Position numbers and translations under genes: made by a program. A stretch of 62,789 bases of DNA from Oscillospiraceae bacterium. Lineage in GTDB: Bacteria > Bacillota > Clostridia > Oscillospirales > Ruminococcaceae. The DNA lies in assembly GCA_017396665.1 (NCBI GenBank), contig JAFQLH010000002.1, positions 1 through 62,789 on the forward strand, given 5' to 3'. Below, piece after piece: positions 1-62,789 of this stretch (the first letter of the stretch is position 1; every line of letters starts with the position of its first letter). Below the pieces are notes generated by a model, which saw nothing but the letters and a program-made list of their open reading frames with translations, was not told where the DNA came from and did no database searches.

Positions 1-1025
1 GATGTGAACCATTCAACACCGTTTAAGATAATCTGTGGGATATTAGCGTATGTTTCAACGTTATTGAGAACTGTTGGTCTCTCAAAGAGTCCCTTAACAG
101 CAGGGAACGGAGGACGTGGACGTGGTTCGCCTCTGTTACCTTCGATAGATGTCATAAGAGCAGTTTCTTCACCGCAAACGAATGCGCCTGCACCGAGTCT
201 GATACCGATATCGAAATCAAAGCCTGTGCCGAAGATATCCTTACCGAGAAGTCCGTATTCGTGAGCCTGCTCGAAAGCGATTTCAAGTCTTCTTACAGCG
301 ATTGGGTACTCAGCACGAACGTAAACGTAGCCCTGTGAAGCGCCGATTGCGTAACCGGCGATTGCCATAGCTTCGATAAGAGCGTGTGGGTCACCTTCGA
401 GAACTGAACGGTCCATGAATGCACCCGGGTCGCCTTCGTCGGCGTTACAGCAGACATACTTCTGGCCGCCGTCCTTAACGAGGTCCTTAGCGAGCTGCCA
501 CTTACGGCCTGTTGGGAAGCCTGCGCCTCCTCTACCTCTGAGTCCTGAAGCGAGGATTGTATCAACAACCTCATCAGGAGTCATCTCTGTAAGAACCTTA
601 CCGAGAGCTTCGTATCCTCTTGTACCGATGTATTCTTCGATATCTTCAGGATTGATTACACCACAGTTACGAAGTGCAATTCTCTTTTGCTTTCTGTAGA
701 AGTCTGTGTCAGCGATGGAAGTAATCTTTTCTTCCTTAACTGTTTCATCATAAACGAGTCTTGTTACTACTCTACCCTTGAGGAGGTGTTCTGTTACGAT
801 TTCCTCAACATCCTCAACCTTAATCATTGAGTAGAATGTGCCCTCTGGGTATACAATAGCGATAGGGCCGAGTGCGCAAAGTCCGTGGCAGCCTGTCTTT
901 ACAACCTGAACTTCATTTTCGAGGCCATTCTTTGCAAGCTCGTAGTTGAACTTATCGATAATAGCCTGACTTCCCGAAGAAGTACAGCCTGTTCCGCCGC
1001 AGACCAGAATGTGTGAACGATACAT
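1..1025 (-). CDS. hndC: NuoF-like hydrogenase subunit HndC (5' part; truncated by window edge)
   Basis: Flavoprotein/NADH-binding subunit of a trimeric NAD(P)-linked [FeFe] hydrogenase. The ORF starts at ATG 1025 behind GGAGGAG and stays open to the left edge, so the C-terminus is missing. The first ~120 residues are a thioredoxin-like [2Fe-2S] domain with the pairs CGGTGC and CHGLC. The NuoF core follows, with the NADH/FMN glycine-rich segment GLRGRGGAGFPTGRKW and then CNADEGDPGAFMDR and GAYVCGEET-like (here GAFVCGEET) motifs. It lies 15 bp downstream of the small [2Fe-2S] protein and is last in the visible minus-strand operon; the catalytic subunit is expected just beyond the edge. Complex I NuoF is the alternative, but the fused N-terminal ferredoxin domain and neighbours favour hydrogenase. 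Confidence 0.9.
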   Translation of the reverse strand, partial: MYRSHILVCGGTGCTSSGSQAIIDKFNYELAKNGLENEVQVVKTGCHGLCALGPIAIVYPEGTFYSMIKVEDVEEIVTEHLLKGRVVTRLVYDETVKEEKITSIADTDFYRKQKRIALRNCGVINPEDIEEYIGTRGYEALGKVLTEMTPDEVVDTILASGLRGRGGAGFPTGRKWQLAKDLVKDGGQKYVCCNADEGDPGAFMDRSVLEGDPHALIEAMAIAGYAIGASQGYVYVRAEYPIAVRRLEIAFEQAHEYGLLGKDIFGTGFDFDIGIRLGAGAFVCGEETALMTSIEGNRGEPRPRPPFPAVKGLFERPTVLNNVETYANIPQIILNGVEWFT

Positions 1026-1040
1026 AATTCGTACTCCTCC

Positions 1041-1406
1041 TTACTTTACTGATGTGTATTCTGCAACAACCTGTCCGTTCTTAAGGTGCTTTTCAATAAC
1101 TTCCTTAGCCTTATCAGGTGTCATCTTAACGTATGTAACCTTATCCTTGCCAGGTTCTGTGATTTCAACAATCGGCTCATACTGGCAAAGTCCGATACAA
1201 CCTGTCTGTGTTACTACAATCTTGTCGCCGAGTCCTGCTTCTGCAACGCCGTCAACGAATGCGTTAAGTACAGGTCTTGCGCCTGCTGCAATTCCGCATG
1301 TTGCCATTCCGACAACAACTCTGATGCTGTCAGCATCTTCCTTACGGAAGCCTACCTTACCCTGCATCTTCTCACGGATAGCCTTGAGCTCTTCCAAAGA
1401 TTTCAT
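1041..1406 (-). CDS. hndB: HndB-like [2Fe-2S] thioredoxin-fold ferredoxin
   Basis: 121-residue thioredoxin-like [2Fe-2S] protein, matching the small electron-transfer subunit of NAD(P)-dependent [FeFe] hydrogenases. Cluster ligands are visible as ATCGIAAGA (first Cys plus glycine-rich turn) and TGCIGLCQYEP in the C-terminal half. It is preceded by GGAGG (ATG at 1406) and sits between the ATPase and hndC genes on the same strand. Family knowledge: this fold passes electrons between the NuoE/NuoF-type subunits and the H-cluster subunit. No truncation or unusual feature is seen. Confidence 0.88.
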   Translation of the reverse strand: MKSLEELKAIREKMQGKVGFRKEDADSIRVVVGMATCGIAAGARPVLNAFVDGVAEAGLGDKIVVTQTGCIGLCQYEPIVEITEPGKDKVTYVKMTPDKAKEVIEKHLKNGQVVAEYTSVK

Positions 1407-1472
1407 TATAAATCCTCCATTCCAAAAAGCGTTTTACGCCTTTGTCTCTTAATTATTTTCTTAAGTAAGGTC

Positions 1473-2030
1473 TTACAGAATCCTTCCGCCGTCAGCCTCA
1501 CTCTTATTCTGTGAAAGGTATTCCTTTATGTACGAAGAAACCTCCGGTACATCAAACGGAACGCCCTCCAGAATCTCACGCAATTCTCTTGTGTCGAGAG
1601 TAAAGCTTCTGTCGTCGACCCTGTAATTATAGACAAAGTCAATATCTGTGTTCAATGTGATAAGGGCGTGCATTGTGCCTGTCATATCGCCAAGCGGCAT
1701 TCTGTCGATATTTGATATCTGAAAGGTAGCGGTTACCGTTGTTCCGACGCCTTTTTCCGAGGTTATCGAGAATTCCCCGCCCGCACTTTCAGCAGCGAGC
1801 TTAAAGAACGAAACCCCGAGTCCGACCTTTCTGGTAGTTCTTGTTGTGTAAAACGGGTCACACACAGCATTGAGCTGCTGCTCATCCATTCCACAGCCGT
1901 TATCGGCTATAACTATCCTCATAAGGTCCTTATCAAAATCGCTTTCGACCGTTATTTCGATAAGACTTGCCCTTGCCTTGACGGAGTTTTGTGCAACGTC
2001 AAGCACATTGAGCGAAAGCTCTGTCATCAT
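1473..2030 (-). CDS. GHKL/HATPase_c ATP-binding protein of hydrogenase operon
   Basis: 185 residues with the Bergerat ATP-binding fold: N box near ELSLNVLDVAQNSVKA, G1 box IADNGCGMD and G2 region TRKVGLGVSFFKLAAES. There is no dimerization histidine, so it is not a sensor kinase. A stand-alone GHKL ATPase between the NuoE-like and [2Fe-2S] genes is a known arrangement in clostridial hydrogenase operons; its role there (kinase or anti-sigma-type regulator) is inferred. The ATG overlaps the hndA stop as TAATG, implying translational coupling. Start could also be the second Met, 3 bp downstream. Confidence 0.82.
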   Translation of the reverse strand: MMTELSLNVLDVAQNSVKARASLIEITVESDFDKDLMRIVIADNGCGMDEQQLNAVCDPFYTTRTTRKVGLGVSFFKLAAESAGGEFSITSEKGVGTTVTATFQISNIDRMPLGDMTGTMHALITLNTDIDFVYNYRVDDRSFTLDTRELREILEGVPFDVPEVSSYIKEYLSQNKSEADGGRIL

Positions 2031-2524
2031 TAGCCCTTATATTTTGCGAGAATATCCTCGACATCCTTAACTGTAAGTCTTCCGTAAACGTCATCGTTAA
2101 CAGTAAGTACAGGTGCAAGACCGCAAGCACCGATACAACGGCAGTCAACGAGTGTGAACTTTCCGTCAGCAGTTGTTTCTCCGCCCTTGATTCCGAGAAC
2201 CTCACTGAGCTTGTCGAAGATATCGCCTGAGCCCTTTACGTAGCAAGCGGTACCGAGACAGACTGAGATTGTGTATTCTCCCTTTGGATAAAGTGAGAAC
2301 TGGGAATAGAATGTTACAACGCCATAAACCTTCTCCATTGAGATGTCCATTTCAGTTGCAATAATCTTCTGCACTTCAACAGGGAGATATCCGTAGATGT
2401 CCTGTGCCTTCTGAAGAATAGGCATAAGTGCGCCCTTGTCAGATTTATGCTCTGCAATAACCTGACGCAGCAAAGCTTCCTGCTCTGCTGTTCCCTTGAA
2501 TGGGATAGCTATGTTTTTAGCCAT
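2030..2524 (-). CDS. hndA: NuoE-like hydrogenase subunit HndA
   Basis: 24-kDa-type [2Fe-2S] subunit (164 residues) of the NAD(P)-linked hydrogenase. The Cys ligands appear in CLGTACYVKGS and, about 40 residues later, CRCIGACGLAPV, with the usual helical N-terminal domain containing PILQKAQDIYGYLP. The start is ATG 2524 with AGGAGG upstream; the longer frame to 2590 lacks a ribosome site. First gene of the minus-strand hydrogenase operon, divergent from the sensory-hydrogenase operon across a shared 390-bp promoter region. Confidence 0.92.
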   Translation of the reverse strand: MAKNIAIPFKGTAEQEALLRQVIAEHKSDKGALMPILQKAQDIYGYLPVEVQKIIATEMDISMEKVYGVVTFYSQFSLYPKGEYTISVCLGTACYVKGSGDIFDKLSEVLGIKGGETTADGKFTLVDCRCIGACGLAPVLTVNDDVYGRLTVKDVEDILAKYKG

Positions 2525-2645
2525 TTCAAAACCTCCTGTAATAATTTTATATGTATTCATGGCAAACAAAAACAGTGATGTAATTTGCACTCCGCAAAAG
2601 GGGCATTTTCGTCCTCTCGCAGATATGCCATTTTACACTATGATA

Positions 2646-2674
2646 ATTATATCACAAAGTCTTAAAAAATGCTA
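2646..2674 (-). promoter_or_regulatory. Probable promoter of hnd operon
   Basis: On the minus strand a perfect TATAAT is preceded by TGTGA (extended -10 type); the -35 position holds only TAGCAT. It lies about 120 bp upstream of hndA. The 2525-2916 gap otherwise holds only AT-rich sequence with no ORF supported by a ribosome site. Confidence 0.5.
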
Positions 2675-2813
2675 TGAACATTTCACACATACACAAAGGC
2701 TGATTTTTGTGCATTTTAGACATCTTTCACTAATGGTCGGTTTTTATCCCCAAAAGATTCAAAATATTAGCCAAAAAATCGCCGAAATTTACCACAAAAA
2801 ATTCAAAATAATC

Positions 2814-2842
2814 TTGAAAACCTTTGTGAAAAATGATATGAT
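2814..2842 (+). promoter_or_regulatory. Promoter of sensory-hydrogenase operon
   Basis: TTGAAA, a 17-bp spacer ending in AATGA, then TATGAT, 75 bp upstream of the first DRTGG gene. Matches the vegetative promoter form seen repeatedly in this window. Confidence 0.6.
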
Positions 2843-2916
2843 ACTTTTAAGGCAGGCAAACGAGCTTGCCGTTACACAGAAAGATTCACACATTTTTAAT
2901 GCGAGGAGAATACTAT

Positions 2917-3270
2917 ATGACTATTGCTGACGTTAAAAGACTTCTTAAAGCAGAGATTCTCTGTGGTGAGGAATACATTTCCAAGGATGTTCACACCGCT
3001 TGCGGCTCGGACATGATGAGCGACGTTCTGGCGTTTGTAAAGGACCAGTCGGTGCTTCTGACAGGTCTTTGTAACCCACAGGTTATAAGAACTGCGGAGA
3101 TGATGGATATTATCTGCATCTGCTTCATCAGAGGCAAGCGTCCAGAGGAAAGCATTATCGAGCTTGCTGAGGAGAGAGGGCTTGTAGTTATGGCATCGGA
3201 TATGAGAATGTTCGAGGCTTGCGGAATACTTTACACCAATGGATTGTCCGGAGGTGCTAAGGTTGAGTAA
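2917..3270 (+). CDS. DRTGG-domain protein
   Basis: 117-residue protein made of one DRTGG-type domain, recognised by the segment SDMMSDVLAFVKDQSVLLTG and the later IICICFIRGKRPEESIIELAEERGL pattern (split here for length). DRTGG domains occur beside CBS and HPr-kinase-like modules and in group C [FeFe]-hydrogenase operons; the biochemical role is unknown. Start is ATG 2917 with GAGGAGA upstream; the longer frame is not supported. The TAA stop overlaps the TTG start of the next gene. Confidence 0.75.
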   Translation: MTIADVKRLLKAEILCGEEYISKDVHTACGSDMMSDVLAFVKDQSVLLTGLCNPQVIRTAEMMDIICICFIRGKRPEESIIELAEERGLVVMASDMRMFEACGILYTNGLSGGAKVE

Positions 3271-3700
3271 CTTATCGCTTAAATATGTCGTTGACAACCA
3301 GGATTTCACACGTGCGGGCGAGGCATCGAGTGATGTGAAGAAGAAGCTCAAGATGATGGGCGTTCCTCCTGAGGCAGTACGCAAGGTTGCTATCGCTATG
3401 TACGAGGGTGAAATCAATATGGTTATTCACGCAAACGGCGGAGAAATCACTGTTGATATTACTCCGACGCAGATTATTATGATACTCAAGGACAACGGCC
3501 CCGGTATTGCCGACATTGAACAGGCTATGCAGGCGGGCTGGTCAACCGCTTCGGAAAACATCCGTGCGCTCGGCTTTGGTGCAGGCATGGGACTTCCGAA
3601 CATGAAAAAGTATTCAGATGAAATGGATATCGACACGGTTCTCGGAGTCGGTACAACTGTTACCATGAAGGTAAACATCTGCGTTTCCCATAAGATTTAA
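3263..3700 (+). CDS. RsbW-like ATP-binding protein (anti-sigma-type GHKL ATPase)
   Basis: About 145 residues with a GHKL ATPase core: N-box region AIAMYEGEINMVIHANGG, G1 box ILKDNGPGIAD and G2 box GFGAGMGLPNMKKYSD. This is the architecture of RsbW/SpoIIAB serine kinases, which phosphorylate anti-anti-sigma partners; no such partner is present here. The start is chosen as TTG 3263, 8-12 bases after GGAGGTG and overlapping the upstream stop; an ATG at 3239 in the same frame would add eight residues but lacks a site. It probably signals downstream of the adjacent HydS-like hydrogenase. Confidence 0.75.
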   Translation: MSNLSLKYVVDNQDFTRAGEASSDVKKKLKMMGVPPEAVRKVAIAMYEGEINMVIHANGGEITVDITPTQIIMILKDNGPGIADIEQAMQAGWSTASENIRALGFGAGMGLPNMKKYSDEMDIDTVLGVGTTVTMKVNICVSHKI

Positions 3701-3713
3701 GGAGGCTGTTCTG

Positions 3714-4988
3714 GTGAACGAATCATTCTCTAACTCGGTAAAGCTGAAGGAAGACCTCTGCAAGGGCTGTATCCACTGTGTCAAGAGATGTCCGACACAG
3801 GCTATCCGAGTAAGAAACGGAAAAGCACATATTATAAAGCAATTTTGCATCGACTGCGGAGAGTGCATAAGAGTGTGCCCTCACCACGCTAAGAAGGCTC
3901 ACTATGACCCGCTGAGCGTTATTGACAACTACAAATACAAGGTCGCACTTCCTGCACCGTCGTTCTATGCACAGTTCAACAATCTCGACGACACGAACAT
4001 TGTTCTGCGTGCACTCAAGCTGATGGGTTTTGATGATGTGTACGAGGTATCGGCTGCTGCTGAGCTTGTATCTGAGCTTACAAGAAAGTATATCGCAGAG
4101 CACAAGGATGATGCTCCGTTTATTTCAACCGCCTGCCCGTCTGTAGTAAGACTTATTCAGGTAAGGTTCCCAAGCCTTATTGATAATCTCATCAAGGTGA
4201 ATGCGCCTGTTGAGATTGCGGCAAGCGAGGCTAAGCGTATTGCAATGGAAAAGACAGGACTTCCTGCTGAGGATATAGGCGTAATTTTCATATCGCCTTG
4301 TCCTGCGAAGATGACCTCTGTCAAGAATCCTGTCGGCTGTGACAAGAGTGCAATTGACGCTGTTATAGCAATAAAGGATGTCTACCCTAAGATACTTCCG
4401 CTTATGCTCAAGGCATGTGATATGACCGATGACATTTCACATTCAGGAAGAATCGGTCTTAGCTGGGGTTCATCGGGCGGCGAAGCAAGCGGTCTGTTAA
4501 TTGACAGTTACCTCGCTGCTGACGGAATAGAAAACGTGATAAGCGTGCTTGAGGGTCTTGAGGACCAGAAGTTCTCACACCTTGAATTCATCGAGCTAAA
4601 CGCCTGTCCGGGCGGCTGCGTCGGCGGTGTTTTACAGGTTGAGAACCCTTATGTTGCAAAGGCAAAGCTCAAGAATATGAGAAAGTATATGCCTGTTGCA
4701 AAAAATCACCTTGACGGAATTACTCTGTGCAACGCTTATATTGACAAGGAAATAGAATACAGACCTGTTTTCAACCTCGGCGAAAACTTTGCCGACGGGC
4801 TCAGGAAGATGGAGCAGGTCGAGGAAATATGCTCAAGACTTCCCGGACTCGACTGCGGCTCGTGCGGTGCTCCTACCTGCAAGGCTCTTGCTGAGGACAT
4901 TGTAAGAGGACTTGCAAACGAAAAGGACTGCGTGCATATGCTTCGTGAGTACATTCACAATATGGCGAAGAACTTAGGCGAAATATAG
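3714..4988 (+). CDS. HydS-like [FeFe] hydrogenase (putative sensory, group C)
   Basis: 424 residues. Two [4Fe-4S] ferredoxin motifs (Cys 16/19/22/26 and 45/48/51/55), then an H-cluster domain: motif 1 reads STACPSV (Cys141), motif 2 SPCPAKM (Cys196), motif 3 NACPGGCVGG (Cys298/302). The residue before Cys141 is Ala140, where catalytic enzymes have Cys (TSCCP). A C-terminal four-Cys domain (Cys373, 381, 384, 389; spacing as in Rnf-type 4Fe-4S modules) replaces the PAS domain of some HydS proteins. Loss of the proton-transfer Cys is known for HydS-type proteins, so a redox or hydrogen sensing role is inferred. GTG start at 3714 with GGAGG upstream. Confidence 0.85.
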   Translation: MNESFSNSVKLKEDLCKGCIHCVKRCPTQAIRVRNGKAHIIKQFCIDCGECIRVCPHHAKKAHYDPLSVIDNYKYKVALPAPSFYAQFNNLDDTNIVLRALKLMGFDDVYEVSAAAELVSELTRKYIAEHKDDAPFISTACPSVVRLIQVRFPSLIDNLIKVNAPVEIAASEAKRIAMEKTGLPAEDIGVIFISPCPAKMTSVKNPVGCDKSAIDAVIAIKDVYPKILPLMLKACDMTDDISHSGRIGLSWGSSGGEASGLLIDSYLAADGIENVISVLEGLEDQKFSHLEFIELNACPGGCVGGVLQVENPYVAKAKLKNMRKYMPVAKNHLDGITLCNAYIDKEIEYRPVFNLGENFADGLRKMEQVEEICSRLPGLDCGSCGAPTCKALAEDIVRGLANEKDCVHMLREYIHNMAKNLGEI

Positions 4989-5007
4989 GGCTTTGGAGGC
5001 TGAAAAA

Positions 5008-5343
5008 ATGACTGTAAATGAGCTTATTGAGAAAAACGGGCTGAAGGCTCTTTCCCTTCCCGACGGCGAGAGGGAGATATCAGGTGTATACAACTGCGAC
5101 CTTATGAGCGTTGTTATGTCAAAGGGCTTTTCGGGAGCAGCATGGGTAACAATAATGGCTAACATAAATGCGGTTGCCGTTGCGGCTCTTACCGATATGG
5201 CGTGCATCGTGCTTGCTGACGGTGCAGCACAGGACGAGCTTATGATAGAAAAGTCAAAGGCTCAGGACATAAATGTTCTTATGTCTGACAAGCCGATTTT
5301 TGAAACCTCTCTTGAAATTTACAGGAGTATGACTGATGCTTAG
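5008..5343 (+). CDS. DRTGG-domain protein, second copy
   Basis: 111 residues, a single DRTGG domain: ISGVYNCDLMSVVM followed by AAWVTIMANINAVAVAALTD. This is nearer the family consensus than the copy at 2917. ATG 5008 is eight bases after GGAGG; the in-frame TTG at 4993 lacks a site. The end overlaps the PHP gene start by eight bases, so the two are probably translationally coupled. Its place immediately after the HydS-like gene matches the arrangement known for group C hydrogenases. Confidence 0.8.
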   Translation: MTVNELIEKNGLKALSLPDGEREISGVYNCDLMSVVMSKGFSGAAWVTIMANINAVAVAALTDMACIVLADGAAQDELMIEKSKAQDINVLMSDKPIFETSLEIYRSMTDA

Positions 5344-6061
5344 CCTGTCCTACGACCTGCACATACACTCATGTCTTTCCCCCTGCGGAGATGACGAGAG
5401 CACACCTGCCAATATCGTTGGTATGGCATATGTGAAGGGACTTGACGTTATAGCCCTTACCGACCACAACAGTGCGGCAAACTGCGTTGCGGCAAAAGAG
5501 GTTGCTGACGCATACGGGATAACCCTTCTTTGCGGTATGGAAATAACGACAGACGAGGAATGCCACGTTGTTTGCCTTCTGCCGACACTTGACAAGGCGC
5601 TTGAGCTTGACGAGTATGTTGCAAAGAGGCTTATGAAGGTTAAAAACGAGCCTGCAATCTTCGGAAATCAGTTCATTATGGACAGCGACGACAAGGTTAT
5701 CGGCACAAGAGAGCACCTGCTTATAAATGCGGCGGCTATCTCGTTTGAGGATGTTTTTCCGCTTGTCGAGAGTATGGGCGGAGTAGCAATTCCTGCACAC
5801 GTCGACAAGTCCACTACGTCGGTTATCTCAAACCTCGGCTTCATTCCGCCCGACTGCACCTTCAAGACAATTGAGGTAAAGAATATGGCAAGGCTTGATT
5901 CGCTTAAAGAGGCACATCCTTATTTTCAGACCTGCAAGGCGATAACAAGCTCTGATGCGCACTACTTAGGCGACATAAACGAGCCTGTGAACTTTATCCA
6001 CGCAAGAGAGAAATCCCCCGAAGCTATTATAGATGCACTTTTGCATCCTACAATTCTATAA
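5336..6061 (+). CDS. PHP-domain phosphoesterase
   Basis: 241 residues of the polymerase-and-histidinol-phosphatase fold. Metal-binding motifs are visible in order: DLHIHSCLSPCGDD near the N-terminus, ALTDHNSAANC, an internal HVDKST, and SSDAHYLGDI near the C-terminus. PHP proteins of this length hydrolyse phosphoesters such as nucleoside 3',5'-bisphosphates; the substrate here is unknown. Last gene of the HydS-like operon, followed directly by a terminator. Confidence 0.85.
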   Translation: MLSLSYDLHIHSCLSPCGDDESTPANIVGMAYVKGLDVIALTDHNSAANCVAAKEVADAYGITLLCGMEITTDEECHVVCLLPTLDKALELDEYVAKRLMKVKNEPAIFGNQFIMDSDDKVIGTREHLLINAAAISFEDVFPLVESMGGVAIPAHVDKSTTSVISNLGFIPPDCTFKTIEVKNMARLDSLKEAHPYFQTCKAITSSDAHYLGDINEPVNFIHAREKSPEAIIDALLHPTIL

Positions 6062-6069
6062 AAGTACAA

Positions 6070-6103
6070 AACCGCTCATGATTTTTCATAAGCGGTTTTT
6101 GTT
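6070..6103 (+). terminator. Intrinsic terminator after PHP gene
   Basis: AAACCGCT and AGCGGTTT form a stem (extended by CATGA/TCAT), followed by a T-run. It closes the HydS-like operon. Confidence 0.85.
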
Positions 6104-6116
6104 TGCTCGCAAGATG

Positions 6117-7214
6117 TCAGCTCAGCTGCTTTGACCTCTCTGCGAGCCTCTTTTTTATCTTAAGGGCGATTTTTCTTCCTGCCTTGTCTACAAGCGAGAA
6201 GTCCATAGCCGAGATATAGAATTTCTCAATTTCGTCGTGCACGGATTTTGCTTCGGCGAGGGTAGTTGCGGCCTCCTCCAAAAGCTTTGTGCAGGCGGAT
6301 TTGTTCATTCTGAGCCTCTTTTTCTTGAGGGAAAGGGTTTCCTTTGAATAAAATCTCATAGCGTTTATTCTTACACCCGACCGGCAGTAAAACAGGTTTA
6401 TCGGTGTTGACGCAACAAACGCAATTCCTGCTTCCTTTACAACGACCATCTCGTACACGCTGTCAGAAAAGAGGTTGCACTTGCTCACCAAAACGTCGTA
6501 GCCTCTCTTTGTCGCCTTGTCGCAGATACACTTGAGTATCATATCACTCGCAAGATAGAAGTCGTCATCAAGCAGATAGATTTTGTCCATCGAAGAAAGC
6601 GTGTCTGACCAGACCTTGTAGCCAAGCGGAGTGAGGGCTGACATGAGCGACATATCTACGCTTCCCTGCCTGTGCTTTTTCTGAAAGAGCTTTGACACAA
6701 GCCTTTCGCAGTAGGCTGAAAGCTTGTCGGAGAGCAGGTCATCGCCCACCGAATAATATGTATCGTCAAAGAGCTTTGTCATAGCCCCGACGTAGCTCCC
6801 TGCCCTTTTCATAAGCTTTTTGTGGGCAAGGGTTGTGCTGATTATTTCATCTGTATTTGCCTGAAGACTGCTGTCATTCCAGCACTCGCCCAGGTTCACG
6901 ATGCTCTGCTTCACTGCGGGAAAATCGGGGTCCATTGTATGCGGAGAGGTTCCGTCTACCACTATCACATCTGCACCCTTGAACAGCACAGCGTCGAGGC
7001 TGTCGGGGTCTGACGAGCAGTAGAATCTCACGACCTGCGTTTTATCCTCAAAGCTCTTTGCAAGCTTTTTCATAAGCGTTGATTTTCCTGTTCCTGCTCC
7101 GCCCTTGAGGATATAGGTGTACACCCCGTCCTTCTCCGTCTGGGCCTTGAAATCACTTCTGAAGCCTTCTGCCGACATAGAGCCGAGAAAGTATTTTTCA
7201 CTTTGTTCTGTCAT
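6117..7214 (-). CDS. P-loop ATPase of unknown function
   Basis: 365 residues. Walker A GGAGTGKST lies near residue 40 and a Walker B-like ADVIVVDGT near residue 85; a second hydrophobic-acidic segment KIYLLDDDFYLASD occurs near residue 215. The C-terminus is Lys/Arg-rich and helical. It resembles an uncharacterised clostridial ATPase family of about 365 residues; no function is known to me. ATG 7214 has GGAGG upstream. The stop is close to the terminator of the convergent PHP operon. Confidence 0.7.
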   Translation of the reverse strand: MTEQSEKYFLGSMSAEGFRSDFKAQTEKDGVYTYILKGGAGTGKSTLMKKLAKSFEDKTQVVRFYCSSDPDSLDAVLFKGADVIVVDGTSPHTMDPDFPAVKQSIVNLGECWNDSSLQANTDEIISTTLAHKKLMKRAGSYVGAMTKLFDDTYYSVGDDLLSDKLSAYCERLVSKLFQKKHRQGSVDMSLMSALTPLGYKVWSDTLSSMDKIYLLDDDFYLASDMILKCICDKATKRGYDVLVSKCNLFSDSVYEMVVVKEAGIAFVASTPINLFYCRSGVRINAMRFYSKETLSLKKKRLRMNKSACTKLLEEAATTLAEAKSVHDEIEKFYISAMDFSLVDKAGRKIALKIKKRLAERSKQLS

Positions 7215-7279
7215 AGCTGTTCCTCCAAACCTTCTTTTTTATCAGTTTATGAAAAACAGCCTGTCAACGCTACTTCTCT

Positions 7280-7402
7280 TCAAGGTGACAACAGAAACGG
7301 ACATCTCAAATCGCCCGTGATACAGTCGGTTGTGATATTCATGAGCTCGCATGCTCCGTCACGCTGATATACACATCTCTCGTCACAAAAAACAAAATTC
7401 AC
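7280..7402 (-). CDS. Small Cys-rich protein (40 residues)
   Basis: Short frame with GTG start at 7402, preceded by AAGGGAG about 10 bases upstream. The product has four Cys in a spaced pattern: FCDERC, then GAC, TDC and LRCPF (five including the last). Similar ~40-residue Cys-rich proteins starting with FCDE.C are widespread in Clostridia and are sometimes mislabelled as dehydratases. A small zinc- or iron-binding role is possible, but function is unknown. It sits between proA and the ATPase gene on the same strand. Confidence 0.6.
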   Translation of the reverse strand: MNFVFCDERCVYQRDGACELMNITTDCITGDLRCPFLLSP

Positions 7403-7473
7403 AGCAAAGCACTCTCCCTTACAGGTTTATGCTTATGCTGTGATTTTTTCTGTCTTAATATACTTGAGAAATT

Positions 7474-8736
7474 TTACTGTCTTATCTGACCGTTTCCGTT
7501 TATGAGCCACTTAATTGTAGTAAGCTCCTTAAGTCCCATAGGACCTCTTGCGTGGAGCTTCTGTGTGGAAATGCCGATTTCAGCTCCGAGGCCCATTTCC
7601 TCACCGTCTGTAAATCTTGTTGAGCAGTTTACATATACGGCAGCGGCATCAATTCTCTTCTGGAATTCCTCAGCGGCATACAGGCTCTCAGTAATGATAC
7701 ACTCGCTGTGTCCTGTTGAATACTGCGAGATATGCTCGATAGCCTGATAGAAATCATCTACGACTCTTACTGCGAGGATATAGTCATCATACTCTGTTGA
7801 GTAGTCCTCCTCGGTAACGTCCTTGACGCTGTTTCCGAGAATCATCTTTGTGAGTGCACAGCCTCTGATTTCAACGTTATGCTTGTCGAGCTCCTTCTTG
7901 AGCTTCAAGAGAAATCTCTCTGCGACTGCTCTGTGGACAAGACAGGTTTCAACTGCGTTGCACACAGAAGGACGCTGTGTTTTAGCGTTGTCTGTAACTG
8001 AAACAGCCATATCAAGGTCCGCAGTTTCGTCGATATAGATGTGGCAGTTGCCCTTGCCCGTTTCAATAACAGGCACAGTTGCGTTCTTGATAACTGTATC
8101 GATAAGGTTTGCTCCGCCTCTTGGGATAAGCACGTCGATGTAGCCGTTAGCCTTCATCATCATTGTTGCTACCTCACGGGCTGTATTCTCAACGAGCTGG
8201 ATTATATCAGGGTTAAAGCCTGCTCTTTCAACTGCCATTCTCATAAGGTCAACAAGGCACTTGTTTGAATAATAAGCAACCGAGCCGCCACGGAGAATAA
8301 CAGCGTTTCCGCTCTTTAAGCAGAGAGCTGCAGCGTCAACCGTAACGTTTGGTCTTGCCTCATAGATAATACCGATAGTACCGATAGGAACTCTCTTCTT
8401 TATAACCTTTATTCCGTTTGGTCTTACTCCGCCGCCGTCTACCATTCCGACAGGGTCATCGAGCTTTGTCAAGTATTCGCAGGCATTTGCGATGCTTTCA
8501 ATTCTCTTTTCATTGAGTGCAAGTCTGTCGAGCATTGCATCAGAGATGCCCTTTTCCTTAGCGTTCTTTATATCCTTTGCATTCTCCTCGATAATCTTGT
8601 CAACGCTTCTGCGGAGAATGTGTGCTATTTCAAGAAGCGCCTCATTCTTCTGTGTTGTCATTGCAGCGGCGAGCTCGCCTCTTGCCTTCTTGGCGTTTGT
8701 TCCGAGCACCTCTATGTAATTAAGATTGCTGTTCAT
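7474..8736 (-). CDS. proA: Gamma-glutamyl phosphate reductase (glutamate-5-semialdehyde dehydrogenase)
   Basis: 420 residues, full family length. Reduces gamma-glutamyl phosphate to glutamate-5-semialdehyde with NADPH, second step of proline synthesis. Recognisable motifs include IGIIYEARPNVTVDAA, LKSGNAVILRGG, the GKGNCHIYID loop and the catalytic Cys region RPSVCNAVETCLVH, with TGHSECIIT and LGAEIGISTQKLHARGPMG toward the C-terminus. It follows proB by 15 bp, so the pair is co-transcribed. Confidence 0.97.
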   Translation of the reverse strand: MNSNLNYIEVLGTNAKKARGELAAAMTTQKNEALLEIAHILRRSVDKIIEENAKDIKNAKEKGISDAMLDRLALNEKRIESIANACEYLTKLDDPVGMVDGGGVRPNGIKVIKKRVPIGTIGIIYEARPNVTVDAAALCLKSGNAVILRGGSVAYYSNKCLVDLMRMAVERAGFNPDIIQLVENTAREVATMMMKANGYIDVLIPRGGANLIDTVIKNATVPVIETGKGNCHIYIDETADLDMAVSVTDNAKTQRPSVCNAVETCLVHRAVAERFLLKLKKELDKHNVEIRGCALTKMILGNSVKDVTEEDYSTEYDDYILAVRVVDDFYQAIEHISQYSTGHSECIITESLYAAEEFQKRIDAAAVYVNCSTRFTDGEEMGLGAEIGISTQKLHARGPMGLKELTTIKWLINGNGQIRQ

Positions 8737-8751
8737 ATGAATTTTTCCTCC

Positions 8752-9549
8752 TTATTTCTTTCCCGCAACAAAGAGTGTTCCGGGTCTTTCGTTCTCATCA
8801 AAGATATCGTAGAGATTATCAGGGTTTCTGCCGTTTACTATAATCATATCAATACCTGCCTCAAGGGCGATTTCAGCGGCATTTATCATTGTAATCATTC
8901 CGCCCGTGCCAAGCTTTGAGCCTGCACCGCCTGCGAGTCTTCTTATATCTTCGTTAATTTCCTCTACAACAGGGATAAGCTTTGCATCCGGGTTTGAGTG
9001 AGGGTCGCTGTCATAGAGTCCGTCGATATCGGACATAATGATAAGCAGGTCTGCATTTGCAAGCTTTGCAACAATTGCCGCAAGAGAGTCATTCTCTCCG
9101 ACCTCAAGCTCCAGCTCGTCGATAGCAACCGTGTCGTTCTCGTTTACGATAGGGATAACGTTATAGCAAAGAAGCTCTCTGAGGGCGTTCTGAACGTTTT
9201 CCTTTCTTCCCTCCAAAAGCACATACTTTGTCAGAAGCATCTGTGCGACATTGAGGCTGTAGTCAGAAAACAGCTTGTCATAGAAATACATAAGCTCACA
9301 CTGTCCGACTGCTGCACAAGCCTGCTTGAGGGGTGTTTCCTTCGGCTTTGAAGCAAGACCGAGCTTTGCCATTCCAAGACCGATAGCTCCGCTTGATACC
9401 AGAACAATCTCGTGACCTGCGTTATGAAGGTCGGCGATATTCTTGACAATTCTCTCGATACGTCTGATATTGAGCCTTCCCGTCTTGTGGGTAAGCGTCG
9501 AAGTGCCGAGCTTTATTACTATTCTCTTTTTGTCCTTAAGGTGTGACAT
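8752..9549 (-). CDS. proB: Glutamate 5-kinase, short form without PUA domain
   Basis: 265 residues: amino-acid-kinase fold only. Motifs include VIKLGTSTLTHK at the N-terminus, LVSSGAIGLGMAKL, PIVNENDTVA and the GTGGMITMINAA segment near the C-terminus. The ~100-residue C-terminal PUA domain of the E. coli enzyme is absent, as in many Firmicutes. Catalyses the first, usually proline-inhibited, step of proline synthesis. Followed by proA. Confidence 0.96.
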   Translation of the reverse strand: MSHLKDKKRIVIKLGTSTLTHKTGRLNIRRIERIVKNIADLHNAGHEIVLVSSGAIGLGMAKLGLASKPKETPLKQACAAVGQCELMYFYDKLFSDYSLNVAQMLLTKYVLLEGRKENVQNALRELLCYNVIPIVNENDTVAIDELELEVGENDSLAAIVAKLANADLLIIMSDIDGLYDSDPHSNPDAKLIPVVEEINEDIRRLAGGAGSKLGTGGMITMINAAEIALEAGIDMIIVNGRNPDNLYDIFDENERPGTLFVAGKK

Positions 9550-9570
9550 TTATATATTCCTCATTTCGTT

Positions 9571-10518
9571 TCAGTTTACCTTGTTCTGCGGCTTGCCCTG
9601 AAGCCATTTCCTTATATTCTCCGCAACAACCGAAAGAAGCCTTTCTCTTGTCGGCTTTGGCGCCCATGCGATATGGGGCGTTATTGTGCAGTTCTTGGCG
9701 TTATAGAGAGGGCAGTCCTCCCTCATCGGCTCATACGTCAGAACATCGAGGCAGGCACCTGCGATACTCTCCTTTTCAAGTGCATCCGCAAGGTCGTACT
9801 CGTTTATAACTCCGCCCCTTGACGTATTGACAAGCAGGGCGGTCTTTTTCATCATTGAAAGCGTATCCTTGTTGATAAGCTCCTTTGTCTTGTCTGTAAG
9901 CGGACAATGTAGTGTAACAACGTCGCTTCTTCTGAGAAGCTCCTCAAGTGATGTGAACTCTGTGCCCTCTTCGGTTTTGGGTGTTCTTGTGAAGGCAAGC
10001 ACCTTCATACCGAAGGCTCTTGCAATCTGTGCGACTCTTTTTCCGATAGTACCGTAGCCGATAATGCCGAGCGTCTTTCCGCAGATTTCGTCTGTCGGCA
10101 TATAGAAGTATGAAAACAGCTTATAGTTTATCCAGTCGCCGTTTGCAACAGTCTGCGAATAGTCGCCTATTTTCGAGAAAAAGTTCAAAATGAATGCAAA
10201 GGTATGCTGTGCTACCGATTCTGTTGAATATGCGGGGACGTTACACACGCAGGCACCCTTCTCGGTTGCGGCGTCGAGGTCAACGTTGTTGTAGCCTGTT
10301 GCAAAGAGTCCGACAAACTTTAAATTCGGGCACCTGTCGAACACATCTTTTGTTATAAGGCATTTGTTACACAGCACCGCATCTGCGTCGCCTATTCTTT
10401 CTGCGACAAGCTCATTTGGTGTATAGCCATAAACACTGCTGTCGCAAAGTGAGGTTATTTCATCGAGCGAAACGTCGCCCTTTGACACAGTTTCGCTGTC
10501 GAGTATTACAAGCTTCAT
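9571..10518 (-). CDS. D-2-hydroxyacid dehydrogenase (glycerate dehydrogenase-like)
   Basis: 315 residues. NAD-binding motif GIIGYGTIGKRVAQIARAFG near residue 150; catalytic Arg in LVNTSRGGVI, Glu in DVLTYEPM and His in ITPHIAWA. The HIAWA signature and length are typical of HprA-type hydroxypyruvate/glycerate dehydrogenases, but phosphoglycerate and lactate dehydrogenases of the same fold cannot be excluded. It lies 21 bp upstream of proB in the same operon. Confidence 0.9.
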   Translation of the reverse strand: MKLVILDSETVSKGDVSLDEITSLCDSSVYGYTPNELVAERIGDADAVLCNKCLITKDVFDRCPNLKFVGLFATGYNNVDLDAATEKGACVCNVPAYSTESVAQHTFAFILNFFSKIGDYSQTVANGDWINYKLFSYFYMPTDEICGKTLGIIGYGTIGKRVAQIARAFGMKVLAFTRTPKTEEGTEFTSLEELLRRSDVVTLHCPLTDKTKELINKDTLSMMKKTALLVNTSRGGVINEYDLADALEKESIAGACLDVLTYEPMREDCPLYNAKNCTITPHIAWAPKPTRERLLSVVAENIRKWLQGKPQNKVN

Positions 10519-10533
10519 CAGTTTGTCTCCCTG

Positions 10534-10956
10534 TTAAAAATCATCATCAAAAGCATCTCTGACAAAGTTCTTGTCGATATACTCCTGGTTTACAAAAAGC
10601 TTTTCAGCTTCCTTTCTTCTCATACGCTCTTCTTCTCTGAGCTTTTCGGTTCTTCTTCTCTCCTCGTCACGCTTCTTTTCTTCCTTGTTGCTCTTATAGG
10701 CAAGCACTCCTGCCGTGATAAGAAGCACAACCTCAGAAATTCCCAGAGTGAAGATAACAATCTTCGAGGTCCAGAACTGGGTCATCAGGGTAAGGTCAAT
10801 AGCGATTATGAGTATAAGATAATGTCTCTTCCCCCAGCGGTTGAAGAGTACGGCATACAGAAGTGTAGCGAGTGCACAGAACACGAGGTGTGCGGTAAGC
10901 GGAAGCGGTGCGTACACGTTCTGGAGCTTTGATAGTGTTTCAAGTTGTGTCAGCAA
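10534..10956 (-). CDS. Membrane protein with charged coiled-coil tail
   Basis: 140 residues. Three hydrophobic segments (roughly residues 18-40, 46-62 and 66-88) are followed by a highly charged Lys/Glu/Arg helix (EEKKRDEERRRTEKLREEER) and an acidic end DAFDDDF. No family is recognised. It is the first gene of the minus-strand operon leading to the hydroxyacid dehydrogenase and proBA, starting just behind a good promoter. Confidence 0.7.
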   Translation of the reverse strand: MLTQLETLSKLQNVYAPLPLTAHLVFCALATLLYAVLFNRWGKRHYLILIIAIDLTLMTQFWTSKIVIFTLGISEVVLLITAGVLAYKSNKEEKKRDEERRRTEKLREEERMRRKEAEKLFVNQEYIDKNFVRDAFDDDF

Positions 10957-11017
10957 TTTATATTACCTGCCTTTCATATATGTCAGGATGTTAATTCCTT
11001 TTAAGCATACACAATAT

Positions 11018-11046
11018 ATTATATACCATTGTGATAAGAAAAGCAA
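11018..11046 (-). promoter_or_regulatory. Promoter of minus-strand pro operon
   Basis: On the minus strand TTGCTT, 17-bp spacer, TATAAT, 60 bp upstream of the membrane-protein gene. The 10957-11289 gap otherwise contains only this and the guaA promoter. Confidence 0.65.
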
Positions 11047-11180
11047 GGAAAAATTACAATGGCTTTGCTGATATATTTACTGAAAGGTGACTGTTATATC
11101 ACTTTTACACAATCAGAAAAGCCAAGGAGCACTTCAATTTGTAAAAATAAAAAAACTTCATTTTACTCGTAAAAAAAATA

Positions 11181-11209
11181 TTGAAAAATTAAAATTCAAG
11201 TGATATACT
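11181..11209 (+). promoter_or_regulatory. guaA promoter
   Basis: TTGAAA, 17-bp spacer ending AAGTGA, TATACT. It lies 80 bp upstream of guaA. Confidence 0.7.
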
Positions 11210-11289
11210 AAGTGTATGTTTTTCTTTGTAAATTAAAGGCTTTGGACAAGTCTTCAGAGCCAATCCATACTGTGTTAGGAGAGATATTT

Positions 11290-12267
11290 ATGAGTAACGT
11301 AAGACCAGAAACAATGGAAAGAATAACTACACCTGAGCTTGCAAACGCTTTTATCGAAGAGCAGGTTAAGGAAGTAAGAGCACAGGTCGGTGACAAGAAG
11401 GTTCTTCTTGCTCTGTCGGGCGGTGTTGACTCATCTGTTGTTGCTGCACTTCTTATCAAGGCAATCGGAAAGCAGCTTGTATGTGTTCACGTTAACCACG
11501 GACTCATGAGAAAGGGCGAAAGCGAACAGGTTATCGAGGTTTTCAAAAACCAGCTTGATGCAAATCTCATCTACATCGACGCTACAGACAGGTTCTTAGA
11601 CCTTCTTGCAGGCGTTGCTGAGCCTGAAAAGAAGAGAAAGATTATCGGCGGCGAATTCATCAAGGTGTTTGATGAAGAGGCTTCAAAGCTTGAAGGAATC
11701 TCCTTCCTCGCTCAGGGAACTATCTATCCTGACATTCTCGAAAGTGACGGAGTAAAGGCTCACCACAACGTTGGCGGACTTCCTGAGGATATGCAGTTTG
11801 AGCTTGTTGAGCCTGTAAAGCTTCTCTACAAGGATGAGGTAAGAGTTGTCGGTAAGGCGCTCGGACTTCCTGCTTCAATGGTTGACCGTCAGCCATTCCC
11901 GGGCCCGGGTCTTGGTGTAAGATGTCTTGGCGCTATCACAAGAGACAGACTTAATGCACTCCGTGAGGCTGATGCAATTTTAAGAGAAGAATTCGATAAC
12001 GCAGGTCTTAACAAGACTGTATGGCAGTACTTCATCGCTGTTCCTGATATGAAGAGCGTAGGTGTTAAGGATTCAAAGAGATATGAGGGCTGGCCTGCAA
12101 TTATCAGAGCTGTCAACACAACAGACGCTATGAGTGCTACAATTGAAGAGATTCCATACGCACTCCTGCACAAGATTACTGCAAGAATCACAGCAGAGGT
12201 AGACGGCATCAACCGTGTCCTCTACGACCTCACACCAAAGCCAATCGGCACTATTGAATGGGAATAA
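11290..12267 (+). CDS. guaA: GMP synthase ATP-pyrophosphatase subunit (no glutaminase domain)
   Basis: 325 residues: PP-loop SGGVDSS at residues 43-49, then the C-terminal dimerization domain ending in KPIGTIEWE. This is the second half of usual GuaA; the class I glutamine amidotransferase domain (~190 residues) is absent. Activates XMP with ATP and aminates it to GMP; the ammonia would come from a separate glutaminase or free ammonium. ATG 11290 follows TTAGGAGAG by seven bases; the longer frame to 11212 is unsupported. The last codons lie inside the left attachment repeat of an integrated element. Confidence 0.95.
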   Translation: MSNVRPETMERITTPELANAFIEEQVKEVRAQVGDKKVLLALSGGVDSSVVAALLIKAIGKQLVCVHVNHGLMRKGESEQVIEVFKNQLDANLIYIDATDRFLDLLAGVAEPEKKRKIIGGEFIKVFDEEASKLEGISFLAQGTIYPDILESDGVKAHHNVGGLPEDMQFELVEPVKLLYKDEVRVVGKALGLPASMVDRQPFPGPGLGVRCLGAITRDRLNALREADAILREEFDNAGLNKTVWQYFIAVPDMKSVGVKDSKRYEGWPAIIRAVNTTDAMSATIEEIPYALLHKITARITAEVDGINRVLYDLTPKPIGTIEWE

Positions 12268-12315
12268 ACTACACACATAAATATAGAGCTATCTGATTAA
12301 AATCGGATAGCTCTT
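12256..12315 (+). repeat. Left attachment repeat (attL) at guaA 3' end
   Basis: 60-bp segment covering the last four guaA codons, the stop and the guaA terminator. It is repeated in direct orientation at 19952-20011 with 55 of 60 identical positions and no gaps. Such duplication of a gene end marks site-specific integration; the guaA 3' end is a known integration target. Confidence 0.85.
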
Positions 12316-12317
12316 TT
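12284..12317 (+). terminator. guaA intrinsic terminator
   Basis: AGAGCTATCTGAT and ATCGGATAGCTCT form a 13-bp stem (one T-G wobble) with a TAAA loop, followed by TTTTTG. A near-identical hairpin recurs in the right repeat. Confidence 0.9.
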
Positions 12318-12319
12318 TG

Positions 12320-13060
12320 TTATGTCATCGTTACTGAGATAAAAATAATCGGGATTTCATTTTGTGTATTTACTATACCATTTGTAATTAATTGCCTTCC
12401 GCCTTTTGAAAGCGTTGTTGCCTTAGTGTTGATATATTTTATTGTTTTAAATCTAAATTCTTTTTTTAAGAGAAAGTAGTAAGGGTCATTAAATCTTGTA
12501 ATTTTTTCTTCTCCTCGTTCAACGATGTGTATGGCACATTGTTTATTTTTTGCTATGGCACAAGCACGCCAAATTATTAGTTCGCAGTAAGAAGATTCGA
12601 TATTTTCAGAGATTTGTTCGGGAGTCAATCCATACTCTATCATTTTGGGGACAGCATCATTAATTTTAGCTTTATCCCAGTACGAACCAACATTCCAGCA
12701 TATAACAATATCAGGAAATATTTTGGGTAAAATATCCTGCTCAAACTTTTTATCTGTAATATCACATTCAACAAAACATACAGTTTGAGATGATATATCA
12801 TCAATATTTTCAGTAATTGAATAACCAGATGATTTAATTAAATTCTTAGCTTTATCAATACAATACATATTTTGGTCTATCGCTACAACACTGTGCCCAG
12901 CTTCAAGTAAAGCAAGGGTGCTTTGGCCAGTACCACAGCCAATTTCTAATACAGTATTGTATTTTTTGATTTGTGCCGCAAGATGCTTATATCTGTTGTT
13001 ATCATAGAAATATTTTGCACTGTTATTCCACTCAAAAGCATACTTTTCTTTTTCTGTCAT
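12320..13060 (-). CDS. Class I SAM-dependent methyltransferase
   Basis: 246 residues. Motif I LEIGCGTGQSTLALLEAG is near residue 36, followed by VVAIDQN (motif II) and DIVICWNVGSYWDKAK (motif IV-like). No DNA-methyltransferase DPPY/NPPF motif is seen, so small-molecule or protein substrates are more likely than DNA. The gene lies just inside the left repeat, with its stop five bases from it, and runs toward guaA. It is 13 bp downstream of the XRE regulator and probably co-transcribed with it. Confidence 0.8.
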   Translation of the reverse strand: MTEKEKYAFEWNNSAKYFYDNNRYKHLAAQIKKYNTVLEIGCGTGQSTLALLEAGHSVVAIDQNMYCIDKAKNLIKSSGYSITENIDDISSQTVCFVECDITDKKFEQDILPKIFPDIVICWNVGSYWDKAKINDAVPKMIEYGLTPEQISENIESSYCELIIWRACAIAKNKQCAIHIVERGEEKITRFNDPYYFLLKKEFRFKTIKYINTKATTLSKGGRQLITNGIVNTQNEIPIIFISVTMT

Positions 13061-13073
13061 TTGCTTTACTCCT

Positions 13074-13654
13074 TTATTTGTTTATATTATCTTCATTCAA
13101 TTCCTCAACTATCATATCACTTAACTCCTGCGACACACCAATCTTATGCCACTCACCGGAAGTATCAAGTTCAGGATAGCGATAACGCCAGCGGTCATAT
13201 TCCTCTTTTGTAATTTCCTCATTTCGGAATTTATCAGCTTCTTTCTGCCACGCTGTAAAGAGCTTTACCATTTTAGGATATTCCATACCGCTATTCTTAT
13301 CAAGTCGGATACATACTTCATCATTGAGCGTGTCAATACGGAAACCATATAAATCCTCAAGAGCAAAGAGCGTGTGCATAAGCCCGATATAGCTCTCTAT
13401 GTTCGGAACATCAAGCGCTGCAGGAGAAACGTCGAGAGTTTTCGCTATTTCCTTTGTCAGCTCTGCCTTTGGTGTTCTTGTTCCTGACTCATACTGTGCA
13501 AGTCTGATGTCTGCTGTTTTCTCTGGAAAGCCAACAGCCATACCAAGCCATTTCTGTGTCATTCCACGAAGATTGCGGATAAATCAAGCAGAGCATCTAT
13601 ATTTGAAGTGTCGAACTTATCTTTAGGAATAAGAGTGTATGGAAACCCGTTCAT
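13074..13654 (-). pseudogene. XRE-family helix-turn-helix regulator, frameshifted
   Basis: The frame from 13562 reads a DNA-binding HTH (MTQKWLGMAVGFPEKTADIR, then AQYESGTRTPKAEL) and a conserved tail ending near 13074. The first helix is missing from that frame. A better start, ATG 13654 behind a GGGGGTG site, gives MNGFPYTLIPKDKF and continues to LLDLS, then shifts frame: RNLRG, which belongs before MTQKW, is encoded in the other frame at about 13565-13580. The loss of a non-multiple-of-three segment near 13580 breaks the gene, unless the short ORF is translated by coupling (ATGA overlap at 13559-13562). It would be the element's regulator. Confidence 0.75.
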
Positions 13655-13703
13655 ATTCTTCACCCCCTTTTAAAGTATAGCATATTAAACATTATATTTC
13701 AAT

Positions 13704-15023
13704 ATGAAAGGAGCAATCTCTATCGAAAAAAGAACAATCAGCGGTCGTATCAGCAAGAAGCACAGCCTGCCTCACAATAACCGTGAGTTTCTGTGTGAAA
13801 ATGTTGACCCGACCAGAACAAAAGACAACATCACCATTATCAAATACGACATCGGGCAGGTCTATCACGAGCTGTTTGATGAAGTTCTTGCTGAGTATAA
13901 TTCCAAGCAGAAACGTAATGACAGGATTATCAAGGACTATCACGAGCATATCCGCCACAGCCGACAAGAACAAGAGTATCACGAAGTCATTTTCCAAATC
14001 GGCAATCAGGACGATACGCCTGTCGGCTCTGATATGGGCAAGGTCGCAACCGAGCTTCTTCGGGAGTTTGCCGAGAACTTTCAAACACGAAATCCGCATC
14101 TGCGTGTGTTCAATGCGGTCATTCATCTTGACGAAGCAACACCGCATATTCACATCGACTTCGTTCCCTTTGCAACGGAGCAGAAACGTGGACTTTCCAC
14201 AAGAGTTTCGCTGACAAAGGCTCTGGAACAGCAAGGCTTCAAAGGCGAAGGCAAGTTCAATACCGCCTGCAAACTGTGGATTGACAACGAAAAGGAAGTT
14301 CTTGCACAGCTTATGCGTTCCCGAAATATCGAGTGGGAACAGCTCGGCACGCACAATGAGCATTTGTCTGTGCTGGATTTCAAAAAGCAACAGCGTAGCC
14401 GTGAGGTTGCTGTACTGGAAAATAAAATTGAGTGTACGGACAAGCAGTTACAGCACCGTCAGGAGTTGCTAGATGAGGTCGAGAACACAATCGACAGGCT
14501 CGACAGCGAGTATCAGGAAAAGAAAGAGGCTGTCGGTCAGCTTGATGAGGATATTGCCGTAAAGGAAGACACTCTTGCAGAGAATACGGCTCTCCTTGCA
14601 ACAGTAGCGAAGAAAACAAGCAAAATCAAGGATATTGATGATATTCAGGTTAAGAAAACTATGTTCGGCGGTAATATTTCCGTTGCCCCAAATGATTTCA
14701 AGAAGCTTACCGACCTAGCGAAAAAGCAGATTGCGACGGAGAGTAAGGAAAAGGAGCTGAACGGGAAAATTGCCTCACTAAAAACCGAGAAGAAAGAGCT
14801 TGCCGATAAAAACGCACAGCTTGAAAAGGAAAACACGGCTCTGAAGCAGGAGAACAGATCGTTGAAATCTGTCAGGGAGAAGCTGACTATTGCTTCACTG
14901 CAAAAGGAAATCAGCGAGTGGAAGAATAAGTATCAGAAGGTGCTTGATTTCATTGAAAAGCTTAATCTCACGAAGCAGTTGCAGGAGTTTTTGAAGCCGA
15001 GAAAGCATACACTGAATAGATAA
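13704..15023 (+). CDS. mobV: Mob_Pre (MobV-type) relaxase
   Basis: 439 residues. The relaxase core has H141-L-D-E-A-T-P-H-I-H150, the HxDE...PHxH metal-binding motif of plasmid mobilization proteins, preceded by conserved NITI and HEHIRHS segments. From about residue 230 the rest is long coiled coil. It nicks oriT and leads conjugative transfer using machinery supplied in trans. The only ATG is 13704 with no site before it, while AAAGGAG lies just inside the ORF, ten bases before an ATC codon at 13722. The original start may have been lost or an alternative codon is used. Confidence 0.85.
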   Translation: MKGAISIEKRTISGRISKKHSLPHNNREFLCENVDPTRTKDNITIIKYDIGQVYHELFDEVLAEYNSKQKRNDRIIKDYHEHIRHSRQEQEYHEVIFQIGNQDDTPVGSDMGKVATELLREFAENFQTRNPHLRVFNAVIHLDEATPHIHIDFVPFATEQKRGLSTRVSLTKALEQQGFKGEGKFNTACKLWIDNEKEVLAQLMRSRNIEWEQLGTHNEHLSVLDFKKQQRSREVAVLENKIECTDKQLQHRQELLDEVENTIDRLDSEYQEKKEAVGQLDEDIAVKEDTLAENTALLATVAKKTSKIKDIDDIQVKKTMFGGNISVAPNDFKKLTDLAKKQIATESKEKELNGKIASLKTEKKELADKNAQLEKENTALKQENRSLKSVREKLTIASLQKEISEWKNKYQKVLDFIEKLNLTKQLQEFLKPRKHTLNR

Positions 15024-15032
15024 ATCAAAAGC

Positions 15033-15062
15033 GAGCTGTTCTTTACAACAGCTCACTTTTTA
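15033..15062 (+). terminator. Terminator after mob gene
   Basis: GAGCTGTT and AACAGCTC stem with a short loop and a TTTTT tail, directly after the relaxase stop. Confidence 0.75.
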
Positions 15063-15063
15063 A

Positions 15064-15782
15064 TTAAAAATATACATCTTCGTTTGGGTAAGATTTACGC
15101 ATTATTTTTCTCAAGCTTTCAAAATCAAAATTTTTTAAACGTTTATTTGTGCAATGATGATTCTTTAAAAACTCAATATATCCGTTAAATCTTTAAAGTT
15201 TTCATTATTAGAATTGAACCCATTTTCTAATGCCTTCTTAAGTATGGTGTTTACTGATTTTACATAATGTTTTTTAATTTTTCGTTCAGGGAATTTATCA
15301 AGTTCTTCGTAAATTTCTTTTAAAGGTCCGTTCATAGGATTTGGCGATTCAATATGTAAAATCATTAGCGAACGAACCAGTAGTATTAAACGACGAAGTT
15401 TAACATTATCAACATCAACGTGCTGAGTACCACTATTATAACAAATTTCACCTTTCGAGGTACCGTTATTTATTTCAGAAAAAATGCTTCTTTTATTGGG
15501 CATACTCATACCCCAACTATTAATCATTTTTCTTGCAACAGTTTCTGAAAAAACAGGATAAAATTCAGTTTCGTTTTGTACATCAACAACCCTAAACATC
15601 ACAAATGCACCTTCAATATCGCGATTACCGGTAGCATAGCTACTAATATGTTTTCCAGGCAATAACTCTTCAAATGTTTCTACAGTAACATCATAGTGAT
15701 TTATGATACTAATACGATTTGATTCGTTTTTACAGAAATTTCTCTTAAAACAATTGATTTCTATATCAGTAGCTTTTTTCAT
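15064..15782 (-). pseudogene. Unknown protein, frameshifted near its C-terminus
   Basis: The start is ATG 15782 behind GGAGGA (the in-frame ATG at 15794 overlaps that site). The first frame ends at 15165 after NFKDLTDILSF. The other frame is open immediately after that point and reads GYIEFLKNHHC...RKSYPNEDVYF to a stop at 15064, with codon use like the upstream part. One missing base around 15180-15190 (in a TTTAA run) explains it. The corrected protein would be about 239 residues. No family is recognised; it has no signal peptide or membrane segment. It is divergent from the HNH gene, sharing a 170-bp promoter region. Confidence 0.65.
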
Positions 15783-15885
15783 AGTTTCCTCCATGTTTAA
15801 TGCATAGTTTATTATTTATTATATCATAAATCTAGAATCTTATCAATAATCATGTTGCAAATACAATCGCTTTTTGCAGTTATAA

Positions 15886-15914
15886 TTGACTTTGCGGCGA
15901 TTTAGATGTATAAT
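15886..15914 (+). promoter_or_regulatory. Promoter of HNH-DGQHR / OLD cargo
   Basis: TTGACT, 17-bp spacer ending AGATG, TATAAT, 50 bp upstream of the HNH gene start. Stronger match to consensus than most promoters in the window. Confidence 0.75.
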
Positions 15915-15964
15915 ATAGGAAAGATTTAACTAATGTTTTTAATATCACATTTGGAGGAATAATT

Positions 15965-17578
15965 ATGGCTTCAAAATTTTTAGGTGGATTAACTAAAGAT
16001 GAATATACTGCATTAACCCAGAAACTTCATTCTATACAAGATGGTAAATGCTATATTTGTCGTAAAGATATTGATTTAGACTTGCATAACACTAATATCG
16101 ACCACGTTATTCCGCTTGCCAACAAGGGTAAAGATTCTGAGGACAATTTTGCACTTACACACGAAAGCTGTAACAAGTCCAAACAAGATGCTGATTTAAA
16201 AGTAGCTCGTGCACTTGCTCAGCTTACAGAAATAAAGCGTAGAATAGCTGATGGAGAACTTGGAACTGACACATCTGAAACAGCTTCATTAAAACATGTT
16301 TTCGAGCACATTGGCGGTGGAAAATACAGCCTACACTATAAAACTGAAGGCAATACTTTTTCATATACACTGTCCGAAATGAACGATGAAAAAATTTACA
16401 AGGTTCCAATTTTCACAGATGGTTTATCGGGCGAAAAAACTGTATTTATCGAACTTCCCGTTGAATATCTTTACCACGATGAGTTAATTAATCCTCGTGG
16501 GATTAACAGCAGTATCAGTTTACTTGTAAAGGAATTTTATCAGAAAAATCCACAACTACATTTATCACTTGCAAGAGTGGATGCTGATAAAATTAAGATA
16601 TTTGATGGACAACACAAAGCGGTAGCGCAATTGCTTTTAGGACAGAGAAAACTACTTGTGCGTTTGTTCATTAGCCCTGATATTGACAGACTTATCACAA
16701 CAAACACTAACGCAGGTAGTAAGCTTCGCCAGATTGCTTTCGATAAATCTATTATGCGTCAGCTTCACGATACACTCTATGCAGATAGAATCAGAAAGTA
16801 CCAGCAAGACCATCATCTTGAAGAAAACGACTATACATTCTCTGAACAACAACTTGTGGAATACTTTAAAGGTGAAGCCAATATTAAAAAATACATTAAC
16901 GATAGCGCAAAACATCAAATTACTCATTCTATGGATAACAAGCTCCGAACATTTATTGATTTTGAAGGTCGTGCCAAAGAACTGCCTATTTCATACAATG
17001 CATTTGAAAAAACCGTTTTGGCTCGCTTCTTGGATAGCAAACGAATTCTTAAAACGCCGATAAATTACAGAATGGACGAAGGTAAAAATCCTCGTGAAAT
17101 TGAACAGAAGCAGATTATACGACTGCTTAACATTATCGCGGAGGAAATATACATTGATAAATTTAACCCAGAAATCGGCGTGTATCGAATCGAAAACAAA
17201 ATCATTGACGGGAAAGACGCCGATTTCTCAGATGAACATTTAGCGGCATACCGTATTTCTAAAGAAGAAATTATGTATAACTGGATGTTGTGGTTAAAGA
17301 AAGTAATCGAGAACTATTTTAGTAATACAGGAAAAATGTATGAGCAAGGCAGCGAGTTTCAAATAGAGTTTGATGAACAGCTTTGGGCAAACATCACTAA
17401 TTTCATAAGAAACCTTATCAAGTTACCATTGTGGAAAAATCGTGATATGGCATGCACTGTATTCTCAGGTAAAAATAATTATGATTACTGGAAAATGGTC
17501 TTCGAAACAGGAAGCAATCCCGATGGTGTAAAGGTGCTGGCACAGCCATTAAACTATATCGAGATGATTAAAGCATAA
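15965..17578 (+). CDS. HNH endonuclease-DGQHR fusion protein (putative phage defence)
   Basis: 537 residues. N-terminal HNH domain: Cys29-x2-Cys32, D46-H47 (NIDHVIPLANKG), H66 and C69-N70 (HESCNKSK), which gives the metal ligands and catalytic His. After a linker, a ParB/DndB-type DGQHR domain has the motif KIFDGQHKAV (Asp214-His217) followed by LFISPDIDRLITTNTNAGS. DGQHR proteins include DndB of phosphorothioation systems; HNH plus DGQHR in this order is unlike the better-known DUF262-DUF1524 order. The remaining ~270 residues have no motif I know. ATG 15965 has GGAGGAA upstream. The downstream OLD gene suggests a two-gene nuclease system. Confidence 0.75.
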   Translation: MASKFLGGLTKDEYTALTQKLHSIQDGKCYICRKDIDLDLHNTNIDHVIPLANKGKDSEDNFALTHESCNKSKQDADLKVARALAQLTEIKRRIADGELGTDTSETASLKHVFEHIGGGKYSLHYKTEGNTFSYTLSEMNDEKIYKVPIFTDGLSGEKTVFIELPVEYLYHDELINPRGINSSISLLVKEFYQKNPQLHLSLARVDADKIKIFDGQHKAVAQLLLGQRKLLVRLFISPDIDRLITTNTNAGSKLRQIAFDKSIMRQLHDTLYADRIRKYQQDHHLEENDYTFSEQQLVEYFKGEANIKKYINDSAKHQITHSMDNKLRTFIDFEGRAKELPISYNAFEKTVLARFLDSKRILKTPINYRMDEGKNPREIEQKQIIRLLNIIAEEIYIDKFNPEIGVYRIENKIIDGKDADFSDEHLAAYRISKEEIMYNWMLWLKKVIENYFSNTGKMYEQGSEFQIEFDEQLWANITNFIRNLIKLPLWKNRDMACTVFSGKNNYDYWKMVFETGSNPDGVKVLAQPLNYIEMIKA

Positions 17579-17831
17579 ATTTCTATAATTCAGCAGGCAT
17601 TATAACGTTGTAATAAAAATACAAATAAGAACCATAAGAAATCAGTAGGTAGAATTTGAAACCAACAAAATTTTTAATGTAAAACCATATAAATGATTCT
17701 TATAAGAAATTTGCGTACAGTAAAACATCAAAGAGTCTTAAAACCTTAGAAAAAAATATTTCACATATGAAGTGAAGAAAGCAAATTTATTTTGCTATGG
17801 CATGTAATTAACATTCGAAAGGAATATTATT

Positions 17832-19457
17832 ATGAATATCGAACTAATCACTATTGAAAAATTTCGTTCAATAAAAAAAATATCGTTCGCCATAAATGAT
17901 ATTACAGCTATAGTAGGGGAAAATAATTCTGGCAAAACTTCTGTCCTTAGAGCTATAAATGCTGTCTTAAATTATTCATTTGAAGAAGAATTTTTCTTAA
18001 ATCGTCGACATCAATATGCACAAAAAAGCAATACCCATATCACAATTACATTTAATAATACACCTCCTGATGAACGCCTTCTTCCATATATCCAAGATAG
18101 AAAGATAACTGTACACTTTTCTTACATATACAGTGAAAATAAAAGAAAACTTTTCATTGTAAAAAGCGGCACTAAAATACCAATAGATGAATCTATCTTA
18201 TCAATAATATCTGAGCATATTATGTATGTATATATTCCTGCAGGCAGAAGTAATAAAGACGTTTTATGGAAATCAAACTCTGTTTTTAAACAGTTGGTTT
18301 TGAATTATGCTGCACAATATACTGAAAAAAAAGACTTGATTTCTGGACAAGTAAGAAATGCTGCAAAAAAAATTCACGACTCAGTTTTTACAAGAATAGA
18401 ACAGCAACTCGAAAAACTGTATATGCAGAATAAACATGAAACGTTCAATTTAAGTTTTCCAGATAATTTAGACTACACTTTTCTTATAAATAACTTAGTC
18501 GTATCTCTCAAAGAATATGACAAAAACTATCCATTACAAGAATGTGGTAGCGGAATAAAAAGTCTTGCTGTTATAGCAATGCATAGAGCGAATGCTTTGT
18601 TGCGAAATGGTACGACTGTACTTGGTATAGAAGAACCTGAAACAAACTTACATCCACAAGCACAAAAACGATTTATGTCATCATTGCAAGAAACTATAAA
18701 CGGCAGTGATTCACAAGCACTATTTACAACGCATTCCACTGTTTTGGTTGATGCCTTGCCTCACCAAGATATTCTTTTGATTAGAAGGATACCAGATACA
18801 TCTCGTGGGTTCATATCTACTGCTGCTAAAATTCATCATGACTTTTGGGAAAGATATGATATTGAAGAGTTTAAGCATTACCAATATTTTAATTATCGAA
18901 ATAGTGATTTCTTTTTCTCAAAATTTGTTGTATTAGGTGAAAGCAAAAACGATTGTCAAGTGTTTCAGATGCTAGTAAAGTCACATCTTGGCAGTAAAAT
19001 GTCAGATATAAGTTTTCTAGATGCTGGCGGAGTAGAAAATATAAAATATCCATATTTTCTCCTAAAAGAACTAAAGATTCCATTTATATTGATTGTTGAC
19101 AAAGATTATTTCTTTCCTTATAAATGTGATAATGAACTCAGTAAAAGCCGTAATTCTCAAACAGGTCTCCCTTGTTATGCCGATTCTTTAAAAGACGACC
19201 CCGTAATAAATGATATATTCCATTCAGAAACACAACAAAGAAAACTCATAGATGCTTGTGGAAAAGGGTATCGTAAGTTTTTTGAATTCTTAAAGCCCTA
19301 TGGCATTCTTTCGATGAATTATTGCTTAGAAATGGATTTATCCTGTTCAAGTGCAGCGCGTGAAGAATATTACAATTCACTAAATATTTTGCAAGGAAAT
19401 AGAAATCAAAAATACTTACTTGAAAATAATTACAAATCAATCAAAAAAAATAGATAA
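17832..19457 (+). CDS. OLD-family ATPase/TOPRIM nuclease (C-terminus in another frame)
   Basis: 541 residues as read. N-terminal ABC-type ATPase: Walker A GENNSGKTS (29-36), signature region near CGSGIKSLAVIAMHRAN, Walker B LGIEEPETNLHPQAQ (Glu267-268) and FTTHSTVLVDALP. C-terminal TOPRIM: E370 in LGESKND, then FLDAGG and D423-K-D425 in LIVDKDYF. This architecture matches OLD and GajA nucleases used in phage defence. Just after A8 (19443-19450) the frame stops, while the +1 frame stays open to 19557, giving a natural-looking tail IDKILKIVDTIPHKSLPES and beyond. ATG 17832 has AAAGGAA upstream. It follows the HNH gene by 253 bp of AT-rich sequence with no ORF. Confidence 0.85.
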   Translation: MNIELITIEKFRSIKKISFAINDITAIVGENNSGKTSVLRAINAVLNYSFEEEFFLNRRHQYAQKSNTHITITFNNTPPDERLLPYIQDRKITVHFSYIYSENKRKLFIVKSGTKIPIDESILSIISEHIMYVYIPAGRSNKDVLWKSNSVFKQLVLNYAAQYTEKKDLISGQVRNAAKKIHDSVFTRIEQQLEKLYMQNKHETFNLSFPDNLDYTFLINNLVVSLKEYDKNYPLQECGSGIKSLAVIAMHRANALLRNGTTVLGIEEPETNLHPQAQKRFMSSLQETINGSDSQALFTTHSTVLVDALPHQDILLIRRIPDTSRGFISTAAKIHHDFWERYDIEEFKHYQYFNYRNSDFFFSKFVVLGESKNDCQVFQMLVKSHLGSKMSDISFLDAGGVENIKYPYFLLKELKIPFILIVDKDYFFPYKCDNELSKSRNSQTGLPCYADSLKDDPVINDIFHSETQQRKLIDACGKGYRKFFEFLKPYGILSMNYCLEMDLSCSSAAREEYYNSLNILQGNRNQKYLLENNYKSIKKNR

Positions 19458-19757
19458 AATTTTGAAAATTGTGGATACAATCCCTCATAAAAGTCTTCCT
19501 GAAAGCTATTTGAAAATTCAAAATGCAATAATTGAACAAGCAAATTCATATATTTAATGCAGTTCATAAAATATGATTACCACAAATTATATTGCTAATA
19601 ATCATTTCTGTAAAATCTTAGAGTTGAAAATACTAGCGAAATATTTCCTAAAAACAGCCACGAATTTTTCAAGAAGTGCATATCCAATTATTGCAACAAA
19701 ACAAGCGGTTATAACAAAAAATATTTTGCACAATCCTTCAAAAATGAAATAATTCTA

Positions 19758-19786
19758 TTGAAATTATGCAAAATGTGTGATATACT
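19758..19786 (+). promoter_or_regulatory. Orphan promoter near right end of element
   Basis: TTGAAA, 17-bp spacer ending TGTGTGA, TATACT. A ribosome-like AAAGGAAG follows at about 19811-19818, but no ORF of any length follows it. The 19558-20018 gap holds this, the TGGCAAC pair and the right repeat; I see no gene in it. Confidence 0.55.
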
Positions 19787-19832
19787 AACAGAGTTGAAGA
19801 ACTTTAATCGAAAGGAAGTTCCCCGAAATCTG

Positions 19833-19850
19833 TGGCAACAATATGGCAAC
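19833..19850 (+). repeat. Paired TGGCAAC repeats (candidate recombinase arm sites)
   Basis: Two TGGCAAC copies 11 bp apart, start to start, about 100 bp inside the right attachment repeat. Helically phased short repeats near an att site are typical of tyrosine-integrase arm-binding sites. Assignment is inference. Confidence 0.35.
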
Positions 19851-19951
19851 ATAAAATCTGATAGTCCATAATCTATGGATAATTCAAGTAATACAAATAC
19901 TATAAGCTAAATCTCCTATACAGATTTGTTTAAGGCAGGTTTGTCGGGAGC

Positions 19952-20011
19952 GAGTGGGAATAAACTACACACAAAAACACAGAGCTATCCGATTAAAATC
20001 GGATAGCTCTT
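19952..20011 (+). repeat. Right attachment repeat (attR)
   Basis: Direct copy of 12256-12315 (55/60 identical), including the ATGGGAATAAACTACACACA-like core (here with GTGGG at the start) and the guaA-type terminator, whose stem is perfect here. It lies eight bases before the stop of the convergent GNAT gene. Confidence 0.85.
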
Positions 20012-20018
20012 CTTTATG

Positions 20019-20477
20019 TTATACCTGCTTAGTCATTAAGTCGTAGCAGAGATAATCCCCGTTGTCTGTGTGTATGGAATTGTATTCGGTTTCGGAATAT
20101 CCTCTTTTAAGATAAATTGCCTTTGCGGGTAATGAGGCGGAGAGGACAATACTGCTGTGGTTTTCAGATATTCTGTTTTCGGCAAAAGTGAGGAGCTCCC
20201 GTCCGTATCCGTTCCCCTGACTGTCAGGCAATACAAACAAACGGCATATCTCGTTCTCTTTGACGGTAACAGTTCCTACCGCTTGATTATCATTATTAAG
20301 ACATAAATAAACGATACACTTTTCTATGTCAGCTTTTATATTGCTGTCGTTGTGATGGCTAAGAAAATAATCTACCGCTCCGCTTGGATAATAGTGCGGA
20401 TAGATGCTTTTAATCGTCTGCACCGTTATGTTCTTTACAGCTTCAAAGTCGGAGATGCTTGCCATAATAATACTCAT
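20019..20477 (-). CDS. GNAT-family N-acetyltransferase
   Basis: 152 residues with the GNAT acetyl-CoA motif: ICRLFVLPDSQGNGYGRELL (motif A, Q/RxxGxG/A) and a C-terminal KAIYLKRGYSETEYN segment. The substrate is unknown. The start is ATG 20477, overlapping the upstream stop as TAATG; Met5 is an alternative. Last gene of a three-gene operon, ending just outside the element's right repeat. Confidence 0.85.
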   Translation of the reverse strand: MSIIMASISDFEAVKNITVQTIKSIYPHYYPSGAVDYFLSHHNDSNIKADIEKCIVYLCLNNDNQAVGTVTVKENEICRLFVLPDSQGNGYGRELLTFAENRISENHSSIVLSASLPAKAIYLKRGYSETEYNSIHTDNGDYLCYDLMTKQV

Positions 20478-20941
20478 TATCCCTCACCGTACCCCTTCTT
20501 CAAATCAAGGAAAAACGAAACGTGGTCGGAAAGCTCCTTAAAGCCCAGCCCCTTGTAGAAAGAGTATGCCGGCACCGTTCTTTCTGTCATAAGGAAAATC
20601 TGCGTCACTCCCTTTGACGGCAAAAGCTTTTCGATTTCCTTTATAAACTTCTTGCCGAGTCCTCTGCCCTGCAACTCTGTTTTGATACAAAGCTCCTCGA
20701 TATAGTATTCAGTTCCGCCCCACCAGTGCTTTATTCCGCCGAGTGAAATCCCCACAAGCTCGCCATTTTCGTAAAGTCCCAAATCGAGCGGTGTTCTCAC
20801 TTCCATGAGGTCAAGCAGGTAGTTTGTAAGCTGGTTGTCGTCGCTCCAATCGTCATTCCACGGCGGTGACATAAACACACTGCGAAACAGTGCCTTTATC
20901 TCCTCGAAATTATCCATTGTAAGCTCTTTTATCTCAATCAT
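20477..20941 (-). CDS. GNAT-family N-acetyltransferase
   Basis: About 154 residues. Motif A reads YIEELCIKTELQGRGLGKKFI, and motif B is the segment PAYSFYKGLGFKEL. ATG 20941 is chosen because GTGAGGGA sits just upstream; GTG 20950 is possible. The substrate is unknown. It shares an operon with the epimerase upstream (11-bp gap) and the second acetyltransferase downstream (1-bp overlap), but is not close in sequence to that one, so not a recent duplicate. Confidence 0.85.
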   Translation of the reverse strand: MIEIKELTMDNFEEIKALFRSVFMSPPWNDDWSDDNQLTNYLLDLMEVRTPLDLGLYENGELVGISLGGIKHWWGGTEYYIEELCIKTELQGRGLGKKFIKEIEKLLPSKGVTQIFLMTERTVPAYSFYKGLGFKELSDHVSFFLDLKKGYGEG

Positions 20942-20952
20942 TTCCCTCACCC

Positions 20953-21828
20953 TTATTTATTCTGCAAGACTGACGCAACATAATAATCGACAAGCTCATA
21001 AATCCAGTCTTTAAGGTTACTGAACTCAAAGCCCATTGCCTGTGCCTTGTCTGTATTTATGCTGAACTCGCATTCGCCGTTATACGGGGCATTGTCCCCT
21101 TCGGGAGAAATTATCGCTCTGCAGCCTGTCTTTTGCTCGACATAATCCATAATTTCAGAAAGCGAGATTGTACCGTGTGCACTGCCGTTAACAGCACCGC
21201 AAAAATCCTGCTCTGCAATAAATGCGAGAAATCTTCCTGCCTCGTCTGAGGAGATATACCCCATCTGCAAATCGGCATTGTCTACATTCATCGGAACACC
21301 CTTTATTATATGCTCGACATAAAACCTCAGTCTGTTGGTATAATCGTCTTTTCCTAAAACAACAGGATAACGCACCGCTGTCCAGTTTACATTGCTGTAC
21401 ACATTTGAAAGTGCAATTTCAGCCTGCCTTTTGACCTCGCTGTAAGAGCCGTCGCCTCTGTCACACCACACAAGCTCTTTTCCCCTGCCGTCATAATTCT
21501 CCTCAACTGTGTTGATGGTTTTAGGCTCGTACACGGCGGTTGTCGACATATAGATATATCTGTCGCAATCAAGAACCTCAAGCACGTTTCTTATATCATT
21601 CGAGCAATAGGCAATCTTGTCTATAACAACGTCAAAATGCTTGTCCTTGAATGCTGTTCTTATGCTGTCTCTGTCACTGCGGTCAAAGGTTATACGCTTT
21701 ACCTTGTCTCCGAAGCTGTCTTTTGCAAGGCCTCTTGTCGCAATTGTCACCAGATGGCCTCTCTTTATAAGCTCGTTTACCATATGTACTCCGAAAAAAC
21801 GTGTTCCGCCGATAACAAGAATGTTCAT
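20953..21828 (-). CDS. NAD-dependent epimerase/dehydratase (extended SDR)
   Basis: 291 residues. Rossmann motif VIGGTRFFGVHMVNEL at the N-terminus (GGTxFxG), IYMSTTAVYEP mid-protein, and a C-terminal substrate domain with MGYISSDEAGRFLAFIAE. The usual YxxxK appears displaced (YSEVKRQAE). It belongs to a family of clostridial NAD(P)-binding proteins of uncertain substrate. AAAGGGG precedes ATG 21828 by about ten bases. Confidence 0.85.
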   Translation of the reverse strand: MNILVIGGTRFFGVHMVNELIKRGHLVTIATRGLAKDSFGDKVKRITFDRSDRDSIRTAFKDKHFDVVIDKIAYCSNDIRNVLEVLDCDRYIYMSTTAVYEPKTINTVEENYDGRGKELVWCDRGDGSYSEVKRQAEIALSNVYSNVNWTAVRYPVVLGKDDYTNRLRFYVEHIIKGVPMNVDNADLQMGYISSDEAGRFLAFIAEQDFCGAVNGSAHGTISLSEIMDYVEQKTGCRAIISPEGDNAPYNGECEFSINTDKAQAMGFEFSNLKDWIYELVDYYVASVLQNK

Positions 21829-21865
21829 TGTCTGAAATCCCCTTTAGCATTCATTACTTATCTGC

Positions 21866-21894
21866 ATTATAACATAGCTGTATCAACAATTCAA
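21866..21894 (-). promoter_or_regulatory. Promoter of epimerase/GNAT operon
   Basis: Minus-strand TTGAAT, 17-bp spacer, TATAAT, 38 bp upstream of the epimerase start. Confidence 0.65.
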
Positions 21895-21907
21895 GAAGCT
21901 CTCCCTC

Positions 21908-21954
21908 TTGAAAAAAGTATTATTATGTGATACAATATTTTCAATCGTTTAAGT
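21908..21954 (+). promoter_or_regulatory. Promoter and motif upstream of metallopeptidase 1
   Basis: TTGAAA, 17-bp spacer ending ATGTGA, TACAAT, then TTTTCAATCGTTTAAGTT. The latter motif recurs before paralogue 2 and, as TTCTCAATCGT, before the ECF sigma gene. Confidence 0.6.
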
Positions 21955-21986
21955 TAAAATAAAACCTTTTGAACGGAGGCTTGTTT

Positions 21987-24140
21987 ATGATAAAGAAGCT
22001 TATAGCAGCGTTGCTGTCGCTTTCTGTGGCACTATCGCTTTGTGCGTGTGGCGACAAGGACAGCAGCAGTAGTAAGGCAGACTCATCATCTGCTCCTGAT
22101 ACTACAACAACTACTGCACCTGCTACCACAACAACAACTACAACAGCCGCAGAGCCTGAGCCGGAGCCTGTGAATATTTTCGACCTTGAAGGCTTTGATA
22201 TGGGAGAGGCAAAGACTCTTGGCGGTAACAAAGACCTTAATCTTACTACACTGATGGATTGCGAAGCTTTATCGTACGGTGACATAGAGGCAGAATCCTT
22301 TGAAATAGTTAAAATCACCGATAAAAACATACTGCTCAGACTCTCATACTTCGCTGAAGAAGACAATATGATGGAAAAGCTTATTTCCATTGACAAGGAA
22401 ACATATGAGGTCAAGTCTGAATTGGATTATGCAATCGGCGGCAGCGGTACTCAATTTCTTGATGACGGTATGGTGTTAATAAAGTCAGGTGAAAACCATC
22501 ACGAATATACTGTTTATGACTACGACATGAATGTTCTCAGTTCTTTTGAGTCAGAAAGCTACAGACCGTATTATTTCACCGATACAAACACAGCCTACTA
22601 TTTATCCTATAACTTATCGGCTGCATACAGATATGATGTGAAAACCCAAACATCAAAGATGGTTTCAGACAGCAGTGAGTATTATGTTTCAGACCTGTCC
22701 GGAGTTGAGAGGATAAACGGAGAAGATATTCTCCGGCTGACAACTGTCGAAGAAGACCTCAAGAATCACTCGGGCGTGCTTAATACTGCAACGGGTGAGC
22801 TTACATACTTCGATGCAGACGGATATTACAGTTTAACAAACGGTCTGTTCTCATACGATAAATACGCAGAGGACTACTCCACAGAGTACAGTCTGTATTC
22901 ATACAGCAAGGACAACGCCGTAAAAGTGTCCTTCGATGATAATGAAAGGTATTATCTTGAGCTTTCCGCTTGTGACAACAAGGTTATATACTACACATAT
23001 TCAGATTACATTTTCAGCTTTGAGGTACTTGACATTGAAACAGGAAAGCTTATAGGCACCTGCTCTTTTGACAGCAAGGAGATTATGCCTGACGAGGACG
23101 AGGTTAGAAAGAAGCTCGGCATTGATGCAGACTACGATGTTTCATACTACACCGAGCCGAGTGCTTTATACGAATCATGCTTTTTGGATGATGACACTCT
23201 CATTCTTGCCTTCAGCAATATGGCGGGCTACAAGATGTATGTGACATGGGACCTCTCTATGCAGGATGGCTATGAAAGTACGATTCAGATATCCGATTGC
23301 AAAGACGTTGAATTTGACTATGACGAGTCTTCAATCAGCCAGACTTACACCATTCTCCAGCCGTCAGAGGTGTCAGATGAGCTTAAGCCTCTGAGGGAAA
23401 AGGCTGACAAGCTTGAGGAGAAGTACGGAATAGAAATTCTCTTTGAAAATGAAGCTGTCGGATATATGGGCACCTATTATCTTAAAGATATCGCTTCGAG
23501 TATAAGCTACTTTACTCCTTACGAAGTTATTTCCAGTGCGCTCGATGACCTCGATACAGAGCTGGCAAGATATCCCGAAGGCTTCTTTGACCAGGTTTCA
23601 AACGACGGCTGTAAGGGATACAGATTCATTTTCACAGGAGATATAATCAGCCTTGACAAGCAAGACCCGACCGGCTTCAAGTATGCCATTGACGGCAGCA
23701 TAAATGTTGTAATACAAACACGCCCTCAGAACCCCACCGTTCTCCACCATGAGCTGAGCCATTCTATCGACCACTACGTTGAAGAAAAGCTGGAGGGTAC
23801 ACTGGACTTTTCAGAAGGCTGGGATAAGCTCAATCCACCGGACGATATATGGTATACAGGAGAATTAACACCCGAGGAAGTGCATGCGGAATGTGTTACG
23901 AATAACATTGACCCATCGGGCGCTTACTACTTTTCAGAATACGGCCACACAAATGCTACCGAAGACAGAGCAGAAATCTTCAGTGCAGTTATGAGGCCTG
24001 AAAACTATGTTCAGTTTGAGCTTGACCGCTCACCTTTCATTGTGGCAAAGCTCAACTACTACGCTGAATGTATAAGACTTGCATTCGACGGCTCAGAAAA
24101 CTGGGACGAAATACCTTGGGAAAAGTATATGGATAACTAA
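21987..24140 (+). CDS. Lipoprotein zinc metallopeptidase, paralogue 1
   Basis: 717 residues. N-terminal lipoprotein signal with lipobox LCAC (Cys22 region), then a Ser-rich segment, a poly-Thr linker and the EPEPEP spacer. Residues ~60-450 contain repeated short beta-type units (for example VYDYDMNVLSSF, YRYDVKTQT), suggesting a propeller-like domain. The C-terminal part carries H588-E-L-S-H592 and a downstream ATEDRAEIF (Glu659-Glu663), the gluzincin pattern, so a surface-anchored zinc protease is inferred. ATG 21987 follows GGAGG; the upstream TTG frame is rejected. Closest match is paralogue 2 (near-identical promoter, signal peptide and C-terminus). Confidence 0.75.
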   Translation: MIKKLIAALLSLSVALSLCACGDKDSSSSKADSSSAPDTTTTTAPATTTTTTTAAEPEPEPVNIFDLEGFDMGEAKTLGGNKDLNLTTLMDCEALSYGDIEAESFEIVKITDKNILLRLSYFAEEDNMMEKLISIDKETYEVKSELDYAIGGSGTQFLDDGMVLIKSGENHHEYTVYDYDMNVLSSFESESYRPYYFTDTNTAYYLSYNLSAAYRYDVKTQTSKMVSDSSEYYVSDLSGVERINGEDILRLTTVEEDLKNHSGVLNTATGELTYFDADGYYSLTNGLFSYDKYAEDYSTEYSLYSYSKDNAVKVSFDDNERYYLELSACDNKVIYYTYSDYIFSFEVLDIETGKLIGTCSFDSKEIMPDEDEVRKKLGIDADYDVSYYTEPSALYESCFLDDDTLILAFSNMAGYKMYVTWDLSMQDGYESTIQISDCKDVEFDYDESSISQTYTILQPSEVSDELKPLREKADKLEEKYGIEILFENEAVGYMGTYYLKDIASSISYFTPYEVISSALDDLDTELARYPEGFFDQVSNDGCKGYRFIFTGDIISLDKQDPTGFKYAIDGSINVVIQTRPQNPTVLHHELSHSIDHYVEEKLEGTLDFSEGWDKLNPPDDIWYTGELTPEEVHAECVTNNIDPSGAYYFSEYGHTNATEDRAEIFSAVMRPENYVQFELDRSPFIVAKLNYYAECIRLAFDGSENWDEIPWEKYMDN

Positions 24141-24148
24141 ATCCTTTA

Positions 24149-24184
24149 AACTCCCCTTCAGATTACGAAGGGGAGTTTTTTTGC
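24149..24184 (+). terminator. Terminator between metallopeptidases 1 and 2
   Basis: AACTCCCCTTC / GAAGGGGAGTT perfect 11-bp stem followed by seven T. Confidence 0.9.
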
Positions 24185-24232
24185 TTGCAAAAAATATTAT
24201 TATGTGATATAATATTCTCAATCGTTTAAGTT
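24185..24232 (+). promoter_or_regulatory. Promoter of metallopeptidase 2
   Basis: TTGCAA, 17-bp spacer ending ATGTGA, TATAAT, then TTCTCAATCGTTTAAGTT. Nearly the same as the region before paralogue 1, showing that promoter and gene were duplicated together. Confidence 0.65.
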
Positions 24233-24264
24233 AAAACAAAAATCTTTTAGACGGAGGCTTGTTT

Positions 24265-26418
24265 ATGATAAAGAAGCTTATAGCAACATTGCTGTCGCTT
24301 TCTGTGGCACTCTCACTTTGTGCGTGCGGCGACAAGGACAGCAGCAGTAGTAAGGCAGACTCATCATCTGTTCCTGAAACTACAACAACTACTGCGCCAA
24401 CTACCACAACTACAACTACTACAACCGCAGAGCCTGAGCCGGAGCCTGTGAACCGTTTTGACTTTGAAGGCTTTGAAATGGAAGATGCAAAGACTCTTGG
24501 CGGTAATAAAGACCTTTCTCTTACTGCAATGATAGATTTAGATGGTCTGACATACAGCGGCGACGAGATTACATATCTCAGGATAGAAAATATCACAGAC
24601 GACAATATACTGCTCAGATTGAATTATAAATCGGCTGACGGAGATATCGAAACCAGGCTCGTTTGCATAGACAAGGAATCCTACGAGGTTATATCTGAGC
24701 TTGAATGTGATTTTGACAACACCTCTAGCGAGTATCTGAGTGACGGAATTATCATTTCAGATTCCGAAGATAACTACCACAAGTATACTGTCTACGACTC
24801 TGAGCTAAACGCTGTAAAATCCTTTGAATCGACAGGCTACAACAAGTATCTGTTTACAGACATAAACACAGGATACTATATGTCATACACAGATTCGCAG
24901 TTGTACAGATATGACGTTTTATCAGGCAAGTCCGAAAAGATTTCCGACAGCAGTGAGTACTACGTTACAGGTCTCAACAAAGTCGACAAGATTGGCGGCA
25001 AGGATTTTGCAATCATCAGCACTGTTGAAGAAGACCACAATAACAGAACCGGAGTACTTGACACTACTACGGGCGAGATTTCCTATCTTGACGGTAACGG
25101 ATTTCTGAATATTAATAGCGGTATCCTCACCCTCGAAAAATACGATGAGAATTACTCGACAGAATACAGCATGTATGCAACAAGCACCAAGGATGCAGTA
25201 AAAATTAATTTTGATTCAGAGGATTATTACGTTTCACAGAATACAGACAGCGACAGAATTCTCTCCTACACATACAAGGACTATGTTTTCTACTTTGAGC
25301 TTTTCGATGTGTCGGAGGGCGCTGTAATCGGATGCTGTACCCTCGACGCCAAGGAGCTCTTCCCTGACGAAGAAGAAGCAAGAAAGAAGCTCGGCGTAGA
25401 CGCAGATTACGACCTGACCACTGACCTTGAGCCGTATCTTTCAACTTCTCCCAGACACCTTGACGATGACACCCTCATTATGTGCTTTGAAAATACGCTT
25501 GCGTACCAAATCTTCGTAGAGTGGGATATCTCCAAGCAAAGCGGATTTGACAGCAGGCTCGTTGCAACAGAGTGCGACACCACAGATGAGTTTTACTCCC
25601 CGTCTTCAATTGAGCAGATTTACACTATCCTCCAGCCTTCCGAGGTTTCTGAAGGATACAAGCCTCTGAGAGAAAAGGCTGACAAGCTTGAGGAAAAGTA
25701 CGGAATAGAAATTCTCATTGAAAACGAAGCAGTGGGATACATGGGTGAGTATATTCTCGAAAACTATGCTACAAACATATTTGTGTATGACCATTATGAG
25801 ACACTCAGCGGTGCACTCGATTGCCTTGACAGAGAGCTTGCAAGATATCCTGAAGGCTTCTTGGACCAGGTGTCAAATGACGGCTGCAGTAACTACAGAT
25901 TCCTTCTCACAGGGGAAATAGTAGGCATAAACAAGGCTAACGCAGGCGGCTTCAAGTATGCAATTGATGACAATATCAATATTGTAATATCTGTTGCATT
26001 CAGCGATATTTCAGGCACCTTGCACCACGAGCTGAGCCACTCTATCGACTACTACGTTGAGGAAAAGCTTAAGGGAACAGTAGACTTCTCTGCAGAATGG
26101 CAAAAGCTCAATCCTGCCGACGACCCGTGGTACGGAGAGGTAGCCACACAGGAAGAAATATTCGCTGAATGTATTGCACTTGACACCGACCCATCGGGTG
26201 CTTACTACTACTCCGACTACGGTCACACAAACGCTACCGAGGACAGAGCAACCATTTTCGCGGCAGTTATGACTCCGCCTAACTACATGCAGCCGGAGCT
26301 TGAGCGTGCACCTTTCATAGTAGCAAAGCTCAATTTCTACGCTGAATGCATAAACCTTGCATTCGACGGCTCGGAAAACTGGGGCGATATGCCTTGGGAA
26401 AAGTATATGAATAGCTAA
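24265..26418 (+). CDS. Lipoprotein zinc metallopeptidase, paralogue 2
   Basis: 717 residues, the same length and layout as paralogue 1: lipobox LCAC, Ser-rich stretch, poly-Thr linker, EPEPEP, beta-repeat region, and H588-E-L-S-H592 with ATEDRATIF downstream. The first ~60 codons are almost identical to paralogue 1 at DNA level, whereas the middle domain has diverged strongly; this suggests recent duplication or gene conversion of the 5' end with selection for a changed central domain. The final Glu in EDRAE is Thr here (EDRAT), leaving the Glu of TED as the candidate third ligand. ATG 24265 behind GGAGG. Confidence 0.75.
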   Translation: MIKKLIATLLSLSVALSLCACGDKDSSSSKADSSSVPETTTTTAPTTTTTTTTTAEPEPEPVNRFDFEGFEMEDAKTLGGNKDLSLTAMIDLDGLTYSGDEITYLRIENITDDNILLRLNYKSADGDIETRLVCIDKESYEVISELECDFDNTSSEYLSDGIIISDSEDNYHKYTVYDSELNAVKSFESTGYNKYLFTDINTGYYMSYTDSQLYRYDVLSGKSEKISDSSEYYVTGLNKVDKIGGKDFAIISTVEEDHNNRTGVLDTTTGEISYLDGNGFLNINSGILTLEKYDENYSTEYSMYATSTKDAVKINFDSEDYYVSQNTDSDRILSYTYKDYVFYFELFDVSEGAVIGCCTLDAKELFPDEEEARKKLGVDADYDLTTDLEPYLSTSPRHLDDDTLIMCFENTLAYQIFVEWDISKQSGFDSRLVATECDTTDEFYSPSSIEQIYTILQPSEVSEGYKPLREKADKLEEKYGIEILIENEAVGYMGEYILENYATNIFVYDHYETLSGALDCLDRELARYPEGFLDQVSNDGCSNYRFLLTGEIVGINKANAGGFKYAIDDNINIVISVAFSDISGTLHHELSHSIDYYVEEKLKGTVDFSAEWQKLNPADDPWYGEVATQEEIFAECIALDTDPSGAYYYSDYGHTNATEDRATIFAAVMTPPNYMQPELERAPFIVAKLNFYAECINLAFDGSENWGDMPWEKYMNS

Positions 26419-26426
26419 ACATTTCA

Positions 26427-26460
26427 AAAGGCATCTGCGTATATACGAAGATGCCTTTTT
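26427..26460 (+). terminator. Terminator between metallopeptidases 2 and 3
   Basis: AAGGCATCT / AGATGCCTT stem enclosing a CGTATATACG palindrome, followed by TTTTT. Confidence 0.85.
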
Positions 26461-26469
26461 GCTGCGGTA

Positions 26470-26513
26470 TTGAAAAATGAGAGCTTGTGTGATATAATGT
26501 TCTCAGTTGTGTA
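26470..26513 (+). promoter_or_regulatory. Promoter of metallopeptidase 3
   Basis: TTGAAA, 17-bp spacer ending TGTGTGA, TATAAT, followed by TTCTCAGTTGTGTAAC, a diverged form of the motif at paralogues 1 and 2. Confidence 0.65.
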
Positions 26514-26536
26514 ACAACTTTTGAGGGGGAATACAT

Positions 26537-28717
26537 ATGAAGAAACGCATTCTGACATGGCTGATTATTTCGGCAATGGCACTCTCGCTTTGTTCCTGCG
26601 AGGAAAAGGATAGCAGCAGCAAGACAGACTCATCATCTGTTCCTGATACTACTACACCAACTACCACAACTACTACCACCACAACAACTGCAGAGCCTGA
26701 ACCTGAGCCGCAGAAGGAGCTTTTGGAGCTTGACGGCTACGGTATGCTTGATAAGTCAGTTGCCATAGACAAGTCGGGCAAGGCTATGTGTGTTGCAAAG
26801 GGCACTGTAAATGCAAAATTCAGAGATAAGTATGTCGATGTCTTTACGATAGAAAACATCGTAGACGGCTCGCTTATCGTTACCTGCACACTCTCCGATG
26901 ACAAAATTGTACTCGGAGAAAGCTTCGGCGACGGCGAAGGAGACAGCAGCTACATTGACAACAAGAGATATATGTTCAGGGTGAATCTTGAAACGGGTGA
27001 AATACTTAATGAGATTGTGCTCGAAAACTATGATGAGTTTGTTACCTTCCTCGACGGCGGCTTCACCATTGAAACGTCAGACGGCGAAAGCACAGTTACG
27101 GATGTTTATGACTATGACTTCAACAAGATATATACATCGGACAGAAAGGGCGGATATGGTACCTTCAAGATAAACGGCAGCGTTGATACAGCCTATTATC
27201 TCGAAGACCACGTGGTCTACTCTGTTGACCTTGAAACCGAAGAGCTGAAGGCAGTCACTGAGTATTCCGACATTTATGTCAACCACATGAGTGACATTAT
27301 GACAATCGACGGAAAGGACTTTGTGTCGCTTACTGCCCTTGAAACAGACGGCAAGGAATACGACTGTATTGTCGATGCCAAGACAGGCGAAGTGTTCAGA
27401 TTATATACAGATATGTGCTATATGGATACAACAGAGAATGTCCTTCGTCTGAATGTCTATGATGACAGCTACAACACAGACTATATCCTTATCAGCGGTA
27501 AGAAAGACAGCCTTGACAGGGTTGAGCTTCCTGAGTCGATAACATATTCACTCTGCTATATGCTCGATGACGGCAGACTTTTTTACAACTTCAAAACAGA
27601 GGACGGATACTTTGTCGAGGTTTACGACCTTGAAACAAACAAGCTTGTCGGAAGCCTTACTGTTTCAACCGACCTCTTTGAGCCTGACGAGGACAAGATG
27701 AAAGAGGTGTTCGGCGAGGACTACGACATAGATGCGTTCTATGACCCTACAGCCTACTTTATGTACGGAGAGCCTCTGTTTACAGGCGACAACACAGTGC
27801 TTCTGAGATTTTCAAACAATCTGCGTGAGGAGTTCTTTGTTCTGTGGGAAATCGGACTTGAGGATGGCTACACACAGCATATCAAGGTCACCGACGAGGA
27901 GATACTTCCGCAGTATGTAAGAGAAGAAGATGTCCAGGAAAGATTCCAGTTCATACAGCCGGGCGAGCTCACAGGAGAATATCTTACTCTGAAAGAAAAG
28001 GCTGACGAGATTGAAAAGAAGTACGGCATTGAGCTTGAAATCGCAGACGAAGCGGCAGGAGTTATCGTTGACTTTGCTATGGTGCCGTCTGAAAGCTACG
28101 AATACACAAGCGATGCTCTTGATGTTCTCGACAGAGAGCTTGGCAGATACCCTGCAGGCTTCCTTACACAGATAAAGAACTACGATTCTGACAAGATACG
28201 CATCTACCTTACCGCAGACGTTGTCGGATTTACAGACGAGTTTGAATACGGCGGTGTATGTACAACATACAATAACGAAATCGTGATTGCGCTTGAGGTA
28301 GGTGACCTACCCTACTTAGAGTCAAGTATTCACCACGAGCTGAGCCACGCTATCGACGTTTATGTTGAAGAGAAGCTCAACAACCCTGATTTTAGCGACG
28401 GCTGGGACGCACTCAACCCGCAGGATGATATCTGGTATACAGGCAGTCCTGAACTTCACGAGCTTTATGTCGAAAGCTTCTACTCAGATATAGATACTGC
28501 CGGTGCATACTATGTTGACGAATACGGTCACACAAACGCTACCGAGGACAGAGCGAGAATCTTTGAAACGGTAATGAGCGACGGTTGTTACACTGTAAGA
28601 TTCGACGAAGCTCCTTTCCTTATGGCAAAGCTCAACTTCTATGCAAAGAGCATCAGAGAAGCATTTGACGGCTCAGAAAACTGGGGCGAGGTGCCTTGGG
28701 AAAAGTACATGAACTAA
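26537..28717 (+). CDS. Lipoprotein zinc metallopeptidase, paralogue 3
   Basis: 726 residues, more diverged than the other two. Signal MKKRILTWLIISAMALSLCS with lipobox LCSC, Ser-rich segment, poly-Thr linker and EPEPQ. The beta-repeat domain is present; H600-E-L-S-H604 and ATEDRARIF give the metallopeptidase signature. The end GSENWGEVPWEKYMN is shared with both neighbours. ATG 26537 has GAGGGGG upstream. The alternative to peptidase activity would be a non-catalytic binding role, but all three keep HExxH. Confidence 0.75.
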   Translation: MKKRILTWLIISAMALSLCSCEEKDSSSKTDSSSVPDTTTPTTTTTTTTTTAEPEPEPQKELLELDGYGMLDKSVAIDKSGKAMCVAKGTVNAKFRDKYVDVFTIENIVDGSLIVTCTLSDDKIVLGESFGDGEGDSSYIDNKRYMFRVNLETGEILNEIVLENYDEFVTFLDGGFTIETSDGESTVTDVYDYDFNKIYTSDRKGGYGTFKINGSVDTAYYLEDHVVYSVDLETEELKAVTEYSDIYVNHMSDIMTIDGKDFVSLTALETDGKEYDCIVDAKTGEVFRLYTDMCYMDTTENVLRLNVYDDSYNTDYILISGKKDSLDRVELPESITYSLCYMLDDGRLFYNFKTEDGYFVEVYDLETNKLVGSLTVSTDLFEPDEDKMKEVFGEDYDIDAFYDPTAYFMYGEPLFTGDNTVLLRFSNNLREEFFVLWEIGLEDGYTQHIKVTDEEILPQYVREEDVQERFQFIQPGELTGEYLTLKEKADEIEKKYGIELEIADEAAGVIVDFAMVPSESYEYTSDALDVLDRELGRYPAGFLTQIKNYDSDKIRIYLTADVVGFTDEFEYGGVCTTYNNEIVIALEVGDLPYLESSIHHELSHAIDVYVEEKLNNPDFSDGWDALNPQDDIWYTGSPELHELYVESFYSDIDTAGAYYVDEYGHTNATEDRARIFETVMSDGCYTVRFDEAPFLMAKLNFYAKSIREAFDGSENWGEVPWEKYMN

Positions 28718-28728
28718 ACTACTCTTTT

Positions 28729-28756
28729 GTGCCGGCTTTTATGGTCGGCACTTTTT
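28729..28756 (+). terminator. Terminator after metallopeptidase 3
   Basis: GTGCCG / CGGCAC stem with an 11-base loop and TTTTT tail. Confidence 0.8.
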
Positions 28757-28760
28757 ATAA

Positions 28761-28787
28761 GGAATTTAATCTTCTCAATCGTATAAT
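28761..28787 (+). promoter_or_regulatory. Promoter region of ECF sigma gene
   Basis: GGAATT at 28761 and CGTATAAT at 28780-28787, with TTCTCAATCGT at 28772-28782. The GGAA...CGT layout is reminiscent of ECF-type promoters (possible autoregulation), but TATAAT alone could be read by the housekeeping sigma. Confidence 0.4.
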
Positions 28788-28834
28788 ATACAAAGGACAA
28801 CGTTTATAAAAAAACAAATGTCAGGAGTGGTCTT

Positions 28835-29386
28835 ATGGACAACGGTGCAAGTAGCTACCGCCGTTTCCTTGACGGTGATAAAAATGCATTCGGCGAAATT
28901 GTAGACGAGCTGATGTATGGGCTTATATACTTTATAAACAGCTATGTGCATGATTTTCACACAGCCGAGGACATTGCTATGGATGTTATGGCAGACCTTA
29001 TAGCAAACCGTCATCGGTACAACTTCAAGGTGAAGCTCAAAACCTATCTTTATATGGTTGCAAGAAGCCGTGCACTTGACCTGATAAAGCACAGAAAGGT
29101 CTATAAACAGACTGAGCTGAGCGAGGATATCAAGGCAAGCGACGATATCGCACAGCTTGAAAAAGCCGTTCTCACAAGTGAGAGAAGGCGTGTGCTTGGC
29201 AGGGCTATGTCACAGCTTCCGCAGGATATGAGAGAAGCACTTCACCTTGTATATTTCGAGGAAATGAGCTACGACGAGGCCTCGAGGGTTATGAAGAAAA
29301 GCAAAAAACAGCTTGACAATCTTCTTTACCGTGGTAAAAAGGAGCTTTTCGTCCTGCTCGGCGAGGAGGGAAAACAGCTAATATGA
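28835..29386 (+). CDS. ECF-type RNA polymerase sigma factor
   Basis: 183 residues with sigma region 2 (AEDIAMDVMADLIANRHRYN, then TYLYMVARSRALDLIKHRKV) and region 4 (LPQDMREALHLVYFEEMSYD, then EASRVMKKSKKQLDNLLYRG). No region 3, hence group IV. Its stop overlaps the start of the next gene as ATGA, so that gene is likely its cognate regulator. Targets are unknown; the upstream metallopeptidase genes share a short motif with its promoter. Confidence 0.9.
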   Translation: MDNGASSYRRFLDGDKNAFGEIVDELMYGLIYFINSYVHDFHTAEDIAMDVMADLIANRHRYNFKVKLKTYLYMVARSRALDLIKHRKVYKQTELSEDIKASDDIAQLEKAVLTSERRRVLGRAMSQLPQDMREALHLVYFEEMSYDEASRVMKKSKKQLDNLLYRGKKELFVLLGEEGKQLI

Positions 29387-30387
29387 AAAACACAAATGAA
29401 TACACACAGGAAATTCTCAGAAGAGGAAGCGAGAAGCTTGTGCGTGAAAAAAGAAAAAGAAACCAGCGTATCGCAGTGACGCTTTGTATGTGTCTTGTTA
29501 TATGTCTGGGAGCAGGAGGGGCGTTTGCTCTGCCAAAGCTTATAAACAAAGCTTCCGAAAACAGCTCAAGCTCACAGGTGACTGAGTCATCTTCCGTAGT
29601 ACAAAATAACGCAGACAACGGAAACACCGCAGGAACAGATGACCTTCCGTTTTTCTCCGGTGCAGATGTTCCCGACAGCGAAGTCACACTCGATGACAGA
29701 CCTGTAATCTGGGGAGATAACACAAGCGTCGAAGACTACGGCATCTGCGAATGGAACGGAATTAACATTACCTCAAGGCTTTACGATAAGCTTGAGGAAA
29801 ATGACGAAAACGTCCTGTTCGCTGTTACTCCAATGAACTTTTTGCTCGACATGGACTTTGTCTACAACGGCAAAACGCTCTCCCAATACGAAGCCGACAG
29901 AGAGGATGAATATTCTACTTTCAACAAGCTGGGTATGCTTTTAAAGGACGGCGACTCTCTCAAGTACGGCGAGCTTCTCTACAAGGGCGGTGCTCCAAAC
30001 GGCGAAAAGTGGGCAGAGAGCTTCTACCACGAAAGAGTAGAAATGTACGGCGAGGAATTCTTAGCAAAGTACATTGTTGACGGCGAATTCCTCAAGGACA
30101 AGGTTCAGGAGGACCTTGACGCTATGAGCGACCGCACAGCCTCAAAACTGCACGACGAGGCTGTTGAAGCGTACAGATTGCACACAATCAAGGAGCTTGC
30201 AAAGACACTTGACGAGCAGGACATACGCTATGAGATGATGAATGATTATCTTGTTATGTATGTGACGGAAAATGAGCTCGCTCAGTTGTCCTCAATCCTG
30301 CCTTCACAGTCGCATTTCGGTCTTGCGGTGGATTTTAATCAGCCTCAGGATTTTGAAAACTACATCACAGACGATACAGACAAATAA
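29383..30387 (+). CDS. Membrane protein, probable anti-sigma factor
   Basis: 334 residues: about 30 cytoplasmic residues rich in Lys/Arg, one transmembrane helix (IAVTLCMCLVICLGAGGAFA), a Ser-rich linker and a ~270-residue extracellular domain with no motif I recognise. Co-translation with the sigma gene (ATGA) and single-pass topology fit a sigma-binding regulator; no ZAS zinc motif is seen in the short cytoplasmic part, so this remains an inference. Followed by a terminator. Confidence 0.65.
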   Translation: MKNTNEYTQEILRRGSEKLVREKRKRNQRIAVTLCMCLVICLGAGGAFALPKLINKASENSSSSQVTESSSVVQNNADNGNTAGTDDLPFFSGADVPDSEVTLDDRPVIWGDNTSVEDYGICEWNGINITSRLYDKLEENDENVLFAVTPMNFLLDMDFVYNGKTLSQYEADREDEYSTFNKLGMLLKDGDSLKYGELLYKGGAPNGEKWAESFYHERVEMYGEEFLAKYIVDGEFLKDKVQEDLDAMSDRTASKLHDEAVEAYRLHTIKELAKTLDEQDIRYEMMNDYLVMYVTENELAQLSSILPSQSHFGLAVDFNQPQDFENYITDDTDK

Positions 30388-30396
30388 CTATTTCAT

Positions 30397-30428
30397 ACCG
30401 CTACAGATAATATGCTGTGGCGGTTTTA
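30397..30428 (+). terminator. Terminator after sigma/anti-sigma pair
   Basis: ACCGCTACAG / CTGTGGCGGT 10-bp stem (one wobble) with an 8-base loop and TTTATT. Confidence 0.75.
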
Positions 30429-30434
30429 TTCTGC

Positions 30435-30463
30435 TTGAAAACAGAACGGTAATGTGATATAAT
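30435..30463 (+). promoter_or_regulatory. Promoter of response regulator operon
   Basis: TTGAAA, 17-bp spacer ending AATGTGA, TATAAT, 37 bp before the regulator gene. Confidence 0.7.
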
Positions 30464-30499
30464 ACTTTTAACTAATGTTTTATATGAAAGGGTGCTTTT

Positions 30500-31171
30500 A
30501 TGGCAAGGCTTCTTCTTGTGGAGGATGATAAGACAATTGTAGAAAACCTTACCGAGTTTCTTTCGTCGGAAGGCTTTGAAATAGTATCTGCTTCGGGACA
30601 GGCAAAGGCACTTGAGCTAATTGCGAAAGAGCAGTTTGACCTTGCACTTCTTGATGTTTCCCTGCCCGACGGAAACGGCTTTTCTGTATGCAAGGCGATA
30701 AAGACAGACAGCAACACCCCTGTTATATTCCTTACTGCGTCAGGTGATGAGTACAGCACCGTGACCGGCTTTGAGCTTGGTGCTGAGGACTATATCTCAA
30801 AGCCGTTCAGACCGAGAGAGCTTGTTTCAAGAATAAAGAACATTCTGCGACTCACGGGCTCGGTCGGCTCTGCCATAAGGCTGGGAGAGATTGTTGTTGA
30901 CACAGTAAAGGGCACAGCCAGCAAGGATGGGCGTGACCTTTATCTTTCAGCTCTCGAATACAGACTGCTTTTGGTTTTCATAAACAACCGAGGCACAGTT
31001 CTTTCAAGAGCAAAGCTTTTAGAGTCGATATGGGATATTGCGGGAGACTTCGTCAACGACAACACACTCACAGTATACATAAAAAGACTCAGAGAAAAAA
31101 TTGAGACAGACCCTCAGAATCCGACAATCATAAAGACTGTCAGAGGTCTGGGCTACAAGGTGGACGCATAA
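30500..31171 (+). CDS. OmpR/PhoB-family response regulator
   Basis: 223 residues. Receiver domain with VEDDKTI acidic pair, phospho-acceptor Asp in LALLDVSLPDGNG, Thr/Ser switch in IFLTASGDE and Lys in ISKPFRPREL; winged-helix output domain with LTVYIKRLREKIE and TVRGLGYKV at the end. Stop and the kinase start overlap. Context of a two-TM kinase and an FtsX ABC transporter suggests control of the transporter genes just downstream, as in antimicrobial-peptide detoxification modules. Confidence 0.93.
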   Translation: MARLLLVEDDKTIVENLTEFLSSEGFEIVSASGQAKALELIAKEQFDLALLDVSLPDGNGFSVCKAIKTDSNTPVIFLTASGDEYSTVTGFELGAEDYISKPFRPRELVSRIKNILRLTGSVGSAIRLGEIVVDTVKGTASKDGRDLYLSALEYRLLLVFINNRGTVLSRAKLLESIWDIAGDFVNDNTLTVYIKRLREKIETDPQNPTIIKTVRGLGYKVDA

Positions 31172-32175
31172 TGAAATTCTTCAGAAACCCCGAAATATCC
31201 TCTGCGATTGGTCTGAGCTTTGCCGCAACCGCTGTCGCAAGTGCCTATGTGTTCTCAAAGAATACTACTCTGGGCTTTGTCACAGCAGGACTTGGCATTG
31301 TGCTGTCAGCGATATATCTTATTGCCGCTTTCTCAAGATACAACCGCATCAATGAGATTTCAGCCGACATAAACAAGATTCTTCACAGCGATGACGCTGT
31401 TATGTCGATGAGCAAATACACCGAGGGCGAGCTTAGTATTCTTGAGAGCGAGGTTCACAAGATGACCATAAGACTCCGTGAACAGCAGCAGAAGCTTCTC
31501 GATGACAAGATATATCTTGCAGACTCGATTGCGGATATATCGCATCAGATAAGAACTCCGCTGACCTCAATAAACCTGCTTTGCGAGTTTCTCTCCGAGG
31601 AAAAGCTTTCTGACGAAAAGAGGCTTAAATACACAAGGGACCTTATGAAGCTTCTCAAGAGAATCGACTGGCTTATAACCGCACTTCTCAAGATGTCAAA
31701 GCTCGATGCGGGAACGGCAAGGTTCAAAACGGAAACAATGCCTGTTTCAAAGCTTATCGACAAGGCTACCTCTCCCCTGCTTGTTCCCATTGAGCTTCGT
31801 GAACAAAAGCTTGAAATCAACGCAAGCGGAGAGTTTTCGGGCGACCTTCAGTGGACATGCGAGGCTATCGGAAACATAGTCAAAAACTGCATGGAGCACA
31901 CTCCTAGCGGCGGCACGCTCACGATTGACGCCTGCGAAAATCCGCTGTACACAGAGATTGTGATTTGTGATACAGGCTGCGGAATTTCAGACAAGGACCT
32001 CCCGCACATTTTTGAACGCTTCTACAAGGGCGAAAACTCAGGCGACCAGAGCTTCGGCATCGGTCTTGCACTGGCAAGAATGATTATTACCTCACAAAAC
32101 GGCACTATAAAGGCGGAAAACAGGAAAGACTGCGGAATGATGTTCACCATAAAGTTCTACAAGAGTGCAGTATAG
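31171..32175 (+). CDS. Two-component sensor histidine kinase
   Basis: 334 residues. Two closely spaced N-terminal transmembrane helices (about 10-28 and 33-52) with almost no external loop, i.e. intramembrane-sensing type. HisKA with ADISHQIRTPLTSINLL (phospho-His), N box NIVKNCMEHT, G1 DTGCGIS and G2 SFGIGLALARMI. It probably needs the adjacent transporter for signal detection, as known for Bce-type modules; here the transporter has two FtsX units rather than the BceB layout. Confidence 0.92.
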   Translation: MKFFRNPEISSAIGLSFAATAVASAYVFSKNTTLGFVTAGLGIVLSAIYLIAAFSRYNRINEISADINKILHSDDAVMSMSKYTEGELSILESEVHKMTIRLREQQQKLLDDKIYLADSIADISHQIRTPLTSINLLCEFLSEEKLSDEKRLKYTRDLMKLLKRIDWLITALLKMSKLDAGTARFKTETMPVSKLIDKATSPLLVPIELREQKLEINASGEFSGDLQWTCEAIGNIVKNCMEHTPSGGTLTIDACENPLYTEIVICDTGCGISDKDLPHIFERFYKGENSGDQSFGIGLALARMIITSQNGTIKAENRKDCGMMFTIKFYKSAV

Positions 32176-32181
32176 TATTTC

Positions 32182-32219
32182 GGGAAGCTTCGCCATTACG
32201 GACAGGGCTTCCCTTTTTA
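32182..32219 (+). terminator. Terminator after histidine kinase
   Basis: GGGAAGC / GCTTCCC stem with an 18-base loop and TTTTT. Confidence 0.7.
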
Positions 32220-32220
32220 T

Positions 32221-32274
32221 ATGACTGAATTGTTATTTTAAAGTCATCGCTATGTCATATATCTGAGCTATAAT
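32221..32274 (+). promoter_or_regulatory. Candidate regulated promoter of ABC genes
   Basis: Inverted repeat ATGACT...AGTCAT (32221-32226 and 32242-32247), then TATAAT at 32269-32274 with a poor -35. A poor -35 behind an inverted repeat suggests activation by the adjacent response regulator; inference only. Confidence 0.35.
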
Positions 32275-32307
32275 ATAATAGCAGACTTATAAAGGAGAGA
32301 AAAACAG

Positions 32308-32991
32308 ATGGAAATACTGAGAGTTGAAAAGCTTTGTAAAACATACGGAAGCGGCGAAAACCAGGTCAATGCACTCAGCGATGTTTCCTTCAGCGTACAG
32401 AAGGGAGAGTTCATTGCGATAGTCGGACCGTCAGGTTCGGGCAAATCTACCCTTTTACATATTCTCGGCGGCGTTGACAAGCCTACAAGCGGAAAGGTGT
32501 TTATGAACGGAAGCGACGTATATGCCCAAAGCGACGACCAGCTCGCTGTGTTCCGCCGCAGGCAGGTGGGTCTTATCTATCAGTTCTACAACCTTATTCC
32601 TGTACTTGATGTAAAGGAAAATATAACTCTCCCTGTTCTTATGGACGGACAGAAGGTCAACGAGCAAAGACTCGCAGAGCTTATAAGCGTGCTGGGTCTC
32701 AAGGGCAGAGAAAAGCATCTCCCAAACCAGCTCTCAGGCGGTCAGCAGCAGAGAGTTTCCATCGGCAGAGCTCTTATGAATGCGCCTGCCGTTGTGCTTG
32801 CAGACGAGCCGACGGGCAACCTCGACTCAAAGAACAGCCAGGATATTGTAGAGCTTTTAAAGCTTTCAAACGAGCGCTACGGACAGACTCTCATTATGAT
32901 TACGCATGACGAGAACATCGCCCTTCAGGCTGACAGGATAATTGCAATCGAAGACGGAAAAATCACTCGTGACGAGGTGATTTCACGATGA
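32308..32991 (+). CDS. ABC transporter ATP-binding protein (MacB/LolD type)
   Basis: 227 residues. Walker A GPSGSGKST, Q-loop QFYNLIP, signature LSGGQQQRVSIGRAL, Walker B VVLADEPTGNLDS and switch His ITHDE. Typical partner of FtsX-type permeases. AGGAGAG precedes ATG 32308, and the stop overlaps the permease start (ATGA). Confidence 0.95.
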   Translation: MEILRVEKLCKTYGSGENQVNALSDVSFSVQKGEFIAIVGPSGSGKSTLLHILGGVDKPTSGKVFMNGSDVYAQSDDQLAVFRRRQVGLIYQFYNLIPVLDVKENITLPVLMDGQKVNEQRLAELISVLGLKGREKHLPNQLSGGQQQRVSIGRALMNAPAVVLADEPTGNLDSKNSQDIVELLKLSNERYGQTLIMITHDENIALQADRIIAIEDGKITRDEVISR

Positions 32992-35696
32992 ATATATTTA
33001 ACAGGGTTACCCTTTCGACGCTAAGGCTCAACAAGACCAGAACCCTCGTTACTATCATCGGAGTGATTCTTTCTGCGGCAATGATTTGTGCGGTTGCTAC
33101 CGCAGGCAACAGCTTCAGGGACTACCTGCTGCGTGACACTGTTTCATATACCGGAGATTGGCATGCGAGTGCTGAAATGATAAACGAGCAGCAGCTTCAG
33201 ACGCTGCTTGACTCGGACGAAATCCAGAGCGTTGACTACGCAAAATCTCTCGGCTACGCAGTTGCCGAAAACTCAAAGCATGCGACAAAGCCGTATTATT
33301 ACGTAATCGAGGCTGACGAGTCGTTTGCAAAAACGGTATCCATACACCTTCTTGACGGAAGATACCCGACAGACAGCAGTGAAATAATCCTTCCTGAACA
33401 CCTTTCCTTCGGCGGCGGAATTGACTACGAAATCGGCGACACGCTCACACTTGAGATAGGCGACAGAGAATCTGACGGCTTTATTCTCAACCAGAACAAC
33501 CCTTATGTAGATTATGACTACGATTTAAACGAGATTGTTTCTGACGAATACATTCTAATAAAATATACCAAGACCTACACGGTAGTCGGGTTCTTCGCCG
33601 AGCCGGGCTTTGAGGACTACTTTGCCCCCGGCTTTACGGTAATTACCGCACCCTCTGAGGAATATAACGAAAACGCAATCTACGACGCCTACGTAAAATT
33701 CAAGGACCCGATGGCAACCTATGACTATATTGAAAGCACAGACGATTTCTTTATGAACCCTAACAGCGAAGTGCTTATGCTCATGGGCATATCAAGGCAC
33801 GAGAGCTTTCTTATTGTATATTACGGACTGCTCGGAATCATAATCGGGCTTATTGTTCTCGGTTCTGTCGCACTTATCTACAACGCATTCTCAATATCAG
33901 TTTCAGAGAGGACAAAGCAGTTCGGTCTGCTCTCCTCTGTCGGAGCGACAAAGAGACAGATACAAAGAAGCGTACGCTTTGAAGCGCTGGTCATCAGCCT
34001 TATAGGTATCCCGATAGGCATTCTCCTGGGTGTAGGCGGAATTGGAATCGCCCTTCACATCCTTTCAAACAAGCTTTTAGAGCTTTCTGACGTTATAACA
34101 GAAGTAGAGCTAAGACTGTGCGTTTCGCCGTTTTCAATACTCACGGCGGTTATAGTTTCACTTGTGACGGTGTTCATATCCGCATGGATTCCGTCAAGGC
34201 GTGCTACAAAGGTTACTGCAATCGAAGCTATAAAGCAGACTAAGGAAATCAAGAAAAAAAGGATAAGAACCTCTAAGCTTACATATAAGCTGTTCGGACT
34301 TGCGGGGGTGCTTGCATCAAAGTATTACAAGCGAAACCGCAAAAAGTACCGTGCGACAGTTGTCAGCCTGTTTATGAGCATTGTGCTGTTTGTTTCCGCT
34401 TCATACTTCTGCACGCTGCTCACAGCCGCTATTGACGACATTATCGGCACCTACAACTGCGATATAATATACTACGATATAAAGCTCGACAACGACAGAG
34501 AAGCAGCACTTGACCTGCACTCAAAGATAGATGCCCTGAGCGAGGTTGATAAGGTAGCTCTGAAGCTCGCTATCTACACAGAGTCACATCCCGATGCAAG
34601 CGAGCTTTCTGACAGCTGGATTGAATATTCAAAGATGGATATGAGCTATGACTATGAAACAGATACCGCCAGCACTCAGACACTTGCACTCTTTGTAAAC
34701 GACGAGGAGTACCTAAAGCTGCTTAAAGAAAACGGGCTTTCAAAGGAAAAGTTCATGGACCCGGGCAATCCGCTTGCGGTAGTATATGACGCCTATGTCG
34801 GATACTCTTATTCTGACGACAAATACATCACAGGCAACATATTCAGTTCTCAGGAGCCGTCTGTAACTATCACCTTCCAGAGATATATCGAGGGCATTAA
34901 CTACAACGATTACTACTATGTCGAAGAATACCTCGAAAACGGAGAGACATACTACACCCTCCCCGGCACCTACGGACCAGGCTCGTTTATAACAATACCG
35001 GAAGAAGCACTCTTCAGAACCGCTACCCTCAGTGGCGGAGCGATAATTGATGAAGTCCCGTACTTTCTGGATAATCTGAGCATCGGAGCTGTATTTATAT
35101 ATCCTCAGAGTCTTATGGATATCGTGCTGGTTGAAGAGCCTGCCTTCCTGTCTGCCGAATACGCAATCAAAACCGACAATCCCAATGAAGCAAATGCTGC
35201 ACTTTTAGAGCTTATCGACACCGAAAACTACTCAACCGATGGACTTTTCAACTATGCCGGCACGGAGCAGTCTGTAAAGTCAGCGGTTAATATAACCGAG
35301 GTTTTGGCATATAGCTTTATCGTGCTTATTTCACTTATTGCAATTGCAAATGTATTCAATACAATCTCAACAAACGTCGCTCTCAGACGCAAGGAGTTTG
35401 CAATGCTCAGGTCTGTCGGAATGACCTCCGGGGACTTCAACAAAATGATGTGCTATGAGTGTATCCTCTATGGCGTAAAGTCGCTCGCACTCGGTCTTCC
35501 TGCAGCTATAGGTATGTCATATATTATTTACAAGACCTTTGCGATGGGAGTTATATTTGAATTCTCCTTACCTGTATCAGCTATGGTTATCGCATCCTTC
35601 AGCGTGTTTGCTGTCGTGTTCGCAACAATGATGTATGCTGTGCATAAAATCAAAAAGGATAATACCATAGACGCACTCAAAAACGAAAACCTGTAA
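32988..35696 (+). CDS. FtsX-like ABC transporter permease, two-module
   Basis: 902 residues. An N-terminal helix (LVTIIGVILSAAMICAVATA) and external domain are followed by a three-helix FtsX unit containing FGLLSSVGATKRQIQRSV, then a second helix and external domain and a second FtsX unit with EFAMLRSVGMTSGDFNKMM. The duplicated SVGxT signatures mark the coupling helices. Likely mechanotransmission or lipid/peptide-related export rather than classical import. Operon partner of the preceding ATPase. Confidence 0.9.
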   Translation: MNIFNRVTLSTLRLNKTRTLVTIIGVILSAAMICAVATAGNSFRDYLLRDTVSYTGDWHASAEMINEQQLQTLLDSDEIQSVDYAKSLGYAVAENSKHATKPYYYVIEADESFAKTVSIHLLDGRYPTDSSEIILPEHLSFGGGIDYEIGDTLTLEIGDRESDGFILNQNNPYVDYDYDLNEIVSDEYILIKYTKTYTVVGFFAEPGFEDYFAPGFTVITAPSEEYNENAIYDAYVKFKDPMATYDYIESTDDFFMNPNSEVLMLMGISRHESFLIVYYGLLGIIIGLIVLGSVALIYNAFSISVSERTKQFGLLSSVGATKRQIQRSVRFEALVISLIGIPIGILLGVGGIGIALHILSNKLLELSDVITEVELRLCVSPFSILTAVIVSLVTVFISAWIPSRRATKVTAIEAIKQTKEIKKKRIRTSKLTYKLFGLAGVLASKYYKRNRKKYRATVVSLFMSIVLFVSASYFCTLLTAAIDDIIGTYNCDIIYYDIKLDNDREAALDLHSKIDALSEVDKVALKLAIYTESHPDASELSDSWIEYSKMDMSYDYETDTASTQTLALFVNDEEYLKLLKENGLSKEKFMDPGNPLAVVYDAYVGYSYSDDKYITGNIFSSQEPSVTITFQRYIEGINYNDYYYVEEYLENGETYYTLPGTYGPGSFITIPEEALFRTATLSGGAIIDEVPYFLDNLSIGAVFIYPQSLMDIVLVEEPAFLSAEYAIKTDNPNEANAALLELIDTENYSTDGLFNYAGTEQSVKSAVNITEVLAYSFIVLISLIAIANVFNTISTNVALRRKEFAMLRSVGMTSGDFNKMMCYECILYGVKSLALGLPAAIGMSYIIYKTFAMGVIFEFSLPVSAMVIASFSVFAVVFATMMYAVHKIKKDNTIDALKNENL

Positions 35697-35707
35697 CAGC
35701 ACCTTGG

Positions 35708-35736
35708 CACCGCCCTTTTGTGGCGGTGCTTTTTTT
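35708..35736 (+). terminator. Terminator after FtsX permease
   Basis: GCACCGCC / GGCGGTGC perfect stem with TTTTTTT tail. Confidence 0.9.
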
Positions 35737-35817
35737 GCAGATTTGTCATAAAAACAGCTTATGCGGAAAACGGATTTTATCACATTAACAAAATAAAGCG
35801 AAAATACTTTAAATCAC

Positions 35818-35847
35818 TTGACAATATAATAATCCTTATGATATAAT
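35818..35847 (+). promoter_or_regulatory. Strong promoter of polyamine-operon leader
   Basis: TTGACA, 18-bp spacer, TATAAT: full consensus hexamers, 370 bp upstream of the first ORF. Confidence 0.75.
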
Positions 35848-35853
35848 GCAAAA

Positions 35854-36196
35854 CATGAAAAGATGCGGTTTTCAGAGTCTTTTCAAAGCAACATTTTCGG
35901 ACCACCCTCTGAGGGTCGAGGCCATACGGACAGCCGGGTCCACTGCCGACGGCGGTTTTCGCCTTATTGATTGAGTTTGAAGCTCAAATTTTATAAGTTG
36001 GTTACTTCATAACCGAAATTGCACTTCTGTGCAGACTTGTGAAACGGTCAATAAGAGTAGTAAAAGTGATTTGCTATATAGACTCTGTATGCCCTTATAC
36101 TTTACAAATTCGTTCGATGGGACGCTTTGTCCTCTATCGGTATTTTGTTTTTGTCAAAGCACAAGCTGTAAAGAAGCAGCCTTGTGCTTTTTTTAT
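35854..36196 (+). ncRNA. Candidate structured leader RNA with terminator, upstream of polyamine operon
   Basis: The 517-bp gap from 35697 to 36213 has no ORF, but downstream of the promoter there are many paired segments. Local hairpins include ACCC/GGGT near 35924, GGCG/CGCC near 35955, TTGAG/CTCAA, GGTTA/TAACC, GCAC/GTGC and CGATGGGAC/GTCC..ATCG near 36115. Two long-range pairings are exact: CAGAGTC (about 35873) with GACTCTG (about 36080), and CTTATTGA (about 35964) with TCAATAAG (about 36048). It ends in a terminator (36156-36196) 18 bases before the decarboxylase ATG, which has its own AAGGAG. Either a riboswitch-type attenuator or an independent ncRNA. I recognise no Rfam class. Confidence 0.55.
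36156..36196 (+). terminator. Leader terminator before speA
   Basis: AAAGCACAAG-CTG pairs with CAGC-CTTGTGCTTT (one bulge), followed by a T-rich run. Being between promoter and first gene, it must be read through or regulated. Confidence 0.85.
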
Positions 36197-36213
36197 TTTA
36201 AGGAGTATTATTT

Positions 36214-37653
36214 ATGGACCAGACAAGAGCCCCTATACACGAAGCGCTTGAGCGTTTCAGAAAAATGAGAGTAGTTCCCTTTGATGTGCCCGGCCACAAG
36301 CACGGTAAGGGCAACCCTGAGCTGTGCGAGTTTCTTGGCAAGCAATGCGTCGAGGTTGATGTAAACAGCATGAAGCCGCTTGACAACCTGTGCCACCCTA
36401 TTTCAGTGATAAGAGAAGCGGAGATGCTTGCCGCTGAGGCATTCGGAGCGGCACACGCATTCCTTATGGTCAGCGGAACAACAGGCTCTGTGCAGAGTAT
36501 GATTCTGTCCGCCTGTAAGCGTGGCGACAAGATTATTCTTCCCCGAAATGTACACAGAAGTGTAATCAACGCACTTGTGCTTTGCGGAGCAGTTCCCGTT
36601 TATGTAAACCCTGAGGTTGACTCAAGGCTGGGAATATCGCTTGGTATGAAGCGTGAGCAGGTTCAGAAGGCAATCGACGAGAACCCGGACGCTGTTGCGG
36701 TTCTTGTAAACAACCCGACCTACTACGGAATATGCTCTGACATAAGGGCAATTGCTCAGATGGCACACAAGGCAGGTATGCTCTGTCTTGCGGATGAGGC
36801 TCACGGAACACATCTTTACTTCGGCGAGGGACTTCCCGTTTCGGCTATGGCGGCAGGTGCGGATATGGCGGCGGTTTCTATGCACAAAAGCGGCGGAAGC
36901 CTTACACAATCAAGCCTTCTGCTTGTCGGAGAGGGCGTTTCCGAGGGACGTGTAAGACAGATTATAAACCTTACACAGACAACATCGGGAAGCTATCTGC
37001 TTATGTCAAGCCTTGATATAAGCAGACGAAATCTTGCACTAAGGGGAAAAGAAATCTTCAGACAGGTATCTGAGATGGCTGACTACGCAAGAAGCGAGAT
37101 AAACGAATCGGGCGGATATTACGCATTCGGCAAGGAGCTTATAAACGGAAACTCTGTCTACGATTTTGATACCTCGAAGCTCAGCGTTCACACACTTGAT
37201 GTCGGTCTTGCAGGAATTGAGGTTTACGATATTCTGCGTGACGAGTATGATATACAGATTGAATTCGGCGATTTAGGAAACATCCTTGCATACCTTTCTA
37301 TCGGTGACAGACCGCAGGAGGTTGAAAGACTTGTGAGTGCACTTTCTGACATAAACAGACGCTATCATACTGACGGCTCAGGACTTATGACGCAGGAATA
37401 CATAGAGCCTCAGGTTGTTGCAACTCCGCAGGAGGCTTTCTACTCAGGCAAGGAAAGTCTGCCGATTGAACAGACGGAAGGCAGGATATGCAGCGAGTTT
37501 GTTATGTGCTATCCTCCGGGAATACCTATTCTTGCACCGGGAGAAAGAATAACAAAGGAAATCCTTCGCTACATAGACTACGCAAAGGCAAAGGGCTGTA
37601 ATATGACAGGCCCTGAGGACGCTGACATACTGCGTCTTAACGTTTTGAAATAA
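36214..37653 (+). CDS. speA: Biosynthetic arginine decarboxylase (aspartate-aminotransferase-fold)
   Basis: 479 residues of the Orn/Lys/Arg decarboxylase major domain, length as for B. subtilis SpeA. PLP lysine is Lys225 in SMHKSGGS; CLADEAHGTH supplies the Asp/His that hold the cofactor, and MVSGTTGSVQSM the phosphate loop. It turns arginine into agmatine; lysine decarboxylation is an alternative, but the agmatinase two genes downstream favours arginine. First gene of a five-gene polyamine operon. Confidence 0.9.
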   Translation: MDQTRAPIHEALERFRKMRVVPFDVPGHKHGKGNPELCEFLGKQCVEVDVNSMKPLDNLCHPISVIREAEMLAAEAFGAAHAFLMVSGTTGSVQSMILSACKRGDKIILPRNVHRSVINALVLCGAVPVYVNPEVDSRLGISLGMKREQVQKAIDENPDAVAVLVNNPTYYGICSDIRAIAQMAHKAGMLCLADEAHGTHLYFGEGLPVSAMAAGADMAAVSMHKSGGSLTQSSLLLVGEGVSEGRVRQIINLTQTTSGSYLLMSSLDISRRNLALRGKEIFRQVSEMADYARSEINESGGYYAFGKELINGNSVYDFDTSKLSVHTLDVGLAGIEVYDILRDEYDIQIEFGDLGNILAYLSIGDRPQEVERLVSALSDINRRYHTDGSGLMTQEYIEPQVVATPQEAFYSGKESLPIEQTEGRICSEFVMCYPPGIPILAPGERITKEILRYIDYAKAKGCNMTGPEDADILRLNVLK

Positions 37654-37665
37654 GGAGGTACCGGC

Positions 37666-38517
37666 ATGGAGTTCTGGTTTGACGAATTTCACACACCTGA
37701 CGTAAAGCACAGCATCCGTATAAAAGAGCATCTTTTTACCACAAGAAGCGAATTTCAGAGAATAGACATTTTCGACACCTCGGAATTCGGCAAGGTTCTG
37801 ACGCTTGACGGAAATGTTATGCTTACAGAGCGTGACGAATTTATATACGACGAAATGATAACACACGTTCCAATGGCTGTTCACCCCGATATCCGTGACA
37901 TACTCGTTATCGGTGCAGGTGACGGAGGGGTTGTAAAGGAGCTTATCCGCTACGACACGGTTGAGCATATAGACCTTGTTGAGATGGACCCCGAGGTTCT
38001 CAACGCCTGCAGGAAGTTCCTTCCCAACAACGCAAACGGCGTTGACGACAGGAGAGTCCGTGTTTACTTTGAAAACGGACTTAAATTCATAAGACGATGC
38101 GAAAATAAGTACGACCTTATCATCGTTGACTCTACAGACCCTTTCGGTCCTTCGGAGGGACTTTTCACAAGAGAATTCTACGGCAACTGCTACAACGCTC
38201 TGAAATCTGACGGAATTATGGTAAACCAGCAGGGCTCACCCTTCTACGCTCAGGATGCCGAGGCAATGAAGCGAAGCCATATGCGTATAGTAAACTGCTT
38301 CCCTATAAGCCGTGTCTATCAGGCACATATCCCGACCTATGCCGCAGGCTACTGGCTTTTCGGATTTGCGAGCAAGAAGTACCACCCAATTGACGACCTT
38401 GATTCAGCAAGGTGGAATTCTCTCAGACTTCAGACAAAATACTATACTACAAGACTTCACAAGGGGGCATTCTACCTGCCCGCCTTTCTTGAAAGAATGC
38501 TTGAGGAGGTTGAATAG
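37666..38517 (+). CDS. speE: Spermidine synthase (aminopropyltransferase)
   Basis: 283 residues. Motifs: LTLDGNVMLTERDEFIYDEM, ILVIGAGDGGVVKEL (dcSAM binding), DLVEMDP, and YDLIIVDSTDPFGPSEGLF with the catalytic Asp. Transfers the aminopropyl group of decarboxylated SAM to putrescine. Its donor-forming enzyme SpeD is not in this window, while the operon also encodes the SAM-independent carboxyspermidine route. GGAGG precedes ATG 37666. Confidence 0.93.
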   Translation: MEFWFDEFHTPDVKHSIRIKEHLFTTRSEFQRIDIFDTSEFGKVLTLDGNVMLTERDEFIYDEMITHVPMAVHPDIRDILVIGAGDGGVVKELIRYDTVEHIDLVEMDPEVLNACRKFLPNNANGVDDRRVRVYFENGLKFIRRCENKYDLIIVDSTDPFGPSEGLFTREFYGNCYNALKSDGIMVNQQGSPFYAQDAEAMKRSHMRIVNCFPISRVYQAHIPTYAAGYWLFGFASKKYHPIDDLDSARWNSLRLQTKYYTTRLHKGAFYLPAFLERMLEEVE

Positions 38518-39384
38518 ATGCTTAATAAAAACATTGAAGCTTTCATCGGCTGTGACGCAGAATACGAAAGCGCTGACATAGTGCTTTTCGGAGCACCGTT
38601 TGACTCTACTACAAGCTACCGTGCGGGAGCGAGAGCCGGCTCGTCGGCTATGAGGCACGAGAGCTTTGCAATCGAAACCTACAGCCCCTATCTCGACGCA
38701 GACCTTTGCGACTACGATATCTTCGACAGCGGGGATTTGGAGCTTTGCTTCGGTGACACACAGTCGGTTCTCTCTGACATCGAAGAAAGAACCGCCACAA
38801 TTCTACGTGACGGAAAGCTCCCTGTTATGCTCGGCGGCGAGCATCTTGTAACACTCGGCGCAGTAAGGGCGGTATTTAAAAAATATGAGGAGCTTGAAAT
38901 AGTACACCTTGACGCACACGCAGATTTAAGGGATGATTATCTCGGCTGCAGGCTCAGTCATGCCTGCGTTATGAGAAGATGCCACGAGCTTGTGGGCGAC
39001 GGAAAAATCCATCAGTTCTGCATACGAAGCGGTGACAGGGAGGAGTTTCTGTTTGCAACGGGGCACACGGATATGCATAAGTTTTCGCTTGACGGTCTGT
39101 CAGAAACAATTGAGCAGCTTGGCAACAAGCCCGTATATCTGACTATTGACCTTGACTGCCTTGACCCTGCGTTTATGGCAGGCACAGGAACGGCAGAGGC
39201 AGGCGGTATTACAACAAGTGAGCTTATCGGGGCAATTCACAGCCTGTCGAAGCTCAACATCGTGGGTGCTGACATAAACGAGCTTGCGCCTTCACTTGAC
39301 CCTTCGGGAAATTCAACTACAACTGCCTGCAAGCTTTTAAGAGAGCTTCTGCTGGCAATCGAGCTTAAAAGAAAAGGAGAATGA
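38518..39384 (+). CDS. speB: Agmatinase
   Basis: 288 residues of the ureohydrolase family. Manganese-binding motifs GGEHLVTLG, HLDAHADLRDD, SHACVMRR and TIDLDCLDPAFM are complete. Hydrolyses agmatine to putrescine and urea. It starts directly after the speE stop. Preceded by no long gap and followed by an ATGA junction. Confidence 0.93.
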   Translation: MLNKNIEAFIGCDAEYESADIVLFGAPFDSTTSYRAGARAGSSAMRHESFAIETYSPYLDADLCDYDIFDSGDLELCFGDTQSVLSDIEERTATILRDGKLPVMLGGEHLVTLGAVRAVFKKYEELEIVHLDAHADLRDDYLGCRLSHACVMRRCHELVGDGKIHQFCIRSGDREEFLFATGHTDMHKFSLDGLSETIEQLGNKPVYLTIDLDCLDPAFMAGTGTAEAGGITTSELIGAIHSLSKLNIVGADINELAPSLDPSGNSTTTACKLLRELLLAIELKRKGE

Positions 39385-39389
39385 ATAAT

Positions 39390-40649
39390 ATGAGCAGAGT
39401 ACTTGTAATAGGATGCGGCGGCGTTGCAAACGTTGCTATCAGAAAATGCTGTCAGGCAAGCGAGGTGTTCACAGAGCTTTGTATTGCAAGCAGAACAAAG
39501 TCAAAGTGTGACGAGCTTGCAAAAAAGCTTGAGGGAAAGACAAACACCAAAATCACTACCGCACAGGTAAACGCAGACAGCGTTGACGAGCTTGTTTCAC
39601 TTATAAACAGCTACAAGCCCGACCTTGTTATGAACATCGCACTCCCTTATCAGGACCTTACCATAATGGACGCATGCCTTATCTGCAAGGTGAACTATAT
39701 GGACACCGCAAACTACGAGCCTGAAGACACCGACGACCCGCAGTGGCGTGAAATATACGAAAAGCGCTGTGAGGAAAAGGGCTTTTCTGCTTACTTCGAT
39801 TATAGCTGGCAGTGGGCTTACAAGGAAAAGTTTGAAAAGGCAGGGCTTATGGCTCTGCTCGGCTGCGGCTTTGACCCGGGCGTTACACAGGCTTACTGTG
39901 CTTATGCAAAGAAGCACCAGTTTGACAGCATCGACACAATTGATATTTTAGACTGCAACGGTGGAGACCACGGCTATCCGTTTGCAACAAACTTTAACCC
40001 TGAGGTAAATCTGCGTGAGGTTTCTGCACCCGGAAGCTACATCGAAAACGGAAAGTGGGTAGAGATACCTGCTATGAGCATAAAGAGAGAATATGACTTT
40101 GACGAGGTTGGTATGAAGGATATGTACCTCCTTCACCACGAGGAGATAGAATCGCTTGCTGTGAACATTCCTGAGGTAAAGAGAATACGCTTCTTTATGA
40201 CCTTCGGTCAGAGCTATCTTACACATATGAACTGCCTTCAGAATGTAGGTATGCTGTCTACAACTCCTGTGATGTTTGAAGGAAGAGAGATTGTACCTAT
40301 CAAGTTTTTGAAGGAGCTTCTCCCCGACCCTGCAAGCCTTGGTCCGAGAACGAAGGGAAAGACAAACATCGGCTGTATCTTCACAGGCGAGAAAAACGGA
40401 GAGAAAAAGAACTACTACATCTACAACGTGTGCGACCATGAGGAGTGCTACAAGGAGGTTGAAAGCCAAGCTATCAGCTATACAACAGGCGTTCCTGCAA
40501 TGTGCGGTGCTATGATGATGCTTACAGGACAGTGGAGCAAGGCGGGCGTATATACCGTTGAGGAGATGAATCCTGACCCGTTCCTTGAGGCACTTTGTAA
40601 ATACGGACTTCCTCACAAGGAAAGCTTTGAGCCTGTTCTGGTGGACTAA
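39390..40649 (+). CDS. Carboxy(nor)spermidine synthase / dehydrogenase
   Basis: 419 residues of the saccharopine-dehydrogenase-like family. N-terminal Rossmann motif VLVIGCGGVANVA; conserved MDTANYEPEDTDDPQW and LLGCGFDPGVTQAY segments are typical of carboxynorspermidine synthase. It condenses aspartate semialdehyde with putrescine, using NADPH, to form carboxyspermidine. Start is ATG 39390, ten bases after AAAGGAG; the ATG at 39381 overlaps the speB stop and is too close to that site. Precedes its decarboxylase. Confidence 0.9.
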   Translation: MSRVLVIGCGGVANVAIRKCCQASEVFTELCIASRTKSKCDELAKKLEGKTNTKITTAQVNADSVDELVSLINSYKPDLVMNIALPYQDLTIMDACLICKVNYMDTANYEPEDTDDPQWREIYEKRCEEKGFSAYFDYSWQWAYKEKFEKAGLMALLGCGFDPGVTQAYCAYAKKHQFDSIDTIDILDCNGGDHGYPFATNFNPEVNLREVSAPGSYIENGKWVEIPAMSIKREYDFDEVGMKDMYLLHHEEIESLAVNIPEVKRIRFFMTFGQSYLTHMNCLQNVGMLSTTPVMFEGREIVPIKFLKELLPDPASLGPRTKGKTNIGCIFTGEKNGEKKNYYIYNVCDHEECYKEVESQAISYTTGVPAMCGAMMMLTGQWSKAGVYTVEEMNPDPFLEALCKYGLPHKESFEPVLVD

Positions 40650-41843
40650 ATGACAGGTAACAATGCATTCTTACACATAGAGGGCTGTGACACAGACAGG
40701 CTTTTTTCTGACGTTAAAACGCCCTGCTATGTGATAGACGAAAAGGCTCTTATCACAAACGGCGAGATACTAAAGAGTGTCTGCGACGACACAGGCTGCA
40801 GGATACTGCTTGCACAAAAGGCGTTTTCAAACTTCACTCTGTACCCTCTTCTTTCTCAGTACATAAACGGCACAGAAGCGAGCGGACTTTTTGAGGCAAG
40901 ACTCGGCTATGAGGAAATGCAGGGCAAAGAGGTGCACGTTTTCTGTGCAGGCTACAGGAGCGACGAATTTGAGGAGCTTTTAAAGTACGCTGACCATATA
41001 GTGTTCAACACTCCGACACAGCTTAGGCTTTTCGGCAAAAGGGCGAAGGCTTCGGGCAAAAGCATAGGTCTGAGGATTAATCCCGAATGCTCAACGCAGG
41101 AGGGACACGAAATATACGACCCTTGTGCACCAAAAAGCAGGCTGGGTACTACAAGGGCGCTGTGGGATGAGCTTATGACCGATGAGCTTGTTTCAATGCT
41201 TGACGGGCTTCACTTCCACACTCTCTGCGAGCAGGACGCTGACGACCTTCAGAAGACACTCACGGCAGTTGAGGAGAAGTTCTCGGATGTTCTGCCGAAA
41301 ATGAAATGGCTCAATATGGGCGGAGGACACCATATCACGAGAGAAGGCTATAACATCGGGCTTCTTAAAAAGCTTATTACATACGCTCAGGAAAAGTGGG
41401 GCGTAACGGTTTATTTAGAGCCGGGCGAGGCTCACGCACTCAATGCAGGATATCTTGTGACAAGGGTTCTCGACCTTATCAGAAACGGCGATACAGATAT
41501 AGCGATACTCGATATGAGTGCGGCTTGTCACACACCCGATGTAATAGAAATGCCGTATACTCCGCCTCTGTACAACAGCGGAAAAGAGGGCGAGCTTATG
41601 TATAATTACAGGCTTGGCTGTCCTACCTGTCTTTCAGGCGATATCGTGGGAGATTACTCCTTTGACAAGCCCCTGCAGATGGGCGATATGCTCATTTTCG
41701 GGGATATGGCGATATATTCAACCTGCAAAAGCAACACCTTCAACGGTATGGCACTTCCCGATATTCTGCTTCTTAAATGTGACAGAAGCATCGAAGTGAT
41801 AAAAAGCTTTGACTACCGTGACTTTAAAAACAGGCTGGGATAA
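40650..41843 (+). CDS. nspC: Carboxy(nor)spermidine decarboxylase
   Basis: 397 residues, alanine-racemase-fold PLP decarboxylase. PLP lysine in LLAQKAFSNF, active-site LHFHTLCEQ, NMGGGHHITREGY and LEPGEAHALNAGYL, and the C-terminal Cys segment CHTPDVIEMPY. Converts carboxyspermidine to spermidine without SAM. Its start abuts the preceding stop. Last gene of the operon, followed by a terminator. Confidence 0.92.
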   Translation: MTGNNAFLHIEGCDTDRLFSDVKTPCYVIDEKALITNGEILKSVCDDTGCRILLAQKAFSNFTLYPLLSQYINGTEASGLFEARLGYEEMQGKEVHVFCAGYRSDEFEELLKYADHIVFNTPTQLRLFGKRAKASGKSIGLRINPECSTQEGHEIYDPCAPKSRLGTTRALWDELMTDELVSMLDGLHFHTLCEQDADDLQKTLTAVEEKFSDVLPKMKWLNMGGGHHITREGYNIGLLKKLITYAQEKWGVTVYLEPGEAHALNAGYLVTRVLDLIRNGDTDIAILDMSAACHTPDVIEMPYTPPLYNSGKEGELMYNYRLGCPTCLSGDIVGDYSFDKPLQMGDMLIFGDMAIYSTCKSNTFNGMALPDILLLKCDRSIEVIKSFDYRDFKNRLG

Positions 41844-41855
41844 GCATATTTAATA

Positions 41856-41888
41856 ACGGACCTTGCTTATTGCAGGGCCCGTTTTTTG
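41856..41888 (+). terminator. Terminator of polyamine operon
   Basis: ACGGACCTTGC / GCAGGGCCCGT stem (one mismatch, one wobble) with TTTTTT. Confidence 0.85.
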
Positions 41889-41975
41889 AAACAAATTTCT
41901 CCCCGCTACTTCCATTATGGATTGATTTGTGGTATATTAGTAATATGTAATTGCTTTATGGAGAGGGTGAAGGAT

Positions 41976-43133
41976 ATGAAAAGGTCAATTGAATACATTG
42001 TCAGCATTGTTATGCTCATAGTGCTGACTGTCTTTGCTTCGCCTTTGTACGAAACAGCAGTTGTTATTTCCTTTGCCCTGCTCATAACGGTACTCACTCT
42101 ACAGAGCATCAGCGACAGCTTCAGCATTCCTCTGACTGTGTTACAGCTTACAGGCTCTGTGATTCACGGCGTATTCTCGCAAAACCCATTCTGCTTCCTG
42201 CTGATGAGCCGGATAAGTACGCCAAAGCACGACTCTCTGAGGATTTTTACCCCTGCCCTGTTTTTATTAACAAGCGGTCTGATAAAGGGCGAAACGCTGT
42301 ACAGCGTGCTTTTCTATTCGGCAATTATCACTGTTATATCCGCAATACTCTATGCGACAGAAAAGCTTATCGTACACTACTTTGACACAAAGGACAGGCT
42401 CAGCCATTCGGTAAGCGTATGCGCCTTAGGAGAGCTCAGCGAGAAAAAGCTCAACGAGGAGCTGAGAATAAAAAATTATCTCTCTGACAGAAACGCAAGA
42501 CTTGAAGAGAGAGAAAACATAAGCCGAAATATTCACAACAGCGTCGGCCATTCTATAACTGCGGCGATAATGACTCTTGATGCGGCAGATATGCTCTTTG
42601 ACACAAATCCCGACAAGGCAAGAGAAAAGCTCGGAAGTGCAAACGAGCGTATCAGAGGCAGTCTTGCTTCTATAAGGCGTGCGGTAAGAGTTTTAGACAG
42701 CGAGGACAAGCCTGCTCCTTTAAGCGACCTTTGTGACAGCCTTGAATCAATTTGTCACAGCTTTACTATGGACACGAAAATCAAGGTCAGAATTACAACT
42801 GCCGACTGCCCCGGCGACAAGCTTATCCCGTCGGTTCACTCGGAGTTTTTCTGCTCTGCTTTAAGTGAGCTTCTTTCAAACGGCGTAAGACACGGAAATG
42901 CCGACACCTTCTTTGTATCGCTCACCTATGGCAGCAAGCACCTTCAGCTTACTGTTACGGACAACGGAAAGAGCGACTTTTGCGGTGACAACAGCGCTGA
43001 TAAAATAGAGGGCGGCTTCGGACTTAAAAAGCTTATTTCATATTGTGAGAAAAACGGCGGAAAGGCGGAGTTTTCAAATCCTGCGGGATTTAAAAGCGTT
43101 GTTACCCTGCCGATAATTGAGGAGGAAGGCTGA
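41976..43133 (+). CDS. NarL-type sensor histidine kinase (HisKA_3)
   Basis: 385 residues. About five N-terminal hydrophobic segments, then a linker helix, the HisKA_3 motif ENISRNIHNSVGHSITAAIM (phospho-His) and a short HATPase domain with LLSNGVRHG, VTDNGKSDF and GGFGLKKLI. ATG 41976 follows AGGGTGAAGG; in-frame ATGs at 41958 and 41886 are less likely. Overlaps the regulator gene as TGATG. Signal unknown; the downstream ABC transporter genes are the likely target. Confidence 0.88.
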   Translation: MKRSIEYIVSIVMLIVLTVFASPLYETAVVISFALLITVLTLQSISDSFSIPLTVLQLTGSVIHGVFSQNPFCFLLMSRISTPKHDSLRIFTPALFLLTSGLIKGETLYSVLFYSAIITVISAILYATEKLIVHYFDTKDRLSHSVSVCALGELSEKKLNEELRIKNYLSDRNARLEERENISRNIHNSVGHSITAAIMTLDAADMLFDTNPDKAREKLGSANERIRGSLASIRRAVRVLDSEDKPAPLSDLCDSLESICHSFTMDTKIKVRITTADCPGDKLIPSVHSEFFCSALSELLSNGVRHGNADTFFVSLTYGSKHLQLTVTDNGKSDFCGDNSADKIEGGFGLKKLISYCEKNGGKAEFSNPAGFKSVVTLPIIEEEG

Positions 43134-43756
43134 TGGAAAAGCTGAGAGCTTTACTTGTTGACGATGAACCGCTGCTGCTTGAAAGTCTTGAGATAATTCT
43201 GACAATAGGCGGTATGGACGTGGTTGGAATGGCGCACGACGGAAACGAGGCGCTTTCTATACTTGAAACAGCATCCTGCGATATAGCACTTGTGGACATA
43301 AATATGCAGGGCATGGGCGGAATAGAGCTTATCTCGCACTTAAGGAGAGATTATCCTGAGATTAAGATACTTGTCCTAACAACCTTTTATGACGACGAAA
43401 CTATCACGAAGGCAATCTCGGGCGGTGCCGACGGATATCTTCTCAAGGACAGCGGAAAGGACGCAATCCTGGGCGCTGTATCACAGATAATGAGCGGCCG
43501 CAACGTCATCGACTCGAAGGTTATGCAGAGGCTTGCGGCACTTATGTCGGGACAGAAAAGCGAGCCTGACATACTCAAGGAAATGACCGCAAGGGAGAAG
43601 GAAATCGCTACTCTGCTGTCGCAGGGGCTTTCCAACAAGCAGATTGCACAGAAGCTGTATATCTCTGAGGGAACAGTCAAGAACTACATAAGCGTTATCT
43701 ACGACAAGACGGGAATACACGACAGAGCAAAGCTTATCGTAGCTATAAACGGATAA
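43133..43756 (+). CDS. NarL/LuxR-family response regulator
   Basis: 207 residues. Receiver: VDDEPLLLES, phospho-Asp in IALVDINMQGMGG, VLTTFYDDE and LLKDSGKDA; output: LuxR helix-turn-helix LTAREKEIATLLSQG-like (here MTAREKEIATLLSQGLSNKQ) and EGTVKNYISVIYDKTG. Partner of the preceding kinase. Followed by a terminator, then the transporter genes. Confidence 0.93.
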   Translation: MEKLRALLVDDEPLLLESLEIILTIGGMDVVGMAHDGNEALSILETASCDIALVDINMQGMGGIELISHLRRDYPEIKILVLTTFYDDETITKAISGGADGYLLKDSGKDAILGAVSQIMSGRNVIDSKVMQRLAALMSGQKSEPDILKEMTAREKEIATLLSQGLSNKQIAQKLYISEGTVKNYISVIYDKTGIHDRAKLIVAING

Positions 43757-43761
43757 AATAT

Positions 43762-43810
43762 GTGACTGCAGTCATAGTCAGAATGTGACTGCGGTCACTT
43801 TTTCTTTTTT
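43762..43810 (+). terminator. Terminator after response regulator
   Basis: GTGACTGCAGTCA / TGACTGCGGTCAC 13-bp stem (one wobble) followed by a T-rich run. Confidence 0.85.
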
Positions 43811-43855
43811 GGTTGTTGTGGTAAAATGGTATTATCAAAAGTAGGGGGATAGACA

Positions 43856-45022
43856 ATGTCACAGACGCTGTATGCAAGGACATACCTTAAAAACAACAAA
43901 AAGCGTGTTGCAACGCTCATAATCAGCTTAACGCTTTGTATTATGCTCAACTACCTCACCAGCTTCCTGCTGGGTATTTCTATGGAAACGGTAAAACCGC
44001 TTTGCTACGAGGTGCCGAAAGTAATGCAGTATCTTAGCTACAACGATATGGATTTACTTATAGGCGAAGATACTGTAGTTGAAACCTATGACGAGGGCGT
44101 AGCACTCTTTAATGCTGAAATCGAAAAGCTCGCTCAGAAGATTGAAAATGATTGCGACAAGGTAAAAAGAGCTTTTCCTGCTCTGGTAATAGACGGAGAG
44201 CTCAGGGCACTTTTTGCGTCCTGGTACTTCGAGGGTGCGCTTATGGATAAGCAGTACATAGAGGAATACCTCGGATTCTATGACGCAAAGCTCATCGAGG
44301 GCAGAATGCCTGAGGGTGACGGAGAAGTGCTTCTCGACAGCATGACCATGAAAAACAACGGCTACAAAATCGGCGACGAGGTTAAATACTACACACTCTA
44401 TAAAATTGTCGGCGTTGTCGAAAGCGACTACAACCTCATCTGCGGTACACCACATCCCGATGATGATTCAGCAAAGCAGATTTTCATCTTCTCCGAAGGA
44501 ATCACAAACCTCAAAAACGAGCTTGCGACTATAGGTGTAAAGCTCGATTCAAACGGTATGTACTGGACAGACTACGAAAGTGCTACAGAAGATTACCAGA
44601 AGAATATGGTTGACGCAATCGAAGGCTCAACAAATATCGTGTATGTCGGAATTGTAATTTTAATGTGCGTTGCGCTTTGCGTAATCTACATAACCTTCCT
44701 GCGTGACAGACACAGCGAATGGTGTCTGTATGCTTCGATAGGCTACTCAAGAAAGTCGATATATCTCTCCATTATGCGAGAGCTTTCTTTCACATTTATT
44801 CTGTCACTTGTTATCGGTGCGGCAATAACGGCACTGTCAGTTTTCCTTATAAACGTTCTTTATATTACGCCGTCGGGACTTCTCGGAAATTCTCTTGACA
44901 CAGAGGCGATAAAGGATGTTCTCCGTGACTTCATCGTGTTCTTTGCGATACTTCAGATTCCTGTACGCTACGCACTTTACAGAATAAAAACAATCGACGC
45001 ACTCGGCGACGACCTTTACTAA
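43856..45022 (+). CDS. FtsX-like ABC transporter permease
   Basis: 388 residues: N-terminal helix (ATLIISLTLCIMLNYLTSFL), ~210-residue external domain, and a three-helix FtsX unit with CLYASIGYSRKSIYLSIM as coupling signature. Half the size of the permease at 32988. AGGGGG lies upstream of ATG 43856. It forms, with the next ATPase and the permease at 45718, a three-gene transporter with two different permeases. Confidence 0.85.
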   Translation: MSQTLYARTYLKNNKKRVATLIISLTLCIMLNYLTSFLLGISMETVKPLCYEVPKVMQYLSYNDMDLLIGEDTVVETYDEGVALFNAEIEKLAQKIENDCDKVKRAFPALVIDGELRALFASWYFEGALMDKQYIEEYLGFYDAKLIEGRMPEGDGEVLLDSMTMKNNGYKIGDEVKYYTLYKIVGVVESDYNLICGTPHPDDDSAKQIFIFSEGITNLKNELATIGVKLDSNGMYWTDYESATEDYQKNMVDAIEGSTNIVYVGIVILMCVALCVIYITFLRDRHSEWCLYASIGYSRKSIYLSIMRELSFTFILSLVIGAAITALSVFLINVLYITPSGLLGNSLDTEAIKDVLRDFIVFFAILQIPVRYALYRIKTIDALGDDLY

Positions 45023-45043
45023 TTATTTGAGGGGATACGACTT

Positions 45044-45721
45044 ATGTTTGAAATAAAGAATATTACAATGATTTATGATATGGACAAGGCAGAAAAGGTA
45101 TACGCACTCAAGGGCTTTGACCTCACCCTGCCGGACAAGGGACTCATAGGTATCATCGGACCTTCAGGTTCGGGAAAGTCCACACTTATGTACTGCCTTT
45201 CAACTCTTAAGAATCCGACAAGCGGAAACATTCTCTATAACGGCAAGGAGCTTACTGCTCTGCGTGACTCAGAGCGTGAAACAGTAAGACGTGACGAATT
45301 CGGCTTTGTGTTCCAGAGACATTTCCTTGTGCCTTATATGTCGGCACTCGACAACGTTACTGTTGCTGCGGCAAAGGGCGGTGCAGACACTGTAAAGAAG
45401 GCGACAGAGCTTCTTTCATCCTTCGGGCTTGGAAGTAAGGAAATCTCAAAGCGTCCCTCGAAGCTTTCGGGCGGACAGCGACAGAGAACGGCTATCGCAA
45501 GAGCTATGATTAACAGCCCTAAGGTGCTGTTTGCAGACGAACCTACAGCCGCTCTTGACCACGACAACGCATTTCTTGTAATGGAGATTTTAAAGGAATA
45601 CTCAAAGGATAATCTCGTGCTTGTTATCACCCACGACCGTTCTATCTTAAAGGATGCGGACAGCGTTATAGAAATGTGGGACGGCGACATCAGTGCTATC
45701 AAGGAGGCAAGCGAGATATGA
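45044..45721 (+). CDS. ABC transporter ATP-binding protein
   Basis: 225 residues. Walker A GPSGSGKST, Q-loop FVFQRHFLVPYM, signature LSGGQRQRTAIARAM, Walker B VLFADEPTAALDHD, His in VITHDRS. FtsX-associated (MacB/LolD-like) type. The stop overlaps the next start (ATGA), so production of ATPase and second permease is coupled. Confidence 0.94.
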   Translation: MFEIKNITMIYDMDKAEKVYALKGFDLTLPDKGLIGIIGPSGSGKSTLMYCLSTLKNPTSGNILYNGKELTALRDSERETVRRDEFGFVFQRHFLVPYMSALDNVTVAAAKGGADTVKKATELLSSFGLGSKEISKRPSKLSGGQRQRTAIARAMINSPKVLFADEPTAALDHDNAFLVMEILKEYSKDNLVLVITHDRSILKDADSVIEMWDGDISAIKEASEI

Positions 45722-46824
45722 GTCCATTCTCACCACTTTACTACATAAAGCAGAACAAGTCACGCTGCATACTGCTGATGCTGATGCTTATGCTAAGCTC
45801 TGTTATTTACGTCGGCGGACTCTATGTAACAGGCCCGCCTTCAACCTTTGAGTCGCTGGCTTATACAAACGACCACTGCGTGTATATGATTGATGTTTCA
45901 GGTGTGAAGAAAAGAGAAAGCCATATGGACGAGTTTATGGCAGAGGTCAAGGCAGATGAAACACTCGATTATATTTATTATGCTCCGAATATGGCGTATT
46001 TCAACTGGGATACGGTAATGAATTTTACCTGCAGCTCAAACCACATGACCTTCGGCTCGGTTGAGGATTTTAAAAAGCACTGCGAATATTTAGACATTGA
46101 TGTTGACTACTCAAAGCTTAAGACAGGAAGCCTTGTTCTTTCTGAATTGCTCGCAAAGAACTTAGGTCTTGAGCTCGGCGATACAATCGACGAGTTTGAA
46201 AAAAGTGAGCTTTATAACGTTTATGAGGGCTACACTCTGACCGTTGATTACATTACAGACCAGGACGGATATGCCGCTTATATGATTTCAGACAGAACCA
46301 GCGAGAAGGCTATTTATCTCTACGGCAAGACTATAACAGGCGACGCTCTCAGAGCAAAGGCAATAACGCTGGGTGCTAAATACGATATCTTCGTCGGCGG
46401 CACCACTATGGAAGACATCGACTCGCAGTTCTCGGCATTCTACTTCATCTTCGGATTTATCGTAATCCTCGTGTCTGTTATTATCGCAATCACCATAAAC
46501 ACAGCCTTTGCAGGTATGTACCAGAAGAGAAACTACGAGATTGCTGTTTACCGTGCCATCGGTATAAGCAAAAAGAAAATCCTCCGCAAGCTCGCTATGG
46601 AGCTTATCATAAGCGATATAATCGCTGTAGTAATCGGCGGCTCCGTAACAATGCTCTTTTTGTACCTCTTCAATAACCTCGTGCTCTACCCGAAGGGACT
46701 ATACCTCAATTACTTCCACCCGCTCGCTCTCGCAGGTGTCCTGATTTGTAACCTCGTGAGCCTTGTCCCGCTTATCCTCTGTAGAGTAAAACAAATCAAA
46801 AAAGCAGATATCACCGAATACTAA
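45718..46824 (+). CDS. FtsX-like ABC transporter permease
   Basis: 368 residues: N-terminal helix (CILLMLMLMLSSVIYVGGLY), external domain, and C-terminal FtsX helices with EIAVYRAIGISKKKILRKLA as coupling signature. ATG 45718 overlaps the ATPase stop; the longer frame to 45676 lies in the ATPase gene. Only weakly similar to the permease at 43856, so the pair is probably a heterodimer. Ends five bases before a long inverted repeat. Confidence 0.85.
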   Translation: MSPFSPLYYIKQNKSRCILLMLMLMLSSVIYVGGLYVTGPPSTFESLAYTNDHCVYMIDVSGVKKRESHMDEFMAEVKADETLDYIYYAPNMAYFNWDTVMNFTCSSNHMTFGSVEDFKKHCEYLDIDVDYSKLKTGSLVLSELLAKNLGLELGDTIDEFEKSELYNVYEGYTLTVDYITDQDGYAAYMISDRTSEKAIYLYGKTITGDALRAKAITLGAKYDIFVGGTTMEDIDSQFSAFYFIFGFIVILVSVIIAITINTAFAGMYQKRNYEIAVYRAIGISKKKILRKLAMELIISDIIAVVIGGSVTMLFLYLFNNLVLYPKGLYLNYFHPLALAGVLICNLVSLVPLILCRVKQIKKADITEY

Positions 46825-46828
46825 GGAC

Positions 46829-47090
46829 AGTATACATATAGAAGTTTATATGTATTTATCGGGGGAAACCTTTCTGAAGAAAGTTTATCCCCCGAACCCC
46901 CTTACAAAGACTTTTAATATTATTTCAGCCCCATAGGGTGTACATCACAAAGTTGAGATTTTAATCTCTCTTGGTGCATACCCTATGGGGCTGAAATTTT
47001 ACTAAAAGTTTTAGGAAAGGAGTTTGAGGAACAACCCTTTTTCAAAAGGGTTTTCCTCAATAGACACACACAAGCTTTTGTATGTATACT
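46829..47090. repeat. 262-bp fold-back inverted repeat (MITE-like or bidirectional terminator)
   Basis: The ends AGTATACATA / TATGTATACT are perfect inverted copies. Inner arms TTTCAGCCCCATAGGGT (about 46924-46940) and ACCCTATGGGGCTGAAA (about 46981-46998) pair over 17 bp. Between them each arm carries its own hairpin at the same relative place: CGGGGGAAACC...TATCCCCCG on the left and TGAGGAACAACCC...GGGTTTTCCTCA on the right. The arms align along their full ~110 bp at moderate identity. No ORF and no clear target-site duplication. It fills the gap between convergent genes and abuts the azlD stop. Confidence 0.8.
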
Positions 47091-47091
47091 A

Positions 47092-47412
47092 TCACTTTAG
47101 GATTGAGGCGATAAATTCGGTGACATAGACCGAGACGCAGGAGAAGACGGCGACTGTGAGGAGGCTTTTCTCCTTATATGCGAGGGCAACTGCGACGAGC
47201 AGAGCGACGACGGAAGACAGGAGCATATCGGTTGCGAAGAAGATATCGGGGATAGTCATAGCCGACAGCACGGCGAACGGGACATACTCTAAGAAGCTTC
47301 GTACAAATCTGCTTTTAATCTTCCTGTTGAACATTGCAAACGGCACGGCCCTTATGAGATAGGTAACGAGTGCCATTACGACTAAGTACTTAAAGAAAAC
47401 GAGTGAACTCAT
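47092..47412 (-). CDS. azlD: Branched-chain amino acid exporter small subunit AzlD
   Basis: 106 residues with four hydrophobic helices and the family motif LVTYLIRAVPFAMF near the N-terminus. It pairs with AzlC to export branched-chain amino acids or analogues. Start overlaps the azlC stop by four bases. The stop codon is the first triplet next to the inverted-repeat element, which may have trimmed or replaced the original 3' end. Confidence 0.88.
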   Translation of the reverse strand: MSSLVFFKYLVVMALVTYLIRAVPFAMFNRKIKSRFVRSFLEYVPFAVLSAMTIPDIFFATDMLLSSVVALLVAVALAYKEKSLLTVAVFSCVSVYVTEFIASILK

Positions 47413-48119
47413 ACCTGCGCCTCCTTTCCGTCATCAATCGGGAAAAGCCACGCACCGACACCGGCGGCAGCTACAGCGCAGATGATAATTGAAAAGCCTG
47501 CCGACACGCTATTGAGCACAGGCAGGAATCTGAACGCACAGCTCATCAGAGCGCCTATTGCGACAACGACCGTTACAGCCCTTGTCTTTTTCATAGGCGG
47601 AACAAATATAGCTATGAACATTCCGTATATTGCAACAGACAGAGCCGACTGAACAGCCGCAGGGAGAACATTTCCCGCAACCGCACCGAGGAGAGTTCCC
47701 GTTGACCAGCCGATAAACGGAGTAACAATAAGTCCTGCCATATACGATGCAGTCACGCTGTGGAGCTTTCCGCTTGCTACGGCAAAAATCTCGTCTGTCA
47801 TACCGAAGCCGCACAGCCACCTCTTGAGCCTTGAAAAGCTCTTGTCGACCTTCTGCGTGAGCGAAAGCGACATAAGTGCGTATCGCATATTTATTACAAG
47901 CTGAGTTAAAGCGATTTCTACAAGCGGACCGCTTGCCGCCATTACCGAAAGTCCTGCAAACTGTCCTGCAGAAGTGAGGTTTGTCATAGAAATCAGAAGC
48001 GCCTGCCACCAGTACAGTCCGTCTGCAACCGCCTTCATTCCGAAGGTGAAGGACACAGACAGGTATCCCAGAGCTATAGGTATTCCGTCTCTGAGACCTT
48101 TTAAGAATTTTGAAAGCAT
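47409..48119 (-). CDS. azlC: Branched-chain amino acid exporter large subunit AzlC
   Basis: 236 residues, five or six transmembrane segments. Conserved LRDGIPIALGYLSVSFTFG start and MTDEIFAV-type cytoplasmic motif (CGFGMTDEIFAVA). Forms an exporter with AzlD. The gene follows thrB by 15 bp, so threonine-pathway and amino-acid efflux genes are co-transcribed. Confidence 0.9.
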   Translation of the reverse strand: MLSKFLKGLRDGIPIALGYLSVSFTFGMKAVADGLYWWQALLISMTNLTSAGQFAGLSVMAASGPLVEIALTQLVINMRYALMSLSLTQKVDKSFSRLKRWLCGFGMTDEIFAVASGKLHSVTASYMAGLIVTPFIGWSTGTLLGAVAGNVLPAAVQSALSVAIYGMFIAIFVPPMKKTRAVTVVVAIGALMSCAFRFLPVLNSVSAGFSIIICAVAAAGVGAWLFPIDDGKEAQV

Positions 48120-48134
48120 TTTATATCACCGGGA

Positions 48135-49022
48135 TTATATCAAAGTTGTTCCCTCGTTGTCAATTTTAAGCTCGCACACCTGCCAGCTTCCAAGACCTGC
48201 AGATTCGAGGGAGAATCTGAGCTTGCCTGCGAAGAACTCGTTTTCCTCGTCGGCAATTGCCATAATTGTAGGACCTGCACCGCTTATATATGCCGCATAT
48301 GCGCCGTGTGTGTAGGCAATATCAAAAACATCCTTCGCACCCGGGATAAGCCCCATTCTGTACGGCTGGTGCAGTCTGTCGTCAACACCTATTTTAAGGT
48401 TTTCAAACTTGCCTGTTAAAAGCGACGAGGAGAAAAGTGCGGCTCTTGAGAGGTTGTAAACAGCATCCTTGAAATCAATCTGCTTTGGCAGGCAGGCTCT
48501 CGCCTTCTCTGTCGAAAGCTCAAAATCAGGAATAATCGCCACGAACTTAAGCTTTGTGTAAACCTCCTGCTTTACCCAATGAACCTTTCTTCCGTCAAAC
48601 ACGGCTGTAACAATTCCGCCTAAAAGTGCAGGGGCTGTGTTGTCGGGGTGCCCTTCAATCTGTGCGGAGAGATTTACGATGTCATCATCGGAAAGAGGCT
48701 TCCCAAGAAGCGTGTTTGCACCCACAAGCCCTGCCACGATACAAGCCGACGAAGAGCCAAGACCTCTTGTCATGGGGATATTGTTTGTCTGGACAAGCTT
48801 AAGTCCCGTGAGCTTCTTGCCACAAACCTCGTACAAATCCTTTGCTGCAACATATATCATATTTTTCTCATCTGTCGGAACGGCGGTGTTGTCGGCAGAG
48901 ATAATCTCTATCCTGTCGCTTTCCTCCATTTCGACATAGTTATACATACTAAGGGCAAGTCCGAGAGCGTCAAAGCCTGCTCCGAGGTTTGCACTTGTTG
49001 CGGGGATACGAATCTTTATCAT
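48135..49022 (-). CDS. thrB: Homoserine kinase
   Basis: 295 residues, GHMP kinase family. N-terminal IRIPATSANLGAGFDALGLA, ATP-binding PMTRGLGSSSACIVAGL and C-terminal AAYISGAGPTIMAIA. Phosphorylates homoserine on the way to threonine; the homoserine dehydrogenase gene lies 3 kb away in a separate operon. First gene of thrB-azlC-azlD. Confidence 0.96.
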   Translation of the reverse strand: MIKIRIPATSANLGAGFDALGLALSMYNYVEMEESDRIEIISADNTAVPTDEKNMIYVAAKDLYEVCGKKLTGLKLVQTNNIPMTRGLGSSSACIVAGLVGANTLLGKPLSDDDIVNLSAQIEGHPDNTAPALLGGIVTAVFDGRKVHWVKQEVYTKLKFVAIIPDFELSTEKARACLPKQIDFKDAVYNLSRAALFSSSLLTGKFENLKIGVDDRLHQPYRMGLIPGAKDVFDIAYTHGAYAAYISGAGPTIMAIADEENEFFAGKLRFSLESAGLGSWQVCELKIDNEGTTLI

Positions 49023-49066
49023 TTCATTCTTTTACTCCATTCAGCTATAGTTTAAATCCACATTAC

Positions 49067-49095
49067 ATTATAGCCCACGAAATGCACTTTGTCAA
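49067..49095 (-). promoter_or_regulatory. Promoter of thrB operon
   Basis: Minus-strand TTGACA, 17-bp spacer, TATAAT: perfect consensus, 45 bp before thrB. Confidence 0.8.
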
Positions 49096-49183
49096 TTAAG
49101 CAAACCCTTGACTATTATTTCAAAATTAATACCTTAATTGATTAATGTCCTCCGTTTTAGTGCAGTTTTAATAAAATTATCCT

Positions 49184-49211
49184 TGACTTGAATGAGCAAT
49201 TATGATACATT
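49184..49211 (+). promoter_or_regulatory. Promoter of alcohol dehydrogenase operon
   Basis: TTGACT, about 16-bp spacer ending TATGA, TACATT, 48 bp before the gene. Confidence 0.55.
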
Positions 49212-49258
49212 TAACACAGTAAATCAATAATAAAAAAATCACGAAAGGATACGATATT

Positions 49259-50440
49259 ATGGATAATTTCAGCTTTTACAGCCCTACTGAGTTTGTATTC
49301 GGCAAGGGACAGGAAAACAATTGCGGAGCGCTTGTTAAAAAGTACGGCGGAAGCCGTGTTCTCATTCACTACGGCGGAGGCTCTGCTGTAAGGTCGGGAC
49401 TTCTCGACAGGGTAAAGGCTTCTCTCGACGCTGCAGGTGTTACTTATGTTACACTCGGCGGTGTACAGCCAAACCCTCGTGACACACTTATCTACAAGGG
49501 CATTGAGCTTTGCAGAAAGGAAAACGTTGACTTCATTCTTTCAGTAGGCGGCGGCTCATGCATTGACTCATCAAAGGGCATCGCACTGGGCGTTCCTTAC
49601 GACGGAGATTTCTGGGACTTCTACGGCACAGGAAAGCCTGTTGAAAAGGCACTCCCTATCGGCACGGTTCTGACAATTGCCGCAGCAGGAAGCGAAGGCT
49701 CCGGCGCTTCTGTTGTTACAAAGGAGGAGGGTATGCTCAAGCGTGACGTAGGCTCTGATATGCTCAGACCACGCTTCTCGGTTTTAAATCCTGAGCTTAC
49801 TCAGACGCTTCCGCCTTATCAGACAGCATGCGGTGCAACAGACATTATGGCACACGTTTTTGAAAGATACTTCACAAACACACCTGAGGTTGAAATCACA
49901 GACAGACTTTGTGAGGCTATCTTAATCACAATGGTGAAGGAAACTCCCCGTGTTATCGAAAATCCTGATAACTACGAGGCAAGAGCAAACATTATGTGGG
50001 CAGGAACAGTTGCACACAACGACATCGTTGGTGTAGGAAGAAGCCAGGACTGGAACAGCCACGGCCTTGAGCACGAGCTTTCGGGACTTTATGACGTAGC
50101 TCACGGCGCAGGTCTTGCGGTTGTAATGCCTGCGTGGATGGAGTTTGTATACAAGCACAACATCAATCGCTTCTGTCAGATGGCAACAAGAGTTTTCGGA
50201 TGTCAGATGAATTTTGAAAATCCTGAGGCAACTGCGCTTCAGGGTATAAAGTGCTTCAGAAAGTTCCTTCACGAAATCGGTATGCCGATTAACTTTGAGG
50301 AGCTTGGTGCAAAGGCTGAGGACATTCCTGTTCTCGTTGAAAAGCTCGGAATCGGCGACGGCACAAGAGGCGGCTTTGTTTCACTCACAGCGGCTGACGT
50401 TACCGAAATATACACAATAGCTTCAAAGGCTACACTCTAA
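49259..50440 (+). CDS. Iron-containing alcohol dehydrogenase
   Basis: 393 residues. NAD(P)-binding GGGSCIDSSKGIALG, AAAGSEGSGASVV, and metal-binding His residues in HGLEHELSGLYDVAHGAGLA. It resembles YqhD/BdhA-type butanol dehydrogenases; aldehyde substrate range not deducible. GAAAGGA precedes ATG 49259. Followed after 13 bp by a Rossmann-fold protein, so probably one operon. Confidence 0.92.
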   Translation: MDNFSFYSPTEFVFGKGQENNCGALVKKYGGSRVLIHYGGGSAVRSGLLDRVKASLDAAGVTYVTLGGVQPNPRDTLIYKGIELCRKENVDFILSVGGGSCIDSSKGIALGVPYDGDFWDFYGTGKPVEKALPIGTVLTIAAAGSEGSGASVVTKEEGMLKRDVGSDMLRPRFSVLNPELTQTLPPYQTACGATDIMAHVFERYFTNTPEVEITDRLCEAILITMVKETPRVIENPDNYEARANIMWAGTVAHNDIVGVGRSQDWNSHGLEHELSGLYDVAHGAGLAVVMPAWMEFVYKHNINRFCQMATRVFGCQMNFENPEATALQGIKCFRKFLHEIGMPINFEELGAKAEDIPVLVEKLGIGDGTRGGFVSLTAADVTEIYTIASKATL

Positions 50441-50453
50441 GGAGGTCAACACT

Positions 50454-51467
50454 ATGAAGGTTCTTTTAATAGGCGGAACAGGTACTATAAGCATGGCTAT
50501 AACAAAGCTTCTTCTCCAGAAGGGCGAAGAGGTATGGCTTTTAAACAGAGGCACAAGAACTGCCGAGCTTCCTGAGGGTGCAAACTTTATCACTACCGAC
50601 ATCGGAAACGAAGAAGAGACAGCCAAGAAGCTTGAGGGTATGACCTTCGACGCAGTATGCGAGTTTATCGGCTTTGTTCCTTCACAGCTTGAGCGTGACT
50701 ACAGACTGTTTGCAGGAAAGACAAAGCAGTACATTTACATAAGCTCCGCTTCTGCTTATCAGAAGCCTCTTTCAGACTTTAAGATTACCGAGTCAACACC
50801 GCTTTCAAATCCCTACTGGCAGTATTCAAGAGATAAGATTGCCTGCGAGGAATACCTTATGAAGATGTACAGAGAAAACGGCTTCCCTGTTACAATCGTA
50901 AGACCAAGCCACACCTACGACGAGCGTTCGGTACCGCTTGGAGTTCATGGAAACAAGGGCTCCTGGCAGGTTGTAAAGAGAATGATGGAGGGCAAGCCTG
51001 TCATCATTCACGGTGACGGAACATCGCTCTGGACTATGACACACAACAGCGATTTTGCCAAGGCTTATGTAGGTCTTATCGGCAACATCCACGCAATCGG
51101 CGAAGCTTACCACATCACCTCCGACGAGTCTGTTACATGGAATCAGATTTATCAGATTATCGCTGACGCACTCGGCGTAAAGCTCAACGCTTACTACGTT
51201 CCGTCTGATTTCCTTGCTAAGACAAGCAACTACGACTTTACAGGAAGTCTTATCGGTGACAAGTCCAATTCTGTTGTTTTCGACAACTCAAAGGTCAAGA
51301 GAGCTGTTCCTGACTTTGTTGCTACAACAAGACTTGATATGGGCATAAAGCTCGCTATCAAGAACATTCTCTCAAAGCCTGAGCTTCAGGTTGAAGACCC
51401 TGAATTTGACGAGTGGTGCGACAAGGTTATCGACTCTCTCGAAAAGGCAAAGGCATCAATTCTTTAA
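50454..51467 (+). CDS. NAD-dependent epimerase/dehydratase (extended SDR)
   Basis: 337 residues. LLIGGTGTISMAITKLLL Rossmann motif, IYISSASAYQ (catalytic Ser), QYSRDKIACEEY (YxxxK) and VTIVRPSHTYD. The glycine motif GGTGTIS is the RNA-binding/UDP-sugar epimerase-like form seen in clostridial proteins of unknown substrate. AAGGAGG precedes ATG 50454. Ends with a terminator. Confidence 0.88.
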   Translation: MKVLLIGGTGTISMAITKLLLQKGEEVWLLNRGTRTAELPEGANFITTDIGNEEETAKKLEGMTFDAVCEFIGFVPSQLERDYRLFAGKTKQYIYISSASAYQKPLSDFKITESTPLSNPYWQYSRDKIACEEYLMKMYRENGFPVTIVRPSHTYDERSVPLGVHGNKGSWQVVKRMMEGKPVIIHGDGTSLWTMTHNSDFAKAYVGLIGNIHAIGEAYHITSDESVTWNQIYQIIADALGVKLNAYYVPSDFLAKTSNYDFTGSLIGDKSNSVVFDNSKVKRAVPDFVATTRLDMGIKLAIKNILSKPELQVEDPEFDEWCDKVIDSLEKAKASIL

Positions 51468-51479
51468 ATCACAAACAGC

Positions 51480-51515
51480 AAAGCCTTCGGCAGTTTTATC
51501 TGCTGAAGGCTTTTA
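51480..51515 (+). terminator. Terminator after SDR gene
   Basis: AAGCCTTCGGCAG / CTGCTGAAGGCTT 13-bp stem (one wobble), T-rich tail. Confidence 0.9.
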
Positions 51516-51517
51516 TT

Positions 51518-51898
51518 TTAGCATATTTTCTTGTACTGTGAATCAAGCTCACAAAGCGGCTTTGAATTTATTCCCCAGCCACACAGCTCCAGCTTTTCAA
51601 AACGCTCATCACCAAGCTCTTTCGCTATGCTTTTAAGGTCAAATTTAAAATCCTTGAGATTCCCCTTCTTTATTTTCAGAATGACGTCAGCTTGCTTGTT
51701 TTCGGCATTTTTCAAAGCTGTGACTATATCCCTCATATTGCTTTCGTCCACGATGAAGCTTGAAAAAAAGTATCTCATCTCGCCACAAACGTAGCCCTTT
51801 GCTTCAAGATTTATAGTACACGCATACATATCCTCGTTTGACATACAGCACACATACGGAAGCTTCACCGTTTCATACTGAGCCTTTGCAAAAAACAT
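51518..51898 (-). CDS. Hypothetical protein
   Basis: 126 residues, soluble, no family recognised. Cys pairs (YVCCMS near residue 15, and scattered Cys to the last residue) and a Lys-rich middle (VILKIKKGNLKDFKFDLKSI). AGGTGAGG precedes ATG 51898, and a good promoter lies upstream, so it is probably expressed. Its stop overlaps the terminator region of the convergent SDR gene. Confidence 0.7.
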   Translation of the reverse strand: MFFAKAQYETVKLPYVCCMSNEDMYACTINLEAKGYVCGEMRYFFSSFIVDESNMRDIVTALKNAENKQADVILKIKKGNLKDFKFDLKSIAKELGDERFEKLELCGWGINSKPLCELDSQYKKIC

Positions 51899-51929
51899 TT
51901 CCTCACCTCATCATCAGAGTTACTATATA

Positions 51930-51958
51930 ATTATATCACCGCACCCTTGTTTCGTCAA
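51930..51958 (-). promoter_or_regulatory. Promoter of 126-residue hypothetical gene
   Basis: Minus-strand TTGACG, 17-bp spacer ending CGGTGA, TATAAT. Confidence 0.65.
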
Positions 51959-51960
51959 CT

Positions 51961-51992
51961 AAAAACGCTTCCGCAACATTCTGCGAAAGCGT
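51961..51992 (-). terminator. Terminator after hom
   Basis: On the minus strand ACGCTTTCGCA / TGCGGAAGCGT stem (one mismatch) followed by TTTTT. Confidence 0.8.
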
Positions 51993-52008
51993 CCTGAGTC
52001 TTTCTGAT

Positions 52009-53247
52009 TTAGAGAAGTCTAATCTTGCTCTCAACAGTTACGCTGTGTGAGAGGATTGTGAGGTTAGCGTCGATTTCGCTTTCCTTCATCTTAGGTGTGA
52101 TAAATGCAAGCTCTGTATCAGGTCTTCCTGCTCTTTCGAGGAATATGAGCTTTCCGAACATTGAGGAGAACGCACTCTTCATGCTCTCTGCATTTTCGCC
52201 CTTTACTCTTACGTATACAGAGGATTCCTCGTCAGCTCTCGGGAGAAGGAAGTCGTCTCCGCACTCGTCCCAATGAACGCCGATATGTGTGCCCTTATGC
52301 TTGAGAGCGTCTATAATATCTCCCACAACAGCCGAAGCTGTAGGAAGCTTTCCTGCACCTCTACCGTAGAAAACAGCGTCACCGACACCGTTACCCTTTA
52401 CGCAGATAGCGTTATACACATCGTCAACGTGTGAGAACATATGCTTCTTCTCTACAAGTCTTGGAGATACCATTGCGGAAATCTTTCCGTTTTCTGTATC
52501 CTTTACAACACCCACGAGCTTGATTACATAGCCTGCGACGTCGGCATACTCAACATCCTCCATAGCGATTTTTGAGATACCGCTGCAATGAATCTTGTCA
52601 GGGTCAATCTGCTTGCCGTAAGCGAGTGAGCCTAAGATACAAATCTTTCTGCAAGCGTCGATACCCTCAACGTCTGCTGTCGGGTCTGCCTCTGCATAGC
52701 CGTTTTCCTGAGCCTGCCTGAGAGCATCCTCAAAGCTCATCTGCTCTCTAATCATCTTTGTGAGAATAAAGTTGGTTGTACCGTTTAAGATACCTGCTAT
52801 TTCTTCAATCTTGTTACCTGCAAGGCACTTGTAGATAGGTCTGATAATCGGAATACCGCCGCCTACCGATGCTTCAAACAGGTAGTTGCAGCCGTTGTCC
52901 TTTGCAATCTTAAGAAGCTCTGCTCCCTTTCTTGCGACAAGCTCCTTATTTGATGTAACGACGCTCTTTCCGCTTTCGAGAAGCGCCTTTGTGTAGTTGT
53001 AAGCAAATGTAGCACCGCCTACGACCTCAGCGACAACCTCTACCTCAGGGTCATTGAGAATGATATTGAAATCCTTTATCATTCTGTCTGCATAAGGGCT
53101 GTCAGGGAAATCCTTAAGGTCTAAGATATACTTTATATCAACCTGTCTGCCGATATTGCTTTCAATCTGTGCCTTGTTCTTTTCAAAAAGCTCAACTGTT
53201 CCCGAGCCTACTACTCCGTATCCTATTACTGCAATCTTACTGCTCAT
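52009..53247 (-). CDS. hom: Homoserine dehydrogenase
   Basis: 412 residues. VIGYGVVGSGTVELF (NAD(P) binding), TSNKELVARKG, EASVGGGIPII, ILNGTTNFIL and ADVEGIDACRKICIL; a C-terminal ACT regulatory domain (SSVYVRVKGEN...) is present, so threonine feedback is expected. ATG 53247 is chosen because AAAGGA lies about nine bases upstream; ATG 53265 would swallow that site. It follows the ACT-domain protein in the operon. Confidence 0.95.
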   Translation of the reverse strand: MSSKIAVIGYGVVGSGTVELFEKNKAQIESNIGRQVDIKYILDLKDFPDSPYADRMIKDFNIILNDPEVEVVAEVVGGATFAYNYTKALLESGKSVVTSNKELVARKGAELLKIAKDNGCNYLFEASVGGGIPIIRPIYKCLAGNKIEEIAGILNGTTNFILTKMIREQMSFEDALRQAQENGYAEADPTADVEGIDACRKICILGSLAYGKQIDPDKIHCSGISKIAMEDVEYADVAGYVIKLVGVVKDTENGKISAMVSPRLVEKKHMFSHVDDVYNAICVKGNGVGDAVFYGRGAGKLPTASAVVGDIIDALKHKGTHIGVHWDECGDDFLLPRADEESSVYVRVKGENAESMKSAFSSMFGKLIFLERAGRPDTELAFITPKMKESEIDANLTILSHSVTVESKIRLL

Positions 53248-53277
53248 TTCAACTAGTCCTTTCATTTATACCAAAGG

Positions 53278-53727
53278 CTATTCGCCCGATATTATTTTTA
53301 CTGACACAACCCCGCTGAGCTGTGATATCTCCTGCCTGAGCTGTGAAGCGCTTGTTGCTTCATCCTCAAATCTGAATGAAACTGTAACAGTTGCAACATC
53401 GTCAACAGGAATGTTCTGGTTCACTGTAAGTATGTTTACATTGTGCTCATAGAGCTTTGAGAGAACCTGCGAGAGAACTCCCTTTACGTCACAAAGCACG
53501 AGATACAGCGAAACAATCTTGTTCGTGAGTCTTTCCTCATAGGTGAAAACCGAGTCCTTGTACTTATAATAAGCGCTTCTCGAAATGCCTACCGCCCTGC
53601 ACGCCTCAGAGGAATTCTTGGCATCTCCTCTGGCTTTCATTCGCTTAGCCTCAAGCACTTTTGAAATAATCTCCGGCAACACGTCAGAGCTTACTACCAC
53701 AAGGTTCGCAGAGCCGTTTTCGGTCAT
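53278..53727 (-). CDS. ACT-domain protein (UPF0735/PheB-like)
   Basis: 149 residues. An N-terminal helical part with SSEACRAVGISRSAYYKYKD resembles a helix-turn-helix; the C-terminal ACT domain reads VLCDVKGVLSQVLSKLYEHN followed by VNILTVNQNIPVDD. Often adjacent to hom or pheA in Firmicutes; an amino-acid-sensing regulator is inferred. ATG 53727 follows GGGAGGTG; the frame from 53751 is unsupported. Confidence 0.88.
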   Translation of the reverse strand: MTENGSANLVVVSSDVLPEIISKVLEAKRMKARGDAKNSSEACRAVGISRSAYYKYKDSVFTYEERLTNKIVSLYLVLCDVKGVLSQVLSKLYEHNVNILTVNQNIPVDDVATVTVSFRFEDEATSASQLRQEISQLSGVVSVKIISGE

Positions 53728-53771
53728 TATAAGTACACCTCCCACAAACAAATGTATTTGTTACAAGTACA

Positions 53772-53800
53772 ACTATACCACCGTTTGTCCCTTTTGTCAA
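53772..53800 (-). promoter_or_regulatory. Promoter of ACT-hom operon
   Basis: Minus-strand TTGACA, 17-bp spacer, TATAGT. Confidence 0.75.
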
Positions 53801-53957
53801 TCGTCATTTTGACGATTTTTTACTCCTTTCTCCCCATATCTTTCATCTTAGAGCGGTGCATTTTGAAGTATTTTGCAACAAATCTCCCAAATCGCTTCGT
53901 TTTAAGAGGCGAAAAGACAGTAAATCAACAAAATTTTGAAATATTTTTTCAAAGCAC

Positions 53958-53986
53958 TTGCAATTCAAAATGATATGTGATATCAT
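53958..53986 (+). promoter_or_regulatory. gdhA promoter
   Basis: TTGCAA, 17-bp spacer ending ATGTGA, TATCAT, 48 bp before gdhA. The rest of the 53728-54033 gap is AT-rich with no ORF. Confidence 0.65.
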
Positions 53987-54033
53987 AAAAGAGTAGTTTT
54001 ATACTAATATTATTATCGACGGAGGTAATCATT

Positions 54034-55386
54034 ATGGAATTTAAGAATTCTTATCTCAAGGACGTATACGCAAGAGTTGAAAAGCGTAATCCGGGAGAAA
54101 CCGAATTCCTTCAGACAGTTAACGAAGTTCTCGTATCACTCGAGCCGGTTATCGAGCAGAGACCTGACCTCGTTGAAGCAGGCGTTATCGAAAGAATGGT
54201 AGAGCCTGAAAGACAGATTTTCTTCAGAGTTCCTTGGGTTGACGACAACGGCAAGACTCAGGTAAACCGTGGCTTCAGAGTACAGTTCAACTCTGCAATC
54301 GGCCCATACAAGGGTGGTCTGAGATTTGCACCAAACGTAAACGCAAGCATCATCAAGTTCCTCGGCTTCGAGCAGACATTCAAGAACTCCCTCACATCAC
54401 TCCCTATGGGCGGCGGTAAGGGTGGTTCAGACTTCGACCCACAGGGCAAGTCTGACGCTGAAGTTATGCGTTTCTGCCAGAGCTTTATGACAGAGCTCTT
54501 CAGACACATTGGTCCTAACCTCGACGTTCCTGCCGGTGACATCGGTGTTGGTGCTCGTGAAATCGGCTATCTCTTTGGTCAGTACAAGAGACTCCAGAAC
54601 GAATTCACAGGCGTTCTCACAGGTAAGGGTATTCCTTACGGCGGTTCTCTCATCCGTCCTGAAGCAACAGGCTACGGTGCTGTTTACTACACAGTAAATA
54701 TGCTCGACTACTTCAAGGATTCCATCAAGGGTAAGACATTTGCTATCTCCGGCTTCGGCAACGTAGCTTGGGGTACAGTTAAGAAGGTTAACGAGCTCGG
54801 CGGTAAGGTTGTAACAATCTCAGGTCCTGACGGATACATCTACGATGAAGACGGCATCAGCACAGACGAAAAGGTTGACTTCATGCTCGAAATGAGAGCT
54901 TCCTGCAGAAACAGAGTTCAGGATTACGCTGACAAGTTCGGTGTTCCATTCTTCGCAGGCGAAAAGCCATGGGGCGTTAAGGCTGACATTCTTATGCCAT
55001 GTGCTACACAGAACGAAGTTGGTATGGCAGAAGCAGAAAAGATTGTTGCTAACGGCGTTAAGTACTACGTAGAAGTAGCTAATATGCCTACAACAAACGA
55101 AGCTATTGCTTACCTCAAGGCTAACGGCGTTATCGTTGCTCCTTCAAAGGCTGTAAATGCCGGCGGTGTTGCAGTATCAGGTCTCGAAATGTCACAGAAC
55201 TCCATGAGATACAGCTGGTCTGCTGAAGAAGTTGACGAAAAGCTCAAGTCAATCATGAAGAACATCTTCTCAAGCTCTGTTGAGGCTGCTAACACATACG
55301 GCCTTGGCGACGACCTCGTAGCAGGTGCTAACATCGCAGGCTTTATCAAGGTTGCAGAAGCTATGAAGGCTCAGGGCTGCGTATAA
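54034..55386 (+). CDS. gdhA: NADP-type glutamate dehydrogenase
   Basis: 450 residues, full length for the hexameric small enzyme. PYKGGLRFAP, catalytic Lys in LPMGGGKGGSDF, DVPAGDIGVGAREIGYLFG, and Rossmann motif ISGFGNVAWG. Assimilates ammonia into glutamate. GGAGG precedes ATG 54034. Codon use is strongly biased toward C-ending codons compared with neighbours, a sign of high expression. Confidence 0.97.
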   Translation: MEFKNSYLKDVYARVEKRNPGETEFLQTVNEVLVSLEPVIEQRPDLVEAGVIERMVEPERQIFFRVPWVDDNGKTQVNRGFRVQFNSAIGPYKGGLRFAPNVNASIIKFLGFEQTFKNSLTSLPMGGGKGGSDFDPQGKSDAEVMRFCQSFMTELFRHIGPNLDVPAGDIGVGAREIGYLFGQYKRLQNEFTGVLTGKGIPYGGSLIRPEATGYGAVYYTVNMLDYFKDSIKGKTFAISGFGNVAWGTVKKVNELGGKVVTISGPDGYIYDEDGISTDEKVDFMLEMRASCRNRVQDYADKFGVPFFAGEKPWGVKADILMPCATQNEVGMAEAEKIVANGVKYYVEVANMPTTNEAIAYLKANGVIVAPSKAVNAGGVAVSGLEMSQNSMRYSWSAEEVDEKLKSIMKNIFSSSVEAANTYGLGDDLVAGANIAGFIKVAEAMKAQGCV

Positions 55387-55432
55387 TCAGCATACTTCTA
55401 TATTTTCAAAACCTCATTATATAACAAAAAGG

Positions 55433-55461
55433 CCGACGGGTATTTACCCATCGGTTTTTTT
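55433..55461 (+). terminator. gdhA terminator
   Basis: CCGACGGGTA / TACCCATCGG stem (one mismatch) with TTTTTTT. Confidence 0.88.
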
Positions 55462-55469
55462 GCGTCTTA

Positions 55470-56153
55470 TTACATATCGTAGGTTGCCTTTCCCCTGCGG
55501 ATGTGTCTCGAATCGTTTGCAAGCTCGATTGTCGGGAAGGTAAGCGAGCCGACCTCGTCGGAAAGGCAAAGCACAGTTATTGCGGTAAAGTCGGGACAAA
55601 GCGTTCTGCACAGATAGAAAAACGGCAGATTGAGAAGATGCGACAGCAGTGCCGACGAAGAACCGCCGTGACTGAACAGTGCAATCGTTCTGTCGGTGTT
55701 CTCTCCCACCACCCTGTAAGCAGTTCCCTCACGCTTATAGCCAAGCGACATAAGCCACTCATCAGCACTCTCTGCGACTCTTTCAAGCTCTGAAAATGCG
55801 ATGTTATTTGAAAACGGCTTTTGCTTTGTCCAGCCCTCACTCATAAGGTCAAAGCCCTGCGACACAGCATAGAGAGAGGTATCCCACGGGTGCCCGTCTT
55901 TATATATATCCTCACCGTCTGCCGAGCCCCACTTTATTTCTTTCATAAAGCCAAGCTTTGTTATATCCTTTGAAAAGAGCCTTGCGGTATACTCTGCCGT
56001 TTCGTAGGCTCTGTTATTTGTAGAAGAAAAGACCTCGCTTATCCCCTCGCCCGAGAGCCTTTGTGCCGCAGCCTTTGCCTGCTCGTGGCCGAGTGGAGTA
56101 AGGCAGTCGTTTGCATAGTCGGGGTGTCCGTGTCTTACAAGTACTATCCTCAT
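55470..56153 (-). CDS. Histidine phosphatase superfamily protein
   Basis: 227 residues. Catalytic LVRHGHPDYAND at the N-terminus (RHG), EVFSSTNNRAYETAEY with the second Arg, and C-terminal IALFSHGGSSSALL with the second His. Broad-specificity phosphatase or phosphoglycerate-mutase-like; the substrate is not deducible. Own promoter upstream. Confidence 0.9.
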   Translation of the reverse strand: MRIVLVRHGHPDYANDCLTPLGHEQAKAAAQRLSGEGISEVFSSTNNRAYETAEYTARLFSKDITKLGFMKEIKWGSADGEDIYKDGHPWDTSLYAVSQGFDLMSEGWTKQKPFSNNIAFSELERVAESADEWLMSLGYKREGTAYRVVGENTDRTIALFSHGGSSSALLSHLLNLPFFYLCRTLCPDFTAITVLCLSDEVGSLTFPTIELANDSRHIRRGKATYDM

Positions 56154-56185
56154 ATCGCACCTCTTAATGATTATTTTACAGCTTC

Positions 56186-56214
56186 AGTATACCACATATT
56201 TTTCTCTTTGTAAA
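56186..56214 (-). promoter_or_regulatory. Promoter of histidine phosphatase gene
   Basis: Minus-strand TTTACA, 17-bp spacer, TATACT. Confidence 0.6.
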
Positions 56215-56215
56215 T

Positions 56216-56250
56216 GAAAACAGAGCAGAAGGAATTTTCCCTCTGCTCTG
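56216..56250 (-). terminator. Terminator after zinc-ribbon gene
   Basis: Minus-strand CAGAGCAGAGG / CCTTCTGCTCTG stem with TTTTC. Confidence 0.8.
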
Positions 56251-56267
56251 AAATTGTTTATTGAGAG

Positions 56268-58247
56268 TTATGCAGCAGCCTGCTCTTCTTCAGTAGCTTC
56301 CTCTTCAGGAGCTTCTTCAGGAGCTTCTTCTGTTGTGCCTTCTTCTGTTGTACCCTCTTCTGTTGTACCTTCATCAGTTGGCTCTTCTACCTGAGTATCC
56401 TCGTCAGGTGTATCCTGGCCTGCGTTGTTTCCGCCAACAGGAACCTTATCGAGAGTTGTGAGAAGCTTTCCTTCTGCCTGGTTTGTTTCGTTGATAACTC
56501 TGTCTGCAACAAGTGCATCCATGCTATCGCTGAGGTAGTACATAATCCATGAGTCATCTGAACGGAGTGTGCCTGTTTCGTCGATGTATGCCTTGTCGAA
56601 CTCAGCTACGAAAGCGAGAGTCTTGGACTTGTTAGCACCGTCAACCTCAAGAGTAACCTTGATTCTACCTGTCTGGTAGTAAGTATTGCCGCTTCCTGCA
56701 ACTTCAGCCGGAGCTACGAGGTAGCCCTTAGCAAGAGCGATTGAGTCGATTCTTGCAATCTTTCCGCCGAGGCTGAAGCCGCCTACATATGAGCTGCCAA
56801 CCTTATTGTTGATATCGTCATATACAGCCTTCATGAATTCATCTTCGTTGAAGTTCTTAATCTGGTTAACGTTCTGAATGTATACAGAAACATTCTCAGG
56901 AACTGTGAATGTCTTTGTTACTTCTTCAGAAGCAAGCTTGTAACCGGCGTTTGCGAATTCTTCACCATACCAGTATGAAACTGTTGCAGTAACAGTAAAT
57001 GTATCGCCTACATCGAGGTCCTGAAGTGCGCCGTACTCATAGTCAAATTCAATGTAATCCTTGACAATCTGTGAGCAAGCATCCTTGTTAAGCTTTGCGT
57101 CGAGGTTAGGGCAGATGCCGTCATACTCAACTGTGAGGTTCTCAAATGGGTCAATTACAGTAAGCTCAGTAAGACCTGAAACTGTGTAGTCCTTCTTGAG
57201 AGCGTTAGCATCGTATGTATAGTACTTTCCGCCGTATTCAAAGTATCCGTCGCTGTTGAGGCTGTTCCAGCAGTATGCCTCGATTGTAACAACGTCGCCG
57301 TTTGAAAGGTCGTAATAGTTTGTTGTGTAGTTGTAGTTGAACAGGCTCTTGATTTCATCAGCTACGCCTGAGTTATCGAATGTGCACTCGCCGAAGCCGT
57401 CAGCGCCCTCGAATGTCATGCTTGTTCCTGCAAATGGGTCAAGAACGATTGGTTCAACGAGTCCTTCAACTGTAAATGTGAACTCTGTGTTCTCAAGCTT
57501 GATGTTCTTCTTCTTGAGCTTTTCTTCCTTGTACTTAACCTTAACCTTGATTTCATCGCCGTTTGAAAGGTTCTGGAGAGATTCCTCGTCAACCTCAAAC
57601 TCAATGAGTTCCATAAGCTTTGTCTGAGCCTTCTTCATGTCAGACTTGCTGTCAAACTTATCCCAAGCCTTCTTCATTATCTTGGTATCGTTTGAAAGCC
57701 ACTTAGAAGCCTTTGACTCACAGAAGCCTTCCCAGTCATACTTTTCATAGAACTCAGACTCTTTGAATTCTTCGTAGATTTCATCTTCAAAGTATCTGTC
57801 ATAGTTTTCTGCTGTTGCAAACACTACTGTTGCTGTACCCTTGCCGTTGATACCGTCAACATAAACCATGCAAAGGTCCTGAGCGTCGATAACCTGGTAC
57901 TTTGTCATGTTGCGGTATATCAAAAATCCGATAAGGCCAAGTATGAGAACACCTGCAACGATTAAGCTTATAATAATGATTTTCTTCTTCTTTTCCGGAG
58001 ACATTGGCTCCTTAGGTGCAGCTGCGATAGAACCATCGCTTCCTACTGCGTCACCTACAACAGGTGGTACAAAGCTGTTGTTGCCTGCCGATGCGCCGTA
58101 ATAGCTATTCTGCTGCGGTGCAGCCGGAGCAGCTTCCTGCTGTACAGGTGCAGAAGCAGCGTTCATTTCCTGCTTTGCTCCGCAAGCTCCGCAGAAGCCT
58201 GCTGCATCGTCGAGCTGTGCTCCACAATTTCCGCAAAATTTACTCAT
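56268..58247 (-). CDS. Zinc-ribbon membrane protein with acidic Thr-Glu repeat tail
   Basis: 659 residues. N-terminal zinc ribbon FCGNCGAQLDDAAGFCGACG, a Pro/Ala/Gln linker, a Lys-rich patch and one transmembrane helix (IIIISLIVAGVLILGLIGFL), then a ~450-residue external part with repeated units of the style LTVIDPFENLTVEYDG and a final tail of EEGTTEEGTTEE-type repeats ending in Ala. Such proteins are common in Clostridia and of unknown function. ATG 58247 follows GGAGGAG; the frame to 58262 is unsupported. Monocistronic with own promoter and terminator. Confidence 0.8.
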   Translation of the reverse strand: MSKFCGNCGAQLDDAAGFCGACGAKQEMNAASAPVQQEAAPAAPQQNSYYGASAGNNSFVPPVVGDAVGSDGSIAAAPKEPMSPEKKKKIIIISLIVAGVLILGLIGFLIYRNMTKYQVIDAQDLCMVYVDGINGKGTATVVFATAENYDRYFEDEIYEEFKESEFYEKYDWEGFCESKASKWLSNDTKIMKKAWDKFDSKSDMKKAQTKLMELIEFEVDEESLQNLSNGDEIKVKVKYKEEKLKKKNIKLENTEFTFTVEGLVEPIVLDPFAGTSMTFEGADGFGECTFDNSGVADEIKSLFNYNYTTNYYDLSNGDVVTIEAYCWNSLNSDGYFEYGGKYYTYDANALKKDYTVSGLTELTVIDPFENLTVEYDGICPNLDAKLNKDACSQIVKDYIEFDYEYGALQDLDVGDTFTVTATVSYWYGEEFANAGYKLASEEVTKTFTVPENVSVYIQNVNQIKNFNEDEFMKAVYDDINNKVGSSYVGGFSLGGKIARIDSIALAKGYLVAPAEVAGSGNTYYQTGRIKVTLEVDGANKSKTLAFVAEFDKAYIDETGTLRSDDSWIMYYLSDSMDALVADRVINETNQAEGKLLTTLDKVPVGGNNAGQDTPDEDTQVEEPTDEGTTEEGTTEEGTTEEAPEEAPEEEATEEEQAAA

Positions 58248-58279
58248 TGTAAACTCCTCCATTTTATCATAGTACCTTC

Positions 58280-58309
58280 ATTATACAACACTCAGCCTCT
58301 CAATGTCAA
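58280..58309 (-). promoter_or_regulatory. Promoter of zinc-ribbon gene
   Basis: Minus-strand TTGACA, 18-bp spacer, TATAAT. Confidence 0.7.
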
Positions 58310-58407
58310 TCGTTTTTACCCCCTTAAAATCAAAGTTTATTTAATATGATAATATAGGGGTTCAGACAAACTTGAGTATAATATAAATTGTATAAATTAT
58401 GTACGAT

Positions 58408-58989
58408 TTATGTATTAGGGCTTTCGCAGATAAGCTTTCTGACCTGTGAAAATCTCATCATTGTAACTGCTGCTGCAACTGTGATAATCATTTCAGGGAG
58501 CATAAAAGCACCGTTGTAGCAAACCGAATAGAGCCACGCACTATCCCACTCGCACCATATATCAAATACAAACGTTCCCGACACAACGTGGAACACAAAT
58601 CTCAGGAATATTGCAAGTGCGATACCCACGCATATACCTGCCTGTCCCTTCCTTCTGAAAACGCCTGCGACACCGAGAGAGGTGAACGCAAGAAGATAGT
58701 CTATAACGATGCAAGCTACAAGAGCCTTTCTTGTAAGTCCCCAGCTCATAACGCTTCCGAAGTCGAGTGCGAGCTGCAGGAGGGCATAGGCAAACGCACA
58801 GCCCAGTCCCGTTTTCACTCCGTACTTTACAGACAAAAGGCAGACAGGGAGCATACTGAGAAGTGTGATACTTCCGCCGAGCGGCATCTGGATTGGCTTT
58901 ATGAGACTTAAAACAGTTGAAAGTCCTATCAGTACAGCACTTGTCACAAGTCTTAAAATTCTTTCGTGTGTGGTGACTGTTGTTTTCAT
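58408..58989 (-). CDS. thiT: Thiamine ECF-transporter substrate-binding component
   Basis: 193 residues, six hydrophobic segments, start ILRLVTSAVLIGLSTVLSLI and MPLGGSITLLSMLPV typical of ThiT/YuaJ S components, with the Trp-containing ligand region FDIWCEWDSAWLYSVCYN. Binds thiamine and works with a shared energizing module encoded elsewhere. Its TPP riboswitch leader confirms the substrate. AGGAGA precedes ATG 58989. Confidence 0.93.
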   Translation of the reverse strand: MKTTVTTHERILRLVTSAVLIGLSTVLSLIKPIQMPLGGSITLLSMLPVCLLSVKYGVKTGLGCAFAYALLQLALDFGSVMSWGLTRKALVACIVIDYLLAFTSLGVAGVFRRKGQAGICVGIALAIFLRFVFHVVSGTFVFDIWCEWDSAWLYSVCYNGAFMLPEMIITVAAAVTMMRFSQVRKLICESPNT

Positions 58990-59020
58990 TTTTCATTCTC
59001 CTAAAACATATTAACCGAAC

Positions 59021-59058
59021 AAAAAATGCTTCGGGCAAAACAACTAACCCGAAGCACT
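59021..59058 (-). terminator. Attenuator terminator of TPP riboswitch
   Basis: Minus-strand TGCTTCGGG / GCCCGAAGCA stem followed by TTTTTT, located between the TPP aptamer and the thiT ribosome site. Confidence 0.88.
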
Positions 59059-59077
59059 TAAATAACACAATATACAG

Positions 59078-59172
59078 AACGCATTCCTACGTCGGCATTA
59101 TCCGAATCAGGTTATGGGTCGGAGCGAATCAGCCCCCTCTCAGCCTGCTTTCACAAGCTCCCCTATTCAGTT
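59078..59172 (-). promoter_or_regulatory. TPP riboswitch (THI element)
   Basis: The minus strand reads GGGGAGC, GGCTGAGAGGG, GACCC, AACCTGATTCGGATAATGCC and GACGTAGGAA in the canonical order of the TPP aptamer. With the terminator 20 bases downstream it should stop transcription of thiT when TPP is bound. Confidence 0.95.
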
Positions 59173-59181
59173 TTCGTACAC

Positions 59182-59210
59182 ATTATATCACCATTAAATA
59201 TCCTTGTCAA
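59182..59210 (-). promoter_or_regulatory. Promoter of TPP riboswitch-thiT unit
   Basis: Minus-strand TTGACA, 17-bp spacer ending GGTGA, TATAAT, overlapping the last codons of ttcA. Confidence 0.85.
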
Positions 59211-60021
59211 GCACATTTTCCTCAAACCTTTCAAGGAAGCTATGCCTTTCCCAGCCGACCTTATAGCCTACAAGCGTATCACAATCGGCATTATGTATGC
59301 TGTTGAAGATATTCTTTCTCACCCTCGGATTTGTCTTCTCAAGCTGTGAGATAAGCGCCTTCACCTCGGCTCTTTTCGAAGCATCCTCGCCCTGAGCGTA
59401 CTTGCAGGCACAGGTGATAAACTCAAGACCGTTGTACTCACTCCAGCGGATTATTGCGTCCTCCGAAACCATATACATAGGTCTTATAAGCTCCATGCCC
59501 TCAAAGTTACGGCTCTTGAGTCTTGGGAGCATACCCTGAATCTGAGCGCCGTACAGCATACCCATAAGAGTAGTTTCTATAACATCGTCAAAGTGGTGGC
59601 CGAGTGCAATCTTGTTACAGCCTGCCTCCTTTGCCTTTCTGTAAAGCCAGCCTCTTCTCATTCTCGCACAGATTCCGCAGGGTGACTTATTTGTCTTTTC
59701 GGTACAGGCGAGGATATCAGTTTCAAAAAACTCAGCGTCAATACCAAGCCTTTTGCAGTTTTCCTCAAGCATTCTTCTGTGCTCGTCGGTATATCCCGGG
59801 TCCATTGAGATAAACTTAACTGTGACACCGCCCTTGTTTTTCTCGTACCATTTCATAAGCATTGCAAGAATTGCGGAGTCCTTTCCACCCGACACACAGA
59901 CAGCTATTCTGTCGCCTTTTGATATAAGCTTATATTTTTCAATTCCGTCGTAAAACGGCTTCAGGATATCGCTCGAAAATTTTGTGGTAAGGCTTTGTAT
60001 CGCCTTATCCTCAAGCGTCAT
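59194..60021 (-). CDS. ttcA: tRNA 2-thiocytidine(32) synthetase
   Basis: 275 residues. PP-loop AVCVSGGKDSAIL, CxxC pair in SPCGICARMRRGW, and ALGHHFDDVIETTLM, all typical of TtcA, an iron-sulfur enzyme that thiolates C32 in some tRNAs; a third Cys group ITCACKY is seen later. ATG 60021 is chosen because GGAAAG is five bases upstream; ATG 60033 or TTG 60039 are possible. Overlaps the end of tcdA by 11 bp. Confidence 0.88.
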   Translation of the reverse strand: MTLEDKAIQSLTTKFSSDILKPFYDGIEKYKLISKGDRIAVCVSGGKDSAILAMLMKWYEKNKGGVTVKFISMDPGYTDEHRRMLEENCKRLGIDAEFFETDILACTEKTNKSPCGICARMRRGWLYRKAKEAGCNKIALGHHFDDVIETTLMGMLYGAQIQGMLPRLKSRNFEGMELIRPMYMVSEDAIIRWSEYNGLEFITCACKYAQGEDASKRAEVKALISQLEKTNPRVRKNIFNSIHNADCDTLVGYKVGWERHSFLERFEENVLDKDI

Positions 60022-60748
60022 TTTTCTTTCCATAGGCAAGTTCCTTTACAACCTCTCCTGCAATTATAAGTCCTGCAACGGGCGGTACAAACGCATTGCT
60101 TGCAGGGACTGAGCGTTTATTCCCGTCAGTAACGCTCTTTGCCCCGTCGCTGAGTGTTACAGCTTCCTCGGTTGAATATACAACCTTAAGCCTTTTCACA
60201 CCACGCTTTTTAAGCTCTCTGCGCATAACCCTTGCGAGAGGGCAGACCGATGTCTTATAAATATCGCAGACGCACAGCTTTGTCGGGTCGAGCTTGTTCC
60301 CCGCACCCATTGAGCTGATAACGGGCACACCGAGGGCTGTTGCTCTTTCGATGATATCAAGCTTTGCCGTAACTGTATCAACGGCATCTACGATATAGTC
60401 ATACTGCGAAAAATCAAAGCTCTCAGCCGTTTCGGGAAGATAGAAAAGCTTATAGGCTGTGACCTTGCAATCGGGATTTATAGAAAGGATTCTTTCCCTT
60501 GCGACATCGACCTTGCTTCTTCCGACGGTATCGCAGGTAGCAATTATCTGCCTGTTTATATTTGACACAGAAACGTCATCGTTGTCGATAACGTCAATTG
60601 CTCCGACACCGCTTCGCACGAGTGCCTCAACGACATATCCGCCGACACCGCCGACACCGAAGACTGCGACTCTTGACCTTTCAAGTCTTGCCATACCATC
60701 TTCGCCGAAGAACATTTCCGTTCTTGTGAAAACCTCTTTTCTGTTCAT
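60011..60748 (-). CDS. tcdA: tRNA threonylcarbamoyladenosine dehydratase
   Basis: 245 residues of the ThiF/E1-like fold. ATP-binding VFGVGGVGGYVVEAL, then SNINRQI and the conserved VDAVDTVTAKL; ARVMRRELKKRGV near the C-terminus. It cyclises t6A to ct6A in tRNA. The location next to ttcA makes a small tRNA-modification pair. ATG 60748 follows AGGGG; the track-style TTG one codon upstream is unlikely. Confidence 0.9.
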   Translation of the reverse strand: MNRKEVFTRTEMFFGEDGMARLERSRVAVFGVGGVGGYVVEALVRSGVGAIDVIDNDDVSVSNINRQIIATCDTVGRSKVDVARERILSINPDCKVTAYKLFYLPETAESFDFSQYDYIVDAVDTVTAKLDIIERATALGVPVISSMGAGNKLDPTKLCVCDIYKTSVCPLARVMRRELKKRGVKRLKVVYSTEEAVTLSDGAKSVTDGNKRSVPASNAFVPPVAGLIIAGEVVKELAYGKKNDA

Positions 60749-60759
60749 CAAAAAGCCCC

Positions 60760-61683
60760 TTAAAACATCTCCGAGGAAAGATATCTCTCCCCTGTATCAG
60801 GAAGAACCACAACTATGTTCTTTCCCTTGTACTCATTTCTTTTTGCTATTTTCCCTGCCGCACTTATTGCCGCACCCGATGATATTCCGACAAGTATTCC
60901 GTCGGTCTTTACAATCTGCGCACCTGTTGAAAGAGCGTCCTCATCAGAAACTGTCACGACCTCATCGACAAGCGACATATCAAGAACAGCCGGCACAAAG
61001 TTTGCACCTATTCCCTGTATCTTATGAGCACCTGCTCTGCCCTGCGACAAAAGCGGAGAGCTTTCCGGCTCGACGGCAACAATCCTTACAGATGGCTTTT
61101 TCTCCTTCAGATATCTTGCGATACCTGTTATAGTTCCGCCTGTTCCGACACAGGCAACAAGCACATCGACATTGCCTTCCGTGTCCTCATATATTTCAGG
61201 ACCTGTTGTCATATAGTGAGAAAGAGCGTTTGCCTTATTATCAAACTGACCTAAAATAACCGAGCCTTCATGCTGTTCCTTGAGCTCGTTCGCCTTATTG
61301 ACAGCGCCCTGCATACCCTCGCTTCCCTTTGTCAGAACAAGCTGTGCTCCGTATGCTGAAAGAAGCTTTCTTCTTTCAAGGCTCATAGTTTCAGGCATTG
61401 TCAGAATAAGCTTATAGCCTCTTGCGGCACACACCGCTGCAAGACCGATGCCTGTATTGCCGGAGGTTGGCTCTATGATAGTAGCTCCCTCACGAAGAAG
61501 CCCTTTTCCCTCTGCGTCATTTATCATATACAGTGCAGCTCTGTCCTTTATGCTGCCTGCCGGATTCTGTCTTTCAAGCTTAGCTAAAAGCCTTGCTTCA
61601 AGCGAGTTTTCCTTTTCGTAGTTTGAAAGCTCCAAAAGCGGAGTTGAGCCGATAAGCTCGGTTACGTCCTTATAAATTCTCAT
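60760..61683 (-). CDS. cysK: Cysteine synthase A (O-acetylserine sulfhydrylase)
   Basis: 307 residues. PLP lysine Lys46 in PAGSIKDRAA, substrate loop EPTSGNTGIGLA, phosphate-binding GTGGTITGIARYL and C-terminal LPDTGERYLSSEMF. Makes cysteine from O-acetylserine and sulfide. Sits 11 bp upstream of tcdA and 15 bp after the AI-2E transporter gene, in one operon. Confidence 0.96.
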   Translation of the reverse strand: MRIYKDVTELIGSTPLLELSNYEKENSLEARLLAKLERQNPAGSIKDRAALYMINDAEGKGLLREGATIIEPTSGNTGIGLAAVCAARGYKLILTMPETMSLERRKLLSAYGAQLVLTKGSEGMQGAVNKANELKEQHEGSVILGQFDNKANALSHYMTTGPEIYEDTEGNVDVLVACVGTGGTITGIARYLKEKKPSVRIVAVEPESSPLLSQGRAGAHKIQGIGANFVPAVLDMSLVDEVVTVSDEDALSTGAQIVKTDGILVGISSGAAISAAGKIAKRNEYKGKNIVVVLPDTGERYLSSEMF

Positions 61684-61698
61684 AATATCAGTATCCTC

Positions 61699-62789
61699 CT
61701 ACTGCTGCATTACACTCTCCTCAAGCATTTCAGGTGTAACACGCTTATTGACATAGCTCTTGAGTGCTGAATAAACAACCGACAGCATCGGTATAAACAG
61801 TATCATACCGAGAAGTCCCATAAGGTCGCCGCCTATGAACACTGCAAGCAATGTAAAAAGCGGAGGAAGTCCGACAGAACCGCCGACAACCTTCGGATAT
61901 ATAACGTTGCCTTCAAACTGCTGGAGTGCAAAAAACAGCACTATAAACCAGAGCGCCTTTATAGGTGTTTCGATTACCATAAGCACAACGCCGACCGCAA
62001 GTCCGATGAACGCACCGAATATCGGGATAAGCGCTGTGACAGTAATAAGCACGCTTATCATAAGTGCATAAGGGAATCTGAGGATGGTCATCGTAACAAG
62101 GAACATAGAGCCCAGGATACAAGCCTCGACGCACTGTCCTGTAAAGAAGCTTCTGAACACCTTTGAAATTCCTGCAAGCGATGAAGTCAGCTTCTCAACG
62201 GTCTTAGGCTTCATATTTGCAACCATAATCTTCTTTATCTGAGCTGCTATCTTCTCCTTGTCCTTGAGCACCCACACGATGATAAGAAGCGTTGTCACAA
62301 AATAGTATACTACCTTTACTGCCGATTTAACCGCACCGAAAGCAATTCCCATAATTGTGCCCGAGCCTGCAAGAAGCCACTCAAACGCCTTCTCGATAGC
62401 TCCCTGCTTATCAAAGTTGAAGATAAAATCTGCTGCCTTAGGAGAAATATCCTCTATCTTACCCCTGTACTGCTCAAGCTTTGAAGGAAGCTCCGCCACA
62501 GCATCAAGCATACTTCTTCCGCTTGCCACAAGCTCAGGTACAATAAGCACGACAACCGCTGTCAGTATTGCACACAAAAGCAGTATGGTAAAGATTATAC
62601 AGCATATTCTCACGGCAGTTTTCGCTGTGTCAGAAAACCTCTTGTTTTTGAATGCCTTGTAGAAAAGCCCTTCTATCGCACTCATCGGGATGTTTATAAT
62701 GTACGCTACCGACAGGCCCAGTATTATTGGGAACAGAACTGACAAAACAGCCCCGAGCACACCTGCCACTCTATCAGTATACACAACAC
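61699..62789 (-). CDS. AI-2E family transporter (5' end beyond window)
   Basis: At least 361 residues, about seven transmembrane helices, conserved FFTGQCVEACILGSMF, PIFGAFIGLAVGV and QFEGNVIYPKVVGGSVGLPP segments. Family members act as exporters or sodium/proton antiporters; the AI-2 link is proven only for E. coli TqsA. The frame is open to the right edge and the GTG at 62784 lacks a ribosome site, so the true N-terminus is likely outside. Confidence 0.88.
   Translation of the reverse strand, partial: VVYTDRVAGVLGAVLSVLFPIILGLSVAYIINIPMSAIEGLFYKAFKNKRFSDTAKTAVRICCIIFTILLLCAILTAVVVLIVPELVASGRSMLDAVAELPSKLEQYRGKIEDISPKAADFIFNFDKQGAIEKAFEWLLAGSGTIMGIAFGAVKSAVKVVYYFVTTLLIIVWVLKDKEKIAAQIKKIMVANMKPKTVEKLTSSLAGISKVFRSFFTGQCVEACILGSMFLVTMTILRFPYALMISVLITVTALIPIFGAFIGLAVGVVLMVIETPIKALWFIVLFFALQQFEGNVIYPKVVGGSVGLPPLFTLLAVFIGGDLMGLLGMILFIPMLSVVYSALKSYVNKRVTPEMLEESVMQQ

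Follow-up and report, generated by a model that had tools for sequence, protein, structure and literature searches.

Among the closest described systems are the Type IV enzymes GmrSD, BrxU and TgvAB, in which a DUF262 domain, of ParB/Srx type and with a DGQ motif, is combined with a DUF1524/HNH nuclease. Passages of PMC11411939, PMC12373910, PMC12839542 and PMC4619093 describe single-gene forms of this group and place its members within or next to defense clusters, R-M and BREX among them; in the first of these, tgvAB, a relative of GmrSD, lies within a Type I R-M operon and restricts phages with modified DNA. Class 1 OLD nucleases, such as P2 Old and the T. scotoductus OLD, form another such group, taken here as the relevant passages of PMC10568477 define it.

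Genes that recall both groups lie side by side in an Oscillospiraceae bacterium, within a window of 62,789 nucleotides (the whole stretch of DNA analysed). Both nuclease genes belong to a 7.7-kb island that bears a relaxase gene and no recognised integrase among its scanned ORFs (ORF list and Pfam), and that is located at the guaA 3' end. The integration target, guaA (11212..12267, plus strand), encodes GMP synthase, with the ATP-pyrophosphatase and C-terminal parts (GMP_synt_C 117.2 bits). A 63-nt direct repeat flanks the island: the left copy (12256..12318, plus strand) comprises the guaA 3' end and a hairpin, and is 90% identical to the right copy (19952..20014, plus strand). Genome G860 has a similar hairpin after guaA, and the same junction as the right repeat, adjoining the same GNAT and epimerase genes. 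The cargo begins with a SAM-dependent methyltransferase (12320..13060, minus strand; Methyltransf_25 34.7 bits, cut-off 27) and an HTH regulator-like protein (13074..13562, minus strand; HTH_3 20.6 bits, below the cut-off of 23), which shares 61% identity across 117 aa with an ORF located close to guaA in genome G858 (L118). The MobV/Mob_Pre relaxase follows (13704..15023, plus strand; Mob_Pre 54.5 bits, cut-off 25.5; MobV 42.3 bits, below its cut-off of 100), and then an uncharacterised 209-aa protein (15165..15794, minus strand) that matches nothing in Pfam, PADLOC, NCBIfam or PHROGs. Relaxase and flanking repeats at the guaA 3' end are traits of an integrative mobilizable element; together with the G860 junction they support the original prediction that the nuclease genes are mobile-element cargo. 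The relaxase shares 37% identity with the Mob_Pre protein from a locus (L014) at which guaA, an integrase, Mob_Pre and an HNH-family gene are found together. At L013 and L014, a search for a repeat flanking the guaA end was negative, and megablast of the island against the plasmid collection gave no matches.

The two ORFs are real and co-directional, both on the plus strand: a predicted nuclease that we call HNH-DGQHK (15965..17578, 537 aa) and, after a gap of 253 bp without any listed promoter-like or terminator-like site, a predicted class 1-like OLD ATPase/TOPRIM nuclease (17832..19457, 541 aa). The single strong promoter proposed for the pair corresponds to a promoter-like site at 15886-15914 (11/12), although two sites on the minus strand of this stretch reach an equal score; promoter-like sites number 30, against 22.3 +/- 5.2 in shuffles. 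The residues assigned from the translations were located where expected: C29, C32, H47 and C69 in the HNH protein; Walker A (GENNSGKT, 29-36), Walker B (LGIEEPETN, 264-272) and TOPRIM E370, D423 and D425 in the OLD protein. The DGQHK motif, placed earlier at 214-217, spans 214-218. The end given for the module, 19557, has to be revised: in the assembly, the OLD ORF ends at 19457, and 19557 marks the stop codon of a different frame. In that frame, 19432-19518 matches the C-terminus of the nearest OLD relative found (tblastn E 2e-6, 201-base subject).

The HNH-DGQHK protein consists of an N-terminal HNH (about 1-80), a DGQHK region (about 155-275) and a long C-terminal part without a weighty family match. 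Pfam HNH (PF01844) matches residues 29-75 at 33.1 bits (cut-off 21.4); outside the HNH, Pfam, PADLOC, NCBIfam and PHROGs gave no weighty match, and a PHROG ParB-like family matched marginally over 156-225 (E 0.057). Architecture is constant in the family, and all 32 of the aligned members share the HNH residues and F-DGQHK without variation. When two viral-contig relatives at 42-45% are included in the alignment, DGQHK and a preceding NPR are present in all 34 rows; the motif is followed by L..[TA]N in 31 of them and by M..[TA]N, with M replacing L, in three. The earlier description as a ‘DGQHR protein’ is apt at the level of the motif, but neither DndB (PF14072) nor any NCBIfam DGQHR model is among the matches. 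HNH-DGQHK is an unnamed single-gene family, covered by the searched libraries only at its HNH domain.

Relatives were sampled at 35 loci, with flanks of up to 8 kb (many contigs are shorter), under record labels from nine phyla. In Ruminococcus the family rides integrase/relaxase elements: a tyrosine integrase is present at L014, L015 and L040, and a Mob_Pre relaxase at L014 and L040. That the HNH gene came from a phage or a plasmid has little support. Its protein had no tblastn match at E 1e-5 in the plasmid and phage collections; a first viral scan gave one match, to the HNH part, and a second gave the two relatives at 42-45%, one (L104) about 0.6 kb ahead of a Terminase_6C gene, the other (L105) flanked on one side by a type IIG-like enzyme and on the other by a DruE-like helicase. 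A search of the phylum (299 genomes) with the C-terminal alignment matched only the window's own gene.

R-M genes of type I, III or IIG-like kind adjoin the family in 10 of the 35 loci. Type I systems account for seven (one HsdM cluster), with N6_Mtase confirmed by Pfam at L017, L030 and L039 and by coordinates at L028, L036, L037 and L046; a Type III system is found at L045, an Eco57I/DrmMI-like enzyme at L032 and its relative at L033. An N6_Mtase match is present at no fewer than 7 of 32 loci where 0.87 would be expected (P about 1e-5) under a model of uniform placement, which takes no account of the clustering of defense genes. The family tree requires the R-M label to change at least six times; the linkage is recurrent, with several origins. 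No R-M gene was recognised at the other 25 loci, the window's own clade included, where most neighbours were compared by BLAST clustering alone.

One way to understand the pair, and the one first put forward, is as a single two-gene defense system in which the OLD ATPase would sense infection and both nucleases would act. Common strand, close spacing and the lack of listed promoter-like or terminator-like sites in the gap are compatible with this, and a passage of PMC12839542 reports dyads of an HNH gene with an OLD ATPase in BREX contexts; the window OLD, however, retains its TOPRIM, and its frame is disrupted. The two-gene system is not supported, because no OLD gene was found around the 35 HNH-family loci, OLD TOPRIM exceeds the Pfam cut-off in only 4 of 32 genomes holding the family, and the closest OLD relative found (L049, 32%) belongs to a genome without an HNH-family match. 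The profile search for OLD took in 3131 ORFs from the 35 loci, from two viral loci and from four wider stretches; each of these 41 sources yielded the HNH gene, and the OLD profile recovered the planted control and one 14-bit match (E 0.003, L021), the sole exception to the lack of adjacency. Genome sets of the taxonomic order (394) and family (297), which overlap, gave the same picture. Near-full-length HNH matches occur in five genomes of the order and OLD in two, with both only in the window's genome (in G145, which has the HNH gene, the OLD match spans 45 residues); the matched-genome lists for the family, of 9 and 23, have only the window's genome in common. The two families show no consistent co-occurrence across these genomes, the outcome that the original prediction named as its refutation, and we regard a joint system as very improbable; the two genes may still act together in this one genome. 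What survives of the original prediction is the domain calls, the mobile cargo and the plausibility of both genes as defense nucleases; the single joint module does not. Comparison with relatives suggests that HNH-DGQHK and OLD are separate passengers of one island; adjacency of defense genes on an island need not mean one system.

The explanation that we consider probable as a whole, on the strength of these comparisons, is that HNH-DGQHK is a stand-alone defense DNA nuclease complementing R-M, and OLD an independent passenger of class 1 type. HNH-DGQHK would be a single-gene, nucleotide-gated DNA nuclease directed against phages or plasmids, acting in the manner of Type IV (GmrSD-like) restriction or as a back-up to R-M. 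The DGQHK region would be of the ParB/Srx-like type of DndB and GmrS; it would sense DNA or nucleotide state and thereby license nicking or cleavage by the N-terminal HNH. Where the gene lies in an R-M operon, the enzyme would cut modified DNA refractory to R-M, or back up R-M that is blocked. More tentatively, it is possible that the family constitutes a class of restriction factors not described before, each encoded by one gene, with an N-terminal HNH licensed by a nucleotide-binding DGQHK domain, and captured repeatedly by mobile elements and by unrelated R-M systems (types I, III and IIG-like) as a general second line of defense against phages able to escape or inactivate R-M. Another perspective locates the driver in the gene itself, as a selfish, homing-type element whose nuclease spreads the gene, and which lodges at integration hotspots and R-M operons without host defense. 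The family is distributed patchily, reaching many phyla with identities of 55-85%, and often lacks recognised partner genes, which favors this; the conserved part of about 450 residues beyond the HNH, the repeated placement next to R-M genes and the service of a tyrosine integrase as vehicle in three Ruminococcus loci make it unlikely. PrrC is the guard of a Type I R-M system, and HNH-DGQHK might similarly be an R-M accessory, not an independent restriction enzyme, that fires upon R-M inhibition. A single guard serving unrelated R-M complexes is hard to picture, and no R-M gene was recognised at 25 of the 35 loci; the idea seems quite improbable, even with an R-M linkage in its favor that spans three R-M types and arose several times on the tree. 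If the stand-alone nuclease is the correct reading, a nuclease family of many phyla would be a general partner or back-up of restriction-modification, and the ParB/Srx-HNH principle of GmrSD would extend to another domain order and motif.

Like GmrSD, BrxU and TgvAB, the family joins a DGQ motif to an HNH-type nuclease, and its motif order NPR...DGQHK...L..[TA]N is similar, though not identical, to the QR...DGQQR...FxxxN of GmrS. It differs in having DGQHK and not DGQQR, in the N-terminal position of the HNH and in its long unmatched C-terminal part; none of 32 members matched DUF262/GmrSD_N (PF03235) at any E value up to 1, and DUF1524 (PF07510) and a C-terminal HNH were absent from the matches of these members and the window's own protein. 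DndB (PF14072, DGQHR domain), which is not known to carry an HNH, shares the DGQH motif after a beta-like stretch; membership was rejected, as no PF14072 match reached the cut-off in the window's own genome or in hmmscan of the 32 members. With hhalign, the DGQHK part scored 5-9% probability against DndB (best at the motif), 1-2.5% against DUF262 and <1% against ParB; an OLD control gave <1%. With the whole HNH protein, the top DUF262-family alignment (15%) runs through the HNH parts and not through the motif. These values lie below useful thresholds and leave a ParB/Srx fold of the DGQHK region statistically unsupported; we infer the fold, and the enzymology with it. A 2025 survey mentions, in a passage that gives no function, fusions of the Pfam HNH PF01844 with bacterial proteins of the ParB-CTPase fold (PMC12704722); HNH-DGQHK likewise has PF01844, but no ParB Pfam match in the window's protein or 32 members.

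Gabija (GajA and GajB) resembles the locus in that GajA is an OLD nuclease; it was rejected, with no UvrD-like helicase or GajB beside OLD and a best GajA model at 116.5 bits against 138 for Old. Septu pairs an ATPase (PtuA) with an HNH protein (PtuB) as neighbours, and PtuB models match weakly over the HNH part (E 2e-4), but the PtuA model NF041760 reached 42.6 bits against a cut-off of 500, and Septu was rejected as well; the window pair has a TOPRIM, an HNH protein about twice as long and a pairing that is not conserved. The window OLD (AAA_15 110.9 bits; OLD-like_TOPRIM, PF20469, 41.8 bits, cut-off 23.2) has tblastn matches in 99 plasmid records and four phages, all below 60% identity and at 19-37% among the matches listed; the viral scan confirmed nothing. 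By its sequence it fits a solitary class 1-type OLD, with its C-terminal end in another frame, and would be an independent passenger, possibly a damaged one. It shares with P2 Old and the T. scotoductus enzyme the ABC ATPase and the TOPRIM E...DxD, has PADLOC Old as best model and 6P74 as best solved relative, and stands without a recognised helicase or reverse transcriptase alongside (neighbour ORFs and Pfam); it differs from them in the C-terminal disruption of its frame and in sharing its island with another nuclease.

The two nuclease genes that the original prediction placed side by side are borne out as plus-strand ORFs 253 bp apart: an HNH-DGQHK gene at 15965-17578 (537 aa) and an OLD gene at 17832-19457 (541 aa). 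The first protein matches Pfam HNH at its N-terminus (PF01844, 33.1 bits against a cut-off of 21.4) and carries DGQHK at residues 214-218. The second matches AAA_15 (110.9 bits) and OLD-like_TOPRIM (41.8 bits), with Walker A at residues 29-36, Walker B at 264-272 and TOPRIM residues E370, D423 and D425; in PADLOC the Old model scores highest (138 bits, against 117.1 for the best AriA and 116.5 for the best GajA model), and its best solved relative is the OLD-family endonuclease 6P74 (E 5e-23). Induction of a class 1 OLD protein, YbjD of E. coli, is described as giving anti-phage phenotypes (accessible text of PMC13261556). The window gene does not end at 19557, as had been proposed: its ORF stops at 19457, and 19555-19557 is the stop of another frame. 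The C-terminus of the nearest relative (L049, 32% identical) aligns with that other frame at 19432-19518; judged from this alignment, the 3' end of the OLD gene is truncated or mis-assembled. Divergent from the HNH-DGQHK gene lies a gene at 15165-15794, whose 209-aa product has no match in Pfam, PADLOC, NCBIfam or PHROGs.

One way to account for the adjacency is that the genes form a single two-gene defence system, carried as cargo of a mobile element. Such a system is not supported, as the pair is not conserved. Patterns derived from the HNH part, which therefore under-sample distant relatives, yielded 61 candidate stretches from genome_contigs (84,980 species genomes), and 35 of these encode a relative of the HNH protein. 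An OLD profile was run over 3131 ORFs from these 35 loci together with two viral ones and four wider stretches; it recovered the planted OLD control and otherwise a single 14-bit match (E 0.003, at L021), so that no conserved adjacency was found across the 35 loci beyond that match, while the HNH profile recovered its own gene in 41 of 41 sources in the same ORF set. The OLD TOPRIM family PF20469 was matched in five of 32 HNH-family genomes, in four above cut-off (L023 and L026 left out; L040 and L015 share a genome). In an order-wide set of 394 genomes, five match the HNH protein over nearly its full length and two match OLD likewise, the window's own genome being the sole one with both; a further genome, G145, has the HNH gene with an OLD match of 45 residues. 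In a set of 297 genomes from the taxonomic family, nine match the HNH protein (three near full length) and 23 match OLD over any length; the window's genome alone is on both lists.

The HNH-DGQHK family itself keeps a constant architecture. In the alignment (32 rows, from 31 of 35 loci), C29, C32, D46, H47, N61, C69, N70 and F-DGQHK are invariant, and all 32 members match Pfam HNH; other Pfam families are matched only weakly (lowest E 0.007, in one member) if the HNH families are set aside. For the window protein, NCBIfam, PADLOC and PHROGs add HNH-part models and, at marginal scores, two PHROGs, one being ParB-like (residues 156-225, E 0.057). In the loci left out (L031, L037, L039 and L044) the gene's ORF is interrupted or short, a hint of decay or of errors in the sequence. 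Going by record labels, the family's loci fall in nine phyla; most are MAGs, with binning errors possible, and named Endozoicomonas and Marinomonas strains are among them. Phyla are intermixed in the family tree, a pattern suggesting horizontal transfer. Two viral-contig relatives (42-45% identical) keep both motifs; in one, L105 (1025-15353), a 1670-aa type IIG-like enzyme lies upstream and a 1815-aa DruE-like helicase downstream.

The window island fits a mobile setting. A 63-nt direct repeat (copies 90% identical, each with the same type of hairpin) bounds 12256-20014, its left copy starting within the final codons of guaA, a gene listed in the literature as an integration site. Between the repeats lie a methyltransferase, an HTH-like protein, a Mob_Pre/MobV relaxase, the 209-aa protein and the two nuclease genes; an ORF and Pfam survey recognised no integrase among them. 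The congeneric genome G860 has the window's GNAT and epimerase genes (93% and 98% identity) next to the right junction, and its guaA end lies close to a contig edge; comparison genome G858 carries GAGTGGGAATAA twice 3' of guaA. A Ruminococcus MAG (L014) looks like a fuller version of the island: its guaA end shares 49% identity with that of the window, and it carries a tyrosine integrase and a Mob_Pre relaxase (37% identity to the window protein), then the HNH-DGQHK gene. That gene lies 28 bp past guaA in L013 and opposes the mnmE 3' end, 137 bp away, in L012; no flanking repeat was found at L013 or L014. One Ruminococcus genome holds two copies (L015 and L040, with coordinates matching G1041), which share 73% and 85% identity with that of the window, L040 with an integrase and Mob_Pre and L015 with an integrase. 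The window guaA (11212-12267) matches the synthase and C-terminal families only, lacking the glutaminase domain, unlike the 515-aa guaA of L013; the guaA ORFs of G858 and G859 are as short. Elsewhere in the window, 21969-28717 holds three tandem paralogous lipoprotein-like ORFs (719-726 aa), each with a zincin-like stretch, HELSHSID or HELSHAID by eye, toward the C-terminus.

R-M genes recur as neighbours, adjoining the HNH-DGQHK gene in 10 of 35 loci. Seven are type I, with one HsdM cluster: N6_Mtase is matched by Pfam in L017, L030 and L039 and placed by agreeing coordinates in L028, L036, L037 and L046, with HsdR in L017 and L046. L045 has type III genes (N6_N4_Mtase and REase_III), L032 an Eco57I/DrmMI-like gene and L033 a relative of it. 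The closest ORF is within about 30 bp of the HNH gene at most of these loci, with gaps of 76-239 bp in L030 and L039. Uniform placement, a model that ignores the clustering of defence genes, would put N6_Mtase in 0.87 of 32 loci; at least seven were observed (P 1.4e-5). At the other 25 loci no R-M genes were recognised, among neighbours mostly clustered without a family scan and on several contigs of only 3-10 kb. On the tree the R-M label (nine of 34 rows; L037 and L039 absent, L105 added) requires seven changes, at least six of them forced, and shows no significant clustering (values as low in 122 of 500 shuffles), which fits repeated origin of the link.

The HNH-DGQHK protein is most likely a defence HNH nuclease gated by a nucleotide, which would act alone and, where linked to R-M genes, would complement them. 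The family is unnamed in titles and abstract openings on DGQHR, HNH and ParB-like defence topics (supplements, preprints and most subscription papers fall outside that scope), and in the accessible text of PMC12704722, PMC10853773, PMC12839542, PMC13092281 and PMC12373910. NPR precedes DGQHK in 34 of 34 rows, and DGQHK is followed by L..[TA]N in 31 and by M..[TA]N in three; this resembles, without being identical to, the QR...DGQQR...FxxxN order of GmrS (PMC4619093). The fold of this region can only be inferred, because profile comparison gave low probabilities: at the motif 5-9% for DndB, 1-2.5% for DUF262 and <1% for both ParB and the OLD control, and for the whole protein 15% for the best DUF262-family alignment, which pairs the HNH parts and not the motif. 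Among known arrangements, a 2025 survey lists ParB-CTPase-HNH fusions, with no function given in its accessible text (PMC12704722), and tgvAB, a GmrSD relative located within a type I R-M operon, is described as restricting modified-DNA phages (accessible text of PMC11411939).
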